A stretch of 64,000 nt of DNA from a virus (IMGVR_UViG_3300026292_000003:62001-126000), one strand, 5' to 3'; positions 1 through 64,000 are shown, counted from the stretch's first letter. Numbers and translations: made by a program. The notes: generated from the letters alone by a model not told the origin.

Positions 1-1
1 C

Positions 2-1654
2 ACAGCTCAAACAGATACACAGAATTTAACTTTCCAAGTTAATGCAGTTCCTACTGCTCCAGATGGACTTGGAAATAAAACAATTTCACTAGTAGATCCT
101 GCACAAGGTACAGATCCAAAATTAGCATATAATTTCACAGACAATAGTGCAACATCACCATTAACAGCAGGTGACGATTTGGATACAACTACTGCAAGGA
201 GATATACAGGTGGAACACTTGACACGACAATAGCAGAGAATGCATACGATGGACTATCGGGAACTGTAACTGCAATAGTTAATGGTACCCCGAGTGGATC
301 AAAAACCTTTTCTACTTCCCTCAACGAAACTGGTACATTTAATGATTTAGTGATCACTCAACAAGATGATGCTCACAATACAATAAGTGCTTCGACATAC
401 CCAACTGGTTTCTACCAAACATTTGATTCAAAAATTTCTAAACCATTTGCAGAGTATGCTATTGGTGTTAATGATCAGAGAATAGAACATAGTACAACAG
501 GTGAAACAAATTACGTAACTGTTATGTGTGATGACCTAACAGACGTACCTACACTTGATGATACTAGTTCTATTCTTTCTGAGAGTGTTTCAGGAAATTA
601 CAGATACATATCAGGTATACCATACTATAATACAGGAAATCCAAAATTAACTTTATCAGGATTAAGTGTAACAAATTGGATAGGACAAGCATATAGAGAT
701 ACTAGTAATGTTTTAGAATTTAGTAATGGTACTAATTCAGAAGGTACTACAGGCGGAACAATTCAAACACAATTTGCAAGTTATGCAGATTTAGAAGATG
801 CTACATATCTAGTAAATGGTGTACCAACAGCTAATACATTAAGTTATTCATTTGCTGATCAAACTATTGATATTACACAATCAAACATAGCGGCAGTTGA
901 AACTATCAAAGCTAGAATTAAGAATGTTAATGGATCAAGTAGCTATAAAGAATTTAATACAAAAGTACAAGTACACAGATCTAATCCAACAGGTGTAATA
1001 GAAGATAGTATACCTGTAGCAGGTAGTTTAGGTAATGGAGCAATAACAGACAATGCAATACGTATAGCAGATTTTGTTTCAGATGGTACAGACAACCCAA
1101 CAATAGTAGGTGCAACAGATTATACAGCTACACCATTTACAGGTGCAGTAAGTGTAAGTGGAACACAAGAAGCAACTGTACGTTGGGGAACATTAGAACA
1201 CAATACAACAGATTATTCAACTGGGTATCTTCCAGTTGGTCCTGATAGAAGTGCAGATACAGGAACACAATATTTTACATTCGCATTCCGTAGACAGGTT
1301 GTAGCTAATTTTAGTATTACAATTAATACAACTGGTATAAGTGGATTGTGGGTAGCGGCACCAGGTACTGCTATTGATTCAGCAAGTGGATTAAATGGTT
1401 GGATAGATGGAACAGCTCAATACGCAGGTGTTGGTGTACCAGGTAGTAATACAGCTTCAGGTGGTAACGGAGGAGACGGTTGTGCGTTAACAGGTGCAGA
1501 CGTTATTCCAACTAATACAAGTATTAACTCAACTTATACAATGACATTAGGTAGTGAGAATATGAGTAATGCAACTAACAATGTTGTACTAGTTAGAGTA
1601 GCATTAGAAGCAGGAAAACAAATTACTAACTTACAAATAGGGGAGTCTAGCTAA
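2..1654 (+). CDS. Tail fibre / adhesin-like virion protein (5' truncated)
   Basis: The reading frame is open from the left edge without a stop, so the gene starts outside the window and about 550 C-terminal residues are visible. It is rich in Thr, Ser, Asn and Gly with short beta-type segments. The last 150 residues form a compact Gly-rich domain (FTFAFRR, GLWVAAPGTAID, GGNGGDGC, MTLGSENMSN, then an Arg-Val-Ala-Leu strand) that I associate with receptor-binding proteins of marine T4-like phages. The stop overlaps the ATG of the next fibre gene (TAATG), so the two are translationally coupled. Function as a tail-fibre or baseplate adhesin is inferred from composition and from the fibre genes that follow. 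Confidence 0.7.
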   Translation, partial: TAQTDTQNLTFQVNAVPTAPDGLGNKTISLVDPAQGTDPKLAYNFTDNSATSPLTAGDDLDTTTARRYTGGTLDTTIAENAYDGLSGTVTAIVNGTPSGSKTFSTSLNETGTFNDLVITQQDDAHNTISASTYPTGFYQTFDSKISKPFAEYAIGVNDQRIEHSTTGETNYVTVMCDDLTDVPTLDDTSSILSESVSGNYRYISGIPYYNTGNPKLTLSGLSVTNWIGQAYRDTSNVLEFSNGTNSEGTTGGTIQTQFASYADLEDATYLVNGVPTANTLSYSFADQTIDITQSNIAAVETIKARIKNVNGSSSYKEFNTKVQVHRSNPTGVIEDSIPVAGSLGNGAITDNAIRIADFVSDGTDNPTIVGATDYTATPFTGAVSVSGTQEATVRWGTLEHNTTDYSTGYLPVGPDRSADTGTQYFTFAFRRQVVANFSITINTTGISGLWVAAPGTAIDSASGLNGWIDGTAQYAGVGVPGSNTASGGNGGDGCALTGADVIPTNTSINSTYTMTLGSENMSNATNNVVLVRVALEAGKQITNLQIGESS

Positions 1655-2844
1655 TGGCAATTAGTGATAATCAAAAAATTGACTACCTATTTAAAAAGAT
1701 TGGTTATGGTGCGACTAAAACAGATACCAATGCTAATAAGTTGGCGGCTAACGAATCAATTCCAAGTCCGTTATTATTACGTGGTGATAAAGTTTGGGCA
1801 GAAGCTGGCAACGTTCCAGCAGTTAAACCAAATGCAGATACAACTGTAGTCAAGTTATATAATGCTGTTGAATGTACAGAAGATATAACGTCAACAGGAA
1901 ATAGAACTTGGAAAACTAATATTACAGATTGGATTACACCAGAGTTTGGTAGTACATATCTAGTAAGTGTTTATATACATGACGCAAATGATTCAGCAGG
2001 TGCTGAAAGTTTAGCTAATAAAGTATTCGTAACAGGAAGTGGTAACAACGACGAATGGTTCTTTGATTACCAATCAGGTGTATTAAATTTTATTGGTGAT
2101 AGTTTACCAGATGGTAAATCATTTACAGGTAAGAGTGTATATATAAGTGGAGCAGTATATCAAGGTAGATTTGGTGTAGGTGATTCAACAGTAACACAAG
2201 GCCTACAAGATCAGATTGATAACATTATACAAAATACTGATCCAGCGGCACTTGACTCTTTAAGTGAAATTGTTACAGCTTTCCAAAGTGCTGATAGTGC
2301 CTTTGCTACAAGCACAGATCTAAATAGTTTAGAAGCATTATTAAGAAATGATTTAGCATTTCCTTCTACTAACATAGAGCCAGCACAATCATTTACAGGT
2401 GATGGTACAACAACAGAGTATCAACTAACAGCTACTGACTTACCTTCAGTAGAAGCTATTGATGTATACGTAGATGATGTGTTACAAAGACCAGATGTAT
2501 TCTCAATAGATTCAAATAATAAACTAGTATTTAATATTACACCAGATGCAGGTGCAGATATATATGTAAAATATAGATTTCATTTTGCAAGTATTACAGC
2601 ATTTCCTGATAACTGCATAGAAAATAGACATCTTAATTTGATATATAATAGTAGTCAGTATACTGGTGATGCTACAACTACACAATATACTATTGCAAGT
2701 GGTCATACTGTACATAGTGTATTAGTAATAGTAGATGGAGCAATACTTCCACCGACAGATTATACTGTAATAGGGTCTACCCTAACTATAACAAATGCTC
2801 CGGCAAGTGGAGCAGTAGTAGACTTTAGATTTCTTCCAATTTAA
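1654..2844 (+). CDS. Tail fibre-like virion protein
   Basis: A 396-residue protein without recognisable catalytic motifs. Residues 180-225 contain one copy of the motif IxNTDPAALDSLxEIVTAFQ that recurs four times in the next, much longer fibre gene, which ties this protein to the fibre network. The C-terminal 150 residues hold two copies of a beta module with the pattern TGDxTTTxYxL...VxVDDxxxxPxxxxxI....F, also present near the end of the next fibre. It starts in the TAATG overlap with the upstream fibre gene. It is probably a fibre hinge or connector subunit. The virion assignment is from repeats and context only. Confidence 0.65.
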   Translation: MAISDNQKIDYLFKKIGYGATKTDTNANKLAANESIPSPLLLRGDKVWAEAGNVPAVKPNADTTVVKLYNAVECTEDITSTGNRTWKTNITDWITPEFGSTYLVSVYIHDANDSAGAESLANKVFVTGSGNNDEWFFDYQSGVLNFIGDSLPDGKSFTGKSVYISGAVYQGRFGVGDSTVTQGLQDQIDNIIQNTDPAALDSLSEIVTAFQSADSAFATSTDLNSLEALLRNDLAFPSTNIEPAQSFTGDGTTTEYQLTATDLPSVEAIDVYVDDVLQRPDVFSIDSNNKLVFNITPDAGADIYVKYRFHFASITAFPDNCIENRHLNLIYNSSQYTGDATTTQYTIASGHTVHSVLVIVDGAILPPTDYTVIGSTLTITNAPASGAVVDFRFLPI

Positions 2845-2879
2845 ATCAAATCATAATACTTAATAAACAGCAATATTGA

Positions 2880-2886
2880 ATAAATA
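2880..2886 (+). promoter_or_regulatory. Late promoter, large fibre gene
   Basis: An ATAAATA core followed by C, 36 nt after the previous stop and 95 nt before the fibre ATG. It matches the T4 late-promoter core TATAAATA except for the first base. The same AT-rich octamer precedes many structural genes in this window. Confidence 0.65.
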
Positions 2887-2891
2887 CATTG

Positions 2892-2969
2892 CATGGGTTT
2901 CGTACCTATGTAGAATACGTAAGTATTCTTTGCTTATAAAGATTATAAGCAAATCAAATATATTTGATT
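2892..2969 (+). promoter_or_regulatory. Four stacked hairpins in the late 5' leader
   Basis: Four inverted repeats lie between the late promoter and the Shine-Dalgarno of the large fibre: 2892-2897/2905-2910 (6 bp, one G-U), 2912-2918/2923-2929 (7 bp, loop 4), 2931-2939/2943-2951 (9 bp, loop 3) and 2952-2959/2962-2969 (8 bp, loop 2). The last abuts the GGAGA at 2970-2974. They may stabilise the mRNA or control initiation. Confidence 0.6.
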
Positions 2970-2981
2970 GGAGAAATCTCT

Positions 2982-5900
2982 ATGGCTTTTAGACAAATTA
3001 AGAGTCCGGCGTTAGCTAACCAGGCGGTTATCGACACCAAATTAGATGTTAGTTCAGTTTCAGGCCAAACAGCAACTACATCTTTGAACTCACTAGATAC
3101 TCTTCTTATTCACGACAATGCAAACGCGGCGTTAAAGAGCATAACTGCGGCCAACTTAATCGCATCTTATGACACTGACGATTTAGGTGAAGGTTCAACG
3201 AACCTATTCTTTACCAATGCAAGAGCTCAATCAGCAGTAGCGGCAGATATCGCTTCAGCTGTAGCGGCGGAAGCATCAATTGCACGTGCGGCAGAAACTG
3301 CAAATGCAAACGATATCGCGGCTGAAATAACAAGAGCGACAACAGCAGAAGGTGTGAATGCGACAGACATAGCTAGTGAAATTACACGTGCAACAGCGGC
3401 AGAAACAGCCCTGGATACGGCGTATAAGGCGGCAGATGCTGGATTACAATCACAAATAAGTAATATTATATCAAACGTGGATCCTGCGGCACTTGACAGT
3501 TTATCTGAAATTGTTGCAGAATTTCAATCACAAGATAGTGCATTAACTGCGGCTATTACAGCTAACTCAACATTAATTAATAACGAGACAGCTAGAGCTC
3601 AAGCGGCAGAACAAGCAAATGCAACTGCAATTAGCAACGAGGCAACAAGAGCACAAGCGGCTGAAGCAACTAACGCATCTGATATTTCAACAGAAGCGGC
3701 AAGAGCAACAGCGGCTGAAAACGCACTTGATGCTAGAGTAACTGCTAATGAAGGTGACATTTCTACACTACAAACTGATTTAGCGGCAGAAATATCAGCA
3801 ACTAACGGTGAAATCACTACACTAACAAATGATTTAGCAAGTGAAATTTCACGTGCAACAGGTGCTGAACAAGCGAATGCTCAAGACATTGCAAACGAAG
3901 CAACGGCAAGAGCAAATGAAGACACAAGTATTAGAGCAGACTTTGCGACAGCAGATGCTACAACTTTAGCATCAGCTCAAACATATGCAGATACAGCAGA
4001 AGCAGATGCAATCGCTACAGCGGCGGCAGATGCAACTACTAAAGCAAACGCGGCACAAGCGGCGGCGGAAGCACACGCAGATACAGTATCGGCGGCAGAG
4101 ACAGCGGCTATCAATACAGCGGTAGCAGTAGTTGACGCTAAAGTTACTACAAACACTACAGACATTGCGGCTCTAGAAACTGTAGTTGGTGATGTAGCAA
4201 ATACACCACTTGACACTACAGCAACTTCTTTAGGTGGAGCGATTAACGAACTACATACTGAAGTTACTACAGCAACAACAAACATTGCAACTAACACAGC
4301 AGACATTGCAACTAACGCAACAGATATCGCAACTAATGCGGCAGATATTGCTAACATTATTAGTAATACTGACCCAGCGGCTCTGGATTCATTAACAGAA
4401 ATTGTTACTGCATTCCAAGCTGGTGATAGTGCGGCGACAGCGGCAATCAATGCTAACGCAACGTCAATTAGTAACGAAGCAACAGCTAGAGCAAACGCAG
4501 ATACAACACTACAAACTAACATCACTGCTGAAGAAACAAGAGCTACAGCGGCTGAAGGTGTTTTAACTGCAAACCTAGCAAGTGAAGTAACTAACAGACA
4601 AGCAGGTGACGCAACTACTTTAGCATCAGCACAAGCATATGCTGATCAAGCAGAAGCAGATGCAATTTCAACTGCGGCGGCTGACGCAACAACTAAAGCA
4701 GACTCTGCAGAAGCAGACGCTAAAGCATATGCTGACACTCTACAAGACACTTTAATTGGTGACAATACTGTAGACGGTACAGCAGGTAATACTGTTACAG
4801 ACAGAATTGCTACAGCTAAAGCGGGTGCAGAATCAACAGCAGAAGCTTATACTGACCAAGAAGTTCTAACTGAAAAGACTAGAGCTATGGCGGCAGAAGC
4901 GGCTAACGCATTAAATATTACAGCGAATACAGGTGATATTGCTACAAACGCAACAGACATTGCAACTAACGCATCAGCTATTTCAACAGAAGTAACTGAC
5001 AGAGTTAATGCAGTAGCTGGTGTAACAACTTCATTAAACAATGAAATAGCAAGAGCACAAGCGGCTGAATTAGTTAATACACAAGCTATTACTGCTGAAG
5101 AAACAAGAGCACTTGCGGCTGAAGCGGCAAACGCAACTGCAATCGCAAACGAAGTATCAAGATCAACAACAGCAGACACGACGCATACAGCTAACATTGC
5201 AACTAACACTAACGATATTGCTACTAACTTAACAAGTATCAATAACGAGGTGGCTAGAGCAACAGCGGCTGAACAAGCACTTACAACTAACCTGGCTACT
5301 GAAACAGCTAGAATTGATTCAATTCTAACTAACACGGACCCAGCGGCGTTAGATTCACTAACTGAAATTGTTTCAGCATTCCAAAGTGCTGATAACACAA
5401 TCAATGGTGCAATCACATCACTATCAACAACAGCCTCAACTGACAGAGCGGCAATACGTTCTGAATTTGCGGCGGCAGACACAGCATTAGACAATCGTCT
5501 AACTACTGAAGAAGCTAACGTTGACGCATTACAAGCCCTAGCAGGTAGTGCGGCACTAGCAACTACAGCTCAAACATTAACTGAAGCAATCAACGAACTG
5601 AACGCAGGTACAGCGGCTGATTTAACTTCTGTTAATAACGCAATTGATGCAGTAGAAAGTGGTGCAGGACTAGCAAGTGATGGCTCTTACTCAGCTCACA
5701 CTGGTACACACGCAATTGACTCAGCTGTGTCATTACATGACGCAGACAGTAAATTGGATGCGGCTATTTTAGCAGAGAAAACAAGAGCAGAAGCGGCTGA
5801 AGCAACATTAACTACTAATGTGGCAACAAACGCAACTAATATCGGAAATAACACAACAGACATTGCAACTAACACAACAGCTATTGCTACAAATGCAACT

Positions 5901-7778
5901 GCTATCTCTACTAATGCATCAGATCTTGCATCAGAAATTACTAGAGCTACAGCGGCAGAAACAGCAAATGCTAACGCAATCACAGCAGAAGCAAATACAG
6001 CTAGAGCGGCAGAAACAGTTAATGCCAACGCAATCGCGGCAGAAACTACTAGAGCACAAGCGGCTGAATCAGCTAATGCATCCGATATAGCAGACAATCT
6101 AACTGAAATTACTGCAACACAATCTGGTGCAGGATTAGCAAATGACGGTACTTACAATACACCTAGTGGATCAAATTACATTGATACTGCTACATCATTG
6201 GCAAGTGCTGACACGAAGTTAGATGCGGCAATCAAAGCTGAAGAAACTAGAGCGACAGCGGCAGAGGGTGTTTTAACTAACAACCTTACAGCTGAAACTA
6301 ATAGAGCTACAGCGGCGGAAGCACAGAACGCAACTGATATCGCGGCGGAAGCTACGAGAGCGGCGGCGGCAGAAACTGTGAATGCAAATGCCATAACAAC
6401 AGTAGCTACTGATTTAGCAACTGAAGTGACTCGTGCAACTGCGGCGGAAAACGCAAATGCGGCAGACATCACATCACTAACAAGCACAGTTAACGATATT
6501 ATCAGCAACACGGATCCAGCGGCGCTAGATTCATTAACTGAAATCGTTACTGCGTTCCAAAATGCGGACAGTACACTAACAGGTGCTGTAGCGGCAAACG
6601 GAACGGCTATTGCGGCAGAAGAAACAAGAGCACTAGCGGCAGAGGCGGCATTAAGCACAGCCTTAACAAATGAAGTAAACGACAACGACACTGACCACGC
6701 GGCGGCGACAACTGACAGGGCGGCTATCCGTACTGAGTTTGCGGCGGCTGATTCAGCTCAAGACGCTGTCATCGCAACTAAACTAGCACTTGCTGGTGGA
6801 ACAATGGCGGGTGACATTGCAATGGGCGGACAAATGGTATCAGGACTGGGTACAGCAGTTAATGCTGGTGACGCAGTTTCTAAAGCAGTTATGGATGCGG
6901 CTATTTCAGCACAAGATATCACTGTATACACTACAGATGATTTAGCTGAAGGTTCAAATCTATACTACACTGATACTAGATCACGTGCGGCAATTAGTGT
7001 CAATGACGTTGCAGGAAACGGCTTGGTAAGTTACGATAATAGCACAGGTGTTATTAGTGTAAATACTAACGAATCAGTTCTTGACTTAACAGATGTATCT
7101 GATACAGCATACACTGGCAAGGACGGATACGTATTAGCAGTTAATGCGAACGAAGACGGTATGGAACTGTCAAACCCACTAAACGTTTTCTCAACACAAG
7201 AGAGACAAACAATTAATGGTGATGGTGTTGCTACGCAATACTCATTAACTTTTACAACAACACAAGATCAAGCATATGTGTTTGTTGGAGGTGTTATTCA
7301 GGATCCATCAACTCACTACACTATCGATAGTGCGGCGAAAACTATCACGTTTAACTCAGCAGTACCAGTTGGTACACAAATTGTTGTGTTATCACCAGGT
7401 GCAGGACTTAACCCAGTACTACTTGCTAACTCAGTATCATTCGACAAATTAGCGGCTGATATTAAAGCATACGTACAAAAAGGTGAAGTATCAGCTACAG
7501 GTTCAACTACAGTTGATTCATTCAACGGTGCGTTGTATCGTTCAGCGAAGTACATCATGCAGGTTGATGACGGTGCAGGTAACTATGAGACACGTGAAGC
7601 TTTAGTAGTACATGATGGTAGTACTGCATACATTACAGAGTACGCAATGGTTTATACTGGTGCAGACTTAATTGGTGATGCAAGTGTTACTATGAACGGA
7701 AACCAAGTTGAATTAACTTATACTCCGACAAGTGGTACAGCTACAGTTAAAGTGATCGCTACTTACATTGATGTGTAA
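2982..7778 (+). CDS. Giant repetitive tail fibre
   Basis: A 1598-residue fibre. The start is set at ATG 2982 (MAFRQIKSP) because GGAGA lies 7 nt upstream; an in-frame TTG at 2964 has no such site. Most of the protein is an Ala/Thr/Glu/Asn-rich coiled-coil-like shaft built from degenerate units such as ARAxAAExANAxAI and ATNATDIATNA. Four copies of IxxNxDPAALDSLxEIVxxFQ (near nt 3460, 4350, 5320, 6490) punctuate the shaft. The C-terminal 250 residues change to beta-rich sequence with LAEGSNLYYTDTR and a VFVGGVxQDPxxHYxID module. Ala-Ala pairs are written GCG-GCN throughout. It is probably a long trimeric side fibre or whisker-like protein that contacts the host. Confidence 0.75.
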   Translation: MAFRQIKSPALANQAVIDTKLDVSSVSGQTATTSLNSLDTLLIHDNANAALKSITAANLIASYDTDDLGEGSTNLFFTNARAQSAVAADIASAVAAEASIARAAETANANDIAAEITRATTAEGVNATDIASEITRATAAETALDTAYKAADAGLQSQISNIISNVDPAALDSLSEIVAEFQSQDSALTAAITANSTLINNETARAQAAEQANATAISNEATRAQAAEATNASDISTEAARATAAENALDARVTANEGDISTLQTDLAAEISATNGEITTLTNDLASEISRATGAEQANAQDIANEATARANEDTSIRADFATADATTLASAQTYADTAEADAIATAAADATTKANAAQAAAEAHADTVSAAETAAINTAVAVVDAKVTTNTTDIAALETVVGDVANTPLDTTATSLGGAINELHTEVTTATTNIATNTADIATNATDIATNAADIANIISNTDPAALDSLTEIVTAFQAGDSAATAAINANATSISNEATARANADTTLQTNITAEETRATAAEGVLTANLASEVTNRQAGDATTLASAQAYADQAEADAISTAAADATTKADSAEADAKAYADTLQDTLIGDNTVDGTAGNTVTDRIATAKAGAESTAEAYTDQEVLTEKTRAMAAEAANALNITANTGDIATNATDIATNASAISTEVTDRVNAVAGVTTSLNNEIARAQAAELVNTQAITAEETRALAAEAANATAIANEVSRSTTADTTHTANIATNTNDIATNLTSINNEVARATAAEQALTTNLATETARIDSILTNTDPAALDSLTEIVSAFQSADNTINGAITSLSTTASTDRAAIRSEFAAADTALDNRLTTEEANVDALQALAGSAALATTAQTLTEAINELNAGTAADLTSVNNAIDAVESGAGLASDGSYSAHTGTHAIDSAVSLHDADSKLDAAILAEKTRAEAAEATLTTNVATNATNIGNNTTDIATNTTAIATNATAISTNASDLASEITRATAAETANANAITAEANTARAAETVNANAIAAETTRAQAAESANASDIADNLTEITATQSGAGLANDGTYNTPSGSNYIDTATSLASADTKLDAAIKAEETRATAAEGVLTNNLTAETNRATAAEAQNATDIAAEATRAAAAETVNANAITTVATDLATEVTRATAAENANAADITSLTSTVNDIISNTDPAALDSLTEIVTAFQNADSTLTGAVAANGTAIAAEETRALAAEAALSTALTNEVNDNDTDHAAATTDRAAIRTEFAAADSAQDAVIATKLALAGGTMAGDIAMGGQMVSGLGTAVNAGDAVSKAVMDAAISAQDITVYTTDDLAEGSNLYYTDTRSRAAISVNDVAGNGLVSYDNSTGVISVNTNESVLDLTDVSDTAYTGKDGYVLAVNANEDGMELSNPLNVFSTQERQTINGDGVATQYSLTFTTTQDQAYVFVGGVIQDPSTHYTIDSAAKTITFNSAVPVGTQIVVLSPGAGLNPVLLANSVSFDKLAADIKAYVQKGEVSATGSTTVDSFNGALYRSAKYIMQVDDGAGNYETREALVVHDGSTAYITEYAMVYTGADLIGDASVTMNGNQVELTYTPTSGTATVKVIATYIDV

Positions 7779-7811
7779 GGAGTATATCGCTTCTTAAGTA
7801 ACCAAACTTAA

Positions 7812-7844
7812 AGGGGCGTAACAAATTAAGGTTACGCCTCTTTT
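7812..7844 (+). terminator. Rho-independent terminator after the giant fibre
   Basis: An 11-bp stem (7812-7822 with 7831-7841, one G-U pair), an 8-nt loop and a run of T at 7841-7844. It lies 33 nt after the fibre stop codon. Confidence 0.8.
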
Positions 7845-7888
7845 AAAATAGCTTTATTATCAAAGCGGATAATATTGCTAGAAAAAGA

Positions 7889-7895
7889 ATAAATA
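7889..7895 (+). promoter_or_regulatory. Late promoter, first S74 fibre
   Basis: ATAAATA followed by C, 53 nt before the ATG at 7948 and downstream of a terminator, so this fibre is an independent late unit. Confidence 0.65.
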
Positions 7896-7919
7896 CTTTG
7901 CTACTCAATGTGGCAATAA

Positions 7920-7937
7920 CTTTTTTGATCAAAAAGG
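7920..7937 (+). promoter_or_regulatory. SD-occluding hairpin in fibre leader
   Basis: A perfect palindrome TTTTTGATCAAAAA at 7922-7935, extendable to 7920-7937 by a G-U and a C-G pair. Its right arm overlaps the A-rich Shine-Dalgarno (AAAAAGGAG), so folding would hide the ribosome-binding site. Confidence 0.45.
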
Positions 7938-7947
7938 AGTCATAAAA

Positions 7948-9810
7948 ATGGCACAAAGAAAATTTATAATTGACGGTGGTTTTAAAACTGATGACGCCTC
8001 AGAATTACTAGCCAATTTAACAATGGGTGGTTCAATCCTACCTAATGTTGATTCGGATGGTACAACTGGTTACGACTTAGGTTCGACTACTGCTAAATGG
8101 AAAGATTTATACCTTTCTCAAGGATCACTTTACATTAATAACCAAAAAGTAATCCATGATGATTCAGGTACAATCGTTTTCAAAGCAGATATGGACCAAG
8201 GCTTAACTGTTAAAACTGAGGGCACAGGAGTAATTACCCTGCAATCAACACAAACAGTAAATGTCGCTGGTACACTACAAATTACAGACGGCAAAAACAT
8301 CACTTCAAGTGGTGGAACTTCAGTTGGTTTTGGTGACAAAATTGATATGGGTTCAAATAAGATCATCAACGTTCCTAATCCAACGGATAACGGTGATGCG
8401 GCTAACAAAACTTACGTGGACTTACAGGTTGCAAACGTAATCAACGGTGCACCAGGTGCGTTAGACACACTTAACGAATTAGCAAATGCTTTAGGCGATG
8501 ATGCTAACTTCTCAACTACAGTAACAAACTCAATTGCGGCTAACGCATCTGATATTGTTGCTCTACAAACTACTTCAAGTAATAATGCGACAGCTATAGC
8601 AACAGCACAAACAGATATTGTTGCTAATACAACAGCTATTACAGCTGAAGCAGTAACAGCAAGAGCAAATGAACAAGCAAATACTGCGGCAATCAATGCT
8701 CTAGATTCTGCATACCAAACAGCTGATGCAACAATTAATTCAGCAGTAGCTTTAAAAGCAAACAAAACTTATGTTGATACACAAGACACAGCATTAGATA
8801 CATCTTTAAAAGCATACGCAGACTCAGCTGAAACAGATGCAGTAGCTACAGCTCAGTCATACACAGACGGCAGAGAAGCGGCAATCACAACTGCTTACAC
8901 AGCGGCGATTGCATCTTCAGCGTCATCAAGTGGTTCAACTGCTAACAGTTACACAGACACAGAAATTGCAACAGCAACTACAGCTATTACTTCAGCATAC
9001 CAAACTTATGCTGATACAGCTGAAACAGATGCAGTAGCAACAGCGGCGGCAGATGCAACTACTAAAGCAGATGCGGCACGTGCAGGTGCAGTAGCAGATG
9101 TTAAAGCCTCTGATTTAGATATGGGCGGAAACAAAGTTCTTTTCGGTAACGTTTATTCAACAGACGGCGATCTACCAAGTGCGGGTACATACCACGGTAT
9201 GTTTGCTCACGTACACACTGGCGGAAAAGCTGTTATGGCACATGACGGTAACTGGGTAGAACTAGCTAAAACATCAGACCTTACAACTGCGGTTAACAAC
9301 CTTGTTGACTCAGCACCAGGTGCTCTAGATACATTAAATGAACTAGCGGCGGCTATGGGTGATGATGCTAACTTTAGTACAACAATGACTAACAATTTAG
9401 CAGGCAAAGCGTCAACTGGTACTTCAATTACAGCAGGTAATGGATTATCAGGCGGTGGTGACTTTAGTACAGACAGAACAATATCTATGTCTGGTAACTT
9501 TACTGGTGACTTTACAGCAACTGGTGATATTACTGCTTACTCAGATGAAAGTTTAAAAACTAACATCCAAGTAATTGATGGTGCATTAGGTAAAGTAGAG
9601 AACATTAGTGGTTATACTTGGAATAGAATTGCAGATGATTCAAGAGCAACAGGTGTTGTTGCCCAAGAATTAGAAGCAGTACTTCCAGAAGCAGTACACA
9701 CTGATGCTGATGGTTTAAAATCAGTAGCATACGGTAACATTACAGGTCTACTAATTGAAGCGGTTAAAGAATTATCAGCTCAAGTAGCAGAACTTAAAGC
9801 TAACAAGTAA
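7948..9810 (+). CDS. Tail fibre with C-terminal Peptidase_S74 chaperone
   Basis: A 620-residue fibre. The N-terminal 170 residues are beta-rich with MGGSILPNVDSDGTTGYDLGS and DLGSTTAKWKDLYL, typical of phage fibre shafts. The middle has two VxxxPGALDTLNELAxAxGDDANFSTT units and an Ala/Thr coiled-coil-like stretch. The last 90 residues (AYSDESLKTNI, GVVAQELEAVLPEAV, SVAYGNITGLLIEAVKEL) match the intramolecular chaperone of endosialidase family, which trimerises the fibre and cleaves itself off at the Ser of the SD-x3-K dyad. Start: ATG with AAAAAGGAGT upstream. A paralogous fibre with the same C-terminus lies 820 nt downstream. Confidence 0.85.
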   Translation: MAQRKFIIDGGFKTDDASELLANLTMGGSILPNVDSDGTTGYDLGSTTAKWKDLYLSQGSLYINNQKVIHDDSGTIVFKADMDQGLTVKTEGTGVITLQSTQTVNVAGTLQITDGKNITSSGGTSVGFGDKIDMGSNKIINVPNPTDNGDAANKTYVDLQVANVINGAPGALDTLNELANALGDDANFSTTVTNSIAANASDIVALQTTSSNNATAIATAQTDIVANTTAITAEAVTARANEQANTAAINALDSAYQTADATINSAVALKANKTYVDTQDTALDTSLKAYADSAETDAVATAQSYTDGREAAITTAYTAAIASSASSSGSTANSYTDTEIATATTAITSAYQTYADTAETDAVATAAADATTKADAARAGAVADVKASDLDMGGNKVLFGNVYSTDGDLPSAGTYHGMFAHVHTGGKAVMAHDGNWVELAKTSDLTTAVNNLVDSAPGALDTLNELAAAMGDDANFSTTMTNNLAGKASTGTSITAGNGLSGGGDFSTDRTISMSGNFTGDFTATGDITAYSDESLKTNIQVIDGALGKVENISGYTWNRIADDSRATGVVAQELEAVLPEAVHTDADGLKSVAYGNITGLLIEAVKELSAQVAELKANK

Positions 9811-9828
9811 TTATATTACTAATATATT

Positions 9829-9859
9829 AAAGCGGGTGTAAGAAATTACACTCGCTTTT
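9829..9859 (+). terminator. Rho-independent terminator
   Basis: A 13-bp stem (9829-9841 with 9846-9858, one G-U), GAAA tetraloop and four T at 9856-9859, directly after the first S74 fibre. Confidence 0.85.
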
Positions 9860-9888
9860 CTTATGGCTATGCTATACTTCAAAAAGCG

Positions 9889-9895
9889 ATAAATA
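9889..9895 (+). promoter_or_regulatory. Late promoter
   Basis: CGATAAATAG context, 27 nt before the ATG at 9923, with a GTAGGAG Shine-Dalgarno between them. Confidence 0.65.
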
Positions 9896-9922
9896 GTATT
9901 ATAATTAGCTGTAGGAGTAAAA

Positions 9923-10612
9923 ATGGCATTTAGAAAGATACAAGTAAGTAACTTACAAAGCACAGAATCTGCTGTCAAAGACCCTTTACTAATACTTAAT
10001 CAAGATTCATCAGAAGATGTTGATTCAGGTTTTTTAGCAAAAAGAGGTGTCAGTACATATTCTGGGCTAGTACGTGATTCAGCTACAGCAAAGTTCTATT
10101 TAATTGAATCAATTAATTTAGTAACAAATTCTCTTAATGATATTAGTGCAGTAGATGGTACGTTATCAAAGGGTATACTAGAACTAAATTCGTTAAATGC
10201 TACAACAATATATGTAACAGGTGCAAGTGGTGCAATACATACAACAAATTTAGTAACAGAAAATATTGGCTATTGGCCAGCAGATCCAACTGATACAACA
10301 AAACATATTTTAACAGTTGGTGACGCAACTACACCTGCAGAGTATATAGGTAATGTTACAGGTAACGTTACAGGTAATGTAGTAGGTAATATTGAAGGTA
10401 ATATTATTAATTCATTGGGACAACCAGTAGTTGATAACTCGGGTGCTCTTAATCCTACTAGATTTAAAGTACCAAAAGGATTAACTTCAGAACGCCCAAC
10501 ACCGGCCGCAGAAGGCGATATGTGGTTTAATACAGAAACAAAGATGTTTGAAGGGTATGATGGAACAGCATGGCAACAACTTGTGCCTTCACAGTTTCAA
10601 AGTACACCATAA
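9923..10612 (+). CDS. Short tail fibre-like protein
   Basis: A 229-residue virion protein starting MAFRKIQVSNLQSTE, the same opening (MAFRxI) as the giant fibre. It has a VTGNVTGNVVGNIEGNI beta-repeat around residues 145-165, the kind found in trimeric beta-helical shafts. The C-terminus carries a single PAAEGDMWFNTET...YDGTAWQQL module, which recurs as a repeat in the tail sheath (31787) and neck protein gp14. It is probably a fibre tip or adaptor. The stop codon forms part of the next late promoter. Confidence 0.65.
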   Translation: MAFRKIQVSNLQSTESAVKDPLLILNQDSSEDVDSGFLAKRGVSTYSGLVRDSATAKFYLIESINLVTNSLNDISAVDGTLSKGILELNSLNATTIYVTGASGAIHTTNLVTENIGYWPADPTDTTKHILTVGDATTPAEYIGNVTGNVTGNVVGNIEGNIINSLGQPVVDNSGALNPTRFKVPKGLTSERPTPAAEGDMWFNTETKMFEGYDGTAWQQLVPSQFQSTP

Positions 10613-10615
10613 ATA
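10609..10615 (+). promoter_or_regulatory. Late promoter overlapping a stop codon
   Basis: ATAAATA in which the TAA at 10610-10612 is the stop codon of the short fibre; the next fibre starts at 10634. Confidence 0.6.
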
Positions 10616-10633
10616 GTAGTAGAGGATATATAA

Positions 10634-12397
10634 ATGGCATTTAAAATTGGAAACAAAATAGTATTACATGACGCAGATCCTTCTGCAACACTATTAACAG
10701 AAAGTAACTTAGATAGGTTACAAATTAATGGTGTAGATGTATTAACGCATGACGGTACTACAGTTACATTAAAAAATGTAGATATTAATGACGCATTAGA
10801 GAGTACAATAAACACAGACAATCTTACAGAAGGAACTACAAATTTATTTTTTACAGATGCTAGAGCAGTATCAGCATTATCAGGTTTAGCAACAACAGTC
10901 AGTAATAATACTACAGCAATTAATAATAATGCTACAGCAATTTCAAATAATGCAACAGCAATCGCAAACAATGCCACAGCAATTACAAATAATGCTACAG
11001 CTATTACAAATAATGAAACAGCAATTAATAATAATGTTACAGCAATCGCAAACACACTAGTAGATGCAAAAGCATATACAGATACTAGAGAAACTGCAAT
11101 TACTACAGCATATACAGCGGCTATAGCGTCATCTACGTCAAGTGGTAGTACAGCGGCAAACGCATATACAGATGCAGAAATTGCTACAGCTACAGCAAGT
11201 ATAACATCAGCATATCAAACAGCTGATGCAACAACTTTATCTTCAGCTCAAACTTATGCGGATACAGCAGAAGCAGATGCAGTAACTACAGCTAACGCAT
11301 ATACAGATGCCAGAGAAGTCGCAATCACTACAGCATATCAAACTTATACAGATACAGCAGAAGCAGATGCAAAAGCATATGCAGATACACAAATTGCAAA
11401 TTTAGTTGATTCTGCACCAACTACATTAGACACACTAAATGAATTAGCGTCAGCACTAGGTGACGATGCTAACTTCTCAACTACAGTAACAAATTCAATA
11501 GCAACTAAACTTCCACTAGCTGGTGGAACAATGGCAGGAGATCTTACATTAAGTGGAGCTCCAACAAATAATCTTCATGCGGCTACTAAAGCATATGTTG
11601 ATTCAGCAGTAACTGGTGGAACAGGTGCATTAGATACAGACGATATTGCAGAAGGAACAACTAATTTATACTATACAGATGCTAGAGCAGATGCTAGAGC
11701 AACCTTAAGAATTAATGCGGCGACAACAGACAATATAGATGAAGGTAGTACTAATTTATATTATACAAATACTAGAGCAAGAACAGAAATAGAAGGTGCA
11801 GATTTAGATTTAGGTACAAACAAAATATTATATTCTAATGTTTATGCTACAACTGGTGATTTACCAAGTGCAACAAGTTATCATGGAATGTTTGCTCATG
11901 TACACGGCACAGGCAAAGGATATTTTGCTCATGCAAATAACTGGGTAGAACTAGCAAATCAAAGTGATATTCCAACAAACAATAATCAATTGACTAATGG
12001 TGCAGGTTATGTTACAACTGATACAAATACAACATATACAGCAGGTAACGGATTATCATTAGTTGGCACAGAATTTTTAATGAGTGGTAGTTACACAGGT
12101 GACTTTACAGCAACAGGTGATGTTACAGCATACTCAGATAAAAGATTAAAAAGAAATATTGAAACTATTAATAATGCAGTAGATACTGTAAGCAAATTAC
12201 GTGGTGTAAATTTTGAAAAAGATGGTAGACATAGCACTGGTGTAATAGCACAAGAAGTAGAAGAAGTTTTACCTCAAGTAGTACATACAGCTCCAGATGG
12301 TATGAAATCAGTAGCATATGGTAATATTGTAGGACTATTAATTGAGGCTATTAAAGAACAACAAAAAGAGATAGAGGAGTTAAAAAAGAAAATATAA
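10634..12397 (+). CDS. Second tail fibre with Peptidase_S74 chaperone
   Basis: A 587-residue paralogue of the fibre at 7948. It shares the NNATAIxNNATAI/ADATTLSSAQTYADTAEADA shaft, the TLDTLNELASALGDDANFST unit, a GMFAHVHGTGKGYFAH...NWVELA beta module, and the C-terminal chaperone (AYSDKRLKRNI, GVIAQEVEEVLPQVV, SVAYGNIVGLLIEAIKEQ) with the SD-x2-K/R catalytic segment. LPLAGGTMAGDLTLSG around residue 295 is a common fibre motif. After folding, the last roughly 90 residues should be released by self-cleavage. Two tandem S74 fibres suggest alternative or hetero-oligomeric adhesins. Confidence 0.83.
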   Translation: MAFKIGNKIVLHDADPSATLLTESNLDRLQINGVDVLTHDGTTVTLKNVDINDALESTINTDNLTEGTTNLFFTDARAVSALSGLATTVSNNTTAINNNATAISNNATAIANNATAITNNATAITNNETAINNNVTAIANTLVDAKAYTDTRETAITTAYTAAIASSTSSGSTAANAYTDAEIATATASITSAYQTADATTLSSAQTYADTAEADAVTTANAYTDAREVAITTAYQTYTDTAEADAKAYADTQIANLVDSAPTTLDTLNELASALGDDANFSTTVTNSIATKLPLAGGTMAGDLTLSGAPTNNLHAATKAYVDSAVTGGTGALDTDDIAEGTTNLYYTDARADARATLRINAATTDNIDEGSTNLYYTNTRARTEIEGADLDLGTNKILYSNVYATTGDLPSATSYHGMFAHVHGTGKGYFAHANNWVELANQSDIPTNNNQLTNGAGYVTTDTNTTYTAGNGLSLVGTEFLMSGSYTGDFTATGDVTAYSDKRLKRNIETINNAVDTVSKLRGVNFEKDGRHSTGVIAQEVEEVLPQVVHTAPDGMKSVAYGNIVGLLIEAIKEQQKEIEELKKKI

Positions 12398-12399
12398 GC

Positions 12400-12406
12400 A
12401 TAAATA
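12400..12406 (+). promoter_or_regulatory. Late promoter immediately before ATG
   Basis: ATAAATA ends 6 nt before the ATG at 12413 and there is no Shine-Dalgarno in between. With T4 spacing the transcript would start within about 1 nt of the start codon. Confidence 0.5.
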
Positions 12407-12412
12407 TACTTT

Positions 12413-12817
12413 ATGAAAGTAAGCGATAATACACAGATATCAATGCCAATCCGTAATATGATTGCGATCATAGGAGCAATTTGTATGGGAGTTTGGGCTT
12501 ACTTTGGAATAACTGAAAAGTTAAATCAACATAGCAATACACTTACATTAATGCAAAAAGACCTAGAGTCAAATACTGAATTTCGTATTAAGTATCCACG
12601 TGGAGAATTAGGACAAAGTCAGAATGATTTAGAGCAGTTTATGTTAATAGAAGAATTATATAAAAGTGTTGAAAAAATGGAAAAAGTATTAGAATCAAAT
12701 ATGACTAACAAAGTTAACATTGACTTTTTAAAAGAACAAGTAGATAAAATGTTAAATGATATTGAGAAGTTAAAAGACAAGCAACGTGAGTTTGCTAACG
12801 GTAACGGAGGTCACTAA
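12413..12817 (+). CDS. Membrane-anchored coiled-coil protein
   Basis: A 134-residue protein with one predicted transmembrane helix at about residues 14-34 (NMIAIIGAICMGVWAYFGI), then a soluble region FRIKYPRGELGQSQNDLEQFMLIEELY and a charged helical C-terminus with heptad-like spacing. I recognise this as a conserved small membrane protein of marine T4-like phages without assigned function. The topology would suit a lysis or envelope role, but nothing catalytic is visible. It overlaps the next gene by one base (TAATG), after a GGAGG site. The upstream late promoter leaves almost no leader. Confidence 0.7.
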   Translation: MKVSDNTQISMPIRNMIAIIGAICMGVWAYFGITEKLNQHSNTLTLMQKDLESNTEFRIKYPRGELGQSQNDLEQFMLIEELYKSVEKMEKVLESNMTNKVNIDFLKEQVDKMLNDIEKLKDKQREFANGNGGH

Positions 12818-13029
12818 TGGTAGAAACAGTAGTAGCCCTATTAATGCTTATAAACAACGAAATTAAAGAGCACAGAATACAAGAATCTATGGGTGTATGT
12901 TTAAGAGGTAAACGTACAGCAGAAAGACAATATTCAGAAGGTGTAAAATACCAATGCATCAAATCTAAAGCAAAACTTGAGTTAAACATAGATGGAACTA
13001 AAACAATTAAAGCTCTTATATTAGAATAA
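12817..13029 (+). CDS. Conserved small protein, unknown
   Basis: A 70-residue protein with a hydrophobic N-terminus (VETVVALLMLIN) and then a basic region with two Cys (SMGVCLRGKRTAERQYSEGVKYQCIKSKAKLEL). The N-terminus is short for a full transmembrane span. It is translationally coupled to the membrane protein before it and travels with it in related marine phages as far as I recall. Function unknown; an envelope or lysis accessory role is only a guess from the pairing. Confidence 0.65.
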   Translation: MVETVVALLMLINNEIKEHRIQESMGVCLRGKRTAERQYSEGVKYQCIKSKAKLELNIDGTKTIKALILE

Positions 13030-13066
13030 AGAGATTATAAACTACTATATAACACGAGCTATATAG

Positions 13067-13073
13067 ATAAATA
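13067..13073 (+). promoter_or_regulatory. Late promoter
   Basis: GATAAATA core, 58 nt before the ATG at 13132. Confidence 0.6.
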
Positions 13074-13079
13074 ATAATA

Positions 13080-13111
13080 CAAGCAATATGCTTGTAATTA
13101 ACGTTAATTAC
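13080..13111 (+). promoter_or_regulatory. Two inverted repeats in late leader
   Basis: A 6-bp hairpin (13080-13085 with 13089-13094) is followed directly by a perfect 18-nt palindrome at 13094-13111, GTAATTAACGTTAATTAC. Both lie between the late promoter and the AGGAG at 13121-13125. Confidence 0.55.
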
Positions 13112-13131
13112 AATTATGACAGGAGAGTAAT

Positions 13132-13320
13132 ATGTCGACATTACCAGCAACCGGTTCAAATATTTCTATGTCAACTGTGCGTAACTATTTTGGATTAAGT
13201 GGAACAGTTTCCATGAGTACATTAGGTAGCACAATCTCACCGTCAGTGACGTCTAATATCAAACTTTCAGCTACATTTGGTGGTTGGCAGTATCCGTCAC
13301 CGTCTGGTTCACATCCATAA
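13132..13320 (+). CDS. Small virion-like protein
   Basis: A 62-residue protein, almost free of charged residues, with two related segments, SMSTVRNYFGLSGTVSMSTL and the preceding LPATGSNI. This resembles the short 'LPxSGxIsxxxVxxxLGLSxT' units found in tail proteins of marine phages. A good AGGAG Shine-Dalgarno and its own late promoter indicate that it is expressed on its own and probably highly. A minor tail or decoration protein is likely. Confidence 0.6.
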   Translation: MSTLPATGSNISMSTVRNYFGLSGTVSMSTLGSTISPSVTSNIKLSATFGGWQYPSPSGSHP

Positions 13321-13341
13321 GAAATATTGTAAAACATATTT

Positions 13342-13378
13342 AATAGGTACGTTGTTTATACTTGACAACGTGCCTATT
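13342..13378 (+). terminator. Long hairpin, possible terminator
   Basis: A 14-bp stem (13342-13355 with 13365-13378, one G-U) with a 9-nt loop, 21 nt after the stop of the small virion protein. There is no T run after it, so it may be a processing or stability hairpin rather than a true terminator. Confidence 0.5.
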
Positions 13379-13388
13379 GTAATGTAAA

Positions 13389-13395
13389 ATAAATA
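13389..13395 (+). promoter_or_regulatory. Late promoter of the 13456-18984 run
   Basis: ATAAATA followed by C, 60 nt before ATG 13456. No other convincing promoter is visible before 18984, so this probably serves the whole overlapping gene run. Confidence 0.55.
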
Positions 13396-13455
13396 CACTT
13401 GTAAAAATTATTATTGTGACCAATAGTAAAAGTAAACTCAACACAGGAGAAAACA

Positions 13456-13875
13456 ATGATTAGAACTCGTTATGAGATTGAAACGTTTGTACTTGGAGCA
13501 CACCCGTCTCCAGCCAGAAAGGCACAAGTACTTACAGAAGAGCTAATGAAAGCTCGTGAAACAAAACACCCAGACCTTCCAATATTAGAAGCAATTTATA
13601 AAGATTTTTCTGCAGAACATAATGTAGAAGAACTTTCAAAAGATATTGAATCTACTGAAGAAGAATATTGGGTACACAGACTAGCAAAACTAGCGGCAAT
13701 TGATATTTTAACAATTGGTAAAGTACAACCAGAGCATATGGCTTATATGGTTGCGTTACCAGATGAAGCTTTCAAAGCATCAGTTAAAGAAGCCACAAGT
13801 ATTGCTAAACAACTAAATTATGAGGTTCAACAAATTGAAGCTGAACTTCAAGCAGATTTAGCATCTGCAAAATAA
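13456..13875 (+). CDS. Conserved hypothetical protein
   Basis: A 139-residue, mostly helical acidic protein (RYEIETFVLGAHPSPARKAQVLTEELMKA, WVHRLAKLAAIDILTIGKVQPEHMAYM). It has no membrane segment or catalytic motif. I recall similar sequences in marine T4-like phages but no function. It has a strong ACAGGAGA Shine-Dalgarno and leads the accessory gene run. Confidence 0.65.
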   Translation: MIRTRYEIETFVLGAHPSPARKAQVLTEELMKARETKHPDLPILEAIYKDFSAEHNVEELSKDIESTEEEYWVHRLAKLAAIDILTIGKVQPEHMAYMVALPDEAFKASVKEATSIAKQLNYEVQQIEAELQADLASAK

Positions 13876-13880
13876 ACTGA

Positions 13881-14531
13881 ATGGTAACCACTCCATCATT
13901 TTATCATAAAAAGAATAATTCCGCTTCTGTAGCTATTTGCGTTCCTGTGCGAGATAATGTTACTGCGGTCTTTGCTTACAGTCTTGCTATGCTTCAACGA
14001 AAGTGTGGTGAGGCTGGGTTAGCTACTTCTCTACATTTTATTATGGGTAGTGAAGTTACTATACAAAGACAACAGTTAGTATCTGAAGCACTAGAAACAA
14101 ATTGTACTCACATTATGTGGATTGATTCTGATATGCAATTTCCAGTAGATACCCTAAATATATTATTAGCGGCAGATAAAGATATTGTTGCTGGAAATTA
14201 TTCAACAAGAGTTCCACCACATAGACCAGTCGCTTTTAGAAGTAAAAATAATCTAGATGATAGAGTTTTTACTGGTACAGGCTTAGAAAAAGTTTGGGCT
14301 GTAGGAAGTGGAATGATGTTAGTAAAAAGAGAAGTTTATGAAAAGTTAAATTCACCTTTTTATAAAATTGAATATTCAGAAGACTATTCAAGTTTAGTAG
14401 GAGAAGACGTATATTTTTGTACAAAAGCTAACGAAGCAGGATATGAAGTATATGTAAGTCACGAACTGAGTGACAAAATAGCACACATAGGAACACGTGC
14501 ATTTACAGTTAAAGGCGATTGCAATGATTAA
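13881..14531 (+). CDS. Family 2-like glycosyltransferase
   Basis: A 216-residue GT-A type glycosyltransferase. It opens with a nucleotide-binding strand (SVAICVPVRDNVTAVFAYSLA), has a DxD metal/nucleotide-sugar motif in MWIDSDMQFP near residue 92, and an acidic GEDVYFCTKANEAGY segment near residue 175 in the position of the catalytic base of family 2 enzymes. It is short, a minimal catalytic domain. It starts 5 nt after the upstream stop without a clear Shine-Dalgarno, so coupling is likely. It overlaps a second glycosyltransferase by 8 nt. Acceptor unknown: virion protein, DNA or host glycan are all possible. Confidence 0.75.
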   Translation: MVTTPSFYHKKNNSASVAICVPVRDNVTAVFAYSLAMLQRKCGEAGLATSLHFIMGSEVTIQRQQLVSEALETNCTHIMWIDSDMQFPVDTLNILLAADKDIVAGNYSTRVPPHRPVAFRSKNNLDDRVFTGTGLEKVWAVGSGMMLVKREVYEKLNSPFYKIEYSEDYSSLVGEDVYFCTKANEAGYEVYVSHELSDKIAHIGTRAFTVKGDCND

Positions 14532-15615
14532 TATAAAGAATAACCAAAAAGAATTTAAAGGACAAAACGTTGTCACACCTTGGGATAGACTTAAAAGGTT
14601 TATGTTTGATAGTTACCCAATTATTAAAACCCCAATAAGATTAAAAGACGAAGAAGATATTTTAGATATAGCAAAAAAATATAAAAACGAAGCAGATATG
14701 GCTTGGGTTGTATTTGATGAAATAGAAGTTAATCCAAAATTTCCTTGGCATTATAGACCAAGTGATATAGGTAAAAAGGTTATTCATACGTTTCCTAGAG
14801 TAGTTAAAAGAACAAACAGACCAGTGAGCTGGGGGGATGTTAGATTAGTTCCTACTAACGGAGTTTCCCACGGTGAGGTAGAAAATAAATTGGTAGCAAG
14901 TTTCCACGTTGCAGAATTTGATATCTTTATGATTAGTTACCACGAAGCTGAAGCAGATGAGAATTTTCAAAAATTAAAAAACAGATTTAAAGATGCACAA
15001 CACGTAAAGAACGTTGAAGGTATTGGTAATGCTCACAAACGTGTGGGTGAATTAGCAAAAACTGAAATGGTTTATATTGTTGATGCAGATGCAGATATTA
15101 TGGGTGACTTTAGTTTTGATTATATTCCACCAATGAGTAAAAGAAAAAATACAACATATGTATGGAGTGCTAGAAATCCTGTAAATGGATTAGAGTACGG
15201 GTATGGTGGAGTTAAGTTATTTCCAAAAGTTCAGTTATTAGAACTAGGACATGAATTGCCAGATTATACAACTGGTGCAAGTTTTTATCAGCCAATATCA
15301 GATGTATCAAATATTACAAGATTTAACAAAGACCCTTATAGAACTTGGAGAAGTGCATTTCGTGAATGTGTTAAACTAGCAAGTTCAGTTAATCCTAATC
15401 AAAAACAAAAAGAGACAGATGAAAGATTAGAAGCATGGTGTACAAAAGATGTTGGAGCCCGTTTTGGTCGTTACTGTTTAAAAGGTGCCTTAGAAGGCAA
15501 AGAGTATGGATTAGCAAACAAAGATAATAACGAAGCATTAGTTAAAATTAACGACTTTGAATGGTTACGTGAACAATTTGTTGCTAGTATGAAAAAGAGA
15601 GTCACTGACAAGTAA
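14524..15615 (+). CDS. Glycosyltransferase-like protein
   Basis: A 363-residue protein. The start is placed at ATG 14524, which overlaps the upstream stop by 8 nt; an in-frame codon at 14497 would overlap by more. The central region has VYIVDADADIMGDF, a DxD-type metal site, after a GIGNAHKRVGELAKTE segment, as in GT-A transferases. The block DPYRTWRSAFRECVKLAS near residue 277 is a signature I associate with a marine phage glycosyltransferase family. It probably acts with the gene upstream. Confidence 0.65.
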   Translation: MINIKNNQKEFKGQNVVTPWDRLKRFMFDSYPIIKTPIRLKDEEDILDIAKKYKNEADMAWVVFDEIEVNPKFPWHYRPSDIGKKVIHTFPRVVKRTNRPVSWGDVRLVPTNGVSHGEVENKLVASFHVAEFDIFMISYHEAEADENFQKLKNRFKDAQHVKNVEGIGNAHKRVGELAKTEMVYIVDADADIMGDFSFDYIPPMSKRKNTTYVWSARNPVNGLEYGYGGVKLFPKVQLLELGHELPDYTTGASFYQPISDVSNITRFNKDPYRTWRSAFRECVKLASSVNPNQKQKETDERLEAWCTKDVGARFGRYCLKGALEGKEYGLANKDNNEALVKINDFEWLREQFVASMKKRVTDK

Positions 15616-15909
15616 ATGATTCAATGGTTAAAGAAATCAATTCATCATTTAAAAGTAGAAACAGGATGGGGCTACTTTTATCATTTATGGCATAGCCTTT
15701 GCAATAGCTGGGCTTTAATTGTTATAGCATTTAAAAGTGTAGTACACGGATTATTTCCTTGGATATGGAAAGCAGATGCACCTAAAGGGGTTATTCGTAT
15801 GTATCATCAAATTATGAGAATTGAACATATAGAAAAGATGGACAAGTTAAGAAAGTTACCAAAAGATGAACGATATAAATCCAATAAACCTATTGACCCT
15901 ATTGAATAG
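15616..15909 (+). CDS. Small membrane-associated protein
   Basis: A 97-residue protein, starting directly after the stop of the glycosyltransferase. Residues 16-50 are hydrophobic and Trp-rich (GWGYFYHLWHSLCNSWALIVIAF...GLFPWIW) and could insert into or lie on a membrane; the C-terminus is basic (KLRKLPKDERYKSNK). Function unknown. It may anchor the neighbouring glycosyltransferases, but that is speculation. Confidence 0.6.
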   Translation: MIQWLKKSIHHLKVETGWGYFYHLWHSLCNSWALIVIAFKSVVHGLFPWIWKADAPKGVIRMYHQIMRIEHIEKMDKLRKLPKDERYKSNKPIDPIE

Positions 15910-16453
15910 TTATGGCGACGTAATAGAACTGAACCAAAAGCTAGACAGTAATAAGATTATTAATGAATTAGAAAGTTTACAATGGGAAAAAGGCCCTAAT
16001 GGTAAACAAGGCATTAATCTTACAGGACCAACAACAGGTCTTGGACTTGAAGATAAAAATAAACACGATAAAGATCAAGAAGCAAATGAAAATTTACTTA
16101 AATGTCCATCATTATATGAATTCTTTAAACAATGGTCAGACTTGGCTAGATGTAGAGCAGTAAAACTAGAAGCTGGTAGCTTCTTTACTATGCATCGAGA
16201 CGCATTTAGATTTAACCCTCAAATTAGAATTTTTATTCCATTAAATAAAACTGAAATACACCAATGGAACTTTTTATACGACGATAAACGTGTAGAGTTT
16301 AAACCAGGTGTTCCTTATGTATTAAATACTCGTAAGCAACACGGAAGTTTTGCAATGGATAGTGGAATATATCATATATTAATGAGTTTATATTTAACTG
16401 AAAATAATTTAAAAACAATTATACAATCATTACCAAACTGTAAGGAAAGATAA
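15866..16453 (+). CDS. 2OG-Fe(II) oxygenase-like protein
   Basis: A 195-residue double-stranded beta-helix protein. It carries an HRD iron-binding motif (FFTMHRDAFRF, His about residue 110) and a distal His in TRKQHGSFAMD (about residue 158), flanked by strands RIFIPLN and YHILMSLYL, the layout of aspartyl-hydroxylase or prolyl-hydroxylase type enzymes. The start overlaps the upstream gene by 44 nt; TTG codons at 15893 or 15902 are alternatives. The stop overlaps the next ATG. Substrate unknown. One of five HxD...H proteins in this window. Confidence 0.65.
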   Translation: MNDINPINLLTLLNSYGDVIELNQKLDSNKIINELESLQWEKGPNGKQGINLTGPTTGLGLEDKNKHDKDQEANENLLKCPSLYEFFKQWSDLARCRAVKLEAGSFFTMHRDAFRFNPQIRIFIPLNKTEIHQWNFLYDDKRVEFKPGVPYVLNTRKQHGSFAMDSGIYHILMSLYLTENNLKTIIQSLPNCKER

Positions 16454-17403
16454 TGAAAGAAAAAACAGACAAAAATTATCATAGTGGCGAAAAGATTGAA
16501 GATTTATATAAAAATGTAAAAGATGCAGATCATAAAAAAGTAGAAGGTAATACACAAAAAGATAGTAACTACGAAGATGAAATGTATAGTGAAGAGCAAA
16601 TAGCTAGACACAATAAAATGGATAACATCTTTAAAGTTGATAATGTTCCAAGTAGATGGGAACACAATAAAACTCGTAGTACTTTTCATTTTGATCCTTT
16701 TGGTGATCCAACTGAACAAACATTTATTATTACAAATAGATTTGTAGGAGATTTTGAACCTGCGGTTAAGTATGCAATAGCAAATGCTAAAGAACAAACT
16801 ATAGGAAATTATAGGCCACGTAATTTAAGTAAACAAGATAAAGATTTACACGATGGAGAAATACAAGATATTATAACGGCATCAGGTAAAGATGATCTTA
16901 GTGCAATGTATCACGATTCAGTAATAAGAAGAAAAGTTGATGAAGACGGGAATTACAAAGTACAAGAAAATAGAATACCTGAATATGAGGTGTTGTTTAA
17001 TATGATAGATACATTAGGTGTAGAGGTTCATCAATCAAGATTACATATACAAAAGTTAGGACAAGTAACACCAGCACATATTGATCAGCAGATGAGATAT
17101 GCTAGGCCAGGTTGGCGTAAAATATGGACTGAAGCAGGAGCAGATAAGAATCCTTTAAAGTTAAGAAGGTTTTTAGTTATGTTGCAAGATTGGGATTACG
17201 GTCACGTATGGCAATTTGGTAACACTTATTATCAAGGATACAAAGCAGGTGAGTGTATAACATACGATTGGTGTAATATGCCACACGGTACGGCTAACTT
17301 TGGATATACTCCAAGAGTTACATTTCAGTTTACAGGATTTATAAGTGAAAAAACGCAAGAGTATATAAACAATCCAGATAAAAATAGAATCATTGAAGTA
17401 TGA
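16453..17403 (+). CDS. 2OG-Fe(II) oxygenase-like protein
   Basis: A 316-residue protein with a charged, probably disordered N-terminal 60 residues, then a jelly-roll domain. HID (QVTPAHIDQQMRY, His about 209) and a distal His (MPHGTANFGYTPRVTFQFTG, about 277) are spaced as an Fe(II) facial triad, with Arg 10 residues further for 2-oxoglutarate. It is larger than its neighbour at 15866 and not obviously its duplicate. It is coupled at both ends (TAATG before, ATGA after), which puts it in one transcript with the glycosyltransferases and the SGNH hydrolase. Confidence 0.65.
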   Translation: MKEKTDKNYHSGEKIEDLYKNVKDADHKKVEGNTQKDSNYEDEMYSEEQIARHNKMDNIFKVDNVPSRWEHNKTRSTFHFDPFGDPTEQTFIITNRFVGDFEPAVKYAIANAKEQTIGNYRPRNLSKQDKDLHDGEIQDIITASGKDDLSAMYHDSVIRRKVDEDGNYKVQENRIPEYEVLFNMIDTLGVEVHQSRLHIQKLGQVTPAHIDQQMRYARPGWRKIWTEAGADKNPLKLRRFLVMLQDWDYGHVWQFGNTYYQGYKAGECITYDWCNMPHGTANFGYTPRVTFQFTGFISEKTQEYINNPDKNRIIEV

Positions 17404-18209
17404 CAATAAAACGACCATTTACAACTATGACAGAAAAAGAAAAGTTAGAATGGACTTTTCGAGAAAAAATAGTAAAACAAAAAAGACAACCAAATACTAC
17501 AGTAGAAGAGTATGGGCATGATAAAGGTGGTAGATTTATTGTAGGAAAAACAGGAGCAGATGCTTGGACAGATGATGCAGTACAAAACATAGACTGGACT
17601 TTACCAGAAAATCAATTTAATTATACGTGGAATAAAAATGGTTATAGAGGACCAGATGATAATGGAGATGTAGATATTATTTTTGCTGGTAGTAGTTTAA
17701 CAATAGGAACAGGTGTTCCTTATGAAAAAAGTTATCCACACCTCGTCTCAGAAGAACTTAATCTTAAACATATTAATATAAGTGATTTTGATACACTATT
17801 AGATTTAGCAGATAGTTTACTTGACTTTAATCATTTAAATCCAAAGTATATTATATTAGGTGATTGCTGGGCAATTAATAGTACTAGTTGGTTAATGAGA
17901 TTTTGGTTAAAGAAAGAAAAAGATTTAGAAACAATAGATTTGGTAAGAAAGACTTTTTATGATAGCAATACCAAAGTATTTAAAATATTTGAGTTAGCAT
18001 TAAAGGAAGCATTTCCAAATGCAAAATGTTTTATATTTGAACCAGAAGAAAAAAGAAAGTTATGGTCATATGGACATGAGTTACAACATATTAAATCAGT
18101 AAAATATAAAAAGAGTGATATTATTGATCTAGGAAGAGATCAAACTCACCCTGGTCCAAAAACGCATAGAATATTTGCTGATAAAGTAAAGAGTTTAATT
18201 AATGAATAA
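17400..18209 (+). CDS. SGNH/GDSL-type hydrolase-like protein
   Basis: A 269-residue protein. Residues 95-110 contain AGSSLTIGTGVP, a block I with the candidate nucleophile Ser after a beta strand (DIIFAG). The C-terminal DQTHPGPKTH matches the Asp-x-x-His block V that supplies the catalytic His and Asp. The oxyanion Asn block is not clear (LGDCWAINS). Such enzymes deacetylate or deacylate glycans, which suits the neighbouring glycosyltransferases. It starts in an ATGA overlap. A second, different SGNH-type gene starts at 63840. Confidence 0.65.
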   Translation: MTIKRPFTTMTEKEKLEWTFREKIVKQKRQPNTTVEEYGHDKGGRFIVGKTGADAWTDDAVQNIDWTLPENQFNYTWNKNGYRGPDDNGDVDIIFAGSSLTIGTGVPYEKSYPHLVSEELNLKHINISDFDTLLDLADSLLDFNHLNPKYIILGDCWAINSTSWLMRFWLKKEKDLETIDLVRKTFYDSNTKVFKIFELALKEAFPNAKCFIFEPEEKRKLWSYGHELQHIKSVKYKKSDIIDLGRDQTHPGPKTHRIFADKVKSLINE

Positions 18210-18984
18210 TAATGGTGAAGATTTAATATTGGCTATGGGAGCTCCAGGTTCAAGATGGAGTGGAGCAATACGTATACTATCTTTGATGTATGAAAATATT
18301 AATACATCGGATAACAATGACGAATGGAACTACGAAAAGTCTGTAAGTTATAACAAATATTTACAAGCTACTAGGCTTGAAGATAGACGTGAAGAACCAA
18401 ATAGACAAATTAAAGTTGGCTGGCATCGTGGTGCATATTGGGGTCCAGGAAATCCAGCAGGTGATAAATTTGATGTATTAGATACACTAACTAAAGAAGA
18501 GATAATAGAAGAATTTAAAAAGCCTTTTACTAATTGGGAACCAGGAATTAAAATAATTAAGAGTCACTGGTTCAGTTATCATATTCCTTTATTAAGAGAA
18601 TTATTTCCAAAAGCTATACTGTGGTCATTTCATGATACTGATAAGATTTGCCAAGACTGGTGGCATACTGTTGGCGGTTGGGAAATTTCCTATCCTAATT
18701 ATGATTGGTATAAAGATGACGAAACTATGCTTAAACAAATAGGCATAGAAAATAATAATATAAAAGATAATTTTAATTTAAAAAGATATACTACTTGGAA
18801 AGAAGCAGTTAAAGAGTTAGGCTTTCCTGTAGACATAAGAACGCCAGCAGAAATAATAGATATGGAACCAAAATTTATAGATTCTTTTAAACCGTCAATG
18901 TATAGTAATTCAGAAAACTTTAATAAGTTCTTAGATTCAGTTTTTAGCAGAAAAGAAATGGGTATTATTAACCCAACTTTGTAG
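18202..18984 (+). CDS. Sulfotransferase-like protein
   Basis: A 260-residue protein. The N-terminal ILAMGAPGSRWSGAIRIL resembles the PAPS-binding 5'-phosphosulfate loop of sulfotransferases. KIIKSHWFSYHIPLLRELFP followed by AILWSFHDTDKICQDWW resembles the second strand and 3'-phosphate-binding helix, though the usual Arg/Ser pair is not clear. The identification is tentative. It ends the plus-strand run and overlaps the convergent Nudix gene tail to tail by 17 nt. Confidence 0.5.
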   Translation: MNNNGEDLILAMGAPGSRWSGAIRILSLMYENINTSDNNDEWNYEKSVSYNKYLQATRLEDRREEPNRQIKVGWHRGAYWGPGNPAGDKFDVLDTLTKEEIIEEFKKPFTNWEPGIKIIKSHWFSYHIPLLRELFPKAILWSFHDTDKICQDWWHTVGGWEISYPNYDWYKDDETMLKQIGIENNNIKDNFNLKRYTTWKEAVKELGFPVDIRTPAEIIDMEPKFIDSFKPSMYSNSENFNKFLDSVFSRKEMGIINPTL

Positions 18985-19402
18985 AGTGTTGCTCGTATAC
19001 AGTTCTTACTTTTTTAATAAACTGTTTTGAGTTACATTGTATTTTAGCACCTGGGTGTAATGGTCTTGGCCAATTACCTATTTTAACCCAACAATAACCA
19101 TCACTTTCATTATTTAATATAGGAATAAATTCTTCATCTATAGTAACAACAAAGCTATGGTATATAAATTTTTTATTAGGACTTGTAAATTTATTAATAG
19201 GAATAACTTTTTTAATATCAGGAACTAATCCTAGTTCCTCTTCAATTTCTCTATACAATGTATCAATTGGTTTTTCGTTATTATCCGATTTGCCTCCGAA
19301 GAAGCCCCACGTTCTAGGGTGATTAACTTCACCACTTCTGTGTTGTAACATAACTCTTCCGGTATCAGTGCTAAGAAATATACATCCTGCGGCTGTTATC
19401 AT
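18968..19402 (-). CDS. Nudix hydrolase
   Basis: A 144-residue protein with a complete Nudix box, G-x5-E-x7-REIEEELGL at residues 37-59, including all metal-binding Glu residues. The Trp-Gly before the box (TWGFFGG) and AAGCIFL N-terminal strand are standard. Such enzymes hydrolyse nucleoside diphosphates linked to another moiety, for example oxidised dNTPs, sugar nucleotides or capped RNA; the substrate cannot be read here. I set the start at ATG 19402, which has AGGA 5-6 nt upstream, rather than the TTG 24 nt further out. It follows gp15 on the minus-strand transcript. Confidence 0.85.
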   Translation of the reverse strand: MITAAGCIFLSTDTGRVMLQHRSGEVNHPRTWGFFGGKSDNNEKPIDTLYREIEEELGLVPDIKKVIPINKFTSPNKKFIYHSFVVTIDEEFIPILNNESDGYCWVKIGNWPRPLHPGAKIQCNSKQFIKKVRTVYEQHSTKLG

Positions 19403-19450
19403 ATGTGTCCTATCCAATGTGTGCAATCGTCGTGTGGGTCATCGCATTCA

Positions 19451-20812
19451 CTACAAGTAGAGTCTCCAGTATCCTGCATTATAGATTCCTTCATAACTGT
19501 TAACCCATTCTGTTCCGTTCCATTCTAATTGATCACTACTTGATAAGTTTGTAACGTATTGTGTATCGGATACTGTACTGCTATCAAAACTAACATTCCA
19601 AGATGAACCGTTGTATTCAATAATGTCATATTTGTTAGCAACTAATCCGCTCCAAGTTGGTGTTGATGGAATAGGATTGATTAATATATAACGTTGTCCT
19701 ATTGCTGAACTAGGAACTGTCCCGTCCCCTGGGTAATTAATTGATGGATCTAAAATAGCATTTACTGCTGATAATGTATTTGTAGGTAAAGTTGAAGTAT
19801 CAATGTCTACAGTTAATAAGTTAGGATTACTTGGGTGTTCATCTAAACGTCCAATAATATCTTCATCTTTAGCTCCTGGGTCTTTTGATTTTCTAAGTCT
19901 TAATTGACTTATTCCAGGTCTTAATACACCAAATGGAGTAAGTTCTTTAGTCCATTCTAAAACGTTTCCGTCATCATCTAAATTACTTCCGTTGGTATTT
20001 AATAGCTGAAGGTCATTGTTCTCATATTTTACTTTTCTGTTTTCATATGTTACAACTGTATATTGTAACGTTTCGTTATTAAATGGTTGTTCAGCTTTAA
20101 ATAGATCTAAGTTTTCATCATCCAAGTTATAAAGTTCACTAATGATTGTGTGAATTAATTTTTGTTGTTTAACCTTTGCAGGAGGATTTATATAAACTGG
20201 TATATCAAATGACATTGTAGCAACATCAATAATATCGTCAATACTTGATCCAACACTTCTTGTACTCCAAGTAGTATTAGTAAGTTCTACGTGAGATAAT
20301 GCAGTCCAGTCTAATGGACTAGCATTTGTTCTAATATCTAATGTAGGATTAAATAAAACAAGCATCTGTTCTAGTAACTGTAATTTTTGATCTGTATTTG
20401 ATGTCCATACGTCTGCGTTCATTTGCATTAAGTATGGAACAGGAGCATGACGCTCTACAGTATAACTATTACCTTTTTCGTTTTTATATTCTCCAGTAGT
20501 TTGGTCGTATTTCTTTTCGTATACCTGAACTTTATCGACATGATCTTGGTAAGTACGTCTTTCAGGTATTAAATTTAAATTAGTTACATAACAACTTATA
20601 AATGGAACAGTATTCATAATGTTTTCACTGTTCTCTCTTGTTATGTGAGCCGCCATTCTGTTTATGTCACCATAACGTACTGGAACTTTATGATATACTG
20701 GAAGACCAGAATCTTCATTTTTGCCCATTTGTACACTGAAGCCACTAAACAATCTTATAAATTGTTGAATGTATCTTCTTATTTGTTTATCATAAAAGTA
20801 TTGTTGGCTCAT
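19451..20812 (-). CDS. 15: Tail sheath stabiliser and completion protein gp15
   Basis: A 453-residue protein whose N-terminus (YFYDKQIRRYIQQFIRLFSGF, then VPVRYGD) parallels T4 gp15 (YFYNSSFRRY..., VPITYAS), and whose SSIDDIIDVATMSFDIPVYINPP block matches the T4 segment ending in WMYPP. T4 gp15 (272 residues) caps the sheath and joins the tail to the neck. This version is 180 residues longer; the extra C-terminus carries two YNGSSW/WNGTEW segments like those in the sheath of this phage. It overlaps gp14 by 4 nt on the minus strand. Confidence 0.8.
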   Translation of the reverse strand: MSQQYFYDKQIRRYIQQFIRLFSGFSVQMGKNEDSGLPVYHKVPVRYGDINRMAAHITRENSENIMNTVPFISCYVTNLNLIPERRTYQDHVDKVQVYEKKYDQTTGEYKNEKGNSYTVERHAPVPYLMQMNADVWTSNTDQKLQLLEQMLVLFNPTLDIRTNASPLDWTALSHVELTNTTWSTRSVGSSIDDIIDVATMSFDIPVYINPPAKVKQQKLIHTIISELYNLDDENLDLFKAEQPFNNETLQYTVVTYENRKVKYENNDLQLLNTNGSNLDDDGNVLEWTKELTPFGVLRPGISQLRLRKSKDPGAKDEDIIGRLDEHPSNPNLLTVDIDTSTLPTNTLSAVNAILDPSINYPGDGTVPSSAIGQRYILINPIPSTPTWSGLVANKYDIIEYNGSSWNVSFDSSTVSDTQYVTNLSSSDQLEWNGTEWVNSYEGIYNAGYWRLYL

Positions 20813-21879
20813 TTTTTGAAATCACTTTTTGGTTTAATAACTTGAGATAGAGGCTGACGTTCTGGAAATTCCTGATCGTCAATAATTGTTGTAGCCTTGT
20901 TATTGATAAAGCTACTAGCATTATAAGTTCTATCACTCCAAGTTTGTTCAGTGACATTATCATATAGTCTATGCCACTTACTTCCACGCCTTACAAATAA
21001 TCTATTAGGCGTAAAGTCTGTTCTAATAAAGTATTCACCTTCTTTCGGGTTAGCTGGAAACTGGTCACCTTGTTGTAAAGTTTCACCATGTTTGTATTCG
21101 CTGTCAACTTCTTCTTGACCAAATAAATGTTCTGCAAGTGGTAAACCTAATGGATCAGCTTCTTCGGCACTTTTCACAATAGCATTACTAATATTAAGTT
21201 CTGTTTTATAAGCACTAACTTTATTTTTAAGGCTATCTGGATCTTTAGCACTACCAAGTATATCTTTGTATTCTTGTGTATCTGTTAATGGTGCTACTTT
21301 AATTCTCCAAATGTGTGGGTACCAAGTTTGTGAAAATCCTTCACTACCCCTTGCGGCATCTTGAACTACATAAAACTTATTAATAGCATCTCTATCGTTG
21401 CTTAATAATAGTTCATCTCTAAGGTGAGGTAATTCAATAACATCTCCTGGCATTAATCTTCTACCAAGTCTTTCTACCATATCGTTTATATGAAAAGATA
21501 TAAACAAAGTATCGTTAGTTAAAAATAAACCAAATTGAGTTAAGTCAAAGTCGTTATCACTAACGTTATACACGCCACGAAGTTCAAAAATATCAGGATC
21601 ATATTTACGATCTCTGTTTTCCATAAACAGTAAGTCTTGTATGTTAGTTTCATCAATTATACCTTCTGGATTTACTTCTTCACTTGTTACATTATCTATT
21701 TCCATACCACTGCCGTAGTTCGGCTCGCTAGGATCATTGTTGCCTTGTTGAGGTTGTGGACCCAAATACTTGTGAACGTGTATAGCCGTACCGCCTATAT
21801 CGAACTGTTCTCGTATAGTTCTGTCCATGAATTTGTAATCATTACCTTTATAAGGCTTATATAGTGTAAAACGTGGCAT
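20809..21879 (-). CDS. 14: Neck protein gp14
   Basis: A 356-residue protein upstream of gp15 on the same strand. Its RTIREQFDIGGTAIHVHKYL opening and the LMPGDVIELPHLRDELL...INKFYVVQDAARGSEGFS...PHIWRIKVAPL core fit T4-like gp14, which forms the neck ring with gp13 (T4: 256 residues). Residues 275-305 contain an inserted PKEGEYFIRTDFTPNRLFVRRGSKWHRL module resembling the GDxW repeats of the sheath. Its late promoter is on the minus strand at 21901-21907. Confidence 0.75.
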   Translation of the reverse strand: MPRFTLYKPYKGNDYKFMDRTIREQFDIGGTAIHVHKYLGPQPQQGNNDPSEPNYGSGMEIDNVTSEEVNPEGIIDETNIQDLLFMENRDRKYDPDIFELRGVYNVSDNDFDLTQFGLFLTNDTLFISFHINDMVERLGRRLMPGDVIELPHLRDELLLSNDRDAINKFYVVQDAARGSEGFSQTWYPHIWRIKVAPLTDTQEYKDILGSAKDPDSLKNKVSAYKTELNISNAIVKSAEEADPLGLPLAEHLFGQEEVDSEYKHGETLQQGDQFPANPKEGEYFIRTDFTPNRLFVRRGSKWHRLYDNVTEQTWSDRTYNASSFINNKATTIIDDQEFPERQPLSQVIKPKSDFKK

Positions 21880-21900
21880 ATGGTTTTCCTTGTTATGTTG

Positions 21901-21907
21901 TATTTAT
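21901..21907 (-). promoter_or_regulatory. Late promoter, gp14-gp15-Nudix unit
   Basis: On the minus strand this reads GCATAAATA, with the core 22 nt before the gp14 ATG. It is divergent from the plus-strand late promoter at 21934. Confidence 0.65.
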
Positions 21908-21933
21908 GCCTTTTGATACTAATATGATTATGG

Positions 21934-21940
21934 ATAAATA
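21934..21940 (+). promoter_or_regulatory. Late promoter of the transporter-halogenase operon
   Basis: GGATAAATATTA, 32 nt before ATG 21973, with an AAGGAA Shine-Dalgarno between. The distance also argues that the transporter starts at 21973. Confidence 0.65.
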
Positions 21941-21972
21941 TTATATACTCACATAATATAAGGAATCACAAT

Positions 21973-22941
21973 ATGTTTAGATTTTATACAGAAAGAAAAT
22001 GGGCGTTATGGGCTTGGTTAGGTTCAGCAATCATTTTATCATCTTTATGGGTTCAAGTAAAAATTGACGTTAAAATCAATGAATGGTTTGGTCAGTTTTA
22101 CGATATGATCCAAAAAGCACTGGCTACACCTAATGCAATTACCATAGGTGAATACTGGGCCAGTTTATTATCTTTTATTACACTAGCAGGAATATATGTA
22201 GCACTAGCAGTAGCAATAAGTTTCTTTACAGCTCACTTCTTGTTTAGATGGAGAACTGCAATGGTAGAATGGTATCATGCAGTTTATGATAGAGCAAGAA
22301 AAATAGAAGGAGCGGCACAAAGGGTACAAGAAGATACTATAAAATTCTCTAGAATAATGGAATCACTTGGTACAAGTTTAATTGAATCAATTATGGTTCT
22401 TGTGCAGTTTGTTCCAATCTTGTTAGGACTATCAATAGGTATACCAATATTCTTTTTTGGTGATTGGCAATATGGATTAGTTACGGGTGCTATTATTTGG
22501 TCCGTAGGTGGTACATTATTTTTAATTGCATTAGGTTGGTTACTAAGATTAGTTGGCGTTGAATATGACTTGCAAAAGAAAGAAGCCGCTTATCGTAAAA
22601 TACTTGTTATAGCAGAAGATGACGATAACGTCAGACCTAAAACAATAAATGAGTTATTTGATGATGTTAGGAAAATTCATTTCTTATCATATATTAAATA
22701 TCTTTATTTTAATATTGGTCGTATTGCTTATTTACAAGCAAACGTTTTAAGTGCCTACGTATTTCTTGCACCAGCCATTGTAGCAGGCGTTGTTACATTA
22801 GGTGTGATGCAACAAATAATTAGAGCATTTGGTCGTGTAGAAGGAAGTATGCAATACTTACTTAAAGCATGGCCTACAATTATTGAATTAATGAGTGTAT
22901 ATAGACGTTTAAGAGAGTTTGAAAAACAGATTACTAAATAA
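21973..22941 (+). CDS. sbmA: SbmA/BacA-family peptide transporter
   Basis: A 322-residue inner-membrane protein with clear similarity to E. coli SbmA and rhizobial BacA: KINEWFGQFYDMIQKAL, FRWRTAMVEWY, the family hallmark IEGAAQRVQEDTIKF near residue 117, YGLVTGAIIWSV, EAAYRKILVIAEDD, YFNIGRIAYLQ and VEGSMQYLLKAWPTIIELMSVYRRLREFE. SbmA/BacA are proton-driven homodimers that import peptides such as microcin B17 and proline-rich antimicrobial peptides. About 80 residues, the first membrane segment of E. coli SbmA (406 residues), are missing, yet promoter and Shine-Dalgarno fix this start. Some six hydrophobic segments remain. It heads an operon with rpiB and a halogenase. A phage-borne copy is unusual. 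Confidence 0.88.
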   Translation: MFRFYTERKWALWAWLGSAIILSSLWVQVKIDVKINEWFGQFYDMIQKALATPNAITIGEYWASLLSFITLAGIYVALAVAISFFTAHFLFRWRTAMVEWYHAVYDRARKIEGAAQRVQEDTIKFSRIMESLGTSLIESIMVLVQFVPILLGLSIGIPIFFFGDWQYGLVTGAIIWSVGGTLFLIALGWLLRLVGVEYDLQKKEAAYRKILVIAEDDDNVRPKTINELFDDVRKIHFLSYIKYLYFNIGRIAYLQANVLSAYVFLAPAIVAGVVTLGVMQQIIRAFGRVEGSMQYLLKAWPTIIELMSVYRRLREFEKQITK

Positions 22942-22958
22942 TCATAGAGGAGAGATTT

Positions 22959-23453
22959 ATGAAATCAGTTCAATTACAAGTAGCTTCAGACCATAGAGGT
23001 ATGGAGTTAAAAGATCAATTATCAAATTGGTTAACACCTGTTGACGAAGATGTACCTACTAAATTTGGTATAGATTTATTTCACGATATAGGAATTTACG
23101 ATGATAAGAAAAAAGTAGACTATCCTCGAATAGTACAAATGTTCTGTAAGGATATATCTACTCCTGATAAAGTAACTGCAGGTTGGACAGTATACAATAA
23201 AGGAATACTTATTTGTGGATCTGGCTATGGAGTTTCTATAGCGGCCAACAGGCATCCATATGTTAGAGCAGTAGTTTGTAGAACTGCTAAAGAAGCAGAG
23301 ATGTCACGTAAACACAATGATGCTAATGTACTATGTTTAGGTGCTGACTTTACATCATTAAACCAAGCAAAGAAAATATGCGAAGCATTTTTTACTACTG
23401 ACTTTGAAGGTGGAAGACACTTGAAAAGAATAAAAAGTATAAGCACATACTAA
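22959..23453 (+). CDS. rpiB: Ribose-5-phosphate isomerase B
   Basis: A 164-residue RpiB/LacAB-family enzyme interconverting ribulose 5-phosphate and ribose 5-phosphate. SDHRG supplies the phosphate/substrate Asp-His, GILICGSGYGVSIAANR the catalytic Cys loop, and SRKHNDANVL the ring-opening His; FEGGRHLKRIKSIS is the usual C-terminus. An insert of about 15 residues after residue 20 (DEDVPTKFGIDLFHD) is not in E. coli RpiB (149 residues). It has its own AGGAGA site. In a phage, this would draw pentose-phosphate carbon towards PRPP and nucleotides. It follows the transporter by 17 nt. Confidence 0.88.
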   Translation: MKSVQLQVASDHRGMELKDQLSNWLTPVDEDVPTKFGIDLFHDIGIYDDKKKVDYPRIVQMFCKDISTPDKVTAGWTVYNKGILICGSGYGVSIAANRHPYVRAVVCRTAKEAEMSRKHNDANVLCLGADFTSLNQAKKICEAFFTTDFEGGRHLKRIKSISTY

Positions 23454-23454
23454 T

Positions 23455-23826
23455 ATGATATTAATATTATTAACAACTTTTTTATTATGGGCTATATTAG
23501 TTTATATAACTTATTCTGCAACCGGGTTAACACGTGTACGAGAAGTGTACACAATGTGGTTCGATAAACAATATTGGAAAAAAAGATATAATGTTGTTGA
23601 AGCACTAGCCTGGAGCGGAAAGTTATTAGTTATATTGCCTGCTATATTCTTTGGGTATGAAGTATGGTGGGCTCATATAATTACACTAGCAACATCTGCT
23701 CTTTTAATATGGGTTAGTGAACAAAAACTATTACCTACTCTTTTAGCATTTAATACATTATGGATAGGTATAAGTTCATATATATTAGTTAGATACTTTT
23801 ATACAAATTATTGGATGATACAATGA
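23455..23826 (+). CDS. Small integral membrane protein
   Basis: A 123-residue protein with three to four hydrophobic helices (ILILLTTFLLWAILVYITYSA; AWSGKLLVILPAIFFGYEVWWAHIITLATSALLIWV; LLAFNTLWIGISSYILV). No family recognised. It lies between rpiB and the halogenase, starting 1 nt after rpiB and overlapping the halogenase ATG (ATGA). Its place in the operon suggests a role with the transporter, but this is only inference. Confidence 0.7.
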   Translation: MILILLTTFLLWAILVYITYSATGLTRVREVYTMWFDKQYWKKRYNVVEALAWSGKLLVILPAIFFGYEVWWAHIITLATSALLIWVSEQKLLPTLLAFNTLWIGISSYILVRYFYTNYWMIQ

Positions 23827-25031
23827 AGATATGCATAATTGGTGGCGGAACAGCCGGTTGGTGGTGTGCAGGTTATATGGAAAAGTTTTTACCTGACGCA
23901 GAACTAACACTTATAGAAAGTGATCAAATTCCTACAATAGGAGTAGGAGAAGGAACACTTCCACAGATTGGTGTATTTTTTGAAGAACTAGGCATTCCAG
24001 AAAAAGAATGGATGGATGGTTGTAATGCAGTTCACAAATATGGTAACATAAAATATGAATGGGATGAACTTGGTGCAGATCCATACTTAATGACATTCTG
24101 GCAAAACGAACCAAAGTCATTATTTAATGATTGGTATCAACAATACAAGCAAGGTAAAAAAGTTAGAGATGATATTAATCCAGACTTATATGATAAAGAA
24201 GGTTGGAGAGCAGTAGCATATCATTTAGATGCTAATCTTGCAGGACACGTTGTACGTGATCATTGTAAACGTGTTAATCATGTTATTGATACATTAGAAG
24301 AACTTCCTCCAGGATATGACTTATATGTAGATGCTACAGGATTTCGCAGACAGTTTGTAAAAGATAAAACTGAAGAAACATTTAGTGAACATCATAAAGT
24401 TAATCGTTCTTGGGTTAGACCATTAGAGTTAGAAGATGAAATTACACCATATACAAGAACACTAGCTAGACCTGACGGTTGGCAGTTTATGGTAGACTTA
24501 CAACATAGAACAGGAACAGGTTATGTTTTTAGTACTGATTTTGTAAGTGAAGAAGAAGCATTAGAAAAGTTTAAAGGATGGACTGCACATAGAACTCCTT
24601 TTAAAGGTATAGAACCACGACTACTAAAATGGAAACCTGGAGTATTAAAGAATCCTTGGGTAGACAATGTAGTCTCTATTGGACTAGGTCAAGGATTTGT
24701 AGATCCATTAGAAGCAAATGGATTATTTTTAGTGCAATACAGTATTACGTTATTAGTAAGATGTATACTAAAAGGTTCATCACCAAAAGCATATAATAAG
24801 GCAATAATGAAAGTACAAAAAGATAATTCAGACTACATATTACATCACTATATGTTAAGTGATCGTACAGATACTGAATTTTGGAAATACTATAGTAAGT
24901 TTGATGCAAGTAAAACTCTATGGGAAAGCTATACAAAGAATTCTAACAAGTATACTAGTCTATATCCTGATGCAATATGGGCATCTTTGGGCTTATATTT
25001 TGACAATTTTAAGCATTATCCAGGAAAATAA
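23823..25031 (+). CDS. Flavin-dependent (tryptophan-type) halogenase
   Basis: A 402-residue FAD enzyme. The start is the ATGA overlap at 23823. IIGGGTAGWWCAGYM is the tryptophan-halogenase form of the dinucleotide motif; GVGEGTLPQIGVFFEELGI and AVHKYGNIKYEW hold the flavin loop and the candidate catalytic Lys. The conserved WxWxIP is replaced by WQFMVDL, which loses the second Trp and the Ile-Pro, followed by the normal RTGTGYVFS. FVDPLEANGLFLVQ is a family C-terminal block. It is shorter than PrnA-type enzymes (about 500-540 residues). A cyanophage halogenase that can iodinate aromatic substrates (VirX1) is known, so a phage origin is plausible. Natural substrate unknown. Confidence 0.85.
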   Translation: MKICIIGGGTAGWWCAGYMEKFLPDAELTLIESDQIPTIGVGEGTLPQIGVFFEELGIPEKEWMDGCNAVHKYGNIKYEWDELGADPYLMTFWQNEPKSLFNDWYQQYKQGKKVRDDINPDLYDKEGWRAVAYHLDANLAGHVVRDHCKRVNHVIDTLEELPPGYDLYVDATGFRRQFVKDKTEETFSEHHKVNRSWVRPLELEDEITPYTRTLARPDGWQFMVDLQHRTGTGYVFSTDFVSEEEALEKFKGWTAHRTPFKGIEPRLLKWKPGVLKNPWVDNVVSIGLGQGFVDPLEANGLFLVQYSITLLVRCILKGSSPKAYNKAIMKVQKDNSDYILHHYMLSDRTDTEFWKYYSKFDASKTLWESYTKNSNKYTSLYPDAIWASLGLYFDNFKHYPGK

Positions 25032-25059
25032 ATCAACAAAAAACAAAAAAAGATGTAAG

Positions 25060-25083
25060 TCCTTGATTTTTAAGGGTTTTTTT
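25060..25083 (+). terminator. Weak terminator after the halogenase
   Basis: A short 6-bp stem with two G-U pairs (25060-25065 with 25071-25076) followed by seven T at 25077-25083. The stem is weak, but the T run and the new promoter 14 nt downstream support termination here. Confidence 0.5.
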
Positions 25084-25096
25084 CTGCTGAATAAGG

Positions 25097-25125
25097 TTGA
25101 CATATAAGACGTCTTACTGTAAACT
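25097..25125 (+). promoter_or_regulatory. Sigma70-type promoter
   Basis: TTGACA at 25097-25102, 17-nt spacer, TAAACT at 25120-25125. It precedes the unknown gene at 25157, which has an AAAGGAG Shine-Dalgarno. Confidence 0.65.
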
Positions 25126-25156
25126 GTAAGTATAGTTAGAAACAAAGGAGCAATAA

Positions 25157-25510
25157 ATGATGAAATATAAACTTTTTCAAATCCACGTTACAAAAGCAGA
25201 GCATGATAAAATTAATGCTGAAGGTCACGATTCTGTAGAAAAGCATAAACTTAAACTTGATATGTCTTTCGCTAGAGATAAAACTTCATCGATTGCTAAA
25301 GAAGCATTTGATAAAGGTTATTACACACACGTTTCAAATATTACAACTGAAAAAGGTCTTGAAGGTGTATTTGAAGTAGGTAATATTGGTCCAGAAGAAA
25401 ATATTGAAAGACTTCACCCTATGTATTCAACTTCAGTAGGTGATATTGTTGTTGATCCTGAAGGCAACAAACACGTTGTTGCTAGTTATGGTTTCCAAGA
25501 GGTAGAATAA
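25157..25510 (+). CDS. Conserved hypothetical protein
   Basis: A 117-residue protein. The C-terminal half, GNIGPEENIERLHPMYSTSVGDIVVDPEGNKHVVASYGFQ, resembles the small beta domain found in YodL-like phage and plasmid proteins, where SVGDIV and a final aromatic/hydrophobic strand are conserved. No catalytic residues are evident. A sigma70-type promoter and good Shine-Dalgarno indicate early or middle expression. It overlaps the next gene by 1 nt. Confidence 0.65.
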   Translation: MMKYKLFQIHVTKAEHDKINAEGHDSVEKHKLKLDMSFARDKTSSIAKEAFDKGYYTHVSNITTEKGLEGVFEVGNIGPEENIERLHPMYSTSVGDIVVDPEGNKHVVASYGFQEVE

Positions 25511-25704
25511 TGAAACTACAGCCTGAAGAAGTCGTTGAGGCTATTGCTCGTTTAGATCACGAAAGCAAACAAGAATTCGCAAACATTTTAGTAACTAAAT
25601 GGTCCACACTTGCAGGACACATATCATCTATGATTGACATAGAACTGCAAGATAAAGACGTAAACAGCCATTTTTCTGCTAAAGATGATATATACAAAAA
25701 ATAA
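25510..25704 (+). CDS. Small helical protein, unknown
   Basis: A 64-residue acidic, helical protein (LQPEEVVEAIARLDHESKQEFANILVTKW). Coupled to the gene before it by TAATG, and followed 16 nt later by the gene at 25721. No family recognised; small size and coupling suggest an accessory of its neighbour. Confidence 0.6.
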   Translation: MKLQPEEVVEAIARLDHESKQEFANILVTKWSTLAGHISSMIDIELQDKDVNSHFSAKDDIYKK

Positions 25705-25720
25705 CTAAAGGAGATTTCTG

Positions 25721-34374: not shown

Positions 34375-34989
34375 ATGGACGGAAAAAAAATGCACAAATT
34401 TGATTCTCATCATTTCTTTACTGCACTTGGCCATTGTATGCCACTAGACCACTGGTTATCGAAAGAAGCTGGTATGGAACTAGATGCACTTAACAATGAC
34501 GCAAACATGGTTGAGGAGAAAAGAGAAATGGGTAGTGACGATACAGGTAAAATGATGATTCACTATAAGTCAGCACCTACAAAATGGGACTTTGGAGATC
34601 TAAAAACTTCAGAAGCTGGTTACATTGAATATAACAGAGGTCACTTTATTTCACCTCACCGTGATAAGTTACGTAATGTTACTGAACCAAATCAATCAAT
34701 AAGATTAATGTGTTTCCTAAATCATACTCATCCTGAGGAAAATTGTTTTGTCTATGATGGACAAATAACACAATTTGAACCATGCAGATGGTATATGGTA
34801 AACACTCAACGTATGCACTATGGTTTTTCATTTGTTGACGGCGTTAAGCACTTAGGTATTACCCTAAAACTTACTGACGATGCATATGAAGCTACTACAA
34901 AATGGATACTAGATCATACTAATGGCGTACACTCAAAAGGTCATCACCAAACAGGTGAAGGCAGAATGTCAGTTTACAAACCATTCTAA
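34375..34989 (+). CDS. 2OG-Fe(II) oxygenase-like protein
   Basis: A 204-residue jelly-roll protein. HRD in RGHFISPHRDKLRN (His about 95), a distal His in TQRMHYGFSFVDG (about 148), and strands RLMCFLNH and HLGITLKL around them give the Fe(II)-binding layout. The 2-oxoglutarate Arg is not obvious; a Lys occupies part of that region. The gene is flanked on both sides by nearly identical terminator, late promoter and GGAGTACTCAAATGG start modules, as if it were a cassette between the sheath and the next structural gene. Confidence 0.62.
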   Translation: MDGKKMHKFDSHHFFTALGHCMPLDHWLSKEAGMELDALNNDANMVEEKREMGSDDTGKMMIHYKSAPTKWDFGDLKTSEAGYIEYNRGHFISPHRDKLRNVTEPNQSIRLMCFLNHTHPEENCFVYDGQITQFEPCRWYMVNTQRMHYGFSFVDGVKHLGITLKLTDDAYEATTKWILDHTNGVHSKGHHQTGEGRMSVYKPF

Positions 34990-35009
34990 TTAGAATATAA
35001 GGAATATAG

Positions 35010-35046
35010 GGCTACTATTATTATTAATAGTAGCCTTTTTCTTTTC
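35010..35046 (+). terminator. Rho-independent terminator (repeat of 34241)
   Basis: A 10-bp stem (35010-35019 with 35026-35035), 6-nt loop, then TTTTTCTTTT. Stem arms are identical to those of the terminator after gp18. Confidence 0.88.
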
Positions 35047-35056
35047 AGTGATTTCG

Positions 35057-35063
35057 ATAAATA
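35057..35063 (+). promoter_or_regulatory. Late promoter (module copy B)
   Basis: CGATAAATACTA, 77 nt before ATG 35141. Same 12-nt core context as copy A at 34285. Confidence 0.65.
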
Positions 35064-35140
35064 CTAATGCAAATTGCAAACGCACTTGTAGTCTCAGATG
35101 AGATTGCAAATTTTTAAATTTAAAAATAAGGAGTACTCAA

Positions 35141-35458
35141 ATGGCAAACGATAATTTCAGGTTTAGAATAATCAAAGCTCCAGGCGGCGAATATTCTACA
35201 GTTGATGCATTTAAGGCTTCTCCAGCTTATGCAAGTATACAAACACTACTTGCTGGCAAGCCAGAGGCTTCTGGTACTATACACGTTTCATATAAATTAT
35301 ATGAAGGTGGCGTGTGGATCAGATATGACTTTGATAATGAAGAAGCTAGATTAGCATATAAACAATATGTTTTAGATGCTGGGTCAGATTTAGGTCAAAA
35401 ACCAAATGAAGTGGGTTTAGACAACGAAACCTTCCCAACATACGGATTCTTAGCATAG
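35141..35458 (+). CDS. Small late protein, unknown
   Basis: A 105-residue protein (FRFRIIKAPGGEYSTVDAFKASPAYASIQTLL; GTIHVSYKLYEGGVWIRYDFDNEEARLAYKQY). No family recognised. Its strong AAGGAG site, own late promoter and terminators on both sides, between sheath and tube genes, suggest abundant late expression, perhaps as a minor tail component. Confidence 0.65.
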   Translation: MANDNFRFRIIKAPGGEYSTVDAFKASPAYASIQTLLAGKPEASGTIHVSYKLYEGGVWIRYDFDNEEARLAYKQYVLDAGSDLGQKPNEVGLDNETFPTYGFLA

Positions 35459-35469
35459 CATTTTTCAAC

Positions 35470-35504
35470 AATTTGGCAGGTTACAACTAGTAGCCTGTCA
35501 AATT
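35470..35504 (+). terminator. Hairpin after the small late gene
   Basis: An 11-bp stem (35470-35480 with 35494-35504, one G-U) without a T run. It precedes a second hairpin with a T run at 35517-35544. Confidence 0.45.
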
Positions 35505-35516
35505 ACCAGTAAAATG

Positions 35517-35544
35517 GGCTTCTTTTAAAGAAGCCTATCTTTTT
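35517..35544 (+). terminator. Rho-independent terminator
   Basis: An 8-bp stem (35517-35524 with 35528-35535), 3-nt loop, then TATCTTTTT. Confidence 0.8.
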
Positions 35545-35557
35545 GAACACGGATTTG

Positions 35558-35564
35558 ATAAATA
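35558..35564 (+). promoter_or_regulatory. Late promoter, tail tube
   Basis: TGATAAATACA, 46 nt before ATG 35611; a small ATACT/AGTAT hairpin lies at 35581-35596 ahead of the TAGGAG site. Confidence 0.65.
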
Positions 35565-35610
35565 CAATATAAGATAAACAATACTACAGTAAGTATATAG
35601 GAGAAACAAA

Positions 35611-36219
35611 ATGGCTGTAATTACAAACTTTGGAGTACCGACTGACTCTTCAGCAGGAACAACTTTAATGCCTAAATTAAGTTATAGGTTTAGAGTTACC
35701 TTTGAAGATCTTGGTGGTGCTACAGCGACAGATGAAGTAACTCAGAACGTTATTAGTGCAGGCAGACCGTCAATGACACATGAAGAGGTTGTAGTTGATT
35801 CTTACAACTCAAAAATGTACCTAGCGGGTAAACACGCCTGGGAACCAGTATCAATCGTATTCAGAGATGACATGAAATCTAACGTTATCAAAAAACTTGG
35901 TAACCAATTAAATAGACAAGTTGACCACGCAGATCAACATAGTTCAATTTCAGGTAATGCATATAAATTTGGTGTAACATTAGAAACACTAGATGGTGCA
36001 AATGGTAGTACATCACCAACTGTATTTGACAAATGGGAATTGCAAGGTTGTTATATTTCTAACATTCAATACGGTGACCTAAACTATGCAGATTCAACAA
36101 TGATTCAAGTAACAGTACAACTTCGTTACGATAGTGCGGTTCACTCAATTGATGGTTCAGACGCTTTAAGTGAAAAATCTGCATCTAGCGACTCAGCACA
36201 ATCTGGCGCTACTAGATAA
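35611..36219 (+). CDS. 19: Tail tube protein gp19
   Basis: A 202-residue T4 gp19-family protein, the subunit of the inner tail tube. PKLSYRFRVTFEDLG, ISAGRPSMTHEEVVVDSYNSKMYLAGKHAWEPVSIVFRDDM, FDKWELQGCYISNIQYGDLNYADSTMIQVTVQLRYD are the usual tube-fold segments. It is somewhat longer than T4 gp19 (163 residues), with a Ser-rich tail. It lies after the sheath gene and before a second tube-family protein, as in other T4-like phages. Confidence 0.85.
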   Translation: MAVITNFGVPTDSSAGTTLMPKLSYRFRVTFEDLGGATATDEVTQNVISAGRPSMTHEEVVVDSYNSKMYLAGKHAWEPVSIVFRDDMKSNVIKKLGNQLNRQVDHADQHSSISGNAYKFGVTLETLDGANGSTSPTVFDKWELQGCYISNIQYGDLNYADSTMIQVTVQLRYDSAVHSIDGSDALSEKSASSDSAQSGATR

Positions 36220-36234
36220 TAAGAGGATTCTTTA

Positions 36235-37104
36235 ATGGCGATCGGCGACTCAGCATATAAAGTCTATAGTCAAGGTCAGCGAAGAGGTGAAATTGACGCA
36301 GTACCAAGAAATAAATATTCTTTTACTGTATCTTTAAATTATATTGATAGCCCAACACCGTTGAGCCTTGTTAGAATTGCAAACGTGCAAATCCCGACCT
36401 ATGTTTTTAGGTCGCAGACATTGAATGCATATAACGCAAAGAAAACTGTTCTTACAGGTATTGATTATACTCCTATAACAATAACCGCTTACGATACTAA
36501 AGATGCAGTTTTTGAAAAATTCTTAAAAGACTATACAGCTCATTATGTTGATGGTCCTTTTAATAATGATGATTATAATGCATTTCTAAATAATCCAAAA
36601 GGAATTAGAACTCCTGAATCTAGAAATTATATTAGAAGTATAATTATTAATAGAAAAGATTCAAAGAATTTAGAAAACGTTATTGAAATATACAATCCTT
36701 ACATTCTTAATATTGATTCTGATACATTAGATTATGCAGATAGTTCTCCAGCAATTTATAGAATTACTTTCACATATGAAGGTTTTAAAATTTTAAGTTC
36801 TGGAAAAGCTACAACTGAAGCAGAAATATTACAAGCAGAAGAATTTATGAATGCACCAACTGCTGATGATGGTTTTGTTGAAGTTGATGACTTTGCAGAA
36901 TATGAAGTAGATGATGCTAATAATATTGATGGCTTACAAACTACAGGCGGTAACGTAACTAGTAACCAAGCACCTTTGAAAAAGGTTGAAACTAAAAATG
37001 ACAATCCAGATAATTTACAAGTATTCAAAGGTAAATTAAAAAAGGGTGAAAAATTAAGAAACATTAATGGTAAATCCTACATAGTGCCGGCTCCAAAGGA
37101 GTAA
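36235..37104 (+). CDS. Second tube-fold protein (gp19/gp54 type)
   Basis: A 289-residue protein whose first 185 residues keep the tube-fold plan: NKYSFTVSLNYID, VRIANVQIPTYVFRSQTLNAYNAKKTVLTGIDYTPITITAYD, then LDYADSSPAIYRITFTYEGFKIL. It could be the baseplate tube initiator gp54 or a second tube paralogue; the extended C-terminus (acidic residues 200-245, then a basic KGKLKKGEKLRNINGKSYIVP end) is unlike gp19. The final basic module could bind a partner. It follows gp19 by 15 nt and precedes gp4. Confidence 0.65.
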   Translation: MAIGDSAYKVYSQGQRRGEIDAVPRNKYSFTVSLNYIDSPTPLSLVRIANVQIPTYVFRSQTLNAYNAKKTVLTGIDYTPITITAYDTKDAVFEKFLKDYTAHYVDGPFNNDDYNAFLNNPKGIRTPESRNYIRSIIINRKDSKNLENVIEIYNPYILNIDSDTLDYADSSPAIYRITFTYEGFKILSSGKATTEAEILQAEEFMNAPTADDGFVEVDDFAEYEVDDANNIDGLQTTGGNVTSNQAPLKKVETKNDNPDNLQVFKGKLKKGEKLRNINGKSYIVPAPKE

Positions 37105-37108
37105 GGCA

Positions 37109-37555
37109 ATGAGGAAATTTCAACAAGGACAATTCACTCCTAGCAACCCCGATAAATACTTAGGTAAAAGAGTTCCAAAGTACAGAAGTGGATGGGAACT
37201 TGCAGTTATGAGAATGTGTGATAATCACCCTTCAATATTAGGTTGGGGAAGTGAAACACACAGGATTCCATATAAAAATCCACTCACTGGTAAACAGAGT
37301 ACATATGTGCCAGACTTGTTAATTGTTTATAAAGATAAAAAAGGTGCAAACCACGCAGAGTTTGTAGAAATAAAACCAGCAAGTCAAACATTAGGTGAAG
37401 CAAGAACACAGGCACAAAAAGCGGCGGCAGTAGTTAATCACGAAAAGTGGAAAGCGGCTAATGCATATTGTAAAGCTAAAGGTATGGGTTTCAGAGTAAT
37501 AACTGAAAAACAAATCTTTAATAAACCGCAGAATTCTAAAAGGAAAAAGAAATGA
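37109..37555 (+). CDS. 4: Head completion protein gp4 (nuclease fold)
   Basis: A 148-residue protein that follows T4 gp4 closely: GQFTPSNPDKYLG, YRSGWELAVMRMCD, SILGWGSETHRIPY, PDLLIVYKD, EFVEIKPASQT and KWKAANAYCKAKGMGFRVITE. The Glu of WE, the Asp of PD and the E-x-K of EIK form a PD-(D/E)XK-like active site. In T4, gp4 acts on packaged heads before tail joining. It overlaps gp16 by 4 nt. Confidence 0.85.
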   Translation: MRKFQQGQFTPSNPDKYLGKRVPKYRSGWELAVMRMCDNHPSILGWGSETHRIPYKNPLTGKQSTYVPDLLIVYKDKKGANHAEFVEIKPASQTLGEARTQAQKAAAVVNHEKWKAANAYCKAKGMGFRVITEKQIFNKPQNSKRKKK

Positions 37556-38094
37556 CAAAAAAATTAGAGGAAGAATTAAACTTACCAAACTTGGAAGAAT
37601 TACTTCCTGAGGATGAACCCGAAAAAGCACCAACTGCTGAAGAAATTAAACAAGAAATAGAAAAGTATAAAGGCGATCTTAGTATGGTCGAAAGAGCAGA
37701 TGCGGCTTTACCAACAGTAGAAGGGTTAGAACAATTAGATAGAGAAATGGACGAATATGCAGGTAAAGCAATGAATACATTTGAAGACCTAGTTGACCTT
37801 GGTAAAAATGTAGAAGATAGACACGCGGCTCCTATATTTGATAGTGCAAGTAAAATGTTAACCGCGGCACTACAAGCAAAAGAAGCTAAAATGACTAAAA
37901 AGATGAAAATGATAGAATTACAGATGCGTCAAGCTAGACTTATTAAAGATAGCGAAAAAATAGACGCATATGTACAAGCTAGACGCAGAGAAGCTGGTTT
38001 AGACGAGGAAGAAATAGCTGAAGGCAGAATTATTGGTGATCGTACTGCAATGTTAGCAGAAATTATGAAAAATCTTCCAGAAAAAGATAAATAG
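37552..38094 (+). CDS. 16: Terminase small subunit gp16
   Basis: A 180-residue helical protein. The central helices (LDREMDEYAGKAMNTFEDLVDLGKNVEDRHAAPIFDSASKMLTAALQAKEAKMTKKMKMIELQMRQARL) and acidic N-terminus fit T4-like small terminase, which forms rings and regulates gp17. It sits between gp4 and, two genes later, gp17. Start in an ATGA overlap. Its stop codon lies inside the next late promoter. Confidence 0.72.
   Translation: MTKKLEEELNLPNLEELLPEDEPEKAPTAEEIKQEIEKYKGDLSMVERADAALPTVEGLEQLDREMDEYAGKAMNTFEDLVDLGKNVEDRHAAPIFDSASKMLTAALQAKEAKMTKKMKMIELQMRQARLIKDSEKIDAYVQARRREAGLDEEEIAEGRIIGDRTAMLAEIMKNLPEKDK
38087..38093 (+). promoter_or_regulatory. Late promoter at the end of gp16
   Basis: GATAAATAG: the last Asp-Lys codons and TAG stop of gp16 form the promoter core, 21 nt before ATG 38115. 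Confidence 0.6.
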
Positions 38095-38114
38095 TATTAT
38101 AGGAGAACTACGTA

Positions 38115-38615
38115 ATGAAGACGTTTAAACAATATTTAACAGAATCTAACAAATCATGGAAGTTTAAAATAAAAACTATACATGAGCTTACCGACGAACA
38201 ATGTGATCGTATTGAGAAGCACCTAACAAAATATGACTCAACAGGACTTGGTGCTGTGAAGAAAACAATACTACAAAGTGCACCACGTGATTTTCCAAAT
38301 CATAAAGGATATGAAGTATTTACATATGAATTTGAAACTGAAAGAGTAGCAAGTGGATGGCAAATACAAAATGATATCCGTAATATGCTAGGAGTATCAC
38401 ACACAGGTTTTAAAGTAAAAGGCGAACACGAACCGGATGAAGAAATTCCAGCAGGTAAGCAAGAAGAATATAAAGTTAAGTTAGCAGATGAAAAATATTC
38501 AGAACAAGAAAAAGTTAACCATAAAGATCATTATGGTGAAGATCATAAATCGAAATTTATTGATGAACTTTTAAAGTTACGTAAGAAAGACAAAAAGGAG
38601 AAGGGCAATGAGTGA
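38115..38615 (+). CDS. Possible internal head protein (T4-like targeting peptide)
   Basis: A 166-residue, highly charged protein. Its N-terminus MKTFKQYLTES resembles the capsid-targeting sequence MKTYQEFIAEA of T4 internal proteins IPII and IPIII, which the prohead protease removes after Glu. The rest has a compact region (FKIKTIHELTDEQCDRIEKHLTKYD) and a hydrophilic C-terminus with many Lys and Glu. It is located between the two terminase genes. Internal head or core role is inferred from the N-terminus only. Confidence 0.55.
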   Translation: MKTFKQYLTESNKSWKFKIKTIHELTDEQCDRIEKHLTKYDSTGLGAVKKTILQSAPRDFPNHKGYEVFTYEFETERVASGWQIQNDIRNMLGVSHTGFKVKGEHEPDEEIPAGKQEEYKVKLADEKYSEQEKVNHKDHYGEDHKSKFIDELLKLRKKDKKEKGNE

Positions 38616-40128
38616 TTTAGATAGATTACTAAAGCTGTCTGGACAAAATGCTCAGAGCCAGACTCAAGATAAAGTAGATAATAGAGAATTTAAAGAAGCA
38701 GTAGGCGAATTTGCAGAACCAATTTATGATTTAATTGATATGCATTTTGAAGGCGACTGCCAACCAGTATTTGATGAACTAGTTCGTTATATGAGCGGTG
38801 ATCAAATTAAAGATTTCGTAGCAGACTTTAGACGTCATCATGAACTACCAAGTCAAGATGAAATTGATGCTGATGTTAATGTAATAGACGATGATGATCC
38901 AAGATATGCAGATGATGAAAATCTTCCAAAAGATGAATCAGTTGAACCAACAGAACCTTCAACAGAAGAAGGTAACGAATTCTCAGGCGAATTAGCTAAA
39001 GCTAAAGCGGCTGGTAAAAAAGAATTTGAAGTTGACGGCAAGAAATATAAAGTTGAAGAAGACGAAACTGAAATTGAAGAAGCAACAGGTAAATGTGAAG
39101 ACTGTGGTTGTGTTATAGATGCTCCAGTAGAAGGTTGCGAATGCCCACACGATTCTCATGATGCAAGTCAAGACAACTGGGTAAAAGAAGCAAATAGATT
39201 AAGAGAGCTTTCAGGAATGTCTGCAATTGAAGAAACTCCAGTAGACGAAGACAAAAGCAGAAAACCTTTCCCAGGTGAATATGATTATACTGATGAGAAG
39301 TATATGGATGCTGATGGTACACCAAAATCAGATGACGATGACGATGACGACGATAAGAAAAAATCTAAAGAGTCAGTTGAAGAAGCACCATTACAAGAAA
39401 CAGGTCCAAAAACTATTAAAGTTGACAAGTTAGTTCCACTAGCAGGAGATAGTATTTGGGATAAAGAAGGCGAAAATCCAAAACAAGTTAAAGTAAGTTC
39501 AATTACTATTATGAATCCATATGAAGATGGTGGATATATGGACGACGAAGAAGATGATGGTTACAGATCAGTAACAGTTGAACATGATGGACCTTGGGAT
39601 ATCTATACAGACACAGGTTTTGAAAAAGCAATTTCAGGCATGATAGGTTTTAATGTAGACTTTACAGAACAAGGTATGCAAGAAGATGGCCATGCAAGTA
39701 TGGAAGGTAATATGAATGAAGATGTTAAGTCAGAAGCTTTCGCAGGCTACAAGCCAAACAGATTTAAAGATATGCCAAAAGGCATGAATGAAGAAGATAA
39801 AGTAGAAAACGAAGAAGAAACTATTGAAGAGGCTCCAACTATGGATACAACACAACTAATTACACTTCTTAAAAACTCAGGCTTATCAGAAGAGCAAATT
39901 AAAGAAAGAGTTAACGAGTGGGCAAACACACCAGCAGTAGGTGCATCAGAAGACAAAGAAACTAGTCATGGTGAACCATATGAGAATTTTGCACAATCAG
40001 TTAATTTAAGTCTGAAAAAATACTTAGATGCTGAAGATTTTAAAGTAGGCTTAAAAGAACATAAAGTTGAAGATATTAAAGAAGCATATAAGAAATCAAA
40101 AGAAGATAAAGAAGCTAAAAAAGACTAA
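38608..40128 (+). CDS. Acidic protein with Cys cluster, unknown
   Basis: A 506-residue, strongly acidic and probably largely disordered protein. Three related leucine segments, LLKLSGQ at the N-terminus, RLRELSGMSA near 200 and LLKNSGLSEEQ near 410, are spaced through it. A Cys cluster, CEDCGCVIDAPVEGCECPH near 171, could bind metal. An Asp run (residues 238-246) and Glu-rich linkers dominate the rest. It overlaps the putative internal head protein by 8 nt and precedes gp17. A scaffold or internal head role is possible; no family was recognised. Confidence 0.6.
   Translation: MSDLDRLLKLSGQNAQSQTQDKVDNREFKEAVGEFAEPIYDLIDMHFEGDCQPVFDELVRYMSGDQIKDFVADFRRHHELPSQDEIDADVNVIDDDDPRYADDENLPKDESVEPTEPSTEEGNEFSGELAKAKAAGKKEFEVDGKKYKVEEDETEIEEATGKCEDCGCVIDAPVEGCECPHDSHDASQDNWVKEANRLRELSGMSAIEETPVDEDKSRKPFPGEYDYTDEKYMDADGTPKSDDDDDDDDKKKSKESVEEAPLQETGPKTIKVDKLVPLAGDSIWDKEGENPKQVKVSSITIMNPYEDGGYMDDEEDDGYRSVTVEHDGPWDIYTDTGFEKAISGMIGFNVDFTEQGMQEDGHASMEGNMNEDVKSEAFAGYKPNRFKDMPKGMNEEDKVENEEETIEEAPTMDTTQLITLLKNSGLSEEQIKERVNEWANTPAVGASEDKETSHGEPYENFAQSVNLSLKKYLDAEDFKVGLKEHKVEDIKEAYKKSKEDKEAKKD
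40053..40128 (+). other. Lys-rich 3' end of the acidic protein gene
   Basis: The last 25 codons switch from acidic to a Lys/Glu alternation (VEDIKEAYKKSKEDKEAKKD). The composition shift marks a distinct helical tail on the otherwise acidic protein. Confidence 0.3.
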
Positions 40129-40152
40129 ATTAAGATTTCCCCTCCCGAAATA

Positions 40153-40182
40153 TAACCGTGCGGTGTATTAACTGCACGGTTA
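40153..40182 (+). terminator. Hairpin before gp17
   Basis: A 9-bp stem (40153-40161 with 40174-40182) and 12-nt loop, with no T run after it. It lies between the acidic protein gene and the gp17 late promoter. Confidence 0.45.
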
Positions 40183-40188
40183 ATTCAT

Positions 40189-40195
40189 ATAAATA
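40189..40195 (+). promoter_or_regulatory. Late promoter, gp17
   Basis: A full TATAAATA octamer at 40188-40195, 18 nt before the GTG start; AGGAGG at 40202-40207. Confidence 0.72.
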
Positions 40196-40213
40196 CAATG
40201 CAGGAGGATTAAC

Positions 40214-41770
40214 GTGGCAGTAGACACAAAATTAACCAAAACCCCTTATAGAAAAGAAAAGTATACAGAAGCTCAACTTACAGAGTTGGCTAGATGTGCC
40301 AATGACCCAAAATATTTTATGAGGGAGCATTGTTATATTCAGCATCCTACTCAAGGACGTCTAAAATTTGATCTATATGATTTTCAAGACGAGTTAGTAG
40401 ATGTATATCATAAAAATAGATATAGTATTAGTATGTTAGCTAGGCAGATGGGTAAGTCAACCTGTGCGGCTGGTTACTTGTTATGGTATGCTATGTTTAA
40501 TCCTGATCAAACAATTTTAGTAGCGGCACACAAATATGCAGGTGCAAGTGAAATTATGCAACGTGTTAGATTTGCATATGAAACATTACCAGATTTTATA
40601 CGTGCAGGTGTTACTTCTTATAACAAAGGAAGTTTAGAATTTGATAACGGAAGTAGAATTATTGCACAATCAACAACAGAAAACACAGGTAGAGGTTTAT
40701 CTATTTCATTAGTATACTTAGACGAGTTTGCATTTGTTAGACCAAACATAGCTAAAGAATTTTGGACCTCACTTTCTCCTACACTAGCAACAGGTGGTAA
40801 ATGTATTATTACAAGTACGCCAAATATGGACGATGATCAGTTTGCACAAATTTGGAGAGATGCATTAAAGAATCAAGATGAATTTGGAAATGAAACAGAT
40901 ACAGGTTCAAATGGTTTTGCTCATTATATGGCAACTTGGGAAAGTCACCCAGATAGAGACGAAGATTGGGCTGAAGTTGAATTAGGAAAAATTGGCGAAG
41001 AAAGATTTAGACGTGAACATAAATGTGAATTTATTGCATTTGACGAAACATTAATTGATAGTATTAAACTTGCAAATATGGAAGCAAGGGATCCTTATGC
41101 AGTAGCAGGACAAGTTAGATGGTATTCGCCTTTAGCAAAAGGTAAACTTTATATGATAGCATTAGATCCTAGTTTAGGTACAGGTGGAGATAATAGTGCT
41201 ATACAAGTTTATCAGATGCCAGGAATGAAACAAATGGCAGAGTGGATGCATAATAGAACTACAGTACAAGGACAAGTAAAAATTGTACGTGAAATTGCAC
41301 AATACATTGAAAGTGAAACAAATGGAGATTGTGAAATATATTATAGTATGGAAAACAATACACTTGGTGAAGCGGCCCTAGTTACAGTAGAAGAAATTGG
41401 AGAAGAAATGTTTCCTGGTACATTTTTAACTGAAACAAAACAACACGGAAATTCTAGAAGATATAGAAGAGGGTTTACAACAACACACAAATCAAAAATA
41501 TCAGCCTGTGCTAAACTAAAGCATTGGATTGAGACGGAGAAATTAGAGGTAGCAAGTAAACCTCTATTAAGAGAATTAAAAACATTTATAGCTAGAGGAA
41601 ATAGTTATGCGGCCAAAGATGGTGAGAATGATGACTTGGTAATGGCACTAGTATTAATAGTACGTATGAGTATGGAAGTGTCAAAATACGAAGAATCTGC
41701 ATTTGAGTACCTTAACGACGACTTTGAAGATGGTGATGGAATGGAGCCAATGCCATTTAGCCTACTATAA
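40214..41770 (+). CDS. 17: Terminase large subunit gp17
   Basis: A 518-residue packaging ATPase-nuclease. The GTG start is supported by AGGAGG 6 nt upstream. Walker A ARQMGKST (residue about 76, the T4 form SRQLGKT), Walker B VYLDEFAF (about 167-174) and coupling motif CIITSTPNM make the motor; the C-terminal nuclease starts at IALDPSLGTGGDNSA (Asp about 318) with later acidic residues in SMENNTLGE and GENDDLVMALV. It cuts concatemers and drives DNA into proheads with gp16 and the portal, which is not in this window. Confidence 0.93.
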   Translation: MAVDTKLTKTPYRKEKYTEAQLTELARCANDPKYFMREHCYIQHPTQGRLKFDLYDFQDELVDVYHKNRYSISMLARQMGKSTCAAGYLLWYAMFNPDQTILVAAHKYAGASEIMQRVRFAYETLPDFIRAGVTSYNKGSLEFDNGSRIIAQSTTENTGRGLSISLVYLDEFAFVRPNIAKEFWTSLSPTLATGGKCIITSTPNMDDDQFAQIWRDALKNQDEFGNETDTGSNGFAHYMATWESHPDRDEDWAEVELGKIGEERFRREHKCEFIAFDETLIDSIKLANMEARDPYAVAGQVRWYSPLAKGKLYMIALDPSLGTGGDNSAIQVYQMPGMKQMAEWMHNRTTVQGQVKIVREIAQYIESETNGDCEIYYSMENNTLGEAALVTVEEIGEEMFPGTFLTETKQHGNSRRYRRGFTTTHKSKISACAKLKHWIETEKLEVASKPLLRELKTFIARGNSYAAKDGENDDLVMALVLIVRMSMEVSKYEESAFEYLNDDFEDGDGMEPMPFSLL

Positions 41771-41781
41771 TGCTTAAAATG

Positions 41782-41788
41782 ATAAATA
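41782..41788 (+). promoter_or_regulatory. Late promoter
   Basis: TGATAAATACA, 22 nt before ATG 41811. Confidence 0.6.
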
Positions 41789-41810
41789 CATTAAAGGATA
41801 ACTAAACACA

Positions 41811-43283
41811 ATGGAATTATCGACAGAAATTTTTAATATACTAAAAGGTGCCAATATCAAATTAAAGTTATTTGATGAGATGGGTGCTAAAACACTAGAT
41901 CCTGAATCAGCTTCTAGATTTTATGCATACGAAGATGATTTTTTAGTAACAAAAAGAATTGAGAATGAAGATACGGAAATTGTAGTTCAAGCAGGTGCAG
42001 ACTTTAGTTTTGATAAAAACAAAGCCATGCTTGACAGTATAAAGAAAGCAGGACATAACGCCATGGCAGAATATAACGTAAGAAAATTTGATAAAAACAT
42101 AGTTCCAAAAGACTTTGTAGCTGAAGGCTATGAAAAAACTTGTTTAAATACTATTAAAGATGCAGGATTAGATGGTTTCTTTAATAACGGAACATTATAC
42201 ATTGAAGGTGGTAAAGCTGATGTACAATCGGCTAGAGAAGCTATACAAGCTGAACCAGATATTTACAAAGCACCTCCTATTGCTAAAGATACAGAATTTT
42301 ATGGTATGAATGATTTTACTGAAACAGTAAATGAAGCATACAAAAAAGCAACAGGTACATTAAAGTCGAGTTATATTATGTTTCCTGAATCAAGATTAGT
42401 TATCAGACACAACAAAGCTATAGACGAAGAAATACGTGGTAGTAGATCACGTAATATTAAAGGCCTGTTTGTTGAAAATTCAGCAGGTGAAAGATTTAGA
42501 TTTCCATACAAATACTTAAATGGTGCAAAAGCTATGGCCAACCATGTAAGTAACGGTGGAACTCCATATGATGCAATTGGTGAATCGATACTATCTATTT
42601 GTGAAGAAGTTTCACAAATAAATCAGTTTGTAAGACACGTTCGTTCAAATAAATTAGTTAACGAAACAAACGAAAATATTTTAGAGGCTTGTAAAAGAAA
42701 ACTACATTCTCTAAAACGTACAGTTGAAAGTTTACAGACAGTAAGAGGATACAATGATTACCAAGTAAAAGAGAAGGTAATAGAAAATTCAGATAAACCG
42801 GTTGACATTGCAGATAAATTCATGTACAATACGTTTAAGAATGCAGATATGAATGCAGTTCTTGAAACAGTGGCTCGTATTGTAAAAGAGGCAGATTCGA
42901 TGGATGATATGGTAAATGACGCAATCATGAAGTTATACAAAATGATTACAGATAAAGTTGATTTTAAACTTACTATTGATCCTAACGATCCGGATCATCC
43001 AGACAACGAAGATCCTGTTAAATACTCAGGTGGTATGGGAGCAATGGCAAAATTAAGTAGCCTACTATCATACCTTGCTATGAACAGTAAAAATGATGAA
43101 GCATTTAATCATTTACAATTAGTTGGTAGTGAATTAAGTCGTTTATCACAAAAGCAAATGATGTTGGTAAACAAAATGGCTATGTTCTTAGACAAGCATT
43201 ATAAAGCACCAGCTAAAGAAAAAGCACCAGCTGAGAGTATTGTAGAATCATCGGTAAAAAGTTTACGTAGAAAAATTGCGTAA
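41811..43283 (+). CDS. Conserved hypothetical protein of marine T4-like phages
   Basis: A 490-residue, mostly helical protein. The N-terminal MELSTEIFNILKGANIKLKLFDEMGAKTLDPESASRFYAYEDDFLVT and the YIMFPESRLVIRHNKAIDEEIRGSRSRNIKGLFVENSAGERFRFPYKYLNGAKAMANHV block look globular and conserved. An acidic linker (DPNDPDHPDNEDP) separates the C-terminal helices. It has its own late promoter after gp17. I recall homologues in related phages, always without function; a virion role is plausible. Confidence 0.65.
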   Translation: MELSTEIFNILKGANIKLKLFDEMGAKTLDPESASRFYAYEDDFLVTKRIENEDTEIVVQAGADFSFDKNKAMLDSIKKAGHNAMAEYNVRKFDKNIVPKDFVAEGYEKTCLNTIKDAGLDGFFNNGTLYIEGGKADVQSAREAIQAEPDIYKAPPIAKDTEFYGMNDFTETVNEAYKKATGTLKSSYIMFPESRLVIRHNKAIDEEIRGSRSRNIKGLFVENSAGERFRFPYKYLNGAKAMANHVSNGGTPYDAIGESILSICEEVSQINQFVRHVRSNKLVNETNENILEACKRKLHSLKRTVESLQTVRGYNDYQVKEKVIENSDKPVDIADKFMYNTFKNADMNAVLETVARIVKEADSMDDMVNDAIMKLYKMITDKVDFKLTIDPNDPDHPDNEDPVKYSGGMGAMAKLSSLLSYLAMNSKNDEAFNHLQLVGSELSRLSQKQMMLVNKMAMFLDKHYKAPAKEKAPAESIVESSVKSLRRKIA

Positions 43284-43290
43284 AAAGTAC

Positions 43291-43319
43291 TTGACAGTAA
43301 GTACTATAAACTGTATACT
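43291..43319 (+). promoter_or_regulatory. Strong sigma70-type promoter, gp32
   Basis: TTGACA at 43291-43296, 17-nt spacer, TATACT at 43314-43319. The 95-nt leader to gp32 contains GTTAACACAGAGTTAAC, a 6-bp inverted repeat, before AAAGGAG. T4 gp32 is autoregulated through its leader. Confidence 0.82.
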
Positions 43320-43414
43320 GTACGGGCTAACAAAGGCAAACGTAATCAATAGATTACACTAAAAAGTTAACACAGAGTTAACTTACTATTATAGGCTAAT
43401 AAAGGAGATACATT

Positions 43415-44437
43415 ATGGCATCTTTAGCAGATATCCGTGCTAAATTACAAGCACAAGAAACAAAGAGCTCAAGCTCAAGTATGGCGTCCGATAACGCCAT
43501 TTTCGCTCACTGGAATATTCCAGAAGGCACATCAGCAACACTTAGATTCTTACCAGACGCAGACGAGAACAATACTTTCTTTTGGAAAGAAAGACAAATG
43601 ATTCGTTTGAGTTTTCCTGGTGTAAAGGGTCAAGACGAAACTAAACCAGTAACAGTACAGGTTCCTTGCGTTGAAATGTGGGGAGAACAATGCCCAGTTC
43701 ATGCAGAAATCCGTCCTTGGTTTAAAGATACGACTATGGAAGATATGGGTCGTAAGTATTGGAAAAAACGTTCATACATTTTCCAAGGTTTTGTAACTGC
43801 AAGTGATATGCAGGAAGACAGTCTTCCAGAAAATCCAATCAGACGATTTGTTATTTCACCTCAGATTTATAAAATTATCAGTTCAGCATTAATGGATCCT
43901 GAATTTCAGGAGATACCAACTGATTATGAAGCAGGTACAGATTTTGTAATTAAGAAATCTACCAAAGGTCAGTATGCTGATTATTCAACATCTAATTGGG
44001 CTCGTAGAGAACGTAGTCTAGATCAAGCAGAACGTGATGCTATTGCAAAACACGGTTTGTTTAATCTAAATGACTTCCTTCCTAAGAAGCCAGATGCAGA
44101 ATCGCTAAACGCAATTTTTGAAATGTTTGAAGCGAGTGTTGATGGACAACTATATGATCCAGAACGTTTTGGTTCTTATTATCGTCCATATGGTGTAGAT
44201 GCACCAAGTGGTAGTTCACCAAAGCCAGAAGCTAAGGTGGCAGAAGCTACTGCTAGTACACCGCAACCAGCACCTCAACCGGCGCCAGTAGTACCAGTTA
44301 CTCCAACGCCAACGCCAGCACCAGCGGCACCAGTAGTTAATAAGGAACCAGAAATGGCAACTGCTACTGCGGCACCAGCAGGTGATGCACCGAGTGCTCA
44401 AGACATTTTAGCGGCTATTAGAAATAGAAAGCAGTAA
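43415..44437 (+). CDS. 32: Single-stranded DNA-binding protein gp32
   Basis: A 340-residue T4 gp32 homologue. The N-terminal helix (SLADIRAKLQAQET) matches the cooperativity B-domain; the core begins at GTSATLRFLPDADENNTFFWKERQ and contains a Cys/His zinc site (VPCVEMWGEQCPVH). The C-terminus (about residues 268-325) is Pro/Ala-rich with PAPQPAP and TPTPAP repeats instead of the acidic Ser-rich tail of T4 gp32, but ends with DAPSAQDILAAIRNRKQ. It binds ssDNA during replication and recombination with UvsX/UvsY. Confidence 0.85.
   Translation: MASLADIRAKLQAQETKSSSSSMASDNAIFAHWNIPEGTSATLRFLPDADENNTFFWKERQMIRLSFPGVKGQDETKPVTVQVPCVEMWGEQCPVHAEIRPWFKDTTMEDMGRKYWKKRSYIFQGFVTASDMQEDSLPENPIRRFVISPQIYKIISSALMDPEFQEIPTDYEAGTDFVIKKSTKGQYADYSTSNWARRERSLDQAERDAIAKHGLFNLNDFLPKKPDAESLNAIFEMFEASVDGQLYDPERFGSYYRPYGVDAPSGSSPKPEAKVAEATASTPQPAPQPAPVVPVTPTPTPAPAAPVVNKEPEMATATAAPAGDAPSAQDILAAIRNRKQ
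44047..44200 (+). other. gp32 core C-terminal segment
   Basis: This stretch encodes KHGLFNLNDFLPKKPDAESLNAIFEMFEASVDGQLYD, the helical end of the gp32 core that precedes the Pro-rich tail and marks the boundary of the folded domain. Confidence 0.3.
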
Positions 44438-44446
44438 TATAAATTG

Positions 44447-44473
44447 AGAGTGTAGCTTCGGCTACACTCTTTT
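44447..44473 (+). terminator. UUCG-loop terminator after gp32
   Basis: A 10-bp stem (44447/44448-44456 with 44461-44470) closed by a C(TTCG)G tetraloop and followed by TTTT. It separates gp32 from uvsX. Confidence 0.88.
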
Positions 44474-44491
44474 AACAAGGAGAAAAAACAT

Positions 44492-45586
44492 ATGGCAAAA
44501 CCATTTGACGTAAGTAAATTCCGTAAAAGTATTACAAAGTCAGTTCCAGGTCTTTCTATAGGCTTTAACGATCCTGACACTTGGATATCTACAGGAAATT
44601 ATACATTAAACAAACTTATCAGTGATGACTTTCATAAAGGTGTACCACTAGGTAAGGTTACAGTACTTGCAGGAGAATCAGGTGCTGGTAAATCATTTAT
44701 TGCCGCCGGCAATATTGTAAAAAATGCACAAGACCAAGGTATATTTGTTATTCTTATTGATAGTGAGAACGCACTAGATGAGAAATGGCTACACGCCTTG
44801 GACGTTGACACAGATCCAGAAAAACTATTAAAGTTAAACATGAGTATGATTGATGATGTTGCTAAAACAGTTAGTGACTTTATGAGAGATTATAAAGCAG
44901 AATATGCTGAAGCAGATCCAGAATCAAGACCTAAAGTACTTTTTGTAGTTGATAGTTTGGGTATGTTATTAACACCAACAGATGTTGATCAGTTTAACAA
45001 AGGTGATATGAAAGGTGATATGGGTCGTAAGCCTAAAGCACTAACAGCCTTGGTTAGAAATACTGTTAATATGTTTGGTGAATACAATGTGGGTATGGTA
45101 TGTACTAATCATACATATGCTTCGCAAGATATGTTTGATCCAGATGATAAAATATCAGGTGGACAAGGTTTTATCTATGCAAGTAGTATTGTTATTGCTA
45201 TGCGAAAACTTAAATTAAAAGTTGATGCAGATGGTAACAAAACAAGTGAAGTACATGGTATCAGAGCCGCTTGTAAAGTTATGAAGACAAGATATTCTAA
45301 ACCATTTGAAAGTGTACAAGTTGAAATTCCTTATGAAACAGGAATGAGTCCACACAGTGGTTTGGTAGACTTCTTTGAAGGCAAAGGTGCCCTTAAAAAG
45401 ACAGGAAACAGGCTTGAATATACAAGTCCTGTAACAGGAGAAGTTATTACAAAATTCCGTAAGGCTTGGGCAAGTAATGAAGATCAACACTTGGATCTAG
45501 TTATGACGGAATGGGATAAGCAACCTCAAGATGTGCAAGATGCACTTCCAGAACAAGAAGCACCTGAAGTAATAACCGAGGAGTAA
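44492..45586 (+). CDS. uvsX: UvsX recombinase (RecA family)
   Basis: A 364-residue RecA/UvsX strand-exchange protein. Walker A GESGAGKSF near residue 61, catalytic Glu in DSENALDEKW, Walker B VLFVVDSLGML near 150 and loop 2 region DMFDPDDKISGGQGFIYASS are in place. It forms filaments on ssDNA and starts recombination-dependent replication with gp32 and UvsY, encoded on either side. Strong AAGGAG site. It ends with an acidic tail. Confidence 0.93.
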   Translation: MAKPFDVSKFRKSITKSVPGLSIGFNDPDTWISTGNYTLNKLISDDFHKGVPLGKVTVLAGESGAGKSFIAAGNIVKNAQDQGIFVILIDSENALDEKWLHALDVDTDPEKLLKLNMSMIDDVAKTVSDFMRDYKAEYAEADPESRPKVLFVVDSLGMLLTPTDVDQFNKGDMKGDMGRKPKALTALVRNTVNMFGEYNVGMVCTNHTYASQDMFDPDDKISGGQGFIYASSIVIAMRKLKLKVDADGNKTSEVHGIRAACKVMKTRYSKPFESVQVEIPYETGMSPHSGLVDFFEGKGALKKTGNRLEYTSPVTGEVITKFRKAWASNEDQHLDLVMTEWDKQPQDVQDALPEQEAPEVITEE

Positions 45587-45588
45587 GG

Positions 45589-45870
45589 ATGAATATAACA
45601 GATGGAGACTTTGAATTATTGTTTAATCTGTATGATGAAGCTAAAGAGTTTATTAGTGAAAAAGATAAACCTGAATTTGCTAATAAATTCATTTATCATT
45701 TGTCTGATTATGGGTTTGAAATAAAATCTGCGGCAAAAGAGATAGCTGATCATTGTGATTATCTTGCAGATGCAATGGATGAATATTTAGAACATAACGA
45801 TGATGATGAAGATCCGTATGATGACTATAGTGAAGGCTATAGTGATGACGATGACAATGAAGACTATTAA
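45589..45870 (+). CDS. Small acidic protein, unknown
   Basis: A 93-residue protein with an acidic C-terminal third (DDDEDPYDDYSEGYSDDDDNEDY). Located between uvsX and uvsY, 2 nt after uvsX, with GGAGTAAGG ahead. Acidic tails of this kind can interact with ssDNA-binding proteins, but no family is recognised. Confidence 0.65.
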   Translation: MNITDGDFELLFNLYDEAKEFISEKDKPEFANKFIYHLSDYGFEIKSAAKEIADHCDYLADAMDEYLEHNDDDEDPYDDYSEGYSDDDDNEDY

Positions 45871-45873
45871 ACT

Positions 45874-46332
45874 ATGAGTGTATGGTATCGTAAAGTAACT
45901 GCCCAATTAGGCGAGATAGTTAATGCTATTTCTCACTTTGAGAAAGAAATTGATCAAGCTCGTTATGAATGTGGGATGAAAGGTAATCTCGAAAAACAAA
46001 GTAGAGATATGCCTGGAATTGTTGAACATAGATTCAACCAGTTACAGGAAGTGGAAGCCATATTAGAGTTTCTCAATACAGAAATGAGAAAATTACGTGC
46101 TAAAACGTTTAGGAAGTACTTGGAAAACTACAATAAAGCATTAAGCAGTAGAGATGCTGAAAAGTATGTAGACGGAGAACAAGAAGTAGTGGATTTACAG
46201 TACTTGATCAATGATTTTAGTTTAGTACGTAACAGATATATAGGGATTATTAAGGCTTTAGAAGCTAAACAATTCCAAATAAACAACATAGTTAAGCTAA
46301 GAGCGGCTGGTTTAGAAGATATTTCGTTATAA
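45874..46332 (+). CDS. uvsY: Recombination mediator UvsY
   Basis: A 152-residue helical protein. KYLENYNKALSSRDAEKYVDGEQEVVDLQYLINDFSLVRNRYIGIIKALEAKQFQINNIVKLRAAGLED corresponds to the conserved C-terminal half of UvsY (T4: 137 residues), which loads UvsX onto gp32-coated ssDNA. Context directly after uvsX supports this. Confidence 0.78.
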   Translation: MSVWYRKVTAQLGEIVNAISHFEKEIDQARYECGMKGNLEKQSRDMPGIVEHRFNQLQEVEAILEFLNTEMRKLRAKTFRKYLENYNKALSSRDAEKYVDGEQEVVDLQYLINDFSLVRNRYIGIIKALEAKQFQINNIVKLRAAGLEDISL

Positions 46333-46346
46333 CGCCATATTATTGG

Positions 46347-46375
46347 TTGACAAAAATTTTTTTAAGCCGTATAAT
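46347..46375 (+). promoter_or_regulatory. Perfect consensus sigma70 promoter
   Basis: TTGACA at 46347-46352, 17-nt spacer, TATAAT at 46370-46375, 15 nt after the uvsY stop. The gene at 46432 follows with AGGAGC. Confidence 0.88.
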
Positions 46376-46431
46376 TAACGTATAGATTGTAAAAACCAAC
46401 AGGGCGGACATCCCAAACACAGGAGCAAACT

Positions 46432-47145
46432 ATGCCAAAAAATTTATTCAATAAAATTACCACACTTGATGTAATGTGTGCTTCTGTTGAAGTATACAAG
46501 TCACAAGGCTTCATTAAAAGCGGCCATGGGTACACAGATACTGATGCAAAAAGCGGTAAAGATATAACAATAGAAGATAATAAAACTATGATGTTATCTT
46601 TGCTAAAAGCAAAAGATGCCGGTAAGGTAAATTTTACAACAGAAACTGTAGAAGAAGCTAATAATCTTATTAATAGTATTAATGGTAAATTAATGCTAAA
46701 AAAGATGACCAATACTCTTAATAATTTTGAGAGTAATGTTGTTAAAGCATTATCAGAAGCTGATGTGAATAAATTTTCAATAAGCATTATCGCAAGTTTA
46801 CCACATAGTGTTAGTATTGACAAAAAACGTGAGCAGGTTGCAGATCGTATGTCAAGTCTAAAACATAGTAGCCAATATTTTGGTGAAAAAGGTAAACGTT
46901 TCGATATTGATGTAGAAGTACTTGATGTTAAGTTTATTCAAACTAGTAATGTCTATATGATTTCTACTTGTTATGCAGAAAAAGATATTGTTAAGTTTTG
47001 GTGGAGAGATCAACCAGACATTAGCGATATTATTGCTAACAAAACTATTAAAATTCGTGCTACAGTTAATAAGCACGAATTATCTAAATACACAGGTGCC
47101 AAAGAGACTATGGTAAACCGTGTTAAAATTTTAAGTATTAAATAA
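46432..47145 (+). CDS. Hypothetical early/middle protein
   Basis: A 237-residue protein of mixed helix and strand (ITTLDVMCASVEVYKSQGFIKSGHGYTD; FDIDVEVLDVKFIQTSNVYMISTCYAEKDIVKFWWRD; IRATVNKHELSKYTGAKETMVNRVKIL). The end, with TVNKHELSKYTGAKETMVNRVKIL, looks like an OB-type or primase-associated small domain. I do not recognise the family. It follows a perfect sigma70 promoter, so it is probably made early. Confidence 0.65.
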   Translation: MPKNLFNKITTLDVMCASVEVYKSQGFIKSGHGYTDTDAKSGKDITIEDNKTMMLSLLKAKDAGKVNFTTETVEEANNLINSINGKLMLKKMTNTLNNFESNVVKALSEADVNKFSISIIASLPHSVSIDKKREQVADRMSSLKHSSQYFGEKGKRFDIDVEVLDVKFIQTSNVYMISTCYAEKDIVKFWWRDQPDISDIIANKTIKIRATVNKHELSKYTGAKETMVNRVKILSIK

Positions 47146-47475
47146 ATGATGCTAGATATATTGGTAAAATCTGTCGTTGGTGGTGTGATTATTGGTGTAG
47201 TAAGTACCATAGCACAAAAGTATCCAACAATAGGTGCCTTTATAATGGGAATACCTATAGTAACTTTTATTACATTGGTAATTCTTTATTATAATGGAAT
47301 AGATTATCAAACTTTAAAAACTTTTAGTTACCAAACGGTATACTTTGTATTGGTAAGTTTGATTTTCTTTCCTTTATTCATTTGGTTTTATCCAGGTGGG
47401 TTTTGGATAGCACTTCTTGGTAGTGCGGCCATTGTTGGTACAATGATGGTAATCCTAGCAAAAATAATTGCTTGA
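47146..47475 (+). CDS. DUF3147-like membrane protein
   Basis: A 109-residue protein with four transmembrane helices: residues 5-25 and 28-50 (GAFIMGIPIVTFITLVILYY), 65-85 and 88-108. The GxxIGVVSTIAQKYPTIGAFIMGIPI start and helix spacing fit the DUF3147 family of small bacterial inner-membrane proteins, whose function is unknown. It starts directly after the preceding stop. Its TGA stop lies inside the next -35 hexamer. Confidence 0.68.
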   Translation: MMLDILVKSVVGGVIIGVVSTIAQKYPTIGAFIMGIPIVTFITLVILYYNGIDYQTLKTFSYQTVYFVLVSLIFFPLFIWFYPGGFWIALLGSAAIVGTMMVILAKIIA

Positions 47476-47500
47476 CATATTTCGCATTTTATTATATAGT
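47472..47500 (+). promoter_or_regulatory. Sigma70-type promoter overlapping a stop codon
   Basis: TTGACA at 47472-47477 (containing the TGA of the membrane protein), 17-nt spacer, TATAGT at 47495-47500. Upstream of the winged-helix gene. Confidence 0.78.
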
Positions 47501-47554
47501 AATACTTAATTTAATTTATTAAATTAATTTAATAAAAACAAGGGAGAAAATAAA

Positions 47555-47815
47555 ATGGCAAGATCAAATGCAAAAGGTGCTACTTTCTTTTCAGAAGGTA
47601 CACAAAATCAACAAATCCTAGCTAATTTTTGGGGAACAGGCAAAACGTTTACAATGAACGATCTAAGAAATGACTTAGATATTGCTTCTCCAGCGGCTAG
47701 ATTGCTTGAGCTAAAAGAAGCTGGCTTTAACGTAAGAGCTAAAGCAGTTGATTCAGGCGCAGTAGGCAGACCTGAAATGGAATATTCAATTCCAAGAAGA
47801 AGAGTAGTAGCATAG
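47555..47815 (+). CDS. Small winged-helix DNA-binding protein
   Basis: An 86-residue protein with NQQILANFWGTGKTFTMNDLRNDLDIASPAARLLELKEAGFNVRAKAVDSG, a helix-turn-helix of the HTH_55-like type followed by a beta wing (GRPEMEYSIPRR). Strong AAGGGAG site, own sigma70 promoter and a terminator: a monocistronic unit. A transcription regulator is likely; the target is unknown. Confidence 0.72.
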   Translation: MARSNAKGATFFSEGTQNQQILANFWGTGKTFTMNDLRNDLDIASPAARLLELKEAGFNVRAKAVDSGAVGRPEMEYSIPRRRVVA

Positions 47816-47834
47816 TCTACTTAATACCGAAAAC

Positions 47835-47862
47835 AGGGCCCGTTTTATAATGGGCCCTTTTC
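47835..47862 (+). terminator. Rho-independent terminator
   Basis: A 7-bp GC-rich stem (47835-47841 with 47852-47858, GGGCCC on both arms), 10-nt loop, then TTTTC. Confidence 0.82.
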
Positions 47863-47868
47863 TACGAT

Positions 47869-48009
47869 ATGAGAATAATTTGCTATAAATCATATAACGA
47901 TTATATTACACACGATTTTCCAAAAGAAGAATTAGAAGAAATACTGAAAATTTGCAAAGAATTAGAAATAAAATGGTATTGTATTGTGTATGATTCTCAC
48001 CCAGAATAA
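47869..48009 (+). CDS. Possible 46-residue protein
   Basis: An ATG-to-TAA frame coding MRIICYKSYNDYITHDFPKE..., then a charged helix (EELEEILKICKELEIKWYCIVYD). It fills most of the 329-nt gap between the winged-helix gene and the AAA+ gene. No Shine-Dalgarno or promoter is seen and a terminator ends just before it, so expression is uncertain. The periodic Leu/Ile helix argues mildly for a real protein. Confidence 0.35.
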   Translation: MRIICYKSYNDYITHDFPKEELEEILKICKELEIKWYCIVYDSHPE

Positions 48010-48010
48010 A

Positions 48011-48033
48011 AAACCCTTATATTTCAAGGGTTT
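48011..48033. terminator. Hairpin, possibly bidirectional
   Basis: AAACCCTT at 48011-48018 pairs with AAGGGTTT at 48026-48033. The T run is on the minus-strand side, so as a plus-strand terminator it is weak. Confidence 0.4.
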
Positions 48034-48071
48034 ACACATCAAAAAAAATTAAAAAAAAGTGCATAAAAAGG

Positions 48072-48100
48072 TTGACCTTTTCACCAAGATGTCTTATTAT
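48072..48100 (+). promoter_or_regulatory. Sigma70-type promoter, AAA+ gene
   Basis: TTGACC at 48072-48077, 17-nt spacer, TATTAT at 48095-48100; AAGAAAGAGG site before ATG 48144. Confidence 0.72.
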
Positions 48101-48143
48101 ATATGTATAGTTAGAAAATAAACAATTAAGAAAGAGGTCTCAA

Positions 48144-49007
48144 ATGGCACAATTAAAAAGACAAAGGAAGAATAAAAAAGGCGAAACAATCGTTGAAGTA
48201 CTTCCTACTAAAGTAAAAGACAATCCAAACGAAACTGATGATCAAATCATAGAACGTATGAGAGAAAGGTTCTGCATACTTGATGATATGACACAGGCTT
48301 CAATAGATGGTGTTGTTAGGGGTATGGTAGTAACAGGCCCTCCAGGTGTTGGTAAATCATTTGGTGTTGAACAAGTTCTAGAAAAGAATTCATTGTTTGA
48401 TGTACTAGGTGGTAAAAAAGCAAAATTTGAAACTGTAAAGGGTGCTTCAAGTGCAATAGGTTTGTACAAAGTTCTTTACAATAATGCAGACAAGTCAAAT
48501 GTATTAGTACTTGATGATTGTGATACAGTACTATATGATGAAACTAGTTTGAACTTGTTAAAGGCGGCTTTGGATTCTAGTAAGAAAAGAAAGCTATGTT
48601 GGAATACAGATTCAGCCCTATTAAGACGTGAAGGTATACCTGATACATTTGAATTTAATGGTTCAGTTATATTCATCACTAACCTTAAGTTTGATAATGT
48701 TAGGGGTAAAATTAAAGATCACCTTGATGCTATAATGTCAAGATGTCATTACTTAGATCTTACTATGGATACAACTAGGGAGAAAGTTCTTAGATGTAAG
48801 CAAATAGTTAAAGACGGTATGCTTAACGAGTATATGTTTAGCGAAGCTGAAAAAGATGATGTAATGAATTTCATGATCGATAACAAAGATAAGATGAGAG
48901 AAATAAGTTTGAGAATGGTTACCAAACTTGCAGATCTTAAAAAGTCTATGGGTGACAAGTGGAAAAGAACCGCTGAAGTCACTTGTATGAGGCGAACTGT
49001 TTCTTAA
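48144..49007 (+). CDS. AAA+ ATPase, unknown role
   Basis: A 287-residue AAA+ protein. Walker A GPPGVGKSFG near residue 65, Walker B VLVLDDCDTVLYDE near 120, sensor-1 VIFITNLKFD near 178 and an Arg-containing AIMSRCHYLDL after it. It lacks the SRC motif setting and C-terminal collar of the clamp loader gp44. It is a family I associate with marine T4-like phages, without a T4 counterpart. Location beside endonuclease VII and UvsW suggests DNA metabolism. Confidence 0.75.
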   Translation: MAQLKRQRKNKKGETIVEVLPTKVKDNPNETDDQIIERMRERFCILDDMTQASIDGVVRGMVVTGPPGVGKSFGVEQVLEKNSLFDVLGGKKAKFETVKGASSAIGLYKVLYNNADKSNVLVLDDCDTVLYDETSLNLLKAALDSSKKRKLCWNTDSALLRREGIPDTFEFNGSVIFITNLKFDNVRGKIKDHLDAIMSRCHYLDLTMDTTREKVLRCKQIVKDGMLNEYMFSEAEKDDVMNFMIDNKDKMREISLRMVTKLADLKKSMGDKWKRTAEVTCMRRTVS

Positions 49008-49025
49008 AACAGTTTTCTAACTATA

Positions 49026-49050
49026 GAAGAGGGGTGAAATTCCCCTCTTC
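49026..49050 (+). terminator. Hairpin after the AAA+ gene
   Basis: A 9-bp stem (49026-49034 with 49042-49050) and 7-nt loop. The following bases are GACTTTC, so the T run is poor. Confidence 0.5.
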
Positions 49051-49073
49051 GACTTTCATAAAGGAATTGGATA

Positions 49074-49511
49074 TTGGATGTATTTGCAGACCTTTTTAAA
49101 ATTACAAATAATGCAGAAGTTACAAAAAAAGTTTGTACAAAGTGTAATAAAAATTTACCAATAACAAATTTTAGTAAAAGCTCTGGAGCAAATTTTCTAA
49201 GACCAGAGTGTAGAGCTTGTAATAATAAATTATCTAAAATAAGAAAACAATTAAATCAAACATATGGTAAACCACCGCAAGGCTATACTTGTCCTATATG
49301 TCAACGAGAAGCAAAAGAAGTAATAAACAAAGGTGGTAAGTCAGGTGCTTGGGTTGTAGATCATTGTCATACTACTGATAAATTTAGAGGTTGGTTATGT
49401 CATTCATGTAACCGACTCCTTGGTATATGCAATGATGATATTTCTAATTTGAAAAGAGCAATTAAATATTTAAAAAAATCGCAACTTTCATTGACAATTC
49501 AAGATAAGTAA
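49074..49511 (+). CDS. 49: Recombination endonuclease VII-like (gp49)
   Basis: A 145-residue HNH protein. Zinc-binding Cys pairs CTKCNKN...CRACNN and CPICQRE frame the fold; VVDHCHTTDKFRGWLCHSCNRLLGICNDD is the endonuclease VII signature with the catalytic DHCH. T4 gp49 resolves Holliday junctions and trims branches for packaging. The start is TTG at 49074, with AAGGA 8 nt upstream; no in-frame ATG fits. Without T4's full C-terminus, a free-standing HNH homing enzyme remains possible. Confidence 0.78.
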   Translation: MDVFADLFKITNNAEVTKKVCTKCNKNLPITNFSKSSGANFLRPECRACNNKLSKIRKQLNQTYGKPPQGYTCPICQREAKEVINKGGKSGAWVVDHCHTTDKFRGWLCHSCNRLLGICNDDISNLKRAIKYLKKSQLSLTIQDK

Positions 49512-49519
49512 TGTAATAT
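49491..49519 (+). promoter_or_regulatory. Sigma70-type promoter, leaderless uvsW
   Basis: TTGACA at 49491-49496, 17-nt spacer, TAATAT at 49514-49519, then 6 nt and the uvsW ATG. It lies inside the 3' end of the endonuclease gene. Confidence 0.78.
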
Positions 49520-49525
49520 ATAGTT

Positions 49526-50977
49526 ATGAAATGTAAGATAACTCTGAAAGATGAAGTGAATTGCAAAGTAGAAGGCTTAGATATAGACACACGTAGAAAG
49601 TGTGAAAAAGAATTAAAGTTTTTTCTTCCTTATGCATATCACGTACCAGCATTTAAGCTAGGTAGATGGGATGGATGTACGTCTTATTTCACTATAGGTG
49701 GAATTACGTATACTAACCTATTAGATAAAGTATTGCCTATTATTATGGGCCAGGGTTATGAGATAGATCTAAATGATTTACGTTTTAAATATGACTTTCA
49801 ATTTGATCCTGTAGACGAAACTTCATATCAACATAAAGTATGGCCAAAAGGTCACGTTGTAGAAGGCGAACCCGTAACCTTAAGAGATTATCAAGTAGAA
49901 ATTATTAACAAATATCTAGCAACACCACATTGTTTACAAGAAATTGCAACAGGTGCAGGTAAAACTCTTATAACTGCGGCATTAAGCAACAAAGTAGAAA
50001 AGTATGGAAGGAGCATTGTTATTGTACCTAATAAAGATTTAGTTACACAGACATATGCTGATTATGCAAACCTCGGACTAGACGTTGGCGTATATTACGG
50101 CGACAAGAAAGAATTAGGACACACCCACACTATTTGTACTTGGCAGAGTTTAAACAGTATAAGAAAACGATTTAAAGAAGGTGAAAGTGATTTAAGTTTA
50201 GTAGATTTTGCAGATGGTGTAGTTTGTGTAATAGTTGACGAAGTACACCAAGCAAAGGCAGAAGTATTAAAAGAATTATTAACAAAAGATTTTTCAAACA
50301 TTCCATTAAGATGGGGACTAACAGGTACTATACCAAAAGCTGATCATGAGAAGGTTAGTTTACAGGCTTGTTTAGGAGAAGTAACACACAAACTGGCGGC
50401 TAGTGAATTACAAGAAAAAGATGTTCTTAGTCAATGCCACGTTAACGTTGTGCAATTAAAAGAGGTAGCAGAGTATAATAACTATCAGAGTGAATTAACT
50501 TATTTAACTACTAATGCTTCACGTATGAAGTATATAAGTGGGTTAATTAAAAAAGTATCAGCATCTGGTAATACTCTTGTGCTAGTAGATAGAATTAAAG
50601 CTGGGCAATTAATATGCGACAATATAGCTGAAGCTAACTTTGTTAGTGGAGAGATGAAAACTACTACACGTAAAGATCATTATGATGACATTAATGAAGG
50701 AACTAATCAAATTGTTGTAGCAACATATGGTGTTGCGGCAGTAGGTATTAATATTCCACGTATATTTAATCTTGTTTTAATAGAACCAGGAAAGAGCTTT
50801 GTTAGAGTTATACAAAGTATTGGACGTGGTATTAGAAAAGCAGAAGATAAAGATAATGTGCAGATATGGGATATTACAAGTTCAGCTAAATTTAGTAAAA
50901 GACATCTTACAGAACGTAAGAAATTTTACAAAGAAGCAAATTATCCATTTACTATTGAAAAAGTAAATTGGCTTTAA
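49526..50977 (+). CDS. uvsW: UvsW-type DNA helicase
   Basis: A 483-residue superfamily 2 helicase. N-terminal domain ends with the Q-like block LRDYQVEIINKYLA; Walker A IATGAGKTLI near 142; DEVH box in VCVIVDEVHQAK near 238; motif III GLTGTIPK near 268; motif VI QSIGRGIRKAED near 430. UvsW remodels branched DNA, unwinds R-loops and switches T4 from origin to recombination-dependent replication. No Shine-Dalgarno; the promoter geometry predicts a leaderless mRNA. Confidence 0.9.
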   Translation: MKCKITLKDEVNCKVEGLDIDTRRKCEKELKFFLPYAYHVPAFKLGRWDGCTSYFTIGGITYTNLLDKVLPIIMGQGYEIDLNDLRFKYDFQFDPVDETSYQHKVWPKGHVVEGEPVTLRDYQVEIINKYLATPHCLQEIATGAGKTLITAALSNKVEKYGRSIVIVPNKDLVTQTYADYANLGLDVGVYYGDKKELGHTHTICTWQSLNSIRKRFKEGESDLSLVDFADGVVCVIVDEVHQAKAEVLKELLTKDFSNIPLRWGLTGTIPKADHEKVSLQACLGEVTHKLAASELQEKDVLSQCHVNVVQLKEVAEYNNYQSELTYLTTNASRMKYISGLIKKVSASGNTLVLVDRIKAGQLICDNIAEANFVSGEMKTTTRKDHYDDINEGTNQIVVATYGVAAVGINIPRIFNLVLIEPGKSFVRVIQSIGRGIRKAEDKDNVQIWDITSSAKFSKRHLTERKKFYKEANYPFTIEKVNWL

Positions 50978-50986
50978 GGAATAAAA

Positions 50987-51487
50987 ATGAAAATATTAAC
51001 AGTAGACAACAAGACGTATGAACTAGATGACATACCAGATACAATAGAAGACTTAAGATACAGTATTTTAGATTATAGTAATCCTAGTCATATAGATTAT
51101 TATTTTATACCACTAGTATTTTTAGAAAGTTTTTATGCACCTGCCGCAGTATTAAAAATTGGTGAACATAGTATTACAATGCCACTTGATTGGAGTGTAG
51201 TAATTTGTGACCCGGCTGTAGGAGATCCAGAAGTAGTAAGTTTAATGAGTTTAAATGATAGAGGATTTAGTGTATTTGCATTTAATCCTATTACAGGATA
51301 TACACCAAAGTTTATGGATATTCAAATTACCAACATTTATACTGATGTAAAATGGTATGCACCTAAATTAAAATTTGGACATTTATTAAATGTTCCATTA
51401 AACGATAAAGATAATGCACCTTGTGTATTGTTTGTTAAAGAAGCTAACAAACTTCCTGAGGTACTTGACATAAGTGAACTTTGGTAG
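50987..51487 (+). CDS. Conserved hypothetical protein
   Basis: A 166-residue, beta-rich acidic protein (HSITMPLDWSVVICDPAVGDPEVVSLMSLNDRGFSVFAFNPITGYTPKFMDIQI; KFGHLLNVPLNDKDNAPCVLFVKEANKLPEVLDISELW). No known motif. It follows uvsW by 9 nt with an AAGGAA site and is in a dense replication operon. Confidence 0.65.
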   Translation: MKILTVDNKTYELDDIPDTIEDLRYSILDYSNPSHIDYYFIPLVFLESFYAPAAVLKIGEHSITMPLDWSVVICDPAVGDPEVVSLMSLNDRGFSVFAFNPITGYTPKFMDIQITNIYTDVKWYAPKLKFGHLLNVPLNDKDNAPCVLFVKEANKLPEVLDISELW

Positions 51488-51493
51488 TATTAT
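51465..51493 (+). promoter_or_regulatory. Possible internal sigma70-type promoter
   Basis: TTGACA at 51465-51470, 17-nt spacer, TATTAT at 51488-51493. The -10 includes the ATG at 51492, so it would serve the genes from 51676 on rather than the one it overlaps. Confidence 0.4.
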
Positions 51494-51683
51494 GAAGAAA
51501 CAAGAAGAAGATCCATTTAAACCAAAAGATACTTGCAGTATATGTAGTAGTGAATATGACGAAGATGCAGGTGGAGTACAAGGCTACTTTGGTATATTAC
51601 CAGTTACATTTTGTGAATGGTGTTACAGTAGTATATACGATATGGTATCACAAGATATAAAGGCTAATGATATAGATGAGTAA
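51492..51683 (+). CDS. Small zinc-ribbon-like protein
   Basis: A 63-residue protein starting MKKQEEDPFKPKDTC. Two CxxC pairs, CSIC near residue 15 and CEWC near 43, are placed to bind one zinc ion. Start at ATG 51492 avoids overlap with the previous gene; an upstream ATG at 51474 would overlap by 14 nt. Function unknown. The stop overlaps the next start by 8 nt. Confidence 0.6.
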   Translation: MKKQEEDPFKPKDTCSICSSEYDEDAGGVQGYFGILPVTFCEWCYSSIYDMVSQDIKANDIDE

Positions 51684-52131
51684 GTTAGATATTAAAAGCG
51701 AAATGAGAGCTATTGATACTAAAGATAGGAAATGGTATAATAGTCTTACTGATGAAGAAAAAAGTAAATTAAGTCTTTGGCCATTAATGAGATATACAAG
51801 TAGTGCAGGTGATAGAAACTTTACAGAGCATTATTTAGAATGGACTAACGAAGTAGTTAATGTTCATTTTAACAAGTTAAGAAATCATCCAGAGCTACAG
51901 TTTAAGCTATTACAATTAGTAGGGCTTGGAAAGCCTACATATCACCCTTGGATAGCACCAGGTAAACGAGGCAAGAAAAACAAAGTACAAGAATGGGTAG
52001 TTAAAAACTACAGTCATTTAAATGATGACGAAGTTGATATTTTTATAAGCACAAAAACTAAAGAAGATTTTATTGAACTATTTGAGGAATACGGAATGAC
52101 TAAAAAAGAAATAAAAGATTTATTAAAATGA
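51676..52131 (+). CDS. Possible clamp loader small subunit (gp62-like)
   Basis: A 151-residue helical protein. HPELQFKLLQLVGLGKPTYHPWIAPGKRGKKNKVQEWVVKNY resembles the T4 gp62 block that runs through a Gly-rich turn into VPRGKRYGKWAKLV. The replication context agrees. Similarity is short and I could not confirm it; other helical replication accessories are possible. Coupled by 8-nt and 4-nt overlaps to its neighbours. Confidence 0.45.
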   Translation: MSKLDIKSEMRAIDTKDRKWYNSLTDEEKSKLSLWPLMRYTSSAGDRNFTEHYLEWTNEVVNVHFNKLRNHPELQFKLLQLVGLGKPTYHPWIAPGKRGKKNKVQEWVVKNYSHLNDDEVDIFISTKTKEDFIELFEEYGMTKKEIKDLLK

Positions 52132-52454
52132 AGTATAATATAATGGACATTGGCGGAGAAGTTATTAAAGATAATGAAACTTATACATTAAAAGATAACA
52201 AGGCATTAAAAAATTTAGTATTAAGCAGTACACAATTACACCCATATCAAACAACACGTGGGCATAACCATAGTGGGCAAGAAGAAGTATATTACTTTGT
52301 TAAAGGGTCAGGTACTATGTGGCTAGATGAAAAAGAAATGTTTGTAAAAGAAGGTGATGTTGTATTAATAGAAGATGGAGTATTTCATAAAGTTAAATGT
52401 GGACCACATGGTTTATACTTTGTATGTGTCTTTGATGGGAAGAGAAATCATTAA
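52128..52454 (+). CDS. Cupin-domain protein
   Basis: A 108-residue single cupin. Motif 1 is TTRGHNHSGQEEVYYFVKGSG (His-x-His...Glu) and motif 2 is DVVLIEDGVFHKVKCG (His). The metal site is complete. Small cupins of this type include sugar isomerases and dioxygenases; no substrate can be named. ATGA overlap with the upstream gene. Confidence 0.78.
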   Translation: MKYNIMDIGGEVIKDNETYTLKDNKALKNLVLSSTQLHPYQTTRGHNHSGQEEVYYFVKGSGTMWLDEKEMFVKEGDVVLIEDGVFHKVKCGPHGLYFVCVFDGKRNH

Positions 52455-53125
52455 TGTTTAAGTGTAACTATTGTAAAAAGTCATTTGCAAAAGAAAGTAC
52501 ACTAGCAGTACATATGTGTGAGCAAAAACGTAGGTTCTTGCAAAAAGATGAGAAGCACGTGCAATTAGGATTTAGAGCTTATCAATTATTTTATAGGATA
52601 GGTACTAATTCTAAAAATGAAAAGACATATGATGAATTTGCAACAAGTCCTTATTATATTGCGTTTGTAAAATTTGGATATTATTGTAGAGATATTGGAG
52701 TAGATGATGTACCAGCATTTACAGAATGGTTAGTTAGAAATCAAGTGAGACTAGATCATTGGAGTAGAGATGCACAATTTAAAAAGTGGATGAAAGAACG
52801 TTTAAAAACTGAAAGTGTTGACAGAGGTGTAGAACGTACTATATTATTTTTACAAGAATGGGCAAAAGAAAACAGTACAACATACAACAAATACTTTACT
52901 GAAGTATCTACAAATTTAGCAGTATTTCATATTTGTAGTGGAAAAATATCTCCTTGGGTATTATTTCATAGCAATGAAGCACAAACTATGATAGATAATT
53001 TTAATACAGAACAGTTAAAAATGGTTAATGAATTTTTAGAAATAGATTACTGGCAAAGAGCCATGAGTGTAAACCCACAAGATAGTAGATGGGTTACAGA
53101 AATATTACAAAAGGCAGAACTTTGA
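52454..53125 (+). CDS. C2H2 zinc-finger protein, unknown
   Basis: A 223-residue protein. The N-terminal FKCNYCKKSFAKESTLAVHMCEQKRRF is a C2H2/C2HC-type finger, unusual in phage. The remaining 190 residues are helical and aromatic (AYQLFYRIGTNSKNEKTYDEFATSPYYIAFVKFGYYCRDIG; FLEIDYWQRAMSVNP). Probably a DNA- or RNA-binding protein of the replication operon. I recall homologues in marine myophages, without function. Confidence 0.65.
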   Translation: MFKCNYCKKSFAKESTLAVHMCEQKRRFLQKDEKHVQLGFRAYQLFYRIGTNSKNEKTYDEFATSPYYIAFVKFGYYCRDIGVDDVPAFTEWLVRNQVRLDHWSRDAQFKKWMKERLKTESVDRGVERTILFLQEWAKENSTTYNKYFTEVSTNLAVFHICSGKISPWVLFHSNEAQTMIDNFNTEQLKMVNEFLEIDYWQRAMSVNPQDSRWVTEILQKAEL

Positions 53126-53214
53126 TAACAGCCATACTTTTTACGTTATGTTGTTTTATAATTCCTGTTTTATTGTTATATAAAATGAATAAAGAGGACC
53201 CAAATGATCGTTAA
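53122..53214 (+). CDS. Possible 30-residue single-pass membrane peptide
   Basis: A TTG-start frame overlapping the upstream stop (TTGA at 53122-53125) and the next gene by 11 nt. It codes ITAILFTLCCFIIPVLLLY, a clean membrane helix, then the charged KMNKEDPNDR. AAAAGG lies about 8 nt upstream. Exact tiling between two coupled genes suggests it is real, but TTG start and size leave doubt. Confidence 0.38.
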   Translation: MITAILFTLCCFIIPVLLLYKMNKEDPNDR

Positions 53215-53788
53215 TACAGATATTGATATTGATGTAGCAGATAGAGATAAACTTTTAAAATTAATTAAAGGTACTACTGCTATGATATTAAGAGATAATA
53301 AGCAAACAAAACATAATACAGGTGTGTACTTTCACGAGATGCCTAGCAATCCATTTACAGGATTATCTAGTGTAGACTACAAAGAAGCAGAAGATATGGG
53401 CTACTTTAAAATTGATGTATTAAACGTGGGTTTATATAAAGATATAAAATCAAAAGAACATTTACATGAGTTATTAGCAATGGAACCAATGTGGGAATTG
53501 TTAGAACATAAAGAGGTAGTAGAAAAATGTTTTCATATACACAAACACTTTGATATAGTCAAAACTTTAAAACCAAAAAGTGTAGAACAGTTAGCGGCAG
53601 TATTAGCAATAATAAGACCTGCAAAACGTCATTTGTTAAAGCAAAATTGGAATGAGATAAATGCGAATGTGTGGAAGAGGCCAAAGGGTGATGAATACTT
53701 TTTTAAAAAAGCTCATGCTCATGCATATGCATTAGCTATTGTTCTGCAATTAAATATGATGGCTACGGGCCTTTCTTTACAAGATTAA
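53204..53788 (+). CDS. Miniature DnaE-like protein (C-family polymerase core)
   Basis: A 194-residue protein that resembles short pieces of bacterial DNA polymerase III alpha in the right order. NTDIDIDVADRDKLL matches the PDFDIDF palm motif with two catalytic Asp; EAEDMGYFKIDVLNVGLYKDI matches the AGLxKFDFLGLRTL motif with the third Asp (residue about 71); LKPKSVEQLAAVLAIIRPAK matches the LxPxxFEDLIALxALxRPGP segment; KAHAHAYALAIVLQLNMM matches the KSHAxAYxxxxYQTxxLK segment. PHP, thumb and clamp-binding parts are absent, so activity is unknown. It sits in the replication operon. Confidence 0.6.
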   Translation: MIVNTDIDIDVADRDKLLKLIKGTTAMILRDNKQTKHNTGVYFHEMPSNPFTGLSSVDYKEAEDMGYFKIDVLNVGLYKDIKSKEHLHELLAMEPMWELLEHKEVVEKCFHIHKHFDIVKTLKPKSVEQLAAVLAIIRPAKRHLLKQNWNEINANVWKRPKGDEYFFKKAHAHAYALAIVLQLNMMATGLSLQD

Positions 53789-54134
53789 TACTTCTACGTT
53801 TAATTCTTTTTGTAATACTATTACTTAATCTAACTTCTGGCCCTGCTATTACTTCCATTTGTTTTACATTAAAACTTTGAACACAATGACCAAAGTTCCA
53901 TCTATTAAGTAATGCTATGTTTATTGGAAGTTTCCGGTTAGTTTCCCACCACCATTCTTCGCCCAATTCTAAAAATTTCATTTTTTCATTCTCATCCCAT
54001 AAGCGATCGTAGATGTACATACTAGCTACGTGGCTATCGATGTTCTGCATAATACCCAAATACTCGTTGCCTGCGTATTCAATAACGGTTAGAAATGGAT
54101 ATTGCTCTAAGAGTTTCTGGTGTTTGGTTTGCAT
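53763..54134 (-). CDS. Conserved hypothetical protein, minus strand
   Basis: A 123-residue protein (TVIEYAGNEYLGIMQNIDSHVASMYIYDRL; FLELGEEWWWETNRKLPINIALLNRWNFGHCVQSFNVKQMEVIAGPEVRLSN). Not a mirror of any plus-strand gene; it overlaps the DnaE-like gene only 26 nt tail to tail. CTAAATA lies about 15 nt before its start on the minus strand, a possible late element. I recall similar proteins in marine T4-like phages, function unknown. Confidence 0.65.
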   Translation of the reverse strand: MQTKHQKLLEQYPFLTVIEYAGNEYLGIMQNIDSHVASMYIYDRLWDENEKMKFLELGEEWWWETNRKLPINIALLNRWNFGHCVQSFNVKQMEVIAGPEVRLSNSITKRIKRRSINLVKKGP

Positions 54135-54171
54135 TCTATAGGTATTTAGCCTTTTGAAATCTCCACTTTGG

Positions 54172-54178
54172 ATAAATA
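54172..54178 (+). promoter_or_regulatory. Late promoter
   Basis: GGATAAATACTA, 17 nt before ATG 54196, with AGGAG between; divergent to the minus-strand gene ending its leader here. Confidence 0.62.
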
Positions 54179-54195
54179 CTACATAGGAGTAATAT

Positions 54196-55029
54196 ATGTC
54201 AAATTATGGAACTACATATCAAGTTAATCAACAAGGCGATCTTTATACATTAGAAGATCACGGAACACCAGCAGGACAAGCAAAATACGCAGGTGCAAAA
54301 GGTACCGCAGTTAATAGTCCTATGAACTATAGGTTCTTAAAACTGTTTCGTGGGTTTGATAATGAGTTTTTCTTCTTTGTAAAGAATCAAGATAGAAAAC
54401 CAATAATGTTACAAGGTACTACAGTATATTGTTCTTTTATTGATAGAGATGATAGAGCAACCACAGTAAGTAAAAAAGCAATAATTACAGATTATGTACA
54501 AGGTGGGATTAAAGTAGTAGTAACAGTTGGTGAAAGTGGAAGATTTAGACAAGGTCATTATGATTTAGTGTTTAGTTATACTACTGACACAGGTTTAACA
54601 GTTCCATTATATTGTGATCTAAATATGAGACCTAACTTTACTGTTGATGTAAGTGAAGAAGGTGACGCATTACCACTTACTACACAAATTGATAGTAACT
54701 TCCAACAACAAACAACCAATAATACAACATATTATTATAGTAGCCAATTAAAAGCAACAGGATACTATGACAAACCAAATGGGTTAGTAACAATAGGAGT
54801 ATATGGTACAGGTTACACTGGTAACTTTTATATTCAAGGCGCATTAAGTGATAACCCTACAGAAGGAGATTGGTTTGATATTACTCTTGGTACTCATACA
54901 GTAACATATTTTCCATACCAAAACCTTACCGGTATAGATCCTTGGACTTTTAGAACAAACGTTAAATATCTAAGAGCAAAATTCACACAACCTGCAGGAA
55001 CACTTGACAAAGTCGTAATTAGAGTGTAA
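54196..55029 (+). CDS. Virion structural protein, possibly baseplate
   Basis: A 277-residue beta-rich protein. Residues 45-130 (FRGFDNEFFFFVKNQDRKPIMLQGTTVYCSFIDRDD; FRQGHYDLVFSYTTDTG) resemble the N-terminal domain of upper-baseplate/receptor-binding adaptors, where a strand 'DRKPxxLxG' is typical. The C-terminal 90 residues form a jelly-roll-like domain. Late promoter. It interrupts the replication genes; its 3' end contains the primase promoter. Confidence 0.55.
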   Translation: MSNYGTTYQVNQQGDLYTLEDHGTPAGQAKYAGAKGTAVNSPMNYRFLKLFRGFDNEFFFFVKNQDRKPIMLQGTTVYCSFIDRDDRATTVSKKAIITDYVQGGIKVVVTVGESGRFRQGHYDLVFSYTTDTGLTVPLYCDLNMRPNFTVDVSEEGDALPLTTQIDSNFQQQTTNNTTYYYSSQLKATGYYDKPNGLVTIGVYGTGYTGNFYIQGALSDNPTEGDWFDITLGTHTVTYFPYQNLTGIDPWTFRTNVKYLRAKFTQPAGTLDKVVIRV

Positions 55030-55032
55030 TAT
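55004..55032 (+). promoter_or_regulatory. Sigma70-type promoter, leaderless primase
   Basis: TTGACA at 55004-55009, 17-nt spacer, TAATAT at 55027-55032, then 6 nt and ATG 55039. Embedded in the end of the upstream structural gene. Confidence 0.78.
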
Positions 55033-55038
55033 ACACGT

Positions 55039-56049
55039 ATGACTCTGATGAATGACTACGTACGAACTCTGATACCTACTAACTGGCGAAGTAATCCAAA
55101 TGGGTGGGTTTCTGGTAATTGCCCTATGTGTGTACGAAACGGTGAAAGTAGACCAGATACAAAAGGAAGAGGCGGGTTTTATTTTGAAGAAGATCATTTT
55201 CAATATAATTGTTTTAATTGTAGTTACAAAACAGGTTGGACAATAAACAACAGAATAACAAACAAGCTAAAAAAATTGTTAATAGTATTAGGTGCTGATG
55301 AGAATGACATACACCGTATACAGTTAGAATTATTAAGAGAACAAGACGTTGCTACATTATTAATTAAAAAAGAAAAGCCAAAGAAGTTAAATATTGGTTG
55401 GGATAAAAAAGCATTACCAGAAGGTGCAAAGCCTTTTATGGAATTTAAAGATCCTGATCAAAATTGGATTGATGCAGTAGCATATTTAACTGGCAGAGGC
55501 TTTGATGTAACAGATGCTAGACTTATGTATAGTCCTAGTAAGCAGTTTGGTAGAATGAATAGAAGATTTATTATACCATTTACATATAAAAATGAAATAG
55601 TAGGTTATACTGCTAGATGGATTGGAACTCCACCTAAAGAAGTAGCAAAATATTATAATCAACAACCTAAAGCAGATTTTGTTTATGGACTTGATAGGCA
55701 AACAAATAATAGAGAAATGGTTATAGTTACAGAAGGTCAACTTGATGCTATAGTAACAGATGGTTGTGCTACAGGTAGAAATAATATAAATGATGAACAA
55801 GCAGAAATATTGAAAAGTTTAGAAAAAGAAATTATAGTTTTACCAGATCAAGACGAAGCTGGTAAAATGATGTGTAAGTCTGCTATAAGACATGGTTTCA
55901 GTGTATCCTTTCCAGAGTGGAAAGATTGTAAAGATGCAAGTGATGCCTTGACAAAATACGGAAGATTGTATACAATAAGAAGTATTATAAATAGTAGAGA
56001 AAAAAATCCAACAAAAATTGAACTATTAATGAGGAAGGTTTGCAAATGA
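55039..56049 (+). CDS. 61: DNA primase gp61
   Basis: A 336-residue primase. An N-terminal zinc ribbon (CPMC near residue 28, CFNC near 59) recognises template; the central RxxIPF block (RRFIIPFTYKNEIVGYTARW) and TOPRIM domain with EGQLDAIV (catalytic Glu near 232) and VLPDQDEAGKMM (Asp-x-Asp near 269) follow. It makes RNA primers with helicase gp41, encoded next with a 4-nt overlap. No Shine-Dalgarno; leaderless start predicted from the promoter at 55004. Confidence 0.9.
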   Translation: MTLMNDYVRTLIPTNWRSNPNGWVSGNCPMCVRNGESRPDTKGRGGFYFEEDHFQYNCFNCSYKTGWTINNRITNKLKKLLIVLGADENDIHRIQLELLREQDVATLLIKKEKPKKLNIGWDKKALPEGAKPFMEFKDPDQNWIDAVAYLTGRGFDVTDARLMYSPSKQFGRMNRRFIIPFTYKNEIVGYTARWIGTPPKEVAKYYNQQPKADFVYGLDRQTNNREMVIVTEGQLDAIVTDGCATGRNNINDEQAEILKSLEKEIIVLPDQDEAGKMMCKSAIRHGFSVSFPEWKDCKDASDALTKYGRLYTIRSIINSREKNPTKIELLMRKVCK

Positions 56050-57446
56050 ACGAAGGTAAAGAATATTCAGTAGATTTACAAAGATTATTTGTAGAATTTC
56101 TGTCTCAAGATCAAGATTTATTTGTTAGGGTAAATGCAATATTAGATCCACAGTTCTTTGACAGAGAGCTACGTAAAACTGTTGAATTTGTACAAAGTCA
56201 TGCAACACAATATCAAGCATTGCCTACACTAGATCAAATTAAAGCAAACACAAATTTAGAATTACAGCCATTAAAAGATGTAGATGATAGACATAAGAAG
56301 TGGTTTATAGATGAGTTTGAAATATTTTGTAGACACAAAGCATTGGAAAGTGCAATATTAAAAAGTGCTGATCTTTTAGAAAAGGGCGAGTATGGTCCTG
56401 TAGAGAGAATGGTGAAAGAAGCAGTACAATTAGGACTTGCAAAACATATGGGTACAGATTATTGGAAGAGTCCAGCAGAACGTATTGAACGTATAAGAAA
56501 TCAACGTGGTGGTATTAGTACAGGTTGGGCTGAAGTAGATAAAAAACTATATGGTGGATTTAATAGAGGTGAGTTAAACATATTTGCCGCACCTTCAGGT
56601 GGTGGTAAAAGTTTATTCTTACAGAATTTAGCATTAAATTGGGCTTTAGCAGGACAGAATGTAATATACATAAGTTTAGAATTAAGTGAAGAATTATGTA
56701 GTATGCGATTAGATAGTATGCTAACAGGAATGAATACTAGGGAAGTATTTAAAAATGCAGATGATGTAGATTTAAAAGTACGTATGCAAGGTAAAGATGC
56801 AGGTAAGTTACAAATTGTACAATTACCTAATGGTATTACAGTTAATACTATTACAAGTTTTATTAAAGAATATGAAGTAAAAAATAATATAAAAATTGAC
56901 GGAGTATGTGTTGACTATTTAGATTTAATGATGCCAGCACAGAGCAAGGTAAGTCCAAGTGATTTGTTTATTAAAGATAAATTTGTATCAGAAGAATTAC
57001 GTAATTTTGCAGTAGAAAACGATATATTACTAGCGACAGCTTCACAGTTAAATAGAAGTGCAGTAGAAGAAGTAGAATTTGATCACTCTCATATTGCAGG
57101 TGGTTTAAGTAAGATTCAGACAGCAGATAACGTTATTGGTATCTTTAGTAGCCAAGCAATGCGTGAAAGAGGCAGATATCAAATACAGTTTATGAAGACT
57201 AGAAGTAGTAGTGGAGTAGGGCAAAAAGTAGATCTAGCATTTGATATATCAGGGCTTCGTATTAGCGATTTATCAGAAGATGAGCAAGGATCTACAGTGA
57301 ATCAGCCTAGTGCTATGTTTGAAAAGATTAAAGCACAGAACAAAACAACCCATCAAGAGAAGAGCATAGCTGAAAATAGTGTAGTAGAGAACACTTTATC
57401 AGGGCACGACAAGCTTCGCAGTATGCTGAAAAGAAGTAATAATTAG
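56046..57446 (+). CDS. 41: Replicative helicase gp41 (DnaB family)
   Basis: A 466-residue hexameric helicase. Start at the ATGA overlap (56046) with the primase. The N-terminal helical domain (to about 150) is followed by RecA-like core: Walker A AAPSGGGKSLF near 183, Walker B IDGVCVDYLDLM near 296, ATASQLNR sensor near 335 and Arg finger region MKTRSSSGVG near 382. The adjacent primase indicates a gp41-gp61 primosome. Confidence 0.92.
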   Translation: MNEGKEYSVDLQRLFVEFLSQDQDLFVRVNAILDPQFFDRELRKTVEFVQSHATQYQALPTLDQIKANTNLELQPLKDVDDRHKKWFIDEFEIFCRHKALESAILKSADLLEKGEYGPVERMVKEAVQLGLAKHMGTDYWKSPAERIERIRNQRGGISTGWAEVDKKLYGGFNRGELNIFAAPSGGGKSLFLQNLALNWALAGQNVIYISLELSEELCSMRLDSMLTGMNTREVFKNADDVDLKVRMQGKDAGKLQIVQLPNGITVNTITSFIKEYEVKNNIKIDGVCVDYLDLMMPAQSKVSPSDLFIKDKFVSEELRNFAVENDILLATASQLNRSAVEEVEFDHSHIAGGLSKIQTADNVIGIFSSQAMRERGRYQIQFMKTRSSSGVGQKVDLAFDISGLRISDLSEDEQGSTVNQPSAMFEKIKAQNKTTHQEKSIAENSVVENTLSGHDKLRSMLKRSNN

Positions 57447-57453
57447 ATAAATA
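57447..57453 (+). promoter_or_regulatory. Late promoter
   Basis: AGATAAATACA immediately after the gp41 stop, 32 nt before ATG 57486; a CTGGAGA site follows. Confidence 0.62.
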
Positions 57454-57485
57454 CAGTTATAGTAAATTATTACTGGAGATATATA

Positions 57486-57734
57486 ATGAAAAAACGCACT
57501 CGTAGCTTGTTAGAGGAAATTAATTCTTTAGCACCCAAAAAGGATAAGAATGCAATTCTAGAGAGTAGAGGTACTAATGCTATTAGTAGTATTATTAATA
57601 TTCTAGAAATGATCGATGCGAATTTTGATTCTGAAACAGCTCAAGATTTAAACAAAAGGATTATGTTAAGTATTAAAAATAGAGATCCTGAACGTTTTAA
57701 TAGAGGTATTAAGAAAATCAGGACATCAAGATGA
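57486..57734 (+). CDS. Small basic helical protein
   Basis: An 82-residue protein, helical and basic (MKKRTRSLLEEINSLAPKK; LNKRIMLSIKNRDPERFNRGIKKIR). Conserved position before the ligase-fold gene, with which it overlaps (ATGA). No function recognised. Confidence 0.65.
   Translation: MKKRTRSLLEEINSLAPKKDKNAILESRGTNAISSIINILEMIDANFDSETAQDLNKRIMLSIKNRDPERFNRGIKKIRTSR

Positions 57735-64000: not shown

Follow-up and report, generated by a model that had tools for sequence, protein, structure and literature searches.

A putative late cargo slot in marine jumbo T4-like phages with a constant SbmA/BacA-type transporter gene and interchangeable RpiB, membrane protein and halogenase genes

Organization of the locus

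The DNA analysed, here called the window, is a stretch of 64,000 nucleotides from a virus (IMGVR_UViG_3300026292_000003:62001-126000), and positions are counted from its first nucleotide. Four genes follow each other closely on the plus strand, namely an SbmA/BacA-like transporter gene (21973–22941, 322 aa), an RpiB gene (22959–23453, 164 aa), the gene of a small membrane protein, MP (23455–23826, 123 aa), and a halogenase gene with its ATG at 23823 and its stop at 25031 (402 aa). The gap is 17 nt between the transporter and RpiB genes and 1 nt between RpiB and MP, and the MP and halogenase genes overlap in an ATGA, exactly as described in the first-pass annotation. The identities proposed there were confirmed by Pfam (SbmA_BacA, E 1.3e-138; LacAB_rpiB, PF02502, 6.1e-41; Trp_halogenase, 1.9e-70), with no Pfam family for MP. 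The dN/dS pairs are 0.070/0.909 for SbmA, 0.181/0.923 for RpiB, 0.130/0.755 for MP and 0.021/0.608 for the halogenase, and all four genes are thus under purifying selection; with ratios well below 1 throughout, they are not decayed passengers.

A T4-type late promoter core, ATAAATA, is located at 21934–21940 on the plus strand, 39 nt before the transporter gene begins. The window contains 26 exact matches to this motif, 25 of them on the plus strand, as are nearly all genes, and 22 are found within 120 nt upstream of the start of a gene on the same strand, a location expected for 13% of positions. Of 26 related loci, 13 have the motif at the equivalent position, and most of the remainder have CTAAATA there. 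Since the core precedes the transporter gene in a promoter-like context, the late promoter suggested earlier at 21934 is upheld, and the four genes are predicted to form a late-expressed operon, on the evidence of the motif rather than of RNA. A divergent late promoter core on the minus strand (21901–21907) should serve the structural genes at 20809–21879 and 19451–20812, both on the minus strand, and forms the left border of what we call the cargo slot. The structural genes to the left include a tail sheath stabiliser and a virion protein, and the left anchor of the slot is the virion structural protein of phrog_11591 (20809–21879). On the right the slot is bounded in most relatives by a conserved plus-strand gene at 25157–25510 that matches neither a Pfam nor a PHROG family. 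A hairpin with a U tail can be folded downstream of the halogenase gene, but no better than from shuffled sequence, and this candidate terminator was dropped.

The inferred RpiB protein matches structure 4em8 (E 2e-24) and keeps the ICGSG and HNDANVL motifs of the catalytic Cys/His region; its score is under the strict TIGR01120 cut-off and over that for RpiB/LacA/LacB. The identity to RpiB of SAR11 and SAR116 is only about 41–46%, arguing against a recent acquisition from these bacteria. MP is modelled with five helices (pLDDT 77.9), and no PDB match was found by structure or profile. In other phages its gene follows a PRPP synthetase gene, beside ribose phosphate metabolism there as in the window.

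By its sequence the phage is assigned to a marine jumbo T4-like clade. The terminase is nearest to that of PA5oct-type jumbo Pseudomonas phages (54.5%), and a close relationship to the pelagimyophage HTVC008M was ruled out, as terminase and tail sheath are nearest to the jumbo phages PA5oct and Atu_ph07. The outer-membrane uptake pore CsgG, a conceivable partner of SbmA, was not found in 11 records; CsgG has been reported in pelagimyophages.

The short SbmA/BacA-like transporter and its cellular relatives

The match to the SbmA_BacA family (PF05992) covers positions 2–314 of the 315 in the family model (313/315), and alignment with the structure of E. coli SbmA (7p34) gives an E value of 3.1e-89 and about 46% identity over 317 residues. 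Like E. coli SbmA and Sinorhizobium BacA (SLiPT; PDB 7p34, 9g3d), the phage protein has TM1–6 from end to end, the complete glutamate ladder, the gate tyrosine Y368 (Y295 in the phage transporter) and the EGAAQRVQEDT block, but it differs in being phage-encoded behind a late promoter and in its N-terminus. Residue 4 aligns with residue 77 of E. coli SbmA, and about 73 N-terminal residues are absent, so that the shortness noticed in the first-pass annotation stands while its figure of 80 does not. The absent residues would correspond to the TM0 part of SbmA, and the lack of the peripheral helices TM0a/TM0b marks a subtype. With 427 bits the protein scores above the cut-off of 385 for the known short subfamily NCBIfam NF009036, with which it agrees over the full length, whereas 368 bits against canonical SbmA (NF008306) are under the cut-off of 492; by these scores it is filed under the short SbmA subfamily and not under canonical SbmA.

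In E. coli SbmA the ladder is made up of E193, E203, E269, E276, E287 and E378, which conduct protons, and their loss inactivates or severely impairs the protein (PMC13316013). According to the alignment all six are kept in the phage transporter, as E120, E130, E197, E204, E215 and E305, and for this reason it is likely to be a working proton-driven importer. The ABC-type YddA relatives have no equivalents of E203 and E287 (PMC13316013), which puts the phage protein with its full ladder on the side of the secondary transporters. It has no attached nucleotide-binding domain (322 aa, and the next gene is RpiB), which separates it from BclA/YddA. An ABC transporter is ruled out by this and by the E values, 1e-9 for PF06472 against 1.3e-138 for SbmA_BacA, and the earlier assignment to SbmA/BacA and not merely to the ABC proteins was correct.

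The closest cellular relatives are the chromosomal SbmA proteins of SAR11, SAR116 and related uncultured Alphaproteobacteria, with 81–89% identity. Those of SAR11 and SAR116 (NF009036/PRK12369 type) have equal length and an equally short N-terminus. The short form is hence neither a phage peculiarity, as had been supposed, nor a truncation made in the phage. Of the 147 SAR11-family genomes sampled, 122 carry SbmA. The SAR11 and SAR116 genes have housekeeping neighbourhoods, and in SAR11 the gene is consistently flanked by a small complex I-like gene and by glpX, and nhaA is close by (gene names given by sequence inspection), whereas the phage gene is accompanied by halogenase and RpiB genes instead. 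In the tree, phage and cellular SbmA interleave, and well-supported branches force at least two exchanges. The phage gene is host-derived, on the evidence of these sequences, from SAR11/SAR116-like Alphaproteobacteria, and this one gene family suggests that the host of the phage is alphaproteobacterial.

At least 207 IMG/VR contigs match peptides of the window's SbmA, in several phage contexts. One is the window's own clade; in another SbmA is found with genes for a MotA/ExbB-like protein, ClpS, NifU, an aldehyde dehydrogenase-like protein and ClpP; in a third with an HtrA-like protease, an AMP-ligase and a long halogenase; and further contexts exist. A terminase like that of the window was present in 9 of 16 tested contigs. 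Matches to SbmA were confined to four records among the 50,697 annotated phages, and none is a genuine phage relative as far as could be judged. Two Acinetobacter 'phage' contigs resemble bacterial chromosome, with threonine dehydratase, pepO and gatB (one inspected), and two short unannotated Salmonella and Escherichia records are probably host DNA.

No description of a phage SbmA was found in the openly licensed literature on SbmA with phage, auxiliary metabolic genes or the Pfam accession, nor one of SbmA beside a halogenase in a phage, in line with the first-pass annotation. Two surveys, one of ocean viruses and one of pelagimyophages, mention neither BacA nor a halogenase. A survey from 2025 places SbmA/BacA mainly in Hyphomicrobiales and Enterobacterales, with SAR11, SAR116 and phages unmentioned (PMC12003926).

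The halogenase and the exchange of cargo genes

The 402-aa protein is by its modelled fold a bona fide member of the flavin-dependent halogenase family. The GxGxxG flavin motif is present near the N-terminus as GGGTAG, and the AlphaFold model (pLDDT 87.9) has PrnA, RebH and VirX1 among its best structural matches (E 5.2e-31 to PrnA, 4z44; TM 0.83 on the query for PrnA and RebH). The catalytic lysine, K72 (PrnA K79), and glutamate, E297 (PrnA E346), are kept and invariant in 12 and 20 aligned sequences. In place of the WxWxIP motif the protein has WQFMVD, with the second W changed to F across a clade of short phage halogenases, but the motif is absent from some true halogenases according to a review (PMC8407142), and the family membership therefore stands. 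The protein would be expected to have halogenase activity, but tryptophan is not assumed to be its substrate, in view of the shortness and the WQFMVD block. It shares fold, family and the catalytic Lys and Glu with VirX1 and the halogenases of HTVC008M and Syn10 (phrog_2928), but the identity to VirX1 and the cyanophage and pelagiphage halogenases is about 30%, and the short clade is separate from them (402 aa compared with 531 aa in VirX1). The halogenases found in 337 alphaproteobacterial genomes were all full-length, with 30–39% identity. The same short type also occurs in ten phage loci with no SbmA within 6 kb on either side (L093, L095–L098 and L104–L108), where it adjoins other oxygenase-like genes. 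Neither a second halogenase nor a 2OG oxygenase (PF13640) was found in the phage record of the window.

Loci of the slot were fetched by means of the left structural protein, making the sampling independent of SbmA, and 64 had enough sequence. SbmA fills the slot in 54 of these contigs. In those without it, one subgroup holds two other genes instead, and another has an empty slot where the right-hand gene, h435, begins after 125 bp. Behind SbmA the layouts are RpiB-MP-halogenase, RpiB-halogenase, MP-halogenase, halogenase, hydroxylase-FAD oxidase-halogenase (L325), other genes, or nothing. RpiB is found only in the window's subclade. On the tree of the structural gene, SbmA and RpiB change once each, the halogenase twice and MP four times.

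All four genes occur together only in the window and in L001, which are identical at the protein level, and other loci hold subsets; no independent relative has the same four. The fixed functional cassette that had been proposed for these genes is not borne out by this survey of their co-occurrence, as RpiB, MP and the halogenase vary independently in presence while SbmA stays in place ahead of them. SbmA is a constant, near-core gene of the clade, the other three are interchangeable cargo, and the window's set of four is one local combination and not a fixed unit.

A recent exchange is seen between L092 and L101, whose sequences agree to about 99% across 2.8 kb of the left side and again to about 99% on the right. 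They differ in the segment from the stop of SbmA to that of the halogenase: one has MP and a halogenase 94% identical to that of the window, the other a halogenase of a 60%-identical type. The window and L004 likewise have similar flanks (dS 0.09 for the downstream gene h117) but halogenases of 58% identity, with MP extra in the window, whereas the window and L039 have 96% identical halogenases (dS 0.61) between far more distant flanking genes (dS 1.3–1.5). By these comparisons, MP and the halogenase, joined by the ATGA, are a mobile unit exchanged as one piece.

Possible roles of the transporter and its cargo

We consider it fairly probable that the locus is a late cargo slot of marine jumbo T4-like phages, in which a constant, host-derived SbmA importer is followed by interchangeable metabolic genes. 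The transporter would most likely form a dimer in the inner membrane and draw on the proton gradient to take up peptides or peptide-like compounds in the late phase, while virion proteins are made. Import would then rise at the time of peak amino acid demand, in hosts where a transporter of this kind is already in use, and RpiB would supply ribose-5-phosphate for nucleotide synthesis. We infer transport activity, inward direction, a peptide substrate and a benefit to the phage. Nutrient import is one guess among several, since even for the E. coli protein there is no agreement on what SbmA naturally carries. Against the preferred reading, the hosts usually have an SbmA of their own already, and it is hard to see what a second copy would add. 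RpiB and the halogenase fit the pattern of auxiliary metabolic genes of marine T4-like phages, host-derived and found in late or variable regions, but for a proton-driven peptide transporter encoded by a near-core gene of a phage clade no precedent was found in the literature searched.

The transporter might instead alter the envelope, and thereby the sensitivity to peptides of competitors or the entry of other phages, with the swapped enzymes forming a fast-changing module for competition or superinfection. A constant membrane gene and a recent swap of cargo between near-identical phages are the expected trace of such changing selection, but T4-like phages commonly recombine at gene borders in its absence as well. 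Elsewhere SbmA adjoins a MotA/ExbB-like channel, a partner with one transmembrane segment and further membrane proteins, and SbmA/BacA governs how bacteria cope with antimicrobial peptides (PMC12003926). The cargo nevertheless includes plain metabolic enzymes such as RpiB and is very different among phages, and the slot yielded no gene for a toxin, for immunity or for a receptor, which makes this explanation unlikely. It is quite unlikely, too, that SbmA imports an indole- or peptide-like compound that the halogenase modifies, with RpiB and MP in support, even though SbmA adjoins or precedes a halogenase in five layouts of the clade, including that of L325, none of ten slots without SbmA contains a halogenase, and both are found on the same contigs in two further phage groups. 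SbmA is intact in most of the SbmA slots that have no halogenase, the same type of halogenase occurs near oxygenase-like genes in the phages without a nearby SbmA, and it has been replaced by one of 60% identity with SbmA unchanged; on the tree the link amounts to two independent contrasts, far too few for an association, and nothing was found that connects the substrate of the halogenase to the transporter.

The halogenase might also act on proteins of the phage or the host while virions are assembled, with SbmA as an unrelated neighbour. This would agree with the place of the HTVC008M halogenase, which has a dioxygenase on one side and the large terminase gene on the other, and with the late promoter and structural neighbours of the window's gene, and an enzyme that falls about 100 residues short of the tryptophan halogenases, with an altered WxWxIP block, may have a more open site. 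Such a role is very unlikely, as modified virion proteins are not known, a late position is common to many metabolic genes of marine T4-like phages, and the model superposes best on halogenases of free tryptophan. Most improbable of all, to our mind, is that the transporter and the fast-swapped halogenase and oxidase sets let the infected cell import peptides or peptide-like compounds and modify them chemically as a weapon or shield. Such a weapon or shield would be aimed at phage or bacterial competitors or at host defence, and the setting would be the commonest bacteria of the ocean.

In enteric and symbiotic bacteria SbmA/BacA is studied as the way in for antimicrobial peptides. In the present data a short SbmA is nearly universal in the SAR11 family (122/147) and a near-core gene in several marine phage groups. 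This raises the questions of what free-living bacteria of the ocean take up through a transporter that lacks TM0, and why a phage would need more SbmA late in infection, and the clean swap of MP and halogenase between near-identical phages offers a natural handle on the purpose of phage halogenases.

Late promoters and nucleotide-related genes of the window

The late promoter core ATAAATA is found 26 times in the window (1–64000), compared with 43 times in shuffled sequence, and is thus rarer than in the shuffled control. All but one of the 26 cores lie on the coding-rich strand, nearly all of them placed before genes, and from sequence they provide a clean predicted map of T4-type late promoters for this phage. 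A few genes downstream of the slot with SbmA and the halogenase there is a deoxynucleotide monophosphate kinase gene (28799–29437; PF21448, E 1.3e-10). In the window the gene for the small membrane protein of the slot follows RpiB; in other phages (L145:4995–6363) it comes after genes for PRPP synthetase and an ammonium transporter-like protein. Because its neighbours are RpiB and PRPP synthetase, the small membrane protein may be linked to ribose phosphate metabolism.

SbmA in bacterial chromosomes

The short form of SbmA, which lacks the TM0 part, is almost universal in the SAR11 family and has a stable neighbourhood (L172 and other SAR11/SAR116 chromosomal loci, L170–L249). A 2025 survey of SbmA/BacA distribution mentions neither SAR11 nor SAR116 (PMC12003926). 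The contig labelled Acinetobacter phage MD-2021a (INPHARED CAKLQH020000002.1) has gatB, pepO and threonine dehydratase genes around sbmA; since the region looks like bacterial chromosome, the phage label may mislead AMG surveys.

Neighbours of SbmA and halogenase in other phages

In L325, from a relative, one operon (129–5923) encodes in order an ExbB-like channel, a one-TM partner, a membrane protein, SbmA, an aspartyl/asparaginyl hydroxylase-like protein, an FAD oxidoreductase (DAO) and the halogenase, the last two genes overlapping; the operon resembles a small oxidative pathway. Where SbmA is absent nearby, 2OG-Fe(II) oxygenase-like genes often adjoin the short halogenase on its upstream side (L104, L107, L108), and similarly the halogenase of pelagiphage HTVC008M lies beside a phytanoyl-CoA dioxygenase.

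In a third SbmA-bearing group (L049, L052, L069; 8001–16100) the transporter is followed by an HtrA-like protease, a MoxR-like ATPase, an AMP-ligase, a halogenase of 560 aa and a desaturase-like protein, which together may form a phage-borne biosynthetic cluster. One SbmA-bearing viral contig (G012, 109853 bases) has three distinct tryptophan-halogenase family proteins within 14 kb. In a separate phage group (L065, L063, L060, L072) a gene for a MotA/ExbB-like protein comes first, the gene for a ClpS adaptor immediately precedes SbmA, and genes for NifU and for PaaD/MIP18-like, aldehyde dehydrogenase-like and ClpP proteins follow it. The grouping of ClpS and ClpP with a transporter for peptides may reflect turnover of peptides or amino acids.
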